Positions 1-39,901 of a stretch of 39,901 bases of DNA are shown here, piece by piece. Both the position numbers and the translations under genes were made by a program. The stretch's first letter is position 1; each line of letters opens with the position of its first letter. Location: contig BJGN01000013.1 of NCBI GenBank assembly GCA_014190515.1, positions 1 to 39,901 of the forward strand. Direction: 5' to 3'. The DNA comes from Bacteroidota bacterium (GTDB lineage Bacteria; Bacteroidota; Bacteroidia; Chitinophagales; Saprospiraceae). A model generated the notes under the pieces. The model ran no database searches, had not been told where the DNA came from, and worked only from the letters and a program-made list of their open reading frames with translations.

Positions 1-5
1 TGAAC

Positions 6-656
6 TTAATCCTGACATTTTTCGCCAAAACTTAAATCACCTGCATCACCTAAACCCGGAACGATATAAGATTTTGCCGTTAACTCTTCATCCACATCAC
101 CAATCCAAATATGAGCCTGTGGCAATTTCTGATGCACTTGATTTAGCCCTTCCTTTGAGGCAATAGCTGACACAATATGAATCGATGAGGGTTGACCGTA
201 TTCAGCTAAATGTTCAACTGCCTTTATGATAGAGGCTCCTGTTGCGAGCATAGGATCTATTAAAACAAGGCATTTATCGGTAAGATTGGGGCAGGAAACG
301 TATTCCATTTCAATGTCAAATTTTCCATCTCCGTGATGTTTTCTAAAAGCCGTTAAAAAGGCATTTTCAGCATCATCAAATACGTCTAAAAATCCCTGAT
401 GCATGGGTAATCCCGCTCTTAAAATGGTTCCTAAAACGATGGGGGTATTCACCATCGTACAATCGGCAATACCTAAGGGAGTTTGAATTTTTTTTATGTC
501 AAAAGATAAATACTTACTTAATTCGTAGGCCATAAAAACGCCCAGTCTTTGAATATTTCTTCGAAAAAGCACCTTATTCTTTTGCACAGTAACATCGCGT
601 AACTCAGCTAAATAATTACCCGCGATGGAAGGGGTATCATGAATTATAGTAATCAT
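6..656 (-). CDS. upp: Uracil phosphoribosyltransferase
   Basis: Cytosolic pyrimidine-salvage enzyme that converts uracil and PRPP to UMP. The PRPP-binding loop is clear as DPMLATGAS (about residues 134-142), and the family's uracil-binding C-terminal segment GLGDAGD is at about 201-207. I chose the ATG at 654-656 (protein beginning MITIIHD, 216 aa, the normal family length); the reading frame is open 14 codons further but that extension overlaps the upstream gene and is not family-like. The start codon overlaps the stop of the upstream DUF7033-like gene in an ATGA junction, so the two are probably translationally coupled. Family identity is very secure. Confidence 0.96.
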   Translation of the reverse strand: MITIIHDTPSIAGNYLAELRDVTVQKNKVLFRRNIQRLGVFMAYELSKYLSFDIKKIQTPLGIADCTMVNTPIVLGTILRAGLPMHQGFLDVFDDAENAFLTAFRKHHGDGKFDIEMEYVSCPNLTDKCLVLIDPMLATGASIIKAVEHLAEYGQPSSIHIVSAIASKEGLNQVHQKLPQAHIWIGDVDEELTAKSYIVPGLGDAGDLSFGEKCQD

Positions 657-1936
657 ATAATTGAATTTTTTAAAAAGGTGAAATAAATTTCTTCCCACGC
701 CTTCCAGGTTCCCGGTCCTGAAAACGAACTATTATGAGCAATAAAGGTAAAGGTCCCACCCACCGATTTACATTGTTTCTCGATGTTTTCAAGGGTGGCT
801 AAAATACCTTCTGAAGTATTTTCTCCATAGACCCAAAAGGTCACATCCATCGCCTGAAAAGGATGAATGGTCAAATTGGTACAGATATCTCTCTGTTCAT
901 CAAACCAGAGATATGGAAAACAAGTACCGGCCCGAAATCCACATTGACTGGCATAACCCATGGAATAATCATTTTCAACCCCTATTTTAATAAGATTTCG
1001 GTAAGTATCGGGCATACTTAGCAAAAGATAATGTTGTCGAGAATGAATAATCCTTTTTTCAGCCAGGGAGCACAAAAAGTTATATTCCTTTTGCAGCCAT
1101 CCAAAGCCTGATCCACTTTTCATTGACGGATGTAAACCAATGGGGTATTTACTTGATACATCACGGATTAATTGTTTAAACGCTTTTGATTTTAGTCCAA
1201 CGGCACGATCTATTTTGGATTTATCGCCCATCAGCCAAAAAAATATGGGCTGATCTCCCAAAGTGGCATGAGTAGTTAACAAGCGGCTAAAAGAAAAATA
1301 AGGATCTACTTCATTGCCTGACAAAACCTGCCATCGATGATGGATTGAAGAAAAATCACGACGCAATACATCCCGACAAATACCGTAAAAATGTCTTGGA
1401 AGAGAGCGATAAAGATAAGCCCAGGCAACATCGATATCATAAGAAATTTGTCTTTTGTAAATGGGCAAAGGAACCATAAAAGAAGGCCATTTCTCCTTTA
1501 AATAATCAAACAACCGTACCTTTACCAGGTCCACATAGGGTATTTGCAAATAATTATTCTTGAATGCTACACTATTTTCCGCTTTAAATCGGCCCCATGC
1601 ATCAAGATCAGTTTTATTATACTCCTCACATCTGGCTAGTGAATAAAAAATAAAAGAAAAAATATCTACATCCAGATTTTTTATGGGAAAGGTAACTAAT
1701 GCCAAATCAGGTAATACGGGATCGCCCTTTCGACGCCACAAATATCCACTATCAGGTATTCGCAAAGCGTCCTGTTGAATTGGTTTATTGGTATAAAAAA
1801 TGATAGGGCCGTTATATTTAATCGCGAGATCAACATCATGAGTGATTTGAAAAGTAGAAACTCCCTTAAAAATCCAATCCAGTACATATTGGAATCTATT
1901 TGACGAATGTTCGCTATATATTAAAATGTCCAACAT
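653..1936 (-). CDS. DUF7033 / polysaccharide-deacetylase-like protein
   Basis: A 427-aa protein resembling the Bacteroidota proteins annotated as polysaccharide deacetylase with an N-terminal DUF7033-type region. The N-terminal ~150 residues carry WRRK and RCEEY motifs. The C-terminal half has NodB-like elements: YDIDVAW (167 and 169 are Asp, possible catalytic base and metal ligand), GLHPS (His269, metal ligand), RAGTCFPY (335-342) and HPFQAMD (His358). No signal peptide is visible, so it is probably cytoplasmic. Substrate is unknown; relatives often lie in or near cell-surface polysaccharide genes, but here the partner is upp, with a 4-base overlap. Confidence is good for the family and low for the reaction. 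Confidence 0.72.
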   Translation of the reverse strand: MLDILIYSEHSSNRFQYVLDWIFKGVSTFQITHDVDLAIKYNGPIIFYTNKPIQQDALRIPDSGYLWRRKGDPVLPDLALVTFPIKNLDVDIFSFIFYSLARCEEYNKTDLDAWGRFKAENSVAFKNNYLQIPYVDLVKVRLFDYLKEKWPSFMVPLPIYKRQISYDIDVAWAYLYRSLPRHFYGICRDVLRRDFSSIHHRWQVLSGNEVDPYFSFSRLLTTHATLGDQPIFFWLMGDKSKIDRAVGLKSKAFKQLIRDVSSKYPIGLHPSMKSGSGFGWLQKEYNFLCSLAEKRIIHSRQHYLLLSMPDTYRNLIKIGVENDYSMGYASQCGFRAGTCFPYLWFDEQRDICTNLTIHPFQAMDVTFWVYGENTSEGILATLENIEKQCKSVGGTFTFIAHNSSFSGPGTWKAWEEIYFTFLKNSII

Positions 1937-2061
1937 GTTAAGGTCTGATTTATGGAAGGTAAATTAACATTTTTTTGGTATATTTATCATTATTAAAAAA
2001 GCATCTGAAGCCGTATGAACCTAAGCGAGTTAAAAATTGTATTACATAAAATGAAGTAAAA

Positions 2062-2907
2062 ATGTCCAACGATAAAATAATAAATGCCCATACTGATTTA
2101 AGGTCAATATATTTGACTCTGATAGGCGTGGTAATATGTGTAAGCCTGGCAGCACAACAGACCTTATCATTGGGAAGAAATAATTACAATCAGGATAAAG
2201 GTATATTATTTCAAAAAGAGAGTGGTGTTAACGCGCGGATTTATACCAATGGATTCAGTTTTGGTTATCAGTTGGGAAAAATAAAAAAGTATAACCTATC
2301 GCAATATTACTTTGCAGAATTCGGTGAATTAAAAGACCCCATTGAATCCAGGCAGCAAAAAAATATAACTTTGTCAGGTCCCAGGGGAACTTACCGTGGC
2401 TTTATATTTGGAAAACAAAATAATTTTTACCCCTTAAGAGTTGGCGTTGGAGAGAAGAGATTTTTATCTGAAAAAGGAAAAAGAAAGGGGTTGGCTGTTG
2501 GCGTGAGTTATGAGGGTGGACCAACATTAGGTCTTTTAAAACCCTATTATCTTATTTTAAGGCAAACATCTGACAATCCAGGCAATTTCACCAGCATTCG
2601 AAGTGAAAGGTACTCTGAGGAAAATGCCCCTCGATTTTTGAATTGGGACGATATTTTTGGGGCCGACAAACTGACAAAAGGGCTTGATGAACTGGGTATA
2701 GTACCTGGTATAAACATAAAGGGAAGTTTACATTTCGATTGGGGCGCTTACGGAGAGTTTATTCGTTCTGCTGAAATTGGTCTTATGGCAGACGCATTTA
2801 TCAGAGATGTACCCATTCTGGCTGATAATGATATCTTAGGCATTAACAATAACCAAAATATTTTCCTCAATTTTTTTGTAAATTTACGTCTTGGTAAAAG
2901 GAAATAG
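2062..2907 (+). CDS. Conserved hypothetical outer-membrane-type protein
   Basis: 281 aa with an N-terminal hydrophobic segment (about residues 14-31) followed by AAQQ, which looks like a signal peptide cleaved before the mature chain. The rest is rich in alternating polar/aromatic stretches ending in a strand-like segment (NIFLNFFVNLRLGK), typical of a small beta-barrel or periplasmic beta protein. No catalytic motif is recognised. It lies 23 bases upstream of lipA on the same strand and probably shares its transcript. Function is unknown; outer-membrane localisation is inferred from composition only. Confidence 0.7.
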   Translation: MSNDKIINAHTDLRSIYLTLIGVVICVSLAAQQTLSLGRNNYNQDKGILFQKESGVNARIYTNGFSFGYQLGKIKKYNLSQYYFAEFGELKDPIESRQQKNITLSGPRGTYRGFIFGKQNNFYPLRVGVGEKRFLSEKGKRKGLAVGVSYEGGPTLGLLKPYYLILRQTSDNPGNFTSIRSERYSEENAPRFLNWDDIFGADKLTKGLDELGIVPGINIKGSLHFDWGAYGEFIRSAEIGLMADAFIRDVPILADNDILGINNNQNIFLNFFVNLRLGKRK

Positions 2908-2930
2908 TCATTTAAAGATAATACAGTTTC

Positions 2931-3815
2931 ATGGTTGAATTACCCATTGCAGGTTCTAAAGAAAGACCTACAAAAAAACCCGATTGGCTTCGAGTTAAGC
3001 TTCCTATTGGACCCGAGTTCAAGAAGGTTCGGGAATTAGTTGACACTTATAAATTACACACTATATGCCAGTCAGGAAGTTGCCCCAATATGGGTGAATG
3101 TTGGGGAGCTGGTACTGCCACTTTTATGATTTTAGGTAATATATGCACTAGATCTTGCTCTTTTTGTGCCGTAAAAACCGGAAAACCAACAGAATATGAT
3201 ATAGAAGAGCCTGGAAGAGTTGCTGAAGCTGTTATGTTAATGCAAGTAAAACATGCTGTGATAACCTCTGTTAACAGAGACGAATTAGCAGACAGAGGGG
3301 CAGAAGTTTGGTACCAAACTATTCACCAGATTAAATTATTGAGCCCCAATACTACCATTGAAAGCCTCATTCCTGATGTAAAAGGAAATTGGGATGCCTT
3401 AGAAAGAATGATTAGTGCCGGTCAGGAAATAGTTTCTCATAATATGGAAACGGTACAAAGACTCTACCGGTTAGTGAGACCGCAGGCTAAGTATGACCGG
3501 AGTTTAGAACAGATTAAACGAACTAAAGTTTTTGGAAAAAGAACCAAATCTGGTATAATGGTCGGTCTGGGCGAAACAAAAGAAGAAGTTTTAAAATCTA
3601 TGGATGACCTGGTAGCTCATGGTTGTGATGTGCTTACTATTGGACAGTATTTACAACCCACTAAAATGCACCTTGATGTTGCCGAATTTATTCATCCCGA
3701 TACCTTTGCTTTTTATAAAGAGGAGGGTTTACGCCGTGGATTTGATTATGTGGAAAGTGGCCCGTTGGTTCGTTCTTCCTATCATGCGGAAAGACATTTA
3801 ATTCCAGCCAAATAA
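2931..3815 (+). CDS. lipA: Lipoyl synthase
   Basis: Radical-SAM enzyme that inserts two sulfurs into the octanoyl chain on lipoyl-domain proteins such as the E2 subunits of 2-oxoacid dehydrogenases. Both iron-sulfur cluster motifs are intact: the auxiliary cluster CX4CX5C (Cys46, 51, 57) and the radical-SAM CX3CX2C (Cys72, 76, 79, in CTRSCSFC). The C-terminal RSSY motif, whose serine ligates the auxiliary cluster, is present. Length (294 aa) is normal. The 3' end overlaps the convergent phosphatase-like gene by 18 bases. No lipB is seen in the window. Confidence 0.97.
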
Positions 3816-4901
3816 TACTTTTAATCTCGGTAAAAAATCAACATTCTCAAAGAATCCGGTAAATTTAATGGCACCTGGACCTTGAGAAAATACAGGGACC
3901 AAAGTTCCTGTGGTTGCTTTTCCTGTAAATTCATGTTGTAATTTCTCTCGCTTTGAGCCTGGATTTACCGAGTATCCTCCTGTTTCATACGCCGACGTAA
4001 CGATAACCAGTGTTTCCTTATCCCTTTCAGCAAAATCCAGGACTTTCGCCAGGGCTTCATCGAAATCATTATATTCAGAAAGCATATACTCTGGGTTATT
4101 GAGTTTTGCACCCAGAGCAATTTGCGCACTATTCACTAATAAAAAGAACCCATCCTTTTTTTTATCTTTTTTACTAAGAAAATCAATAGCAAAAGAAACT
4201 GCGGACGACAAATATTTTCTACCCTCCGTAACGGAGAGAGGCCAATCAAGCGCCGTAAAGGCAGCATATTTTTTTGAAAAATCGGCTGTGGGAAAGGATT
4301 TTGCCTCTGGAAGAACGGACAAAGTCTGATAACCCTGACGCTGAAGGTCTTCCATTAGATTTTTTTTATCCTGCCTGTCTGTAAAAAATTTCTCCCCACC
4401 ACCAATAATAAGATCTAAAGGTGAGCCGGGTAATTGGGAAGCAATGTATTCCTCATTCTTATAACCAGAAGAATGCGCCCAAAATGCAGCAGAGGACACG
4501 TGGGTCATGCTTGCCGTGGTAACCACCCCCGTTTTCATATTATTATCAGCCCCTATTTTCAGCATCGATGGAATGGATATTGAATCCATATTAACTCCTA
4601 ATGCGCCGTCAAAAGATTTCACACCGCAGGCAATGGCCGTAGCGGCGGCAGCGGGATCGGAATTCAAGCTATTAAAAGAGTTGGTTTTCTGTAGCCCTAT
4701 AAACGGCATTTTTTCAACTAACAGTGCATGGTTATATTGGTACAAACTACCAGAAATTTGATTTATCCCAACGCCGTCAGCAATCATTAAAATGATATTT
4801 ACAGGTTTTGACTGTTTCATCAAATCTTGCGTTGACCCAATAAAAGGCGTTAGCAATAATCCCGAACAAATAAACCCGATATTTAAATACTTCACCATCA
4901 T
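3798..4901 (-). CDS. Alkaline phosphatase family protein, probable pseudoenzyme
   Basis: 367 aa with an N-terminal signal-like segment, then the alkaline-phosphatase fold: [11 protein letters not shown] (Asp42 kept), [49 protein letters not shown] and FENVDF. The framework is well kept but the catalytic centre is not. The nucleophile Ser is Pro83, and the positions equivalent to E. coli PhoA Glu322, Asp327, His331, Asp369, His370 and His412 read Asn257, Ala262, Lys266, Ala304, Tyr305 and Thr330. Only the Asp51 equivalent and the His134/Ser136 region remain. The frame is intact over its full length, so this looks like a maintained non-catalytic homologue rather than a decayed gene. Its start overlaps the dprA stop (TAATG), implying coupled translation. 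A binding or regulatory role is inference. Confidence 0.85.
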
Positions 4902-5989
4902 TATATCAATTTTAGATACCTTTTTCCTGGTAATTCTTTGATCAAACCTTTAAATTCCATATTCAGCAAAAGTTGTGTTAACGCACCAATAGAAAGCTGA
5001 GCATGAATAAAAAGGTATTCCAAAGAAATTGGATGAGCATCAATGTATAAATCTAACAAAAATATTTCTTGTGGTTCCAAAAAGGGAATAATCATTTGTT
5101 TTTCATGTGACTCATTCCATTGTAGAATACGAACAATATCTTCAGAAGCTGAAACAAGAGAAGCCTCTTGCGTTTTTATCATTTTCAAACAACCTGCAGA
5201 CCATTTATCTGATATTCTTCCGGGTAAGGCCATTACTTCCTTATGATAATCATTAGCAAGTTGGGCAGTTATCATAGAACCGCCTCTTTCAGCTGTTTCA
5301 ACTACTAACACACCGTCACTTAGTCCTGCAATAATTCTATTTCTCATTGGAAAGAACTCCTTTTCAGCCCTTACAGACCAGGGATATTCGGAAAGAATGG
5401 CACCTTGTTTTGATATTTTATCTGCCAGTTCCCGATGATCTGCCGGATAAATACTACCCAGACCGTGTGCTATAACTCCCACAGTGTGCAATTCATTCTT
5501 AAGGCAAAACAGGTGAGCTGCTGCATCAACACCAAAAGCGAGACCGCTGACAATAATGGGATTAAAGGATTTTAAACCGTCTAAAATCTTCCCCAACGCT
5601 TCAATGCCATGGGAGGATGGTTTTCTCGTACCGACCACCGACAAGATAAACCTATGTTCCCAGTCCAAATCCCCTTGTTGATATAACACAATGGGGCTAT
5701 CCGGTAAAAGAGATAATCGGGAAGGATAAAGGGACGATTTAAAATAAAGTACTTTTATTTTTTTTTCTTCACATACCCGCAGCTCTTTCTCGGCTGTAAC
5801 GAGTACTTTTCCGGAGCGTATTTCATTAACTATATTATTTCCTACGCCTGGAATCTTTAATAATTGACGGGAGGAAACATTAAAAACTTCCTCGGGTGAT
5901 CCACAATAATGAATAAGTTGTCGCCCCAGGACTGGACCGACATGATGAATTTTTGTTAACCCTATGGCAAACAACATATAATCTTCCAT
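4901..5989 (-). CDS. dprA: DNA-processing protein DprA
   Basis: Cytosolic single-strand DNA-binding protein that loads RecA during natural transformation. The N-terminus has helix-hairpin-helix character (LLKIPGVGNNIVNEI, about 43-57). The central Rossmann domain shows VVGTRKPSSHG, VSGLAFGVDAAAH, the SEYPW and FPMRNRIIAGLSDGVLVVE signatures, and GGSMITAQLA. A C-terminal winged-helix-like region (about 305-362) follows. The 362-aa length is normal for Bacteroidota DprA. It is the first gene of a two-gene unit with the phosphatase-like gene. Presence of dprA does not by itself show that the organism is competent. Confidence 0.95.
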   Translation of the reverse strand: MEDYMLFAIGLTKIHHVGPVLGRQLIHYCGSPEEVFNVSSRQLLKIPGVGNNIVNEIRSGKVLVTAEKELRVCEEKKIKVLYFKSSLYPSRLSLLPDSPIVLYQQGDLDWEHRFILSVVGTRKPSSHGIEALGKILDGLKSFNPIIVSGLAFGVDAAAHLFCLKNELHTVGVIAHGLGSIYPADHRELADKISKQGAILSEYPWSVRAEKEFFPMRNRIIAGLSDGVLVVETAERGGSMITAQLANDYHKEVMALPGRISDKWSAGCLKMIKTQEASLVSASEDIVRILQWNESHEKQMIIPFLEPQEIFLLDLYIDAHPISLEYLFIHAQLSIGALTQLLLNMEFKGLIKELPGKRYLKLI

Positions 5990-6077
5990 ATTACGTTAGC
6001 TGATTGGTTAAAAAATCAGGCGTAAAGGGGTAGGATACTCAGTTAAGGGAGGAAAAAAGAAGTAAGGTCAAAAAAAA

Positions 6078-7226
6078 TCAGGGTAAATGGTCAATAGCCA
6101 CATTTAAGTCATCAATTAAATCACTGACATCTTCAATACCCACACTTAGTCGAATTAAAGAGTCCGTCAAACCTACTTTAAGTCTCTCCTCTCGGGGGAT
6201 AGAAGCATGAGTCATTGTTGCCGGGTGTCCAATTAAAGATTCAACGCCCCCCAATGATTCTGCTAAAGTAAATAACTTGGTACTAGACAATATTTTTTCA
6301 GCATAATCCAGGGTATCGGTAAACAAATTAAAGGAAACCATACCACCAAAGTGCCTCATTTGGGAAGCTGCGATATCATGACCTGGATGATCTATGAAAC
6401 CAGGATAAAACACCTGTTTAATTTTCGAGTGAGACCTAAGAAAATCTGCTATTTTAGCTGCATTTTGGCAGGCCCTTTCCACACGAAGGTGTAATGTTTT
6501 GATACCACGTAAAATCAAAAAACAATCTTGAGGCCCTGGAACGGCACCTACTGCATTTTGAATAAACCGTAATTTCTGAGCATATATCTCGCTATTGGTT
6601 ACTATGGCACCGTGAACCACATCTGAATGACCACCGATATATTTAGTAGCGGAATGAAGCACAATATCTGCCCCCAGATCGAGCGGATTTTGCAGATACG
6701 GAGAAGCGAAAGTATTGTCAACACAAGTTAGGATTCCCTTTTTCTTTGCAACAGTACAAATGGCTAAAATATCTACGATATTCAGCATAGGATTTGTTGG
6801 CGTTTCAATCCATATCAACTTAGTTTCGGGTCTGATAGCAGACTCCAAAGCGGTTAGATTGTTCATACCCACGAACCTACTTTTAATTCCAAAACCACCA
6901 TGAACCTTAGTCAACAATCTATAAGAACCTCCATATAAATCATCACAAGCAAGCACTTCGTCCCCAGGCTGTAAAAGTCTGATGACTGCATCCATAGCGG
7001 CAAGGCCACTACTAAAACAGATACCGAATTTACCATTTTCCAATGCGGCCAGATTATTTTCCAGAACGGTGCGGGTAGGATTTCCTGTTCTGGCATATTC
7101 GTACCCTTTGTGCACACCCGGAGAAGATTGGGCATAAGTCGAGGTTTGATAAATGGGAGTCATTACCGCCCCTGTTGCTGGGTCCGGGTCAATTCCCGCA
7201 TGAATTGCTTTAGTACCAAATTTCAT
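6078..7226 (-). CDS. Cys/Met metabolism PLP-dependent enzyme (cystathionine gamma-synthase/lyase type)
   Basis: 382-aa fold-type I PLP enzyme of the trans-sulfuration family. The PLP lysine is Lys195 in the signature SATKYIGGHSD. Other family motifs are YEYARTGNPTR (phosphate-binding, about 43-53), FSSGLAAMDA, the ETPTNP box and VDNTFASPYLQNP; SLGGVESLIGHPATMTHA is near the C-terminus. Such enzymes act as cystathionine gamma-synthase, cystathionine gamma-lyase or methionine gamma-lyase, and sequence reading alone does not decide between them. The Bacteroidota context favours cystathionine gamma-synthase or lyase. It appears monocistronic, separated from hup by a terminator. Confidence 0.93.
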   Translation of the reverse strand: MKFGTKAIHAGIDPDPATGAVMTPIYQTSTYAQSSPGVHKGYEYARTGNPTRTVLENNLAALENGKFGICFSSGLAAMDAVIRLLQPGDEVLACDDLYGGSYRLLTKVHGGFGIKSRFVGMNNLTALESAIRPETKLIWIETPTNPMLNIVDILAICTVAKKKGILTCVDNTFASPYLQNPLDLGADIVLHSATKYIGGHSDVVHGAIVTNSEIYAQKLRFIQNAVGAVPGPQDCFLILRGIKTLHLRVERACQNAAKIADFLRSHSKIKQVFYPGFIDHPGHDIAASQMRHFGGMVSFNLFTDTLDYAEKILSSTKLFTLAESLGGVESLIGHPATMTHASIPREERLKVGLTDSLIRLSVGIEDVSDLIDDLNVAIDHLP

Positions 7227-7266
7227 GAGGCTATATTATTTAATTTAATGACGAGAAGTAAAAATT

Positions 7267-7301
7267 AAAAGGGCAATCTATATAATCAAGATTGCCCTTT
7301 T
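7267..7301 (-). terminator. Intrinsic terminator of hup
   Basis: A perfect 12-bp stem (7267-7278 with 7290-7301, core GGGCAATC/GATTGCCC) and an 11-base loop, flanked by A/T runs on both sides. It lies just after the hup stop and 40 bases before the metB-like start, so it should end hup transcription on the minus strand; the flanking tracts would allow it to work in either direction. Confidence 0.8.
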
Positions 7302-7333
7302 TTTCTCTTGTCGTACAAAGTTTATCTTTCTGC

Positions 7334-7606
7334 TTAATTTACAGCATCAGATAATTCTTTACCTGCTTTGAACTTCACTGAATTTTTACTTTCAATGGTT
7401 AAAGTTTCACCTGTTCTCGGGTTACGACCACTTCTAGCTTCTCTGTGTGACACTGAGAAGGTGCCGAATCCAATGAGTGTTACTTTTCCGCCTTCTTTTA
7501 GCTCTTGTCCAATTCCTTCTACTACAGCATTTAAAGCGTCAGTAGCTTGAACTTTTGTGATTTTTGCACTTGATGCAATTTTGTTGATAAGATCTCCCTT
7601 GTTCAT
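7334..7606 (-). CDS. hup: HU family DNA-binding protein
   Basis: 90-aa histone-like nucleoid protein that bends and compacts DNA as a dimer. It starts MNKGDLINKIA and carries the HU/IHF signature GFGTFSV followed by the DNA-contacting arm with GRNPRTGE, ending in a normal C-terminal helix. The length is exactly typical. It is single-gene, with its own terminator downstream and a leader of about 105 bases upstream containing a TATATTTG -7-type box. The call as HU rather than IHF rests on general similarity. Confidence 0.95.
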   Translation of the reverse strand: MNKGDLINKIASSAKITKVQATDALNAVVEGIGQELKEGGKVTLIGFGTFSVSHREARSGRNPRTGETLTIESKNSVKFKAGKELSDAVN

Positions 7607-7719
7607 TTAAAATAGTTTTTAAGTTTAATTTTCCCAATCAAAAATAAGTTTGTAAATGTAAGCATAATAATTAGATAAATCAAGTACAACTTGATTCATT
7701 TATTCCTATTTTTACAAAA

Positions 7720-7749
7720 CAAATATAGTCTATTCTTCGAAATATCAAT
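7720..7749 (-). promoter_or_regulatory. Candidate Bacteroidota promoter for hup
   Basis: On the minus strand this reads ATTG, 18 bases, then TATATTTG (7720-7727). The second element matches the Bacteroidota -7 consensus TAnnTTTG exactly and the first matches the -33 TTTG in three of four bases. It would give a 5' leader of roughly 100 bases before hup. Inference from motif only. Confidence 0.4.
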
Positions 7750-7767
7750 CAATTATAGTTTATTATC

Positions 7768-7971
7768 ATGAAAAATCGCATCTTTTTTATTACAGTTTTA
7801 TTCCTTTCTGTCATTTACAGTAGCTGCAATAGGAAAACAGGGTGCCCTGCTATGAATCAAACGGCAGATTTTCGAAAAAATAATTCACTAAAAAAAACAG
7901 CTCAAACAAGACTTTTCTCAAAAAAGAGCAAGATTAAATATTACCCAAACCAAGGATTTAAGAAACCTTAG
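7768..7971 (+). CDS. Small putative lipoprotein
   Basis: 67 aa. A hydrophobic signal sequence (MKNRIFFITVLFLSVIYSS) ends in a lipobox-like YSSC, placing the acylated Cys at residue 20, followed by CNRKTGCPAMN. The mature peptide is only about 48 residues and strongly basic towards the end (KKSKIKYYP). Short Bacteroidota lipoproteins starting with a similar Cys-Asn-Arg-Lys-like segment are familiar, but no function is known. Its last 14 bases overlap the convergent permease gene. The signal peptide and lipobox are the main evidence that it is real. Confidence 0.6.
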   Translation: MKNRIFFITVLFLSVIYSSCNRKTGCPAMNQTADFRKNNSLKKTAQTRLFSKKSKIKYYPNQGFKKP

Positions 7972-9106
7972 ATTCTAATTTCTCCCCCATTTTTTGAAGG
8001 CTAAAAAGAATTAAAAAAATAGCCAATCCTGGAAAAACCGCTAACCACCAGGCAGAGGGGTTTTCTCTTACCTGCTGCATTTGGCTGCCCCAGCTTATGG
8101 TTCCCGCTGGCATACCAATGCCTAAATACCCTAAATAAGCCTCAAGTAAAATAGCTCCTGCAAAACTATAGGCAAAAGTTATCCACACAGAGCCCATGGC
8201 ATTAGGTAAAATATGCTTCCAACAGATAAGAAAATTCGTTATACCTATAAGTTGCGCGGCCTGAATATATTCCAAATCTCTGATTCTTAAAAATTCTGCT
8301 CTTACCAAACGAGCTATTCCCGTCCATCTTATGAGCGCAATAAGTATAATAACATGAAATAGAGTTGGATTTTTTATCAATGGAAGTAAGGCGAGCAAAA
8401 AGAATAGTGCCGGGATAGCATCTATTGCCTGTATGATTAAACTTATAATCCAATCTATAGGAAAAGAGGTTCTATTGCCCATAGCTGGCAGGATATAAAC
8501 AAGTGTCCCAATGAGTATCCAGATACCCAGCCAAATTAAAATACTTAGGTTATTCCCATTTGTTTCAAACACCAGATATATCCAATACACAAATCCAATG
8601 ATCCAAAAAAGTAAAACAAAAGCCTTGTAAACAGGTATATTAAACCGATCGTTACCATAAAAACCAGCCAAACCACCCATAAATATACCGACTAATCCTG
8701 CGATAAAAATCGATAAAAACCCTATCCCCAAAGCCAACCTGAATCCTCTAATCCAGCCGGCCAAAACATCCCTTCCAATTCTATCGGTTCCCATCCAATG
8801 CCTGTCCCAAAATCCATTTGTATTTTGAACAGCAAATGGACTTTTTAGTCCAAGATTTTTGCGATCTATGGTTTCAGGACTATAAGGAACCAGTGTTTTC
8901 ACTACTTTCTCATAAGGTATATTACCCCAATTTTCATTTTTAAAATCTGCTGGCCAGTCAATCCAACCTAATTTTACAAAAGGAACTTCAAATATTGGAA
9001 AGTAAGATTTTCCCTCAAATTGACAATAAACCGGTTTTTCGTTAGCTATCCAGTCACCAAAAAAAGCAAAGAAAAGAACTGTAAGAAAAAAGATTTTTAA
9101 CTTCAT
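7958..9106 (-). CDS. ABC transporter permease, DppC/OppC type
   Basis: 382-aa inner-membrane permease of the peptide/nickel ABC family. After TM1 and an ~85-residue periplasmic stretch comes the family signature GTDRIGRDVLAGWIRG (about 124-139). The cytoplasmic EAA-like loop that contacts the ATPase is seen near EYIQAAQLIGITNF. It is longer than the usual ~300 aa because of an insertion of about 60 residues with two extra hydrophobic helices (FVLLFWIIGFVYWIYLVF and ILIWLGIWILIGTLVYIL) before the DAIPALFFLL helix. The start overlaps the DppB-type gene by 4 bases (ATGA), so it is translationally coupled. No ATPase gene follows. Confidence 0.92.
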   Translation of the reverse strand: MKLKIFFLTVLFFAFFGDWIANEKPVYCQFEGKSYFPIFEVPFVKLGWIDWPADFKNENWGNIPYEKVVKTLVPYSPETIDRKNLGLKSPFAVQNTNGFWDRHWMGTDRIGRDVLAGWIRGFRLALGIGFLSIFIAGLVGIFMGGLAGFYGNDRFNIPVYKAFVLLFWIIGFVYWIYLVFETNGNNLSILIWLGIWILIGTLVYILPAMGNRTSFPIDWIISLIIQAIDAIPALFFLLALLPLIKNPTLFHVIILIALIRWTGIARLVRAEFLRIRDLEYIQAAQLIGITNFLICWKHILPNAMGSVWITFAYSFAGAILLEAYLGYLGIGMPAGTISWGSQMQQVRENPSAWWLAVFPGLAIFLILFSLQKMGEKLESKVS

Positions 9107-10506
9107 TCGTTTCTATTTTCCCTTGACAATCGAATTCTTGGATCGGTGACAACAAGTAATATATCTGATATAATGAGACCCACTGCTGTGAGTACGGAAA
9201 CGAGTAAAACGAATGAGTAAACCGTGGTAAAATCCTGGCTGAGCATTGAGTCTATAAATAATCTACCCATTCCAGGAATATTAAAAATAACCTCAATAAC
9301 CACGGAACCTGTAATTAAAGCGGGAATGATGCCGGCAACAAAAACGATTTGAGGTAGAAGGGCGTTAGGTAACGCATGTTTAAAATAAAGCCGCATCCTG
9401 GATATCCCTTTTGTTTTGGCAAACAACATGTAAGGCTCATTGAGAACTTTAGAGAAAGTGGACTGCATGTAACTTGTTAAATAAGCCGCCAGACCATAAG
9501 CCATACAAAAAACAGGAAGGCTTAACTGAAGTAAAAAAGGAATCGGTTGGCTTAAAAATCCTCCCTCTCGTTGAAGGTTGGACCACCCACTAATGCTAAA
9601 AAAGGAGAATCCATATTCTGGCAAAGTAGCCTGAAATAATAGCATATTACCCACCCAAAAAGCCGGTAAAGCATATAGGGCGAGTAAAAAATTGTTTATC
9701 CAGCCCAACCACCTGCTTTTGGGTAAAATCGCCATTAAAATACCTACTGGCATGGCAAACAAATAGGCCAGAAGTATAGCCAATCCATTTACCCATAATG
9801 TCCAGGGAATAGCTTCTTCTAATTTATCCCATACAGGCCGACCATCTCTGGAGGAGATACCAATATCTCCGTGGATAATTTTACTGAACCAGCTATGAAA
9901 CTGATTATCGTAACCATTCCATCTAGGAGAAGGAAGCCATGAAAAAAAAGAAGGTGTTTGGTATGACAATAGATCCAGCAAACCTTCTATTTTCCTCAAT
10001 TCTTCAATATATGGTTTCCTCATTTCGTCGGAACCTTTACAAGCGGCTTTTACCGCCGACAAATCAGAGGTATTGGCCATTTCTTGTAATTGCTGTTTCC
10101 AAAAAATAGATACTGGCCCATTTTTAGTCAGCGCCACTTTTTCATAAAATGCTGTCAACGCCTGGAAATAAGTCTGAACCAAAGCCCAATCTCCTGTAGC
10201 TAATAATAATTTTTTTTGAACTTTTACCGCCTCAGGATACTGAATTTTATAAAAAGTATCTGGAAACATGGCAGGCTTCATAGCAAAATAAAAAAGAGGC
10301 CGGTCGAGATTTAGTCTTACTGCTTCAGCTCTATAGACTTTTTCTGAGGCCAGCGGATGGACATAAAACGACCCATTTGACCTTGCTTTGCTTTGAAGCA
10401 TAACTACATCTACTGTGGCATTTTTCTGAAGAAAAAAAAGGCATACAGATATTATCCATAAAGATAAAAGTAGGGTGCTAATTCTTTTTACCAAATAAGT
10501 TAGCAT
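9103..10506 (-). CDS. ABC transporter permease, DppB/OppB type
   Basis: 467-aa permease; most homologues have ~310-340 residues. TM1 (about 6-27) is followed by an unusually long soluble segment to about residue 230, containing GDIGISSRDGRPVWDKL, the normal DppB pre-TM2 element, only near its end. The remaining TM helices then follow, with the EAA loop (NEPYMLFAKTKGISRMRLYFK) and the FNIPGMGRLFIDSM signature. The insertion is probably periplasmic and may contact the binding lipoprotein. It lies 9 bases after the binding-protein gene and overlaps the second permease by 4 bases. Confidence 0.92.
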   Translation of the reverse strand: MLTYLVKRISTLLLSLWIISVCLFFLQKNATVDVVMLQSKARSNGSFYVHPLASEKVYRAEAVRLNLDRPLFYFAMKPAMFPDTFYKIQYPEAVKVQKKLLLATGDWALVQTYFQALTAFYEKVALTKNGPVSIFWKQQLQEMANTSDLSAVKAACKGSDEMRKPYIEELRKIEGLLDLLSYQTPSFFSWLPSPRWNGYDNQFHSWFSKIIHGDIGISSRDGRPVWDKLEEAIPWTLWVNGLAILLAYLFAMPVGILMAILPKSRWLGWINNFLLALYALPAFWVGNMLLFQATLPEYGFSFFSISGWSNLQREGGFLSQPIPFLLQLSLPVFCMAYGLAAYLTSYMQSTFSKVLNEPYMLFAKTKGISRMRLYFKHALPNALLPQIVFVAGIIPALITGSVVIEVIFNIPGMGRLFIDSMLSQDFTTVYSFVLLVSVLTAVGLIISDILLVVTDPRIRLSRENRNE

Positions 10507-10515
10507 AACCCCTTA

Positions 10516-12279
10516 TTAGTCTTTAACGAGTTTGAAAGCTACTGGGTGAAAACCAGGCCACGCAGCTGTAGAAACCGCCTCAAATCTTTTGTGAATAACC
10601 AAACGCTCCTGAGGACAAAACAACATGATTTCAGGTTGCTCATCATAAATTTCTGCCTGCAACTTTTTTGAAATCTTCCATCTTTTAGATTGATTTGGCT
10701 CTCTTTCCATTGCATCAATCCATTCATCTGTTTTTTCATTACCAAAACCACTTCTATTATCCGCATCGGTGCGCCAATTTTGTGAAGGACTCCACTGAGG
10801 TGTGATTGATCGGCCTGCTGAAATCATTTCGAATTCCCTGCTACGTAATTTATCAAGGAGTGTATTAGCATCTTTAGCATCAATAACTACATCTATACCT
10901 GCTTTTCTTGCATTACTTTTTATAAGTTGGGCAAGCGTCATAGAACTTTCCTTACTGGCATTCGCTAAATATTTGACTCTCAGGGCAGTTTTTTTGTCTC
11001 CAAGTTTTTTATCTAATATTCCATCTTTATCTGTATCGCTCCACCCTGCTTCTGCCAATAATTTTTTAGCTTTCTCAATAGAAAAAGTTATCGGTTTAAG
11101 GTCTGTATTATATTCTGCTGAACTTGGGTGCAACGGTGTTGCACATCTTGTACCGAAACCAATAAAAACATTCTCGATAAGTTCATCCACATCAATGGCA
11201 TGAGCAAAGGCTCTCCTTACTTTCTTGTCAGAAAGAATAGGCAATCTGGTGTTTAAAGAAATATAATAACTACTTAAAGAGGAAGGAGTATAGAAAGAAA
11301 AATGTGCTTTTGTAGTACTATCTAACTTTAAAGCCAAAAAATCTTCCGGAGCAATATTTTGCATAACATCTATTTCCTCGTTTTTTAAAGCTGCCAATGC
11401 AGACACAGGGTCTGGAATAATCTTGAATAACAATTTATCAGGAAAAGCTTGAAAAGCAGAATTATCTGTAGCGAGTTTATCCCCCCACCAGGACTGCTTT
11501 TTTTCTAATAATATTTCCTGACCCGATTGCCAGGACGCTAACTTATAAGGCCCTGCTCCATTGACTCCTTCTGGATTTCTACTAAAAAATTCCCCTAAAT
11601 AATAATCTGCAAAATCCTTAATGAATGGGTAATTTTTTAGTTGATTTTCTGGTGATGGGTCACTAATGAGTTTTAATAATGAAACGGTATCGAGGCTTTT
11701 ATCAGCATCAAAAATATGTTTTGGAAGGACGGGAACCACATTCGTCAGAGCTTCAAGACCAGCAAAATAAGTATCATTTAAAATAATAGTGAATTTTTTA
11801 GGATTCATTTTATCTATATCAAATGACTGGATATTCTCCAAAAAAGTTCTGTACCCAAGGGTAGGTAAGAAGGGATTAAAAACTAATTTCAGTGTAGCTT
11901 CATAATCAGCGGCCGTAACTGGTTTTCCATCGTCCCAGACTGCTTCTTCCCTAATTTCGAAACTATATTTGGTACCTCCCTCAAAAACGCCACTTTTTAT
12001 TAGTTCAATTTTAGGAGTCTCCTTTAACAATTGAGGGACCAATACCAAAGTAGTTGGATCATAACTCATTAAATATACATGCAGCGGATCAAAGACTTGT
12101 CTTGCATAAGAAATGGTACTGAGCAGTGGATTTAATCTGTCTGGTTCGGCTTCCAGACGAATAGATACCTCATTAGAGGATCTTTTGTGCATACTTGACT
12201 GTTCTTTTCTTTCACAGGACGATGAAAAGAGGGTCAAAATAGCTAGGGGGGCTAACAAAAAGAATTTCATTTTAATCAT
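10516..12279 (-). CDS. ABC transporter substrate-binding lipoprotein, family 5 (DppA/OppA type)
   Basis: 587 aa. The N-terminal signal ends in a lipobox (LFSSSC), so the mature protein should be anchored by lipid in the periplasm. Family-5 features are visible: EAEPDRLNPLL near the mature N-terminus, the WDDGKPVTAADYEATLK segment, GAGPYKLASWQSGQEILLEK, and VRRAFAHAIDVDELIENVF. It would bind peptides or another substrate for the two permeases downstream. ATG codons at 12279 and 12270 are both possible starts. Substrate cannot be read from sequence. It is the first gene of the operon, preceded by a TATTTTTG box. Confidence 0.93.
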   Translation of the reverse strand: MIKMKFFLLAPLAILTLFSSSCERKEQSSMHKRSSNEVSIRLEAEPDRLNPLLSTISYARQVFDPLHVYLMSYDPTTLVLVPQLLKETPKIELIKSGVFEGGTKYSFEIREEAVWDDGKPVTAADYEATLKLVFNPFLPTLGYRTFLENIQSFDIDKMNPKKFTIILNDTYFAGLEALTNVVPVLPKHIFDADKSLDTVSLLKLISDPSPENQLKNYPFIKDFADYYLGEFFSRNPEGVNGAGPYKLASWQSGQEILLEKKQSWWGDKLATDNSAFQAFPDKLLFKIIPDPVSALAALKNEEIDVMQNIAPEDFLALKLDSTTKAHFSFYTPSSLSSYYISLNTRLPILSDKKVRRAFAHAIDVDELIENVFIGFGTRCATPLHPSSAEYNTDLKPITFSIEKAKKLLAEAGWSDTDKDGILDKKLGDKKTALRVKYLANASKESSMTLAQLIKSNARKAGIDVVIDAKDANTLLDKLRSREFEMISAGRSITPQWSPSQNWRTDADNRSGFGNEKTDEWIDAMEREPNQSKRWKISKKLQAEIYDEQPEIMLFCPQERLVIHKRFEAVSTAAWPGFHPVAFKLVKD

Positions 12280-12289
12280 TTAATTAGGA

Positions 12290-12297
12290 CAAAAATA
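12290..12297 (-). promoter_or_regulatory. Candidate -7 box of the ABC operon
   Basis: TATTTTTG on the minus strand, an exact match to the Bacteroidota -7 consensus TAnnTTTG, 10 bases ahead of the operon start codon. No good TTTG -33 element is seen at the expected distance, and the leader would be very short, so this is tentative. Confidence 0.3.
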
Positions 12298-12393
12298 CGA
12301 GGTAAAAAGGACTATTGCACCTTTATTGCGCATTTTATTGAAATATGGAACTTTTAGGTTGTAAAATCGTTGATTATAGACAAATTCTATCTA

Positions 12394-13296
12394 ATGAAAA
12401 CAATACTTATCGCCGGAGGAACAGGACTTGTTGGGCAACTTTTAGCACAAACACTTAAAGACGAAGGGTATAACATTCGTTTAATAAGCAGATTTAAACC
12501 AGCAAATCCCCTTTTTCCTACTTTCCTATGGAATGTTAAGAAGGGTGTCGCTGATTTAAACGCATTCAAAGAGGTAGATATTGTTATAAATCTTGCGGGT
12601 ACTGGCGTTGCGGACAAACTTTGGACTGAAAGTAGAAAAAAGGAGATAACTGAAAGCCGGGTAAAAAGTAACCAATTACTAGCCTATTGTTTTAAAAATT
12701 ATCACAGACCAGCATTATATCTTTCAGCCGGAGCCATTGGGTTTTATGGTGATAGAGATAATGAAATACTGACAGAAGAACATGCTGCGGGTGACGATTT
12801 TCTATCAAAAAGTTGTACAGCGTGGGAAAATGCTGTTTTTGAAACAGCTGACCATGAGACTCGATTAGTCCTTTTTAGAATAGGTATTGTACTCAGCCCA
12901 AGGGGAGGTGCCCTTCAAAAAATGTTATTACCATGGAAAATGGGCATAACTACTTCGTTTAACCCTGGGACTCAATGGTATTCATGGATTCATGAAAAAG
13001 ATCTGGTTAGACTCTTCCTTTTTGCTGTTCAAAATGAACAAATAAAAGGAATTTACAACGCAGTGGCCCCAAATCCAGAGAAAATGTATGATTTTGCCAA
13101 GGCAATGAATGCACAAAGTAAATTACCCTGGCGTATGGTATGGTCAATTCCTCGTACGTTTCTAACTGCGGCCATGGGGGAAATGTCCACAGTGCTTACT
13201 CACAGCACACGGGTATCTGCAGAAAAAATAATGAACGCAGGCTTCCAATTTACCTTTAAGAAAATGGATGAGGCACTAAAAAATCTCATTGGTTAG
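12394..13296 (+). CDS. TIGR01777 family epimerase (NAD-dependent epimerase-like, DUF1731 C-terminus)
   Basis: 300-aa short-chain-dehydrogenase-like protein. The N-terminus has the nucleotide-binding GGTGLVG motif directly after the first strand (MKTILIA). NLAGTGV, SAGAIGFYG, the LTEEH segment and ending HSTRVSAEKIMNAGFQF (DUF1731-type) are the usual TIGR01777 pattern. I start at the ATG at 12394; an upstream in-frame TTG at 12370 is less likely. The biochemical role of this family is unclear, although members are distantly related to sugar-nucleotide epimerases. The last 11 bases overlap the convergent HAD gene. Confidence 0.9.
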   Translation: MKTILIAGGTGLVGQLLAQTLKDEGYNIRLISRFKPANPLFPTFLWNVKKGVADLNAFKEVDIVINLAGTGVADKLWTESRKKEITESRVKSNQLLAYCFKNYHRPALYLSAGAIGFYGDRDNEILTEEHAAGDDFLSKSCTAWENAVFETADHETRLVLFRIGIVLSPRGGALQKMLLPWKMGITTSFNPGTQWYSWIHEKDLVRLFLFAVQNEQIKGIYNAVAPNPEKMYDFAKAMNAQSKLPWRMVWSIPRTFLTAAMGEMSTVLTHSTRVSAEKIMNAGFQFTFKKMDEALKNLIG

Positions 13297-13717
13297 GTAA
13301 TATATCTTTTTTTTCTACTACCAAATCTGAAAATTTACCCGAGAATCTGGTAGCCTTTATGATGTGATTATCTATCCAATGATAATTTCCACCCCGTGGT
13401 TTGCCGAAGATTATCCCGTGGTACTTAAATCCGTTTTTGTTCAACCAAGCCTCCGTGACAGCGCGATGCTCCTCTGTTCTGGAGGTAAAAAAATAAATAC
13501 TGTGTCCCTCTTCAAACCATTTATTTATAATCTTAAGTGCATCTGGAAAAGGCATTACGGAAATCATTCTTTCGGGCTCTTCGTTGGGAATGTCATCACA
13601 GACAGTTCCATCAATATCGATTAAAAAATTTTTTACATTTTCAGGAAGAAGTGGGCTAAGTGCCTCTCCTTTTTCGTTGAATGCGTGTTGTAGGCGGGAA
13701 TCATTAGATTGTTGCAT
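13286..13717 (-). CDS. HAD-superfamily hydrolase
   Basis: 143 aa. HAD motif I is DIDGTVCDD (nucleophile Asp34, acid/base Asp36); motif II is the Thr/Ser in FTSRTEEH; the Lys/Arg motif III is in FGKPRGGNYHW, followed by an ID that may serve as motif IV. No cap domain is evident, so it is a small C0-type phosphatase. Similar proteins are often annotated as phosphoheptose isomerase or HAD-like in databases, but the visible motifs only support a phosphohydrolase. It follows the M23 peptidase gene by 14 bases and may be co-transcribed. Substrate unknown. Confidence 0.85.
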   Translation of the reverse strand: MQQSNDSRLQHAFNEKGEALSPLLPENVKNFLIDIDGTVCDDIPNEEPERMISVMPFPDALKIINKWFEEGHSIYFFTSRTEEHRAVTEAWLNKNGFKYHGIIFGKPRGGNYHWIDNHIIKATRFSGKFSDLVVEKKDILPNQ

Positions 13718-13731
13718 ATTCGGTTAAATGG

Positions 13732-14646
13732 TTAGAAAGAGATAAAATCAGTAGGATCCATAACGATTCCTTTGTACCACATTTCAAAATGAAGATGAGG
13801 TCCGTCTGTTTTTGTGCCTGTGTTACCAATAATGGCGATGGCTTCGCCAGCTTTCACAAAGGCGCCAACTTTTTTTAAAAGGGCGGCATTGTGCTTATAA
13901 AAAGTGATTAAATTGTTGGCATGTTGAATACCTATTGTATGACCAGTCTCTAAGGTCCAGTCTGCTAAAAAAACATATCCTGACAATGCAGCTTTTATCG
14001 CCGTATTCTTTGGTGCAACAATGTCAACACCTATATGATTTTTTTTAAGATCAAACTGAGAAGTAATCTCTCCTTTCAGAGGATTTACAAAAAAGATACC
14101 TTCAATGGGAATATCCTCCGACTTACTAAACCCGGAATAACGTGATCTCTTGGCGAGATTACCTATCTTTTCCAGTTCCACCTCTTTTCTTAATTGATTA
14201 TCTTCTTCCGAGGGGGAAGCAATATTTTGCTCCTCAAGATTCACTAAATTACTCAATAAGTTTTTTTCCGGAACCGGAATATCATCAACGGTTTCGACAT
14301 CACCTGTTAACATACGTTTTACGTTTGTCAAATAAATTCTTTGCGCACTCATTTCATTCTCAATTTCTTCTACCTTACGCATTAAACTTAAGACTTCCTC
14401 GCTACTACTTCCCAGGCCATATCCTGGCAAATATCTTTTTATTGGCGTCACCGCAATAAATAGCAGAGCTAAAAATCCAACGAAAACTAAAATACTACTT
14501 CCTAGTAAATAAAAATTAAATAAAGTAAGTTTGAAAGAGGCAATTTCCTGAAAAGTATCCTCATTCATTATAACTAAACGAAATTTATTTTTTAGGTTTT
14601 CTCTAAATTGTGCCCAGCCTTCCTTATTAAAAATATTTGTTGCCAT
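13732..14646 (-). CDS. M23 family metallopeptidase (LytM-type)
   Basis: 304-aa membrane-anchored peptidoglycan peptidase. A single hydrophobic helix lies at about 44-65, followed by a coiled-coil-like stretch (82-165) and a C-terminal LytM domain (about 185-304). The zinc ligands are seen in HIGVD (His204, Asp208) and HLHFE (His284, with His286), plus His252, so the enzyme looks active. The N-terminal region is cytoplasmic, with the catalytic domain outside. It is divergent from the PorW/SprE-type gene and precedes the HAD gene on the same strand. The exact peptide bond cut, and whether it regulates amidases, cannot be told. Confidence 0.93.
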   Translation of the reverse strand: MATNIFNKEGWAQFRENLKNKFRLVIMNEDTFQEIASFKLTLFNFYLLGSSILVFVGFLALLFIAVTPIKRYLPGYGLGSSSEEVLSLMRKVEEIENEMSAQRIYLTNVKRMLTGDVETVDDIPVPEKNLLSNLVNLEEQNIASPSEEDNQLRKEVELEKIGNLAKRSRYSGFSKSEDIPIEGIFFVNPLKGEITSQFDLKKNHIGVDIVAPKNTAIKAALSGYVFLADWTLETGHTIGIQHANNLITFYKHNAALLKKVGAFVKAGEAIAIIGNTGTKTDGPHLHFEMWYKGIVMDPTDFISF

Positions 14647-14793
14647 GTGATGAAATTTAAATAAAAAGAAGATTTTTCAACGTACAATAAAATGCAAAGG
14701 TTACAGTTTTCTTTCTAACTTCGAAAATAAAATAAAACAAGAAGTTAATTAAGCCCTCAATTTTATAATAAATAACGAAATTTGAGCTTATTT

Positions 14794-17772
14794 ATGTGTA
14801 ATAAAAATATTTTAGTTTTGAAAAGCCTGACTCTTCCTATTTATCTTCTTCTTTTTTCACTCACTTTTTCAAGTTGTGTAACAAGGAAAAAGAAAGCTGA
14901 CCTATCTATTTTAGGCAAGATATATGAAAATACCACTGCAAGGTATAATGGATATTTTAATGCAAATGAAATATTGGAAATTAATAAATTAGCCCTCTCC
15001 ACTCAAGATCCGGTTAATTATCAAAAACAACTTCCTATTTTTCCTTACCTGACTGCCTCAAATAGAAAATCAGCGGGACAGGAACTTGACAAAGCTGTAA
15101 AAAAAGTAACGCGTGTGGTCGCTTTACATCCCCGAAGTTATTGGATGGACGATTGTTATTTACTTGCCGGTCAAGCCTGGTTTTTAAAAGAGGATTATGA
15201 AAACGCTGAAAAAGCATTCCGTTATTTAATTACAGAATTTGATCCTGAGGAAAAATTAGCCCAATTGGAAGATAAAGCTAAAGCTGATGCAAAAAAATCT
15301 ACTTTATCTCCTAAACAGAAAGCGAAGAAAAGGGAAAAAGCTAAAAAAGAAGCCCTTAGAAAGAGAAAAAAATATAATAAGGAGGTTAAAAAAAGAAAAA
15401 TTCAAAACGCAAAACGTAAAAAGCAAGGTAAAACGGCTCTGCCCTCTAAACCTAAGCCGAAGGCAAAAACGAACGAGTCAGATGCTGAAAAAGCTAAAAA
15501 GGAAGAGGCTGAAAAAAGAAAACAAGCTGCCGCGGAAGCAAAAAAAGAGGCTAAAGCAGCAGAACCTAAAAAATATTTCTTAAAACATAGACCTGTCTTT
15601 CAGGAAGGTAAGCTTTGGCTTGCTAAAACCCTCATAGAACGGGATAATGATGATTCAGCTCTTCGTATTTTAGAAAAATTAATCGAAGACGAAACTACCT
15701 TCGAATATGTGCTTGAGGAGGTTTACCCTCTTTTGGCTTTCTATTACCTTAAAAGAAATAATATCGCCGAAGCAAATATCGCCATTGAAAAAGCCATAAG
15801 CCTATCAGATGACCGAAAAGAAAAAGCAAGACTTAGCTTCTTGGCTGGTCAATTATTTTCAAAAGATAAAAAAGAAGCGGAAGCCTTTGCTGCCTTTGAC
15901 CAGGCTGAAAAGTGGGCTTCAAACTATGAAATGGCTTTCAATGCTAAAATAAATAAGGCGCAATTAGCCTGGCTTGCTGGAAAAGGTTCCTACGAAGATG
16001 CTCTGGCCGACCTGGATAAACTAGCTAAGGATGAAAAAAATATAGATTATTTAGATCAATTATACTACAACAAAGGTCAATTAGCCCTTAAAAATAATCA
16101 ACGGGTTGAAGCTATTTCCTATTTCAAGGAATCTCTGGCAAAAAACACCGTAAATACACTTCAAAAAACAGAGTCAGCCTATATTTTGGGATCTCTCTAT
16201 TTTGAAGATAGTGAATTTCTTTTTGCAAAGAATTATCTTGATACTACTTTGCAAACTATGGCCGATGAGGATCCCAGAAAACCCGAAACGTCTAAACTCA
16301 GGGAAAGTTTAACGGATATTGCAAGCCTTATAGAAAATATAAATCTTCAGGATAGTCTGATTGGTATTTCGAAACTTTCTCCGGAAGACCGTATGCAATT
16401 AGCCCTCAAAATTAAAAAACAAGAGGATGAAAAACGGATGGCCGAAATTGAAAACAAAAATCAGGGAAGTATTAGCGCTTTACCTATCACTGCCAGAGAA
16501 AATGCTTTCAATGGCTTAAATACCGGATCAACCCAAAGTAGTTTCTTCGCCTACGACGATCAAACATTAAAACGCGGTATTCGCGAATTTGAACGGGTTT
16601 GGGGCGCCAGAACATTGCAGGATAACTGGCGACAGGGGGAACAAAAATTATCTTTTGACGCACCCTCCCAGACTATAACTGAAATAGATACTGCAAGCAA
16701 CAGGAAAGGTAAATCATTAAAGGTGACCGATCTTACAGAGGAAGACATTGACAGACTATTAGGTGATTATCCAAAAACAGATATTGCCTTAAAAGCGGCG
16801 GAACTTAAAATTATAGATGCCCTCTTTAAATTGGGCGTTCTTTACAGGGAAAAACTCGCCAACTATCCCGAATCAATTAAAGCATTTATTGAACTCGATA
16901 AAAGGTTTCCAGGGACCAATATTGAAGTAAATATCTGGTATTATCTTTTCCTCACCTACCGAGAAAATAATGAGTTAGCCGAATCTAATGTCTATAAAAA
17001 TAAAATATTGGATAAATACGGAAGTACTTATTTCGCCCAGGCTATTTCTGACCCAAATTTTATAGCTTCCTCAAAACTCAGAGAAAAAGAGTTAAATCAA
17101 TTTTACGACCTTGCGTACAAACTGTTCACAGAAAGAAAATTCGCAGAGGCAATGGAACTTATTGTACAAGCACCCGCTAAAAGTGGCACATTAACTAAGT
17201 TAAATGGTAGGTTTGCCTTACTTGGCGCGCTCTGTACAGGAAGCCTCAAAGGTAGAGAAGAATATATTTATGCCCTTCAGGAAGTTATTGCCAAATACCC
17301 CGGCACTGATGAACAACGCAGAGCCGCTGAAATACTTAGACTTTTAGGCGAGGCTCAGGCAAGTATGCCAGGACAACGCGTAGATGAATCAGGCCAATTT
17401 CAAATTGAGGCCGACCAGGTTCATTATGTCATTTTTGCATTCCCTCAAACGGTCGATCTGAATGGCATTAAGGTCGGAATATCTGACTTTAACCGAAAGT
17501 ACTTCTCATTGGAAAAGTTAAATATGACCAACCTCTTTTTGGGTGAAGATGAATCTTCAAGGAAGGCTTTATTGATACTCCGACGTTTTAATAACCAAGG
17601 GTCCGCTTTAAACTATTATCTAACCGCTGATAAGAACAAAGCAGAGTTAAAACTGGATGAAACGCCTTACGAGCTTTTTATTATAGGCCTGAATAATTAT
17701 CGCGAACTACTTCGGATTAAAAATACGAATGCCTATTTAGATTTCTTCAATACTAAAATTCTAAAAAATTAA
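14794..17772 (+). CDS. PorW/SprE-type type IX secretion/gliding lipoprotein
   Basis: 992-aa TPR lipoprotein. The signal peptide ends in the lipobox FSSC (Cys28 counting from the ATG at 14794; an in-frame TTG lies 12 bases upstream). The sequence TARYNGYFNANE just after the lipidation site is the hallmark I associate with SprE of Flavobacterium and PorW of Porphyromonas, which assist the type IX secretion ring/motor in the periplasm. TPR-like helices span most of the chain. Between about residues 165 and 265 sits a very Lys/Ala/Glu-rich segment interrupting the TPRs. The gene stands alone between divergent and convergent neighbours. Assignment to PorW/SprE is good; its role here is inferred from the family. 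Confidence 0.85.
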   Translation: MCNKNILVLKSLTLPIYLLLFSLTFSSCVTRKKKADLSILGKIYENTTARYNGYFNANEILEINKLALSTQDPVNYQKQLPIFPYLTASNRKSAGQELDKAVKKVTRVVALHPRSYWMDDCYLLAGQAWFLKEDYENAEKAFRYLITEFDPEEKLAQLEDKAKADAKKSTLSPKQKAKKREKAKKEALRKRKKYNKEVKKRKIQNAKRKKQGKTALPSKPKPKAKTNESDAEKAKKEEAEKRKQAAAEAKKEAKAAEPKKYFLKHRPVFQEGKLWLAKTLIERDNDDSALRILEKLIEDETTFEYVLEEVYPLLAFYYLKRNNIAEANIAIEKAISLSDDRKEKARLSFLAGQLFSKDKKEAEAFAAFDQAEKWASNYEMAFNAKINKAQLAWLAGKGSYEDALADLDKLAKDEKNIDYLDQLYYNKGQLALKNNQRVEAISYFKESLAKNTVNTLQKTESAYILGSLYFEDSEFLFAKNYLDTTLQTMADEDPRKPETSKLRESLTDIASLIENINLQDSLIGISKLSPEDRMQLALKIKKQEDEKRMAEIENKNQGSISALPITARENAFNGLNTGSTQSSFFAYDDQTLKRGIREFERVWGARTLQDNWRQGEQKLSFDAPSQTITEIDTASNRKGKSLKVTDLTEEDIDRLLGDYPKTDIALKAAELKIIDALFKLGVLYREKLANYPESIKAFIELDKRFPGTNIEVNIWYYLFLTYRENNELAESNVYKNKILDKYGSTYFAQAISDPNFIASSKLREKELNQFYDLAYKLFTERKFAEAMELIVQAPAKSGTLTKLNGRFALLGALCTGSLKGREEYIYALQEVIAKYPGTDEQRRAAEILRLLGEAQASMPGQRVDESGQFQIEADQVHYVIFAFPQTVDLNGIKVGISDFNRKYFSLEKLNMTNLFLGEDESSRKALLILRRFNNQGSALNYYLTADKNKAELKLDETPYELFIIGLNNYRELLRIKNTNAYLDFFNTKILKN

Positions 17773-17811
17773 CTAACCAGGAATATTATTTTAAAAGCAA
17801 GCCCGATGATA

Positions 17812-18732
17812 CTATTCCACTAAACGAATGTTGTATTCCTTTTTCAAAGGATTAGTTAATTGCTTGCCAATGAGCCATGGGTTTAACCATTTCAATTTTC
17901 GATATGAAATGTTATTTTCTTGAGCAAACAAACCTAAATCGGGAATAGGTTTTGCCACAGTTATAACTTTCGTTGGTTCAATAGGAGCATATCCACCATC
18001 TCCTTTTAACTGATAACCGTGATATTCTGGATCCTCTAAAACAGCTTTTATAGCAAACAATCTGAAAACATACCTTGAGGTTTCTTCATTAAGCTGCATA
18101 TCAAAATAGCTCTTCGCCCGTTGAAAATCTAACTCTTTTTTAAATCTGGTTTCCCCAATATTGTAAGCAGCTGCAGCCATCGACCAGTTTCCAAATCTTT
18201 TATGCAAGTGCTTCAAATATTTACAAGCAATTTCAGTAGATTTTTCAACATGATACCTCTCGTCCACCTCTTCTGAAATTTCCAGCCCATAGAACTCGGA
18301 AACGGGTTTCATCAATTGCCAAACCCCTTTTGCACCCGCCGGAGAGACCGCATTAGAAAGCATACTTTCTGCCACAGCTATATACTTAAGATCGGAAGGT
18401 AAGCCATGTTCAGACAATTTTTTTTCTATCATTGGAAAATATCTCATAGAACGCTTGATAGCGATAATTGTACTGGAATGTTGAAAAACATTAGCGTATA
18501 ACTCTCTTTCAAGTCGTTCACGAATATCCCAATCCTCGATGGTTAATTTCTCACCAGCAAAGGAATATTCATCCTGTAGTGTTATCGACCTGATAACCAT
18601 CGCTGGTTCTACCGCTTTATTCTCTCCCAGATCGGTATTGGTCACAAAGGAAAAAATAAAAAAAACACCGGAAAAGGCTCCCAAAATCATGAGAGACCAT
18701 TTTACAGATTGTAAAAATTTATTCTCTTTCAT
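17812..18732 (-). CDS. Lytic transglycosylase (SLT domain)
   Basis: 306 aa with an N-terminal membrane/signal segment (about 11-30) and an SLT domain (about 100-215). The catalytic Glu is Glu122 in AVAESMLSNAVSPAGAKGVWQLM-like order, that is the ES...SxAGAxGxWQ family signature, and AAAAYNIGE is the usual AYNxG motif. It cleaves peptidoglycan glycan strands in the periplasm. The C-terminus (about 255-306) has a LysM-like feel (FAQENNISYRKLKWLNPWL) but is short. It is the last gene of a minus-strand run with DUF2480 and scpB, 3 bases after DUF2480, and converges on the PorW/SprE-type gene. Confidence 0.92.
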   Translation of the reverse strand: MKENKFLQSVKWSLMILGAFSGVFFIFSFVTNTDLGENKAVEPAMVIRSITLQDEYSFAGEKLTIEDWDIRERLERELYANVFQHSSTIIAIKRSMRYFPMIEKKLSEHGLPSDLKYIAVAESMLSNAVSPAGAKGVWQLMKPVSEFYGLEISEEVDERYHVEKSTEIACKYLKHLHKRFGNWSMAAAAYNIGETRFKKELDFQRAKSYFDMQLNEETSRYVFRLFAIKAVLEDPEYHGYQLKGDGGYAPIEPTKVITVAKPIPDLGLFAQENNISYRKLKWLNPWLIGKQLTNPLKKEYNIRLVE

Positions 18733-18735
18733 AGT

Positions 18736-19251
18736 TTAGATATCTTTTGCTTTTTTAAAAATAGGCACCGTTGAGCACGGTTCACCAAAGAAAATACTTG
18801 ATGCTATAGGTTGTAAAAATTGTACCGCGGCCGTATAAGCAGAAGCGGGAACCGCCTTTTCACTACAACCCTTCAGAACCATTTTTTTTTCCGCATAATC
18901 CTCCCTTTTCCATTGAGAAATTACCTTATCATAATGGGCTGAAAGAAAAGTATCCTTATCGCCCTGAAAAATAGCCTTTGCATAAGGTGCGGCATAGGCA
19001 GCGACCAACATATAGGACCATAAAGGTAAAATGGCATCGACGGAACAAACAATAAGCAGGTTTTTATCCTTATATACAGCCCAGTCAATTTCCTTTAATG
19101 CTGTTCTAAAATCTTTTTCCTTTAGAATTAACCCTTGAAAAAGATAATCCTTTATGTCAAAATAAACAAAATCACCCTCAGGGTAAAATTTTTCTAAATC
19201 GATAGTGAGTAATCCACTATTAACTACCTTATTAACTAATGTTGATTCCAT
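18736..19251 (-). CDS. DUF2480 family protein
   Basis: 171 aa without signal peptide. The pattern IDLEKFYPEGDFVYFDIKDYL at the start and the GEPCSTVPIFKK end match what I know of the Bacteroidota-specific DUF2480. Cysteines at KGCSEK and GEPCST are notable. Function is unknown. It is tightly packed between scpB (8 bases) and the lytic transglycosylase (3 bases), so it is surely co-transcribed with them. Confidence 0.82.
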   Translation of the reverse strand: MESTLVNKVVNSGLLTIDLEKFYPEGDFVYFDIKDYLFQGLILKEKDFRTALKEIDWAVYKDKNLLIVCSVDAILPLWSYMLVAAYAAPYAKAIFQGDKDTFLSAHYDKVISQWKREDYAEKKMVLKGCSEKAVPASAYTAAVQFLQPIASSIFFGEPCSTVPIFKKAKDI

Positions 19252-19259
19252 ATTACGTA

Positions 19260-19832
19260 TTAATTTTCCAAAAAGTCTGATTCCTCACCCGCTGTAAATT
19301 CATGTTCTCTAAATTCTTTAGGAAGGGGAAGCTCTTTCAAACTGTTAATACCAAAATAATGTAAGAATTTTTCACCCGTGGCATATAACAATGGTCTTCC
19401 AGGTCCTTCACTTCTACCTGAAATAAGAATCAGCTCCTTTTCAAGTAACTTCTGAACAGCATAATCACAATTAACGCCTCTGATTCTTTCCAATTCCAAT
19501 TTACTTACAGGTTGTTTATAAGCAATGATAGAGAGCGTTTCTAAGGAAGCCTTTGAAAGTTTTTTCCTTGTTTTATTCCTAAGAAATACATTTAAGGTAC
19601 CATGAAAAGTAGGTTTAGTTAAAAACTGAAAACAGTTTCCCGATTGAATCAGTTCAAAGGAAAAGGAGTCATTCACAAAACGATTTGAAATTTCTTCAAT
19701 TCTACTCATTACCTCCTCTTCTGAGAGTGCCAACCCAAACACTTCTTCCAAACAACCTTGAATATCCTCTATACTAATTGGCTGATCAGCTGCAAAAATC
19801 AGTGCTTCAATGTGTTGTGAAATATATTCCAA
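19260..19832 (-). CDS. scpB: Segregation and condensation protein B
   Basis: 190-aa kleisin-associated subunit of the SMC-ScpAB complex, which organises and segregates the chromosome. The N-terminus (HIEALIFAADQPIS) and the second winged helix with KLSKASLETLSIIAYKQPVS and LELERIRGVNCDYAVQKLLEK are classic ScpB signatures, followed by GRPLLYATGEKFLHYFGI. No in-frame ATG fits the conserved N-terminus; the start is probably the TTG at 19830-19832, 15 bases after the upstream gene. scpA and smc are not in the window. Confidence 0.96.
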   Translation of the reverse strand: MEYISQHIEALIFAADQPISIEDIQGCLEEVFGLALSEEEVMSRIEEISNRFVNDSFSFELIQSGNCFQFLTKPTFHGTLNVFLRNKTRKKLSKASLETLSIIAYKQPVSKLELERIRGVNCDYAVQKLLEKELILISGRSEGPGRPLLYATGEKFLHYFGINSLKELPLPKEFREHEFTAGEESDFLEN

Positions 19833-19847
19833 TGTGAAAAATTTTAA

Positions 19848-21293
19848 TTAAAAGGAATAGCAACGGAAAAGATTACTTTTTTTTCCACCACTTCCTTTAC
19901 TTTGTTTAATATTACCGTAAAATAGGGGAAGTTGCAAAGCAAAATAAAAATCAGACCCTGTAAAGGACGATATTGTCACCCAACTTTTTATATTATCTGA
20001 GCCAATGGTCAATGGACCGGCCCGAAAAGCTAAACCTGCTGAAAACAGTTGTCTATTGGATAAAGTCAGCGGTATTTTGACGGCCCAAAAACCTGATTCC
20101 CAGGAAGGCATAACCATAACGGTTTCTATGGATTGAATATTTTTAATAGCCTTCAACAGGGGAATATTTGCAAAAGAAGAGATAAAGAAAGAGCTGCCAA
20201 CGGAGAAGCCACCTTGAAAATTAAACGATGTTGGCAGCAACATATTAAAATTACTTCCTGATACGCCCGCCAATGAACTACCCAAAATATCTGTGCTAAG
20301 CAAATTTCCCGCTTGAATTACATTTCCCCTCGATATGGCATTTATATAATCGGAACCATCGTGCACAGAAACGCCGGTAGAAGTTACTTTATACGTCGTA
20401 GTATTTGAATTAAAACCTATATACCCAATATCGTTAAGGGCGGCACCAACAAACCACCTACCTTCCCCCTCTGCCAAACGAGCGCCAATATCCAACCCCA
20501 TTCCAAAACCATTCAATGATTTTCTAATGCCACCATTTATAGGATTTCTGGACCAAACAGAGAAACCCATATCGCCATCCACATTAGATAAATTAAAATT
20601 ATTATTTGGTCGTTGAGAAATATTGAGCTCTGTTTTACTGTCAACAAAAGCCGACATCATTGGCAAAATAAACTTCACGGCAGTACCCACAGAAAGGACA
20701 TTAAAGCCAACTATTTTTTTAATATTTAGAGTAAGAGGAATTTCAGTATAAACGGCGCCACTTAAATTAAAAGGGCCTATCGGATAGGTAGAAAAAAAGG
20801 CTTGTTCAGCATGAGTAAAAGGTATCATTCCCTCCGGAATCTTAAAAGCACCTATATTTCCTTTCACCCGGAATCCTAATCCAATGGAAAAATTTTCATT
20901 TATGGCCACTATTGCTGAAGGACCTTCTATTACAAAAGAGCCATAAGCCCACTGATTTTTCAACGTATCCTGAAAAAAACCTTTCAACGTGTCTGGGGTG
21001 CCAGTAAAATTGCCAGGATATTTGACTCTACCCCGTGGATAGTTTATGATCAGCCCGTTCTGTCGGGGAAGTAACTGAAATGCATTGGTATTACTAACTC
21101 CTAACATATTATTGCTTGCAAAAACGCCACCTTGAATCAAATTGAATGCAGTTCCTTCAGGTGAGGCTGCAGGATTAAGCATCATTTGGTAAAGGTTGGT
21201 ATATTTCCCCATCCTCAGACCTTGTTGGAACTGCCCCGAAGCAAGATTCACAAAAAGACAAGAACTAATCAGGAAAAACAGGGTCTTCTTCAT
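19848..21293 (-). CDS. DUF5723-like outer-membrane protein
   Basis: 481 aa from the ATG at 21293 (MKKTLFFLIS); upstream codons are open but have no role as a signal peptide. A clear signal sequence is followed by a mature chain of strand-like, Gly/aromatic-rich segments (LGFRVKGNIGAFKIP, GVGLDIGARLAEGEGRWFVG-like order), as expected of a beta-barrel. The early motif LNPAASP resembles the NPA found near the N-terminus of DUF5723 and OmpP1/PorV-type proteins. It is the first gene of the scpB-DUF2480-transglycosylase run. Function unknown; DUF assignment moderate. Confidence 0.7.
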   Translation of the reverse strand: MKKTLFFLISSCLFVNLASGQFQQGLRMGKYTNLYQMMLNPAASPEGTAFNLIQGGVFASNNMLGVSNTNAFQLLPRQNGLIINYPRGRVKYPGNFTGTPDTLKGFFQDTLKNQWAYGSFVIEGPSAIVAINENFSIGLGFRVKGNIGAFKIPEGMIPFTHAEQAFFSTYPIGPFNLSGAVYTEIPLTLNIKKIVGFNVLSVGTAVKFILPMMSAFVDSKTELNISQRPNNNFNLSNVDGDMGFSVWSRNPINGGIRKSLNGFGMGLDIGARLAEGEGRWFVGAALNDIGYIGFNSNTTTYKVTSTGVSVHDGSDYINAISRGNVIQAGNLLSTDILGSSLAGVSGSNFNMLLPTSFNFQGGFSVGSSFFISSFANIPLLKAIKNIQSIETVMVMPSWESGFWAVKIPLTLSNRQLFSAGLAFRAGPLTIGSDNIKSWVTISSFTGSDFYFALQLPLFYGNIKQSKGSGGKKSNLFRCYSF

Positions 21294-21384
21294 AAATAAT
21301 ATGGTATTGAGTACAATATCCAAAAAAAACAAGGAAAAGGCAAATTTTTACAGGCTAAACCAAATAATTAAACACTTTAAGATT

Positions 21385-21843
21385 TTATTCATTTACTATT
21401 CGCGTTGAGTGAAGCATTTCCAGCTTCCATCCATTTTCTGTTAAAATGGCCGTTGCGCTTTCTAACCAATGAGCCTTTCTACTGATTTTATTATCCGATG
21501 AGAATGTAGCATAGTTTTGGTAAGCAATCCAAGCCATTTTGTTTGCGATTTTAATTTCAATAACCTCAATGGTATTAGTTCGTTTTAGATTCGGTTTCCG
21601 AAGCATGGCATTATCCAAATAATTTTTAATAGAATCGTTATTCCAAACTTCTCCATTTTCCAAAAGCAGGAAGTCTTTAGTGTAGTATTTATCAATATTT
21701 TCAGCATCTAATTTAGACCATATTTCGTCAAATGATTCAATGACTAAATTTTTAACACGTGTTTTATCTGTTTCATTTGAATCTTGACAGAAGGATATCG
21801 TTGAAAAAAACATCATCAAAATGATGAAGTTAAGTCTTTTCAT
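21385..21843 (-). CDS. NTF2-like / DUF4440-type secreted protein
   Basis: 152 aa with a signal peptide ending near FCQ (about residue 19). The remainder has the cone-shaped NTF2/SnoaL-like pattern: an initial helix pair (VIESFDEIWSKLDAENIDKYYTKDFLLLENG), then strands with WIAYQNYATF and a final W-LEMLHSTRI strand pair. These proteins are usually small-molecule binders or isomerase/ketosteroid-like enzymes, but no catalytic residue is identifiable. Not in an evident operon; gap of about 80 bases on the alpha/beta hydrolase side. Confidence 0.75.
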   Translation of the reverse strand: MKRLNFIILMMFFSTISFCQDSNETDKTRVKNLVIESFDEIWSKLDAENIDKYYTKDFLLLENGEVWNNDSIKNYLDNAMLRKPNLKRTNTIEVIEIKIANKMAWIAYQNYATFSSDNKISRKAHWLESATAILTENGWKLEMLHSTRIVNE

Positions 21844-21924
21844 TTTTGCTATTTTTAAAATATTACTAACAAATAAACATTAATTATTTGGAGCACTACC
21901 TATGTCGTCTTATTAGGAACAAGT

Positions 21925-22833
21925 TCAATATTTTGACAGCCAATGAATTAGTCTATCAGGCCAATAATCAGTAGTAGTTTTGTTTTTCAGACCAAATCCA
22001 TGGCCACCTTCCGGATAGAGATGCATTTCTACCTTTAAACCGTGTGAAATAGCAGATTGGTAATACAAAATACTATTTTGAACTGAAACGGTTTTATCAT
22101 CAGCTGCATGAACAAGAAAAGCGGGAGGAGTATTAGCAGTTATTTGTTTTTCAGTAGAAAATGTATTAATCAATGTTGAATCTGGTTTTTCACCGAGTAA
22201 ATTACGTCTGGAGCCAGCGTGCATGAATGGTTCAGTAAAAGCAATCACTGGATAAATAAGAATACTAAAATCGGGTCTTCCGGAAATATTATCCGTAGGA
22301 ATATCAACTATATTTTTATCAAATAAAGTGGATGTGGTAGCTGCTAAATGTCCACCGGCAGAAAAGCCCATAACCCCAACCCGGTTCTTATTTAATTTCC
22401 ACTCTTCTGACTTACTCCTGATATACCTGATTCCTTCCAATGCATCTCTTAAGGGTGCCAGGTGCTTTTGAGTACAATACTTATCATTTGGAATCCGATA
22501 TCTGAGTATAATCGCCGTAATCCCATGTTTATTTAAAAATTTAGCCACATCAATACCTTCATGATCAAAAGCAGTGCCTGAATATCCACCGCCTGGTAGA
22601 ACTAGAACTGCCTGACCATTTGCATTTTCAGGTTGAAACAAAGTAAGGATTGGAACAGATGTTTTCCGAAAAAAGCGGATACCATCAGGTCTGGTTTCTA
22701 TCTCCTCCTGATTCTCTGCTGGCAGTGAATAAGGTATGTTTCCATTATATAATGGAAATTCCTTTTGACCTGAAAGCGATCCGTGAAAGAGTAAGCTACC
22801 AATCATAAATAAAAATAGGGCCCTTATAAACAT
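21925..22833 (-). CDS. Alpha/beta hydrolase (esterase, acetylxylan-esterase-like)
   Basis: 302 aa with a signal peptide (about 1-22). Oxyanion-hole segment LPGGGYSG lies at 79-86; the nucleophile elbow GFSAGGH puts the serine at Ser158; Asp246 in ADDKTV and His278 in GGHGFG complete a plausible triad. The pattern fits the BD-FAE/acetylxylan-esterase-like branch of Bacteroidota, often involved in removing acetyl groups from plant polysaccharides, but the substrate is not known. It is secreted to the periplasm or beyond and divergent from the PqqB-like gene. Confidence 0.9.
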   Translation of the reverse strand: MFIRALFLFMIGSLLFHGSLSGQKEFPLYNGNIPYSLPAENQEEIETRPDGIRFFRKTSVPILTLFQPENANGQAVLVLPGGGYSGTAFDHEGIDVAKFLNKHGITAIILRYRIPNDKYCTQKHLAPLRDALEGIRYIRSKSEEWKLNKNRVGVMGFSAGGHLAATTSTLFDKNIVDIPTDNISGRPDFSILIYPVIAFTEPFMHAGSRRNLLGEKPDSTLINTFSTEKQITANTPPAFLVHAADDKTVSVQNSILYYQSAISHGLKVEMHLYPEGGHGFGLKNKTTTDYWPDRLIHWLSKY

Positions 22834-22877
22834 GGTTTATTCAATTTGCGTATTTATATTCATGAAAAATACGAAAA

Positions 22878-23810
22878 ATGCGGCACCAAATCCTATTATT
22901 ACTATATTTTATTGTCACTAATTTATTTCCCAACCAAAGTACAGGACAGGATAAAGAATCTTTTTTAGTTGTTTTAGGAGTTGCACAAGATGGAGGTTTT
23001 CCTCAGGCAGGCTGCAAAAAATCGTGTTGTGAAAAAAGTTGGATTAATTTAAACCAAAGGGAATATGTGAGTTGTGTCGCCTGGGTTGACCCAATTCGAA
23101 AAAAATACTGGTTATTTGATGCCACGCCTGATATGCCTGAACAAATGCATTATTTATCGAAGAAATATAACGTCGAACTAGCTGGTATTTTTTTAACGCA
23201 TGCACACATAGGTCATTACACAGGACTCACGCATTTGGGTAGAGAAGTTATGGGGACGAAAAATATTCCCGTTTTTGCGCTTCCGCGAATGCACCAATAT
23301 CTATCTGAACATGGGCCCTGGAAGCAATTGGTGGAATTAAGAAATATTCAATTAATCCCTCTGGAAGCAGATGTACCTATTCAAATAGCGGATTGGTTTG
23401 AAGTAACGTCCATAAAAGTACCTCACAGGGATGAGTTTTCTGAAACGGCCGGTTTTATTGTTAAAGGCAATGTAAAATCCTTTTTTTATTTACCCGACAT
23501 CGATAAATGGGAGAAATGGGATCGTTCGATTGAAAAATATATTAGCGAAACGAATTACTCCTTCTTAGATGGCACTTTTTATAATTCCCTGGAATTACCC
23601 GGTAGAAATATGTCTGAAATACCCCACCCTTTTATCATTGAAAGTATGGAAAAATGGAAAGATTTAACCCTCACCGAAAAAAATAAAATCCACTTTATTC
23701 ATTTGAATCATACCAACCCCCTACTCCAAAAAAATCATCCCTATAAAAAACAACTATTTCTGTCTGGATACAACATTGCAAAAATGGGGGATATCTATTA
23801 TGATCGATAA
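22878..23810 (+). CDS. MBL-fold metallo-hydrolase, PqqB-like
   Basis: 310 aa. A signal-like N-terminus (1-23) precedes LGVAQDGGFPQAGCKKSCC, the start of the PqqB-like MBL subgroup. The metal-binding loop is THAHIGHYTGL (His108, His110, His113); the Asp of the canonical HxHxDH is Gly here, a substitution I believe common in this subgroup. Further ligands are likely His214-region (VPHRDEF) and HLNHTN near the C-terminus. It probably hydrolyses an ester or phosphodiester, but the substrate is unknown and there are no pqq genes nearby. Its stop codon falls at the edge of a small repeat duplication. Confidence 0.85.
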   Translation: MRHQILLLLYFIVTNLFPNQSTGQDKESFLVVLGVAQDGGFPQAGCKKSCCEKSWINLNQREYVSCVAWVDPIRKKYWLFDATPDMPEQMHYLSKKYNVELAGIFLTHAHIGHYTGLTHLGREVMGTKNIPVFALPRMHQYLSEHGPWKQLVELRNIQLIPLEADVPIQIADWFEVTSIKVPHRDEFSETAGFIVKGNVKSFFYLPDIDKWEKWDRSIEKYISETNYSFLDGTFYNSLELPGRNMSEIPHPFIIESMEKWKDLTLTEKNKIHFIHLNHTNPLLQKNHPYKKQLFLSGYNIAKMGDIYYDR

Positions 23811-23872
23811 TGGAGATGATGATTTGGCATTGACAGGTATTTGTTGAATAATGGAGATTTGGCATTGACAGG
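23806..23872. repeat. Short local duplication at the gene 3' end
   Basis: The segment ATAATGGAGAT... GATTTGGCATTGACAGG occurs twice: at 23806-23837 (including the stop codon of the upstream gene) and in a slightly shortened form at about 23848-23872. The 17-base core GATTTGGCATTGACAGG is identical in both (23821-23837 and 23856-23872). It marks the beginning of a repeat-rich convergent gap. Confidence 0.8.
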
Positions 23873-23883
23873 CAAGAGACATG

Positions 23884-23962
23884 TGAATCCGCTGGATTCA
23901 TGAAACAGGTAAGAATGGGATACCCGTAGGGATACCCAATGGACATAATCCCGGAGGGATTA
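23884..23962. repeat. Small palindromic elements with 3-base loops
   Basis: Two perfect 7-bp hairpins with 3-base loops: TGAATCC-GCT-GGATTCA (23884-23900) and TAATCCC-GGA-GGGATTA (23946-23962). Between them the 9-mer GGGATACCC occurs twice, 3 bases apart (23917-23925 and 23929-23937). They resemble the short palindromes scattered in Bacteroidota intergenic DNA; mobility is not shown. Confidence 0.65.
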
Positions 23963-24000
23963 CACGTCTATAGCTTTTTGTGAAACCTCCCCAATGGCAG

Positions 24001-24072
24001 AATCCGATCATTGGATGTGAAACATCCCGATATCATAATCCAATCATTGGATGTGAAACATCCCTATATCAA
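24001..24072. repeat. Two tandem 36-bp repeat units with overlapping hairpins
   Basis: Units 24001-24036 and 24037-24072 agree at 33 of 36 bases. Each unit can form two hairpins with 3-base loops that share the same GGAT: ATCC(G/A)A-TCA-TTGGAT and GGATGT-GAA-ACATCC. In the first unit one pair is a G·T, in the second an A-T, so pairing is kept. A degenerate partial third copy (TGTGAAAC followed by CTCCCC) lies at about 23979-24000. The units lie between two convergent genes, so they may act on transcript ends. Confidence 0.75.
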
Positions 24073-24085
24073 ATTGAGATCATGA

Positions 24086-25516
24086 TTAATCAACGGTTCT
24101 GATGGTGGTGGATTCCTGGATCCAGCAACCCACATAAAATTTTTCACCCGTTTTCAGTCCACGAATAAAAACATCCTCTTTATTGGGCATAAAGCGAGTA
24201 TATTGATTAATCATTTTGTTTGCTTCTGCTGCAAACGAGGGATCTATATTTCTGGCTTTAACCCAGGTATCTACAGCTACCCAAACGACCACTTGACTAT
24301 CCCAACCTCTTCCCGGACCGCAAAGAGGTCCACTAGAGGCATACATTCGTCCGATAAGAATATAAGGCTCACCCCAATTTGGTCTTGCTGCTGCGGCCTC
24401 CAAAGCAAATTGTCTTGCCTTCGTAAAATTCTTCATGTGAACATAATACACCTTTGCAGCTAAAAGAATGAGCTCGCCCTTTTTTTTCACATCATTTACT
24501 TCTTTTGAAGCTTTCAGAAAACCCTCAATTGCACACGGATAATCAGCATCCCTAAGACAGCTGAAGGCTAGTTCTGCGGGACCCTTTTCTGGGGCACATT
24601 TTTCATTTCCTTTTTGAATTAACGCGGCAAATTTTTCTTCTACATCAGAACATCCTGCAAATTTTAACCTGCTATAAACTTCTCTAATAACTTCACAATC
24701 GTCGGAAGCAGCTAAAAACTGCGGATAATATTTATCCATGAAATAATTACAATCGTAAAAACCTTTCACCGTTTCGAAAACCTCCATTCTGAGTGGCAAA
24801 TATTCTTCGATAACTTTCCATCGCGCGCAAGATGAGCCTGTACATTCTGCTAAACCCTTTTTTAGTCTGTTAGATAACGCTAAAGAATACTTTCTTGCTT
24901 CCTCCAAAGGTATTTCATTTGAAAAATATAAATCGACCAGCAGAGAAGTGAATGGATTCAGCACAAAATCGGGGACTTCCTCCCCATCAATATCCCATGC
25001 TTTTTTAAAAAGGTCATAAATTTCCTTTTTTGAAGCCCTTTGTTGATAAGTAAAAAACAGATCGAAACCTTTACGGGCGGGGACATATCCACCTGCCGGA
25101 TAACATTCTTCGATTCTGTCATACAAAGCAAATATTTTATTTATCCACTCTTCTTTTTTTAGAGAATCCTTCTCGAGTTTTAAAAAATGTTCATAAAAAC
25201 GAATACCATCTGACAGAACTGTATTTCTTTTACCATCAGCGGCGGGTGCCAATTCATAAACCTTTAGCCAGTATTCATACGCCTGATTCCAATCGGTATC
25301 TTTTAAAAAATCTCTGTAAAGGACAAAACTTCGCAACGCCTCCTGAGGATTCTCCGACTGATCAAAAGTGGCACAAAACCCTTTAGGTCTCTCTACTTTA
25401 GGCAAGGTATCAGTGACGGGTACATTTTCCGTGGTAGTGACCACCTTCATTTTAGGTGAGCAACTTAAAAAGGCTATTAGTAATAACAGATAAGAAAAAA
25501 AGCTAAAGAACTTCAT
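24086..25516 (-). CDS. TPR lipoprotein, paralogue of the upstream TPR protein
   Basis: 476 aa from the ATG at 25514-25516 (MKFFSFFSYL); the open frame extends 15 codons upstream without a family-like start. The signal ends in a lipobox (AFLSC), giving a lipidated Cys at about residue 19. The mature protein is TPR/helix-rich (AYEYWLKVYELAPAADGKRN; ARQFALEAAAARPNWGEPYILIGRMY) with conserved cysteines (YDCNYF, AGCSD, VGCWI). It closely mirrors the neighbouring 469-aa protein through its whole length, including the ARNID and GCWI(Q/G)E(S/T) end. Likely periplasmic or outer-membrane scaffold; role unknown. A terminator separates the two genes. Confidence 0.85.
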   Translation of the reverse strand: MKFFSFFSYLLLLIAFLSCSPKMKVVTTTENVPVTDTLPKVERPKGFCATFDQSENPQEALRSFVLYRDFLKDTDWNQAYEYWLKVYELAPAADGKRNTVLSDGIRFYEHFLKLEKDSLKKEEWINKIFALYDRIEECYPAGGYVPARKGFDLFFTYQQRASKKEIYDLFKKAWDIDGEEVPDFVLNPFTSLLVDLYFSNEIPLEEARKYSLALSNRLKKGLAECTGSSCARWKVIEEYLPLRMEVFETVKGFYDCNYFMDKYYPQFLAASDDCEVIREVYSRLKFAGCSDVEEKFAALIQKGNEKCAPEKGPAELAFSCLRDADYPCAIEGFLKASKEVNDVKKKGELILLAAKVYYVHMKNFTKARQFALEAAAARPNWGEPYILIGRMYASSGPLCGPGRGWDSQVVVWVAVDTWVKARNIDPSFAAEANKMINQYTRFMPNKEDVFIRGLKTGEKFYVGCWIQESTTIRTVD

Positions 25517-25534
25517 AGGAAAAAATTTAAAAGT

Positions 25535-25568
25535 AAAGGCCTTGTCCCGAAAGAGGAACAAGGCCTTT
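25535..25568 (-). terminator. Intrinsic terminator between the two TPR paralogues
   Basis: An 11-bp perfect stem (25535-25545 and 25558-25568, AAAGGCCTTGT/ACAAGGCCTTT) with a 12-base loop containing GAAA, followed on the minus strand by a T-rich run. It sits between the stop of the upstream TPR gene (25596) and the start of the next (25516), so the second paralogue would need read-through or its own promoter. Confidence 0.8.
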
Positions 25569-25595
25569 CGGCAAACCTAGTAAAATGGTTTGAAA

Positions 25596-27005
25596 TTAAT
25601 TATATCTAAGCGTAACTGTCTCGCCTATCCAACAACCCGTAGATACTCTGGTACCTTCTGCAATACCTCTCATGTGCGCCTCATCCTTTGGAGGAATCGA
25701 TGCACCATAGAGGGATATTTTTTTTGAAGCTTCGGCAGATACCTCTGAATCGATATTTCTTGCTTGCGCATATTTTTCTATGGCAGCGAGAACTGCTAAG
25801 CCTCTTGTGTACCCATCGGAGCCACAATTTCTACTGGTAGAAGCGTACATATCGCCAATTAAGAGATATGGCCTACCCCAATTTGACTTCAAGGAAGCAG
25901 CTTTACGTGCATTTTCCCTTGCCGGACCGTAAGATTTTAACTGACGGAACTGAATAGAAGCAATACCGAGATAATAATCAGCTTTTTTGCTTTCATCTGT
26001 TTCACTGGTAATAGCCTCTTGATATTTAGCAATAGCCTGACTAAAATTTCCTTCCTCATAAAGCTTTCTTGCGGCCATTCCAGGATTTTTAGCTAGAAAA
26101 TCCTCTTGCATAGCTGCATTCATATTAGCCGCTTTAGCCTCGTATTTAGTCTTTAACTCCACCATAATGGGGTCAGTATCAGCACAACCCTGCGTTTTCA
26201 ATTTGTTGAAAGTATAGCGAATAGTAGCTAAATCTTCTGGATTTTCCTGATAAGCTGGAACTAATTTTGCTTTAAAATAGTCACAATCGAATATTTTACC
26301 TTCAACTTCAGCCAGAGGCACCTCCATTCTTGCATACGAGGCCTCATAATATTGGCCATATTTCTCATTATTAGAAATATTGAAGTCAGCAATTTCCTGT
26401 GATTTCTCCACTAAGAATCTTGCATCAGCCTGGGTCATCAAATTATTTTTGAACATATAATTTACCACCAGACCGATAGGCTCCAAAATAATATATTCAG
26501 CAGAGTTACCCGCCTTTTCAATAGCATTTTTGAATGCTGCTGCTGTTTCTGCACTATAACCATAAGAAGGCATATAGAACATATCAAATGCCTTTCTGCT
26601 TAAAGCGTACCCAATTTCCTTTGGATAACAAACCGCCATTTGGTCATAAAGAGAAAGAATAAGTTTATCTGCTGCTAATTTAGCTGCATCATCTGTTGAT
26701 TTCTCTTTCTTAGCCTTCATTATTTCTACGCCATCCACGTAGTGATTTGCTCTTTGTCCATCGGCCATTGGGGCAATTTCGTAGGCTTTTAGCCAATTAT
26801 CATAGATAATACCGAATGATACATCATCTAATTTAGCCAAATCAGCAGCTGTTTTACCTTTTACCATCTGCCTGTAAAGTACATGAGCCTCTTTCGCTTC
26901 CGTTTCCCGAGGGTTTCCCACCCAAGAATTACACTGGGCATTAGCATTATTAAACAAAGTAAGTAAGAGGAGTAGTGGAAGAACTCCATGAAATAGAACC
27001 TTCAT
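25596..27005 (-). CDS. TPR-repeat secreted protein
   Basis: 469 aa with a signal peptide ending ANAQ (about residue 23), mature N-terminus CNSWVGNPRE. The start of the mature region has a Cys where a lipoprotein would have it, but the preceding residues (NANAQ) look like a type I signal site. TPR-like motifs are seen at ASIQFRQLKSYGPARENARKAASLKSNWG. Conserved cysteines match the downstream paralogue. The start follows the outer-membrane protein gene by only 2 bases, so it is co-transcribed with it. Probably a periplasmic partner of that barrel; inference. Confidence 0.85.
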   Translation of the reverse strand: MKVLFHGVLPLLLLLTLFNNANAQCNSWVGNPRETEAKEAHVLYRQMVKGKTAADLAKLDDVSFGIIYDNWLKAYEIAPMADGQRANHYVDGVEIMKAKKEKSTDDAAKLAADKLILSLYDQMAVCYPKEIGYALSRKAFDMFYMPSYGYSAETAAAFKNAIEKAGNSAEYIILEPIGLVVNYMFKNNLMTQADARFLVEKSQEIADFNISNNEKYGQYYEASYARMEVPLAEVEGKIFDCDYFKAKLVPAYQENPEDLATIRYTFNKLKTQGCADTDPIMVELKTKYEAKAANMNAAMQEDFLAKNPGMAARKLYEEGNFSQAIAKYQEAITSETDESKKADYYLGIASIQFRQLKSYGPARENARKAASLKSNWGRPYLLIGDMYASTSRNCGSDGYTRGLAVLAAIEKYAQARNIDSEVSAEASKKISLYGASIPPKDEAHMRGIAEGTRVSTGCWIGETVTLRYN

Positions 27006-27007
27006 AA

Positions 27008-28372
27008 TTAGTTAAATTTACGTTTGTAAAACCAGGTGTTATCGTTTAGTGAAAATCCAGCTGTTAGTTGGATATAAGTTTCTCTTAGTGCGTCTTTCAG
27101 ACCAAAACGACCTACTTCCAAAGATAAATCTACGAAAGAAGGAGTTTGCCTGGGAACCACTATGGGAAGGCCTAATCCCATGGTAAAGCCATATTGAAGT
27201 AGAGATTTTCCATTTACTGTTCGGGGGTCTGTTCCATAAAATGCGCCTAATCTGTAACTAATACGCCTGCTAAATTTATTATAAGAAGCATATTCTGGAA
27301 TCAATTCACCTCCAAATCTAATGAAATAATTATCAAAAAGTTTATCTGATTTTGCAGTTAACTCATAATTGGACCATTTACCAACGGTATATTCCGCACT
27401 AATTCTAAGTTTATTAAACCTTTCGAAAGTAAGCCCCATACCAAATTCCATGGGAAGCTGCCCTGTTTGAATATTATCAAATTCTCTTAAAATGGTATCA
27501 ACTATAGTAGTGGTTAAATACAATTCTCTCCTATAAAAACGACTGGCATTGGTCTGAACAGAACCACCCATAGTGTATGTTCCGGAAATGAGTAATCTTT
27601 TATAGTCTGAAATTGATTTATCCTTATCTTTTTTCTTACCAAAATCAATAGCAGCCTGAAAACCCGCTTTTAATCGAAGACCTCTTAAACTAATATCGTC
27701 CGCCAATTCTGTACCATAGGCAATAGAGGAAGAATCTAATTGCAACCGTCGAGAATTAGTTATTTTACCAAATAAATAAGCTGTTTCCAGGCCCACAGCG
27801 ATACTTTTATACCTAAAACCATTGGACCAGGCAAGTTTGTAAGTCCCCCCAGTTCCTTTCAACGTATTGGTTGCTGTACCGAATCCAGGATTTTCAATAG
27901 TAGATTTTACATCGTAACCTACGTAAGTATAGGGTACTAAAGTAAATGCCATGCCAATTCCAGAGGTAGGCTGTTGTCTTTCCAACGATTCATTAATAGG
28001 GTTACGCATGGGAAAACCAAGACTTAGATACTGAATATTTCCGCTCCAGGCGTCATCTCTATCACCCTTTCCGTTACCCAGGACATTATACTTAGAAAAT
28101 ATACCTCCTTCAAAAGCCGTGACTCTCAAGAAACCGAGAGATGCAGGATTTTGGGGATTGAGATGCGTGGGATCGTTATACCCGACGCCAATTCCCCCCA
28201 TACCAGCTGCTGCTGCAAAATATCCTGGATAATAGTTACCAATACCTAACCGGGAATAAGGCGAGTTATATTTGGGAATAATACTCGACGTGGACTGTCC
28301 AGCTAGCTGTAAAGCTCCCAGAAACGATAGTCCAATGACTAGAAGCCATACTTTATTGATTAATTTAGCCAT
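27008..28372 (-). CDS. OmpP1/FadL-like outer-membrane protein
   Basis: 454 aa from ATG at 28372 (an in-frame GTG lies 9 bases upstream). After the signal peptide (ending LAGQ) comes SPYSRLGIGNYYPGYFAAAAGMGGIGVGY, the N-terminal pattern of a large Bacteroidota family of FadL/OmpP1-like barrels. The chain continues with many amphipathic strands (KSIAVGLETAYLFG, LRISAEYTVG, YRLGAFYG) and a final strand ending WFYKRKFN. It probably inserts in the outer membrane, ligand unknown. It lies 64 bases after purH on the same strand and directly before the TPR gene. Confidence 0.8.
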   Translation of the reverse strand: MAKLINKVWLLVIGLSFLGALQLAGQSTSSIIPKYNSPYSRLGIGNYYPGYFAAAAGMGGIGVGYNDPTHLNPQNPASLGFLRVTAFEGGIFSKYNVLGNGKGDRDDAWSGNIQYLSLGFPMRNPINESLERQQPTSGIGMAFTLVPYTYVGYDVKSTIENPGFGTATNTLKGTGGTYKLAWSNGFRYKSIAVGLETAYLFGKITNSRRLQLDSSSIAYGTELADDISLRGLRLKAGFQAAIDFGKKKDKDKSISDYKRLLISGTYTMGGSVQTNASRFYRRELYLTTTIVDTILREFDNIQTGQLPMEFGMGLTFERFNKLRISAEYTVGKWSNYELTAKSDKLFDNYFIRFGGELIPEYASYNKFSRRISYRLGAFYGTDPRTVNGKSLLQYGFTMGLGLPIVVPRQTPSFVDLSLEVGRFGLKDALRETYIQLTAGFSLNDNTWFYKRKFN

Positions 28373-28436
28373 TTGAGCCACAACGTTTATTTTATTATAA
28401 AGATGCTAAAAACTGCCATTTAGTTGGTTTGAGGAA

Positions 28437-29966
28437 TTAATGCCTGAAATGTCTAATTCCCGTTATCACCATTGTCATATTATGTGCATCACAAAAATCT
28501 ATACTTTCCTGATCTTTTACTGATCCACCTGGTTGAATCACCGCTTTAATACCCGCCTGTTCAGCCACTTCAACACAATCTGGAAACGGAAAAAAGGCAT
28601 CCGAAGCCATCACTGCACCATTCAGATCAAACCCATATTTTTTTGCCTTAACCACCGCTTGTTCCAATGCATCAATTCTCGATGTCTGACCACAACCCAT
28701 GCTTAAAAGCTGATTATCTTTAGCCAGAACAATAACGTTTGATTTCAGGTGTTTACAACATTTTGCCGCAAACATCATATCTCTCCACTGATTTTCCGTA
28801 GGTTCCAGCGTCGTCGTTACTTTACAAATCTCCCTTCCTTCCGTTATAACGTCATTTTCCTGAACAATCACGCCATTTAACAAAGATTTAACGCTAATGT
28901 TTCGAATTTTATGTTTTTTTAACTTTAGTAAAATTCTGTTTTTCTTTTTACTCAAAAAATTTAATGCACCTTCAGCAAAGTCCGGCGCAATTAAAACCTC
29001 GTAAAAAAGCTGATCTATCTCCATCGCGGTAGCCATATCAATAGGCACGTTTGATATAAAAATACCCCCAAAGGCAGACACAGGGTCGGCAGCTAAGGCA
29101 GCCAGCCAAGCTTCTTTGATGGTTGATCTGGTGGCCACACCGCAAGGATTGGTATGCTTTAGAATGACCATCGTTGGCCCGTCCTTTTCAAACTCAGAAA
29201 TCAATCCAACGGCAGCGTCTATATCTGTTAAATTATTAAACGATAGTTCTTTTCCTGCTAATTTTTCAAACATATCATCAAAATCTCCGTAAAAAACAGC
29301 TTTTTGATGTGGATTTTCACCATAACGCAGATTTACCTTATTATTTTCAGTAAGGCGCAGAGATTCCGAAAAGGTTTCATCTCCTTGAAAGTAGGCATAA
29401 ATAGCTGCATCATACTGTGAGGTGACACCAAAAGCAGCTCTGGCAAATGATAAACGCTCAGCAAGCGTTGTTGACCCAGCATTTTTTTCTAAAGCCTCTA
29501 CTAAAGGTTTATAGGATAATTTCGATGGAATTACCACTACATCATTGAAATTTTTAGCAGCGGCTCTAATCAAAGAAATTCCGCCAATATCAATTTTTTC
29601 AATGATTTCTGCTTCACCTGCACCTGAGGCAACCGTTTCCTCAAACGGATATAAATCTACCACTACTACATCAAAAGGAGGAATATCCATTTCATTTAAT
29701 TCCGATAAATGTCCTTCTTCGCGTCGGGCAAGAATGCCGCCAAAAACTTTTGGATGAAGTGTTTTAACTCTTCCATCAAGAATAGAAGGATATCCCGTTA
29801 GTGATTCAACCGTTACGACTGGAATGTCCAGGTTTTCCAGATAGGCTTGAGTTCCCCCCGTTGAATAAATTTCCACCCCATAATGATGCAACAACTTAGC
29901 CAATGGTTCTAAACCATCTTTTGAGTAAACGGAGATTAACGCACGGGAAATTGGAATTAAAGACAT
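28437..29966 (-). CDS. purH: Bifunctional AICAR formyltransferase / IMP cyclohydrolase
   Basis: 509-aa enzyme performing the last two steps of IMP synthesis. The N-terminal MGS-like cyclohydrolase domain (about 1-195) shows SVYSKDGLE, STGGT, TLHPKVFGGILARR and DIGGISLIRAAAKN. The C-terminal formyltransferase domain carries LRYGENPHQKAVF, ELSFNNLTDIDAA, KHTNPCGVA and the AFGGIFISN segment. Length and motif order are standard for the family. It is single or leads into the outer-membrane protein operon (64-base gap). A TAAGTTTG -7-type box is seen just upstream. Confidence 0.98.
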   Translation of the reverse strand: MSLIPISRALISVYSKDGLEPLAKLLHHYGVEIYSTGGTQAYLENLDIPVVTVESLTGYPSILDGRVKTLHPKVFGGILARREEGHLSELNEMDIPPFDVVVVDLYPFEETVASGAGEAEIIEKIDIGGISLIRAAAKNFNDVVVIPSKLSYKPLVEALEKNAGSTTLAERLSFARAAFGVTSQYDAAIYAYFQGDETFSESLRLTENNKVNLRYGENPHQKAVFYGDFDDMFEKLAGKELSFNNLTDIDAAVGLISEFEKDGPTMVILKHTNPCGVATRSTIKEAWLAALAADPVSAFGGIFISNVPIDMATAMEIDQLFYEVLIAPDFAEGALNFLSKKKNRILLKLKKHKIRNISVKSLLNGVIVQENDVITEGREICKVTTTLEPTENQWRDMMFAAKCCKHLKSNVIVLAKDNQLLSMGCGQTSRIDALEQAVVKAKKYGFDLNGAVMASDAFFPFPDCVEVAEQAGIKAVIQPGGSVKDQESIDFCDAHNMTMVITGIRHFRH

Positions 29967-29994
29967 AATGGTTGTGATAAAAAGAAAATTTTCG

Positions 29995-30028
29995 CAAACT
30001 TAGTTATAAAATTGAATTAATTGATAAA
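29995..30028 (-). promoter_or_regulatory. Candidate promoter for purH
   Basis: TAAGTTTG (29995-30002 on the minus strand) is an exact TAnnTTTG -7 match, with TTTA 22 bases upstream as a weak -33. The start codon is 28 bases downstream, giving a short leader. Motif-only inference; no purine riboswitch-like structure seen. Confidence 0.35.
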
Positions 30029-30072
30029 TAATGTGGAAACAAAATTTTGGATATGAACTTAAGCGACAAACA

Positions 30073-30645
30073 TTATTGCATTCCTTTATTAAAACAATTT
30101 CTACAACGTGGTTCATACAGCTGTTTTTCCCCCACCAACACCTTATCTTCCACGTCAACCAATCGATAAGAATGGGAAGCTAATTGTCCGCAATGGGGAC
30201 AAATGGCATGCACCTTAGTTATATATTCAGCGGTAGCTAAAAGGGCGGGAATAGGTTCAAAAGGAACCCCTTTATAATCCATGTCAAGCCCGGCAACTAT
30301 CACTCTAATACCTCTATTGGCTAATTCTTTACAGACAAAGACAAGTTCGTTATCAAAAAACTGAGCCTCATCAATACCAACGACCTCCTTTTCCTCGACT
30401 AAAGAAAGAATATCCGTGGCCCGATGCACCACAATAGAAGGAATTTGATTTGCATCATGAGAGACTACTTCATTGATAGCGTAACGGTTGTCTGTAGCAG
30501 GCTTGAAAATTTCAACCTTTAGATTTGCAATCCGAGCCCTTTTCAAACGCCTGATTAACTCCTCCGTTTTGCCTGAAAACATTCCTCCACATATTACTTC
30601 AATCCATCCCTTAGGATTACCTGTTATGTAGGGCTCAATAAACAT
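30073..30645 (-). CDS. tdk: Thymidine kinase
   Basis: 190-aa type II thymidine kinase for thymidine salvage. Walker A is GGMFSGKT (20-27), the catalytic Glu93 is in DEAQFF, and the zinc-binding lasso uses two CxxC pairs (Cys149/152 in CPHC and Cys181/184 in CRNC). The ending MDYKGVPFEP...LLATAEYITK is typical. Length is normal. The gene is divergent from the 244-aa repeat protein, and the intergenic region contains the 170-bp duplication. Confidence 0.97.
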   Translation of the reverse strand: MFIEPYITGNPKGWIEVICGGMFSGKTEELIRRLKRARIANLKVEIFKPATDNRYAINEVVSHDANQIPSIVVHRATDILSLVEEKEVVGIDEAQFFDNELVFVCKELANRGIRVIVAGLDMDYKGVPFEPIPALLATAEYITKVHAICPHCGQLASHSYRLVDVEDKVLVGEKQLYEPRCRNCFNKGMQ

Positions 30646-30651
30646 ATTATC

Positions 30652-30821
30652 CTTTTTTGATTAAAATATTAGTCAAATGATAAATTTTATTAATTTTCAT
30701 TATCTAATTTCCATTTGGGAAGTTAAAATTAGATATTTGTGCGTTATAAACAAATCAACTTTAGGATAGATGTAAAGAATATTTGCTAAAGTCAACCTGA
30801 AAATGTATCATGGACAAGGAA
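30652..30821. repeat. 170-bp tandem repeat, copy 1
   Basis: A 170-base block repeated immediately downstream (30822-30991) with a single difference (A at 30702, G at 30872). This copy fills the gap right after the tdk start. It holds the same promoter-like sequence as copy 2 (TTTC, 20 bases, GATATTTG at 30732-30739), the same leader, and the same ATG (30810) with codons for MDKE; here the frame continues MDKELF then stops. It therefore looks like an extra copy of the downstream gene's 5' region. Confidence 0.97.
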
Positions 30822-30991
30822 CTTTTTTGATTAAAATATTAGTCAAATGATAAATTTTATTAATTTTCATTGTCTAATTTCCATTTGGGAAGTTAAAATT
30901 AGATATTTGTGCGTTATAAACAAATCAACTTTAGGATAGATGTAAAGAATATTTGCTAAAGTCAACCTGAAAATGTATCATGGACAAGGAA
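30822..30991. repeat. 170-bp tandem repeat, copy 2
   Basis: Second copy, ending inside codon 4 of the 244-aa gene; its ATG at 30980 is the real start of that gene. The intergenic stretch 30646-30979 (334 bases) holds nothing else. Because copies 1 and 2 differ at one base in 170, the duplication is recent or kept homogeneous. Possible promoter: TTTC (30878-30881), 20 bases, GATATTTG (30902-30909), two mismatches to the Bacteroidota consensus. Confidence 0.97.
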
Positions 30992-31714
30992 AAAGCACGC
31001 GTGTTGATACACAAAATAAATGCGCTCTATAAAAATATAGATGCAAACACACCTGGCGTTTCCCCCCTGGAAAGAGACCTGATGCTAAGCTATTTAAGGC
31101 AGTTTTACGAAACCATCGCATTGAGCCAAAGTCAAAATAAAGCGCCTGTTAAGGAAGTGCAACCAGAGAAGGAGGTAAAACATATAAAAGAGGTAGAGCC
31201 AATAAAAGAGGTACAGCCCGAAAAGGAAATCCAACGGGTGAAGGAGGTACAACCTGATAGGGAAATGCAGCCGCTGAACGAGGTAAAAAGAGAAACCGGC
31301 TTATTAGGTCGCGAACGAGGGGTAGCCAATTTTGAACTTGAAAAAAAAATAGTCGAACCAGTAGCCCCGGAAATAACCCCTCAACCTGCTGAACCCTTAT
31401 CAGATAGCGGGTTAGCCCATTTGTTTATTTGGCAAGAACCTAGTAATTTAGCCGAAAGATTAGCTAGTCAAGCTATTACTAATTTAAGTTTTTCCACGTT
31501 TAGTATGAATGAACGGCTTTTATACACAAATGATTTATTTGGAAAAAATAGTGCAGAAATGGAAGAAGCGGTAAAGATGATAAATAATTTTACTCACTTT
31601 GACCAGGCAAAAGTATTTTTACTGAATATTGGCCGTCAACATGATTGGCATAAAGAGGAAAGAAAAGAGGCAGCAAAATCTTTTATCAATACGGTTCGCC
31701 GACGATTCTTATAA
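30980..31714 (+). CDS. Hypothetical protein with hexapeptide repeats
   Basis: 244 aa without a signal peptide. The N-terminal helix-like part (1-57) is followed by eight tandem hexapeptides of pattern [KR]-E-[VIM]-x-x-x (58-105: KEVQPE, KEVKHI, KEVEPI, KEVQPE, KEIQRV, KEVQPD, REMQPL, NEVKRE), a low-complexity linker, and a globular C-terminal part (about 137-244) with LAHLFIWQEPSNLAERLAS and a run ending SFINTVRRRFL. I recognise no named domain; the C-terminal part looks like a conserved Bacteroidota domain of unknown function. Its promoter, leader and first codons are duplicated upstream. It is followed by pfkA after 19 bases. Confidence 0.8.
   Translation: MDKEKARVLIHKINALYKNIDANTPGVSPLERDLMLSYLRQFYETIALSQSQNKAPVKEVQPEKEVKHIKEVEPIKEVQPEKEIQRVKEVQPDREMQPLNEVKRETGLLGRERGVANFELEKKIVEPVAPEITPQPAEPLSDSGLAHLFIWQEPSNLAERLASQAITNLSFSTFSMNERLLYTNDLFGKNSAEMEEAVKMINNFTHFDQAKVFLLNIGRQHDWHKEERKEAAKSFINTVRRRFL
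31151..31294 (+). repeat. Eight 18-bp in-frame repeat units
   Basis: Degenerate 18-base units starting AAGGA(A/G)GT encode the charged hexapeptides of the hypothetical protein. The bases vary at wobble positions while the K-E-V core is kept, suggesting that the peptide pattern is maintained by selection rather than being a fresh slippage product. Confidence 0.85.
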
Positions 31715-31733
31715 TTAAGCATAATTTAGAACT

Positions 31734-32705
31734 ATGAAAAAAATTGGAGTATTTACTTCAGGGGGTGATGCACCAGGCATGAACGCTTGTATTCGCGCCG
31801 TAGTTAGGTCCGCATTGAAAAGAGGCCTCGAAGTAGCAGGAATCTATCGCGGTTATCAAGGTCTCATAGAAGGTGAAATTAAAAACATGGATTCACACTC
31901 CGTTTCTTCCATCATAAATACGGGAGGGACTATCCTGAGGTCTGCCAGAAGTAAAGATTTTATGACCCCAGAAGGTAGAAAACTGGCTTATCAAAATCTT
32001 AAAAATGAAGGTATTGACGGTATCGTTGCTATCGGTGGTGACGGAACTTTTACAGGGGCAGATATTTTCATGAAGGAATTTCCTGATATTAAAATAGTAG
32101 GTTGTCCGGGTACTATCGACAACGATTTAGCCGGAACGGATCATACTATCGGTTTCGATACTGCTATTAATACGGCGATGGAAGCCATTGACAAAATTAA
32201 AGATACCGCCAATGCTCATGACCGATTATTCTTCGTAGAAGTGATGGGGCGCGATGCTGGTTATATTGCCATGGCTGCTGGTATTGCTACTGGTGCTGAA
32301 GCAGTATTGGTTCCAGAGCATAAGACAGATTTAGACGATTTGGTTAAGGTGCTGCAAAATGCTCACGATAGAAAAAAGAACTCCAGCATTGTGGTTGTTG
32401 CCGAAGGAGATGAGGCGGGAGGAGCTTATCAGATTTCTGATTACGTGAAATCTAAATTGGATATTTTTGAAATAAAAGTATCCATCTTAGGCCATATTCA
32501 ACGAGGAGGCAGTCCCACATGTTTAGAAAGAGTGCGGGCAAGTAGAATGGGTGTTGCCGCCACTGATGCGCTCCTTGAGGGTAGATCGGGCGTAATGATT
32601 GGCATTATAAATAACGAAATTGCTTACACCCCTTTTGAAAAGGCTATTAAAAAAGCAGGAGATATTTCACCTAAGTATTTAGATCTTATCAAAGATTTAA
32701 ATTGA
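31734..32705 (+). CDS. pfkA: 6-phosphofructokinase
   Basis: 323-aa glycolytic enzyme phosphorylating fructose 6-phosphate. ATP-binding GGDAPGMN (10-17) and GGDGTFTGA (101-109; the Gly at the fourth position points to ATP rather than pyrophosphate). The catalytic motif is PGTIDNDLAGTD with the base Asp129, followed by the substrate motif MGRDAGYIA and the C-terminal LGHIQRGGSP. Length and order match bacterial PfkA. Probably co-transcribed with the rhomboid gene 16 bases downstream. Confidence 0.97.
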   Translation: MKKIGVFTSGGDAPGMNACIRAVVRSALKRGLEVAGIYRGYQGLIEGEIKNMDSHSVSSIINTGGTILRSARSKDFMTPEGRKLAYQNLKNEGIDGIVAIGGDGTFTGADIFMKEFPDIKIVGCPGTIDNDLAGTDHTIGFDTAINTAMEAIDKIKDTANAHDRLFFVEVMGRDAGYIAMAAGIATGAEAVLVPEHKTDLDDLVKVLQNAHDRKKNSSIVVVAEGDEAGGAYQISDYVKSKLDIFEIKVSILGHIQRGGSPTCLERVRASRMGVAATDALLEGRSGVMIGIINNEIAYTPFEKAIKKAGDISPKYLDLIKDLN

Positions 32706-32721
32706 TTATCAACACCCATTA

Positions 32722-33408
32722 ATGAAGTCTAAAAACCCGAATTCCTTCTTTCAAAGTTTGAAAATAGCTACCCTGACGGTTTCAATCCTTTGGCTAGTTC
32801 ATTTGGTTACTTTTCTGACTTACATTGATTTAGGCAATTTGGGTATATTTCCAAGAACCGATTTTGGGATAAAAGGTATATTATTTAGTCCGTGGATTCA
32901 CGGTAATTGGTCTCACTTGATGTCCAATACCCCACCCCTTTTTGCCCTCATGACCCTCATTTTATTTTTCTACAGGAGAATTTCGTTTCCTGCCTTATTC
33001 CTTATTTACTTCCTAACGGGCAGCCTCGTATGGTTATTCGGAAGACAGGTATTTCATATCGGGGCCAGTGGCGTTATTTACGGATTAGTAGCGTTTGTTT
33101 TTTGGTTAGGCATTTTCAGAAGAAATATTCGCTCTATTGCTCTGGCCATATTGGTTGGATTCTATTACGGATCGATGATTTTTGGCATTTTCCCTGGGCA
33201 GGAAGGTATCTCATGGGAAAGCCACTTGTTGGGCGCCATATCAGGAATGATAACCGCTTTTTTATTTAAAAATGCAGAGGAAGAGGAAGATTATAAAGAA
33301 CGGCAACGTAAAAAACTTTTCGAAAAGCAGGAAAAAGAATTCTTTTTACCTAGGGAAACTTTCGAGCGGCCTACGCAGAAAGATGGCTGGTTTCAAAACA
33401 GAACCTAA
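32722..33408 (+). CDS. Rhomboid family intramembrane serine protease
   Basis: 228-aa multi-span membrane protease. The SHLMSN motif (His65, Asn69) in an early TM helix, the nucleophile Ser116 in GASGVIYG, and His168 in SHLLGAISG form the rhomboid catalytic pattern. About six hydrophobic helices are visible, and the C-terminal tail (about 184-228) is highly charged and cytosolic (EEEEDYKERQRKK). It cleaves transmembrane helices; the substrate is not predictable. It lies directly after pfkA. Confidence 0.93.
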   Translation: MKSKNPNSFFQSLKIATLTVSILWLVHLVTFLTYIDLGNLGIFPRTDFGIKGILFSPWIHGNWSHLMSNTPPLFALMTLILFFYRRISFPALFLIYFLTGSLVWLFGRQVFHIGASGVIYGLVAFVFWLGIFRRNIRSIALAILVGFYYGSMIFGIFPGQEGISWESHLLGAISGMITAFLFKNAEEEEDYKERQRKKLFEKQEKEFFLPRETFERPTQKDGWFQNRT

Positions 33409-33442
33409 TTTTTGCCCCGAGAAATATTTGGTATAGAGTAAG

Positions 33443-33486
33443 CCAAGATAATTAGGCAACAAAAATAATGCTCCTAATTATCTTGG
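33443..33486. terminator. Hairpin between convergent genes
   Basis: A perfect 14-bp inverted repeat (33443-33456 and 33473-33486, CCAAGATAATTAGG) with a 16-base loop between the rhomboid and the ECF sigma gene, which converge here. No long T-tract follows on either strand, so this may be a factor-assisted or RNA-stabilising structure serving both genes. Confidence 0.65.
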
Positions 33487-33496
33487 AAATATCAAT

Positions 33497-34030
33497 TTAT
33501 GCCCTGGAAATGGCATAGCGTTCCTTATACAACTTTTGCAATTTCTTTCTTGCAAAAAATATTCTACTTTTGATTGTACCTAGTGGAGAACCTAACTCCT
33601 CTGCTATTTCCTCATATTTGTACCCGTCGAAAGCCATAAGGAACGGTCTTTTAAAATCTTCAGGCAAACCTTCAACCAGTACCATTAATTCGCTAAAAAT
33701 AATGTCTGTTTCCCCAGCGTTGGGCTCATTAACTTCATTTGAATCCAAATAATAAGAATTGGGCGTTTGATCCACAATCATATTTCTTCGAATCTTTTTG
33801 CGGTAGTTATTTATAAAAATATTCCGCATTATGGTTACTGCCCACGCCTTAAAGTTGGTGCCCTCATTGAATTTATCTGCGTGCATAATAATTCGCAGGG
33901 CGGTATCCTGATACAAATCTTCTGCATCACTGGACGAGCCCGTTAATTTAAGAGCAAAGGCACGCAAGGAAGAACGAATAGCACCTAACTGAATCTGAAT
34001 GGAAGAATTGGCAACTATTGTTTCTGTCAT
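33497..34030 (-). CDS. RNA polymerase ECF-type sigma-70 factor
   Basis: 177-aa sigma factor with region 2 (DAEDLYQDTALRIIMHADKF, then WAVTIMRNIFINNYRK, about 35-80) and region 4 (about 118-168: LPEDFKRPFLMAFDGYKYEEIAEELGSPLGTIKSRI). It directs RNA polymerase to its own promoter set, but no anti-sigma gene is adjacent. A short leader and a near-perfect housekeeping promoter precede it. The genes it controls cannot be told from this window. Confidence 0.95.
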   Translation of the reverse strand: MTETIVANSSIQIQLGAIRSSLRAFALKLTGSSSDAEDLYQDTALRIIMHADKFNEGTNFKAWAVTIMRNIFINNYRKKIRRNMIVDQTPNSYYLDSNEVNEPNAGETDIIFSELMVLVEGLPEDFKRPFLMAFDGYKYEEIAEELGSPLGTIKSRIFFARKKLQKLYKERYAISRA

Positions 34031-34046
34031 TGTTTCTATTTTTGCA

Positions 34047-34078
34047 CAAATTTAGTCCAAAAACGCATTGAATGCAAA
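34047..34078 (-). promoter_or_regulatory. Bacteroidota-type promoter of the ECF sigma gene
   Basis: On the minus strand TTTG (34075-34078), 20 bases, TAAATTTG (34047-34054): exact matches to both the -33 and the -7 consensus with optimal spacing. The start codon at 34030 lies only about 17 bases downstream of the -7 box, so the transcript should have a very short leader. Confidence 0.7.
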
Positions 34079-34256
34079 TATATTTTTCAGTAATCTTTTA
34101 ATCTGTCCAATTTATCGACATAAAATGACTTTTTTCTGACAAATGAATTAAAAATGTAAATTTTATTGTCATTCTTTAAACAATTAATTCCTTTCCTTTG
34201 TATTTGAATATGAACATTTAGCATTCGACACCCTTTATATATGATCTTACCTTATT

Positions 34257-34760
34257 ATGGAACAGCAAGATAACGATGTAACGAACGCTACTTTTCTGGC
34301 TTTAAATCTCCGTTTGCTAAGGAAAAAGTTTCAATGGAGTCAGGAGGAATTTGCCAACCGTGTTGGCCTAAACAGAGGGAACATTGCCTCCTATGAAAAT
34401 GGCGCTACAGAGCCAAAAATATATAGTCTTTTAAAAATGTCCGAGCTTTTTCAAGTAAGCATTAAGGAACTGGTATTTGAAGACCTATCCAAAGGTTTAC
34501 AAAGGGAAAATACTATTTTACCAGCCACCTTACCTGATATTGAAAATTTTTTATTTCGCGCCAAAGAATTAGAAGCTGTTTTTAAAGGTTTACACACCTG
34601 TTGTATGTTTAAAACCAAACAGTGGGGCGAGGAAGTTCCCCGTGATGTGCACATTCTGGTCATGCATTTCGAGGAACTTTATCAGGCCGCCCAAACTATG
34701 TTGAAAGAACATCAAAATCTGATTAGTAAAGTCCATAATTGTCCTCATAACGAAGAATAA
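34257..34760 (+). CDS. XRE family transcriptional regulator
   Basis: 167 aa. The N-terminal HTH (about 13-70) has the classic pattern LRLLRKKFQWSQEEFANRVG-LNRGNIASYENG, then PKIYSLLKMSELFQVSIKELV. The C-terminal ~90 residues (from about 80) are helical with a Cys-Cys pair (HTCCMF) and a final HNCPHNEE; no known sensor domain is recognised. It is divergent from the ECF sigma gene. Target genes unknown. Confidence 0.9.
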   Translation: MEQQDNDVTNATFLALNLRLLRKKFQWSQEEFANRVGLNRGNIASYENGATEPKIYSLLKMSELFQVSIKELVFEDLSKGLQRENTILPATLPDIENFLFRAKELEAVFKGLHTCCMFKTKQWGEEVPRDVHILVMHFEELYQAAQTMLKEHQNLISKVHNCPHNEE

Positions 34761-34761
34761 A

Positions 34762-34799
34762 CAAAGGCTACAGATAAACTGAATTATCTGCAACCTTTG
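34762..34799 (-). terminator. Terminator-like hairpin between convergent genes
   Basis: Arms 34762-34777 and 34784-34799 (14 of 16 paired on the plus strand) with a 6-base loop. Read on the minus strand the two mismatches become G·U pairs, giving a complete 16-bp stem followed by a TTTATT-like run, so it best suits the papain-like gene ending at 34838. Confidence 0.6.
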
Positions 34800-34837
34800 A
34801 TGAAGATTAAATACTACATGATAAGACCTTAACTCTT

Positions 34838-35929
34838 TTATGGATTAGGAAGAGCGGCGTGCACTCTTGCGTTAATATTATAGTGGCCATATTTTACATA
34901 ACAGTACCCTCTGTATGGTCCCCAGTCGTCACCCCATGAATTCTTTACAATCCATGCTCCTTTTGTATCACACCATCCTACAATGGTAACAGCATGGTTA
35001 ATAGTTGCCCCGGAAGAAGAAACCAGTTCGGCTGAACCATTTGGGTAGGCATCCATGACATCTCCACCATAACCAGTCCAACCTCTTGCATAAACAGCCG
35101 TAGTTACAGCTCCATAGGTTGCAATAGCTGCTTTTACTACATCATCGGAAGGATATGATGTTCCAATTCGAACCCAACCTGCCAGACTCATAGATTTTGG
35201 ATTACTAACACAAGCTGCTTCCGCAGTAGTTCCCGCATTGATGTAAGGATAAGCAGATTCACTTGCCGCGCCTGTGCATAACATGTAATCTAATGCCTTA
35301 TATTCCCAACCACCTGAACAGCTACCTGCATTTTCACCCGAACAATTCAGGCCGCAGCTCAAAAGATCCTGTTCAGAAACATCTTTTGCGCCGCCGAATG
35401 TCAATTTATATCCGTGTTCATAAGCTGCACCTGCGGCAAATGCCCAGCAACTCCCGCAATTACCCTGATCTTTTACAGGACTTAGAATACTGGTATTCAG
35501 TGTGCAGCCAGATGCGCCTAATAGAATTTTTTTCCAATCTATCGTAGTGATATCTATAAGCCAGGCTGGATTCCACCTGATTCCCTTAGCTTCAAAAGAC
35601 TTTTTAACAGATGGCAATTTTGCCAGATTCGACTCAATGTTTTTTTTAAGTAGCACTGGAGAAATGTCTTCTTTCATCAAACTTGCCAAACTTGTCAAAG
35701 GGTAATTCATGCATCTGTTTGGGCTAAATCGGTAAGACTTTCTCTTCAGTTGTTCATATTCCCTTTTTTCACTGGCTAATAATGTCTTTCCAGCTGTAGA
35801 TAAAGAGGCTTCGATCTTTACCAGATCTCTTTGAGTAGTAAAACTAGCTAATGGATCTTGTGCATTCAACATGGTTTTGGTACCCATTAGAAGCAGAATG
35901 CTCCAAATAATAGATTTTTTCATTTTCAT
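34838..35929 (-). CDS. Papain-like cysteine protease (C1 family)
   Basis: 363 aa from the ATG at 35927-35929; a second ATG lies at 35921-35923. A signal peptide (KKSIIWSILLLMG...LNAQ) and an ~120-residue N-terminal pro-region precede the catalytic domain. Gln155 and Cys161 lie in VKDQGNCGSCWAF; His312 in INHAVTIVGW and Asn330 in KNSWGDDWG complete the papain triad, so the enzyme should be active. It is presumably exported. No C-terminal T9SS sorting domain is visible after RVHAALPNP. Neighbouring genes give no clue to its substrate. Confidence 0.92.
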   Translation of the reverse strand: MKMKKSIIWSILLLMGTKTMLNAQDPLASFTTQRDLVKIEASLSTAGKTLLASEKREYEQLKRKSYRFSPNRCMNYPLTSLASLMKEDISPVLLKKNIESNLAKLPSVKKSFEAKGIRWNPAWLIDITTIDWKKILLGASGCTLNTSILSPVKDQGNCGSCWAFAAGAAYEHGYKLTFGGAKDVSEQDLLSCGLNCSGENAGSCSGGWEYKALDYMLCTGAASESAYPYINAGTTAEAACVSNPKSMSLAGWVRIGTSYPSDDVVKAAIATYGAVTTAVYARGWTGYGGDVMDAYPNGSAELVSSSGATINHAVTIVGWCDTKGAWIVKNSWGDDWGPYRGYCYVKYGHYNINARVHAALPNP

Positions 35930-36004
35930 GTTTTTAGAATTTAAAATGATTTCTAAATGGATATAGCTTAAGCAGCTCCGTTTGTTCCACATAAATTTAA
36001 AAAA

Positions 36005-36219
36005 CTTGATTAGGATTTAATAGGATTTTTAGTTTACGTCTTTGATATGTTCCAGAAGGATAATTGGATTTGTATTATTCATTGTTCATTTTTTTTCGCC
36101 GACGTGTAACTCGACGGCGGGAGACCGTGAGATGAAATCACCATTTAATAGTTACCTTCCCATTTTATCCAACGACGTTATAGTTAATCCTATAAATCCT
36201 GTAAATCATGATTCAAACC
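36005..36219. repeat. Imperfect inverted repeats enclosing a GC-rich hairpin
   Basis: Left arm carries TTAGGATTTAATAGGATTT, right arm AATCCTATAAATCCTGTAAA. They face each other across about 155 bases, which contain a GC-rich CGCCG/CGGCG hairpin in otherwise A+T-rich DNA. This arrangement could be a decayed non-autonomous element, but no target duplication or transposase is seen. Confidence 0.4.
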
Positions 36220-36260
36220 AATATTTGCGATAATATTTAATATGAAACCTGTCAGGGAAA

Positions 36261-36284
36261 AGTCGCGAAGCATCGCGTCTCTAC
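36261..36284. repeat. REP-like palindrome remnant
   Basis: AGTCGCGAAGCATCGCGTCT followed by CTAC. The pairing CGCGA/TCGCG with an AGCA loop resembles the short palindromes with GACGCGA/TCGCGTC arms that I know to be scattered through many bacterial genomes of this type. Identification rests on memory of the motif. Confidence 0.45.
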
Positions 36285-36300
36285 TTTAGGGAGGTGTAGA

Positions 36301-37575
36301 TTATTTTGGGGTACTTAACCGATACGTTTTTATCTGTGTAGATTTATCGCTATTCACCTCTGTAGTGGATAAAATAAAGCCATTATTATAAGGAACTAAT
36401 ATAGGAAAGCCACTTAAGCGTTCCGCACTGGTATCTTTAATTTGTTGAAGAATACCTTTTTTTCCATTAGAATGAATAATCTGTAGCGATATTTTTGCTG
36501 ATTTGTTCTGATTACTGACCCAGCTTACGGCCGTTTGTTTTTCATTTAACCAATGGATATCGACACGTCCCACAGGACCATTATTATCGATAACCACTGG
36601 TTTACCAAAAGTCAGACCCCCATCTTCTGAAAAAATAACTTTTACTTCTCCTTTTTTATTTTTTCCTGTAAACCAGGCGATAGCTAATTTATTTTTGTGG
36701 GCCGAAATGGCAGGCCCATTTACAGGACAACCCGCAATCATCCATTCATCGTTGTAAATAGAGGTAGGTTCAGACCAGCCCCCATTTTCAAAACGAACAA
36801 TACTGATGTCTCGAATCTCTCTTTCCGAACGATCCCTGTAAACGACAACAGGTCCATTTTCCAACATGGCAGCAGCCGTTTGACAACAATCACAAATACG
36901 AGAATCCAACATCTTTTCATCCGAAACCATACCGCTGGTATCTATCAAAGCGGTATGTAAAGTCATCGTTCCATGATGCCCACCATGTTCGTCTTTACTT
37001 TCTTTAGCTTCCTCTTCATGACCTTTAGTCAGCCTGCCGTCTAACCAAAATGCCCTTATTTTACCTTCTTTTTCAGGCAAAAGAGAAACAAATCCGTGTT
37101 CTGCGGGAATACCATCCTGATGTAAAATGGTAGAAGGAGACCAATTTGAAAGGCCAGGTTTATTTATGGAAATTCTGATGTCATAATCAAAAGTGCCATC
37201 AGCGCTTTTCTGTAACCAATGTGCTAAAAGATAGTTTTCCTTCAGGCCAGGAAAACGGGAAAAGGAGGGAAAATCTGCCCAATTGACAAACCAGTTGGTA
37301 CCTTGGGAAATAGTATTTCCTGTCGACCATTTGTCGTCCTCCAAAAGGGAATATTTTAACACATCGGTTGAATCGTCCAGAAATTCTACCCAGCTTAGCC
37401 AAACCTTTCCATCATGGTCTTTAAAAAGATTAGGAACCGCACCCATTTTACCTGGCGACGGTAATTCCTCAATGATGAAAGGTTTGGAATAGATTTGGGC
37501 AAATCCAATCAAAGAAAGATAAAGATTTGCCCAAACAAAAAGGATTAAAAACCTTAATTTACTGCATTCTGTCAT
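36301..37575 (-). CDS. Cys/His-rich beta-propeller (BNR-like) secreted protein
   Basis: 424 aa from the ATG at 37573-37575; upstream in-frame ATGs would overlap more of the HMA gene. A signal peptide ends at FAQ. Propeller-like repeats are seen (KVWLSWVEFLDD, IRAFWLDGR, LAIAWFTGKNKKGEVKVIFSEDGG). Notable are a His-rich loop (His186, 197, 200, 201, 207) and CDCC (Cys228, 230, 231) followed by GCPVNG (Cys283). Usually called a sialidase- or exo-alpha-sialidase-like protein, but no sialidase active site is visible. It overlaps the HMA-domain gene by 17 bases and is probably translated with it. A metal-related role is inferred. Confidence 0.78.
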   Translation of the reverse strand: MTECSKLRFLILFVWANLYLSLIGFAQIYSKPFIIEELPSPGKMGAVPNLFKDHDGKVWLSWVEFLDDSTDVLKYSLLEDDKWSTGNTISQGTNWFVNWADFPSFSRFPGLKENYLLAHWLQKSADGTFDYDIRISINKPGLSNWSPSTILHQDGIPAEHGFVSLLPEKEGKIRAFWLDGRLTKGHEEEAKESKDEHGGHHGTMTLHTALIDTSGMVSDEKMLDSRICDCCQTAAAMLENGPVVVYRDRSEREIRDISIVRFENGGWSEPTSIYNDEWMIAGCPVNGPAISAHKNKLAIAWFTGKNKKGEVKVIFSEDGGLTFGKPVVIDNNGPVGRVDIHWLNEKQTAVSWVSNQNKSAKISLQIIHSNGKKGILQQIKDTSAERLSGFPILVPYNNGFILSTTEVNSDKSTQIKTYRLSTPK

Positions 37576-37906
37576 ACAAGCAGCATCCTGGCAGTTTATC
37601 ATACACTTCGTTAGATGCCTTGAACTCATCGGTATCATGACCTACTGCGGCAATCTTTTTCTTAATATCAGAAACAGAGACTTTATTTGCATTGTATTTT
37701 ACCACCATTTTTTTTGTCTCTGTTGACCAAACGGCCTCAACGATACCTTCCAATCCTGATGTAGCTTTTTCAATTCGTTTTTTACACATACCGCAATTTC
37801 CAGCGACGGTGAAGCTTACTTTTTTAGGGGGTGCAGCTGATATGGTGGTATTTGAACCAAATAAAAAGGCTGCAAACAAAAAGGCAACAAACATCTTAAT
37901 TTTCAT
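37559..37906 (-). CDS. Periplasmic heavy-metal-associated (HMA/MerP-like) protein
   Basis: 115 aa with a signal peptide (about 1-24) and an HMA domain (about 30-95) bearing the metal motif GNCGMC (Cys38, Cys41). Ends with LPGCC (Cys108, 109) and a nearby His90. Such proteins bind copper, zinc or mercury in the periplasm; the metal cannot be read. It is the upstream gene of a pair with the Cys/His-rich propeller protein, overlapping it by 17 bases, and is divergent from the large propeller gene. No P-type ATPase or mer genes lie in the window. Confidence 0.9.
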   Translation of the reverse strand: MKIKMFVAFLFAAFLFGSNTTISAAPPKKVSFTVAGNCGMCKKRIEKATSGLEGIVEAVWSTETKKMVVKYNANKVSVSDIKKKIAAVGHDTDEFKASNEVYDKLPGCCLYDRMQ

Positions 37907-38020
37907 ATTCTTACTTTTTTGGTTAATTTTAAAACTTGATAACGATAAATTTAATTTTATTGTTTCAGTAATCCTAATAATTGTTAAATAAGCAACCTAC
38001 TTTATTAAAAAACAATCAAA

Positions 38021-39901
38021 ATGAAGCAACTTCAAATTAAAGTATGGGCCTTTTTGCTCACTTTTTTATGTTTCAATCTATCTTATGGTCAGGAAATTGA
38101 CCTGAAAAGATTAAAAGGCATTTCACCGAGGAGTATCGGTCCGGCTGGTATGAGCGGTAGAATTACTGCCATTGAGGTCGATTTAACTAATCCTCAGATT
38201 ATTTATGCCGGTGCTGCATCGGGTGGATTATGGCGCTCAAATAACGGAGGAACTGCTTGGGAAAGTCTTTTCGATGAAATGGACAATCTGTCTATTGGGT
38301 CAATTGCCTTAAATCAGAAAAATCCGCTGGATATTTGGGTTGGAACGGGTGAAGGAAATCCCCGGAATTCTCAAAACATGGGAAAAGGAATTTACAGAAG
38401 CCGTGATGGGGGAAAAACGTGGAAGTGTCTAGGTTTGGAAAATACCAAAACGATACACAGAATTATCATTCACCGCGACAACCCTGATATTGTTTATGTT
38501 GGGGCTCAAGGTTCCCCATTTGGTCCAAATCCGGAAAGAGGCGTTTTCAGAACAAAAGATGGCGGAAAAACATGGGAGAAAATTCTTTACGTGAACGACC
38601 AAACGGGCGTAGCTGATATGGTTGCTGATCCAAGTAATCCCAATAAAATATTGGTAGCTATGTGGGAATATGGCAGAAAACCATGGTTTTTTAATTCTGG
38701 TGGTCCTGGTTCTGGCCTACATGTCACTTTTGACGGTGGCGATACCTGGTCTAAAAGAACCGATGCTGATGGTTTACCGAAAGGTCCGCTCGGTAGAATT
38801 GGATTGGCGATTGCCCGTTCAAAAACCAATATCATTTATGCGTTAGTGGAAGCTAAGGAAAATGGTCTCTATAAATCGACCGATGGCGGCTTCAAATGGA
38901 CCTTGGTTGGAAAAGGGGAAGGGGTAAGTGACCGACCATTTTACTACCACGAAATTTATGTGGATCCTAAAAATGAAAATAGAATTTACAATCTATTTTC
39001 CCTCGTTACCCGAAGTGAAGACGGTGGAAAAACGTTCCAAACCCTCCTTCCTTATTCTGGGGTGCACCCAGACCATCATGCTTTTTGGATTCACCCGGAA
39101 GACCCAAATTATCTGATTGATGGTAATGATGGTGGATTAAATATTTCTAGGGACATGGGAAAAACCTGGCGATTCATTGAAAATATTCCTGTAGGTCAGT
39201 TTTATCATGTGAATTACGATTTATCTATTCCTTACCGTATTGGTGGAGGCATGCAGGACAATGGTTCCTGGGTTGGACCAAGTTCCATCTGGCAACAAGG
39301 CAATATAAGGAATACCGATTGGCAGGAAATTTACTTCGGTGACGGTTTTGATGTGAGTTTTCATCCAACAGATGCGACCAAAGCTTATGCCATGTCACAG
39401 GGTGGAAATGTGGGTCAGGTACACTTGAATACAGGAAGAACACAAGGTATTAAACCAACCCATCCTGATCCGAAAATTGAATTGCGATATAACTGGAATG
39501 CTGCCTTTGCCCAAAATCCCTTTGAACCTTGTGGATTGTATTTTGGCAGTCAATTTGTGCACAAAAGCACTGATTGTGGGAAAACATGGGAAATTATTTC
39601 TCCCGATCTTACCACAAATGATCCCATCAAACAAATGCAGGATTCTACCGGTGGTTTGACCATTGACAATACTGCCGCTGAAAATCACACTACCATTTTA
39701 GCTATTGCGCCAAGTCCTTTAGATAAAAATGTAATTTGGGTAGGCACTGATGATGGCAATTTACAACTTACCCGCGATGGTGGAAAAACGTGGACCAATC
39801 TTAGCGGGTCTCTACCCGGTGTAAAAGCGGGTTCATGGATTCCATATATTGAAGTTTCAACTAAAAACGCTGGCGAAGTTTTTGTCATTGTAAATGATTA
39901 C
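38021..39901 (+). CDS. Large Asp-box/VPS10-like beta-propeller protein, partial (3' end missing)
   Basis: The first 627 codons of an open frame that leaves the window. A signal peptide ends at LSYGQ (about residue 24). At least nine Asp-box motifs (SxDxGxTW) are seen, for example SNNGGTAW (73-80), SRDGGKTW (127-134), TKDGGKTW, TFDGGDTW, STDGGFKW, SEDGGKTF, SRDMGKTW, STDCGKTW and TRDGGKTW, as in the VPS10/sortilin-like, sialidase-type ten-bladed propellers commonly labelled glycosyl hydrolase in Bacteroidota. Secreted, exact activity unknown; no catalytic residues can be named. Members are usually around 1,000 residues, so about a third is missing. Confidence 0.88.
   Translation, partial: MKQLQIKVWAFLLTFLCFNLSYGQEIDLKRLKGISPRSIGPAGMSGRITAIEVDLTNPQIIYAGAASGGLWRSNNGGTAWESLFDEMDNLSIGSIALNQKNPLDIWVGTGEGNPRNSQNMGKGIYRSRDGGKTWKCLGLENTKTIHRIIIHRDNPDIVYVGAQGSPFGPNPERGVFRTKDGGKTWEKILYVNDQTGVADMVADPSNPNKILVAMWEYGRKPWFFNSGGPGSGLHVTFDGGDTWSKRTDADGLPKGPLGRIGLAIARSKTNIIYALVEAKENGLYKSTDGGFKWTLVGKGEGVSDRPFYYHEIYVDPKNENRIYNLFSLVTRSEDGGKTFQTLLPYSGVHPDHHAFWIHPEDPNYLIDGNDGGLNISRDMGKTWRFIENIPVGQFYHVNYDLSIPYRIGGGMQDNGSWVGPSSIWQQGNIRNTDWQEIYFGDGFDVSFHPTDATKAYAMSQGGNVGQVHLNTGRTQGIKPTHPDPKIELRYNWNAAFAQNPFEPCGLYFGSQFVHKSTDCGKTWEIISPDLTTNDPIKQMQDSTGGLTIDNTAAENHTTILAIAPSPLDKNVIWVGTDDGNLQLTRDGGKTWTNLSGSLPGVKAGSWIPYIEVSTKNAGEVFVIVNDY

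Follow-up and report, generated by a model that had tools for sequence, protein, structure and literature searches.

Alkaline phosphatase (AP) is a textbook enzyme, and the gene that follows dprA in the window, the whole stretch of 39,901 nucleotides analysed here, encodes a homologue in which catalytic residues have been exchanged, which raises the question of why such a gene should be kept. A first-pass annotation of the window had described it as an intact AP homologue with its whole active site replaced and had proposed a conserved pseudo-phosphatase coupled to dprA, perhaps a periplasmic binder or scaffold. We favour, with moderate confidence, a pseudoenzyme that is retained for a non-catalytic task, with catalysis left to a paralogue.

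Active site, selection and predicted fold

The open reading frame runs over 367 codons without an internal stop (Table 1), as had been claimed, and the fusion of its start to the preceding gene is equally real, with the start at 4901 sharing bases with the dprA stop at 4903-4901 (TAATG). We presume the preceding gene to be dprA, as it was labelled in the first-pass annotation, and we likewise take the convergent gene on the other side to be lipA-like. The 3' ends of the lipA-like and pseudo-AP genes overlap by 18 bases (3798-3815), and the lipA-like gene adjoins the AP gene in all seven genomes of the genus and also lies beside some intact linked copies in other genera. The window AP matches Pfam PF00245 (Alk_phosphatase) with 153.2 bits against a cut-off of 24.4 (E 1.4e-44), and scores 94.4 bits with the NCBIfam equivalog NF007810, below the curated cut-off of 540, a shortfall that is not diagnostic because an intact paralogue (L061) also falls under the cut-off (146.1 bits).

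Table 1. Positions in the window of the pseudo-AP gene, its altered sites and its neighbours, in PhoA numbering for the replaced residues.
Feature	Position	Strand	Basis
Pseudo alkaline phosphatase (AP), TAB5/PhoA type, PF00245, 367 aa	3798..4901	-	ORF, Pfam, fold match
Putative signal-like hydrophobic N-terminus, ~residues 1-24	4830..4901	-	Reading by eye; N-terminus of low confidence in AF2 model
Pro83 replacing nucleophilic Ser102	4653..4655	-	Alignment
Tyr147 replacing phosphate-binding Arg166	4461..4463	-	Alignment
Asn257 replacing Glu322	4131..4133	-	Alignment
Ala262 replacing Asp327	4116..4118	-	Alignment
Lys266 replacing His331	4104..4106	-	Alignment
Ala304-Tyr305 replacing Asp369-His370	3987..3992	-	Alignment; Phe305 in 1/7 genus genomes
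Thr330 replacing His412	3912..3914	-	Alignment
dprA, 362 aa	4901..5989	-	Stop overlaps AP start (TAATG)
lipA-like gene	2931..3815	+	Convergent with AP

Catalytic sites were read by alignment to the AP of the Antarctic bacterium TAB5 (PDB 2iuc) and to homologues from the family, and are given in what we take to be E. coli PhoA numbering, PhoA itself being absent from the alignments. TAB5 AP has Ser and Arg together with Glu, Asp, His, Asp, His and His, where the window protein has Pro and Tyr together with Asn, Ala, Lys, Ala, Tyr and Thr. This confirms all seven replacements that had been listed, namely the nucleophilic serine and six metal ligands, and adds two further changes, at the Arg166 equivalent (Tyr147) and at the K328/Trp position (Leu263). 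The phrase 'whole active site' is nevertheless too strong, because the equivalents of Asp51 (Asp42), Asp101 (Asp82), TAB5 His135 (His134; D153 in PhoA) and Thr155 (as Ser136) remain. Site by site, the Zn1 ligands D327, H331 and H412 are all gone; the Zn2 ligands are incomplete, with the Asp of D51 kept and D369 and H370 replaced by Ala and Tyr/Phe; and the third metal site (D51, T155, E322, D153/His) is incomplete too, with Asp42 and His134 kept, Ser136 for Thr and Asn for Glu. Overall, the window AP retains three of 12 catalytic positions vs 58 of 70 other conserved positions (Fisher p 1.4e-4), where a position counts as conserved if it reaches at least 95% conservation across 106 intact copies linked to dprA, and Ser136 is scored as changed. 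AP chemistry should not run on the residues that are left: with Pro83 at the nucleophile in all seven genus genomes and Tyr147 in place of the phosphate-binding arginine, the protein, read as an enzyme from its sequence, appears to fail each testable defining feature of catalysis, while its homology places it in the AP family.

The gene is present with the same substitutions in all seven genomes of the genus, the six others being 89-96% identical with open frames, and variation at the 13 sites that we read is limited to Tyr305Phe and Leu263Met (both in L014) and Ser136Thr (L013). The maximum likelihood (ML) omega over the seven genomes is 0.098, with lnL -3215.3 when omega was free and -3429.2 when it was fixed at 1 with kappa fixed at 2.5, kappa being free in the first model, so that the two are not strictly nested. 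Controls from the same genus gave ML omegas of 0.075 for dprA (6 genomes), 0.051 for the intact TAB5-type paralogue (5), 0.029 for the lipA-like gene (7) and 0.074 for another AP type (6), and pairwise NG86 medians were 0.094, 0.075 and 0.062 for the window AP, dprA and the intact paralogue, respectively. The window gene is under purifying selection. An assembly or sequencing artefact might be suspected, given that the genus genomes are draft assemblies in many contigs and that garbled stretches in a linked AP of another genus (L115, from genome G008) resemble frame errors; however, identical substitutions in seven separately listed genomes, with intact frames and a low omega, rule this out for the window gene, and we regard its probability as negligible.

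An AF2 model of the window AP (pLDDT 90, pTM 0.89) superposes on TAB5 AP in VIA with Z 50.5-51.0 and an rmsd of 1.5 over 331-332 residues at 37-38% identity, and Foldseek likewise matches it to 2iuc/2w5v; the protein is thus predicted to adopt the TAB5 fold. TAB5 AP (PDB 2iuc, 2w5v, 2w5x) is also the best sequence match among solved structures (2iuc, E 8.7e-63) and shares the same compact length. The checks that the first-pass annotation had proposed, on recurrence among close homologues, on dN/dS along the clade and on a structural model, therefore returned shared substitutions in 7/7 genomes, an omega of about 0.1 and a predicted AP fold, which support its reading as a probable conserved pseudo-phosphatase, and what it had named as contrary evidence, changes confined to one genome with relaxed selection or sequencing errors, is not what we found.

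The dprA-AP pair and catalytic loss across the family

AP loci were taken from the best-scoring genomes among the matches listed, and dprA regions were added from 113 genomes not already covered (100 + 13). With duplicates merged, the 13 sites were read in 216 AP genes, of which 130 are dprA-linked. Four linked copies and one unlinked copy were set aside as incomplete and six genes (L002, L066-L070) as another AP type, while L003-L008 (same genomes as other loci), L009 (a distant match) and L071 (a duplicate) were dropped. The 126 complete linked copies, 66 fetched by dprA position and 60 from score-ranked lists, comprise 125 from within the family and one, L040, intact, from another family of the same order.

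Among the 113 dprA regions taken by position alone, an AP gene was found in 70, none in 37, and six were too short; the first 100 had yielded AP pieces in 66, including a fragment (L179) that was later dropped. The AP gene lies on the dprA strand in 128/130 linked copies, the other two having no dprA piece in the locus, and ligand-complete orthologues across the family are dprA-linked as well. Intact linked APs such as L015, L035 and L072 occupy the same place after dprA, on the same strand, as the window AP, to which they are up to 45% identical (L015); they carry DDSHTREDWHDHH, whereas the window AP does not. Thus the arrangement of dprA followed by a same-strand AP is of long standing in the family, the coupling predates the dead copy, and it is both older and wider than the single instance first noticed. 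In 28 class-level APs of the matches listed (loci L295-L322), no dprA was found nearby and none had lost the Ser or a zinc ligand; one is without the D51 position and one (L320, G523) has Lys at the D101 position, beside the nucleophile, with its other ligands intact.

The full signature DDSHTREDWHDHH is kept in 106/126 complete linked copies, and we assume from their residues that intact copies are active. Mild changes occur in four more: one has D327E, and the other three (L148, L172 and L145), all from genus g36, combine Asn at D153 with Leu at K328/Trp and probably remain active, with an altered third metal site. The linked AP L019 (G196), its signature otherwise intact, contains a single in-frame TAG within the match, perhaps a copy starting to decay or an assembly error.

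Catalytic residues have been lost in the remaining 16 complete linked copies, from eight genera: seven in the window genus, and L052, L119, L146, L104, L115, L178, L141, L168 and L165 in seven further genera. One of these, L115, is doubtfully dead, as it is locally garbled around the D369-H370 and H412 motifs in a manner that resembles a frame or sequence error. By contrast, not one of 79 complete copies of the TAB5 type that we classed as unlinked has lost the nucleophile or a zinc ligand; three of them carry Asn where PhoA has D153 and one carries Leu where it has K328. The difference from the linked copies gives a Fisher p of 3.2e-4 when sequences are counted and of 0.023 when the dead copies are taken as eight lineages (the Fisher tests on sequences and genomes here ignore relatedness). 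Because the unlinked copies, like 60 of the linked ones, were picked by score among the matches listed, a ranking that disfavours very divergent copies, dead unlinked copies of that kind could be missed. Moreover, 45 of the 79 were taken with less than 500 bases upstream; 40 were classed by a dprA or linked AP elsewhere in the genome, and five (L093, L240, L255, L266 and L287) are not certainly unlinked because they have little upstream DNA and no known dprA place in the genome. Among the linked copies fetched purely by dprA position, 8/66 are dead, L115 included.

The losses differ in extent and in kind. As in the window AP, catalytic positions are depleted relative to the framework in L052 (3/12 catalytic and 58/70 framework positions kept), L104 (4/12 and 66/70), L168 (4/12 and 59/70) and L119 (8/12 and 70/70); the excess of catalytic loss is weak in L146 (9/12 and 67/70, p 0.038), and none was detected in L178 and L141 (8/12 each vs 58 and 57/70; p 0.24 and 0.26) or in L115 (p 1). 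L119, L104, L146, L178 and L141 keep the Ser with zinc ligands or the Arg gone, and metal sites may therefore go first. At the H331 position, Lys is found in the window genus and in L168 and L141, and Leu in L178, which is of the same genus as L141. The most degraded linked copy, L165/L286 in G104, keeps 2/12 catalytic and 39/70 framework positions on a branch of 4.56, with an open frame of 366 codons, and L165 also models as an AP (pLDDT 85; TM to 2iuc 0.80/0.85).

A dying relic, made useless by redundancy and now drifting, would agree with the extra AP copies in these genomes, with the unbiased losses in L178 and L141, with the long AP stem branch of the window genus (2.01 vs a median end branch of 0.34) and with the 37/113 dprA-downstream regions that are long enough to tell and have no AP, which imply a gene that is dispensable or absent in many lineages. 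However, the dprA stem of the genus is likewise long (1.14), so that the acceleration of AP is partly genome-wide, and an omega of 0.098 over seven species, a frame open in 7/7 and 58/70 framework positions kept are not what drift would leave. We rejected drift for the window genus on the omega and the open frames and consider it very unlikely overall, although it could hold for single-genome cases such as L165.

How often catalysis was lost was assessed on two quick trees, each with many weak forks. The AP tree (89 rows, including three of the seven genus rows, with the 13 sites left out) requires a minimum of six state changes, with several long dead branches grouping together, and several origins are not proven on this tree alone because the AU test that placed all 11 dead rows in one clade (without L115, and with three of the seven genus rows) gave p 0.051. 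In the same tree, 22/34 unlinked TAB5-type rows and a single linked row together make up a supported clade of 23 (97). The dprA tree, which covers 70 genomes and leaves out the AP sequence, requires a minimum of seven changes, or six without G008, and groups G018 with the intact G247/G125 (99) and G200/G126 with the intact G020 (99). A single origin of all dead copies is thus not firmly rejected, the AU test falling short of this, yet it is hard to square with the dprA tree; several independent origins are likely, though not proven.

Pseudoenzyme precedents and a possible non-catalytic role

Pseudoenzymes have been defined, and their evolution by duplication described, in reviews (PMC10211241 and PMC5106787, respectively). 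As in pseudokinases, pseudophosphatases such as STYX and prozymes, the fold of the window AP is kept, the conserved catalytic motif lost and the gene retained, intact and under selection (omega 0.098, 7 genomes); unlike pseudoenzymes in general, the loss here seems to recur at one gene position. To our knowledge, no pseudoenzyme of the PhoA/TAB5 type has been described. The word 'alkaline' is absent from the main text of both reviews (PMC10211241, PMC5106787), and we found no description of a PhoA-type pseudo alkaline phosphatase in the open-access literature, subscription papers lying outside our scope. That catalysis appears to have been lost repeatedly at a single conserved gene position, with frame and framework kept, amounts to a natural experiment that separates the role of the fold from that of the active site, and it suggests that a common phosphatase has a second role that had escaped notice. 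It also means that the presence of the gene could be misread as phosphate-scavenging capacity in metagenome surveys.

YejM, also called PbgA, is a parallel case to the window AP: its domain in the periplasm is related to the AP superfamily, and whether it was catalytic was not obvious. Having earlier been without reported activity, YejM has since been described as having an intact site, unlike that of the window AP, and Mg-dependent phosphatase activity (PMC7576196). Together with known pseudoenzymes in which catalytic residues have migrated (PMC10211241) and with the remaining Asp42, Asp82, His134 and Ser136, this speaks for a window protein that is still an enzyme, using migrated residues or another metal set for a different reaction. 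However, the nucleophile, Arg166 and all Zn1 and Zn2 ligands except the Asp51 equivalent have gone together, and the other lineages have lost different subsets with different replacements, which is unlike selection for one new reaction. We consider such changed chemistry very improbable.

In the account that we favour, a secreted TAB5-type AP would have lost zinc binding and the attack on phosphate esters, with its fold preserved by selection. An unlinked paralogue, lipobox-bearing in some genomes, would have taken over catalysis, and the dprA-linked copy would therefore have been free to lose it. The linked copy would be kept for a non-catalytic job, probably one that intact orthologues perform too, and this division of labour, catalysis by the paralogue and another function by the linked copy, would be the simplest account; loss under selection, and its recurrence at one place, suggest such a second, non-enzymatic job. 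The least certain step is the nature of that job, for which we infer a protein that is soluble in the periplasm, carries no metal, is probably a dimer and may bind a partner, protein or polymer, via its surface, with Lys266 filling the place of Zn1, where it may replace the charge of the metal and hold the emptied pocket together. The 'periplasmic binder or scaffold' of the first-pass annotation is an inference of the same kind. Binding of a phosphate ester in the pocket is unlikely because the Arg166 equivalent and both zinc sites are gone, and a simple phosphate-ester binder is disfavoured on these grounds.

A broader variant holds that the dprA-linked AP, whether active or dead, serves a conserved non-catalytic function, which might lie in DNA uptake alongside DprA, and that the phosphatase site is an optional remnant lost independently in at least six lineages. 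We offer this tentatively and think it rather doubtful. The DNA-uptake role is only a lead: in Riemerella anatipestifer, a transposon in a gene for an 'alkaline phosphatase family protein' was reported to lower transformation, the locus tag being far from that of dprA and the likeness one of annotation (PMC8459023).

Paralogues and copy number

The intact TAB5-type paralogue of the genus is 36-37% identical to the window AP and, read by eye, has a lipobox-like N-terminus, where that of the dead copy is plain and signal-like; a lipobox also seems to be present in some of the other dead copies, L168 among them. Genomes with at least two TAB5-type copies make up 13/15 of those with a dead linked copy vs 50/103 of those with an intact one (p 0.0058, relatedness ignored), in a comparison that counted G008 as multi-copy at a looser cut-off and left out G522; the p value becomes 0.027 when G008 is counted at the cut-off used for the others, and 0.010 without it. 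This association is confounded, because several dead-copy genomes are large with 4-8% estimated contamination (G200 8%, G045 6%, G153 5%, G058 and G104 4%), which itself adds copies.

APs are dimers, and the main rival to the partner-binding model is a regulatory heterodimer, in which the active paralogue would be tuned by dimerising with the dead copy. The tendency of dead copies to accompany extra TAB5-type copies, with a p value that depends on G008, would agree with this, and there is precedent in FAM20A, which tunes FAM20C, and in the AdoMetDC prozyme, which tunes its enzyme (PMC10211241, PMC6221367). However, redundancy alone, or contamination, would produce an equal association, the genus paralogue is a distant partner with a different N-terminus, and no TAB5-type paralogue was found in the two single-copy dead cases, G000 and G290, both of the window genus. 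Overall, we judge the heterodimer unlikely and retain the model of a linked copy that binds a partner while the paralogue carries out catalysis. The upstream flank of the paralogue was found in G148 and G213 but likewise not in G000 or G290, and assembly gaps may explain why the paralogue is not seen in these two. At L063, what we take to be a glpK-like gene (525-1487) lies beside the intact AP paralogue and contains a masked or undefined stretch read as X.
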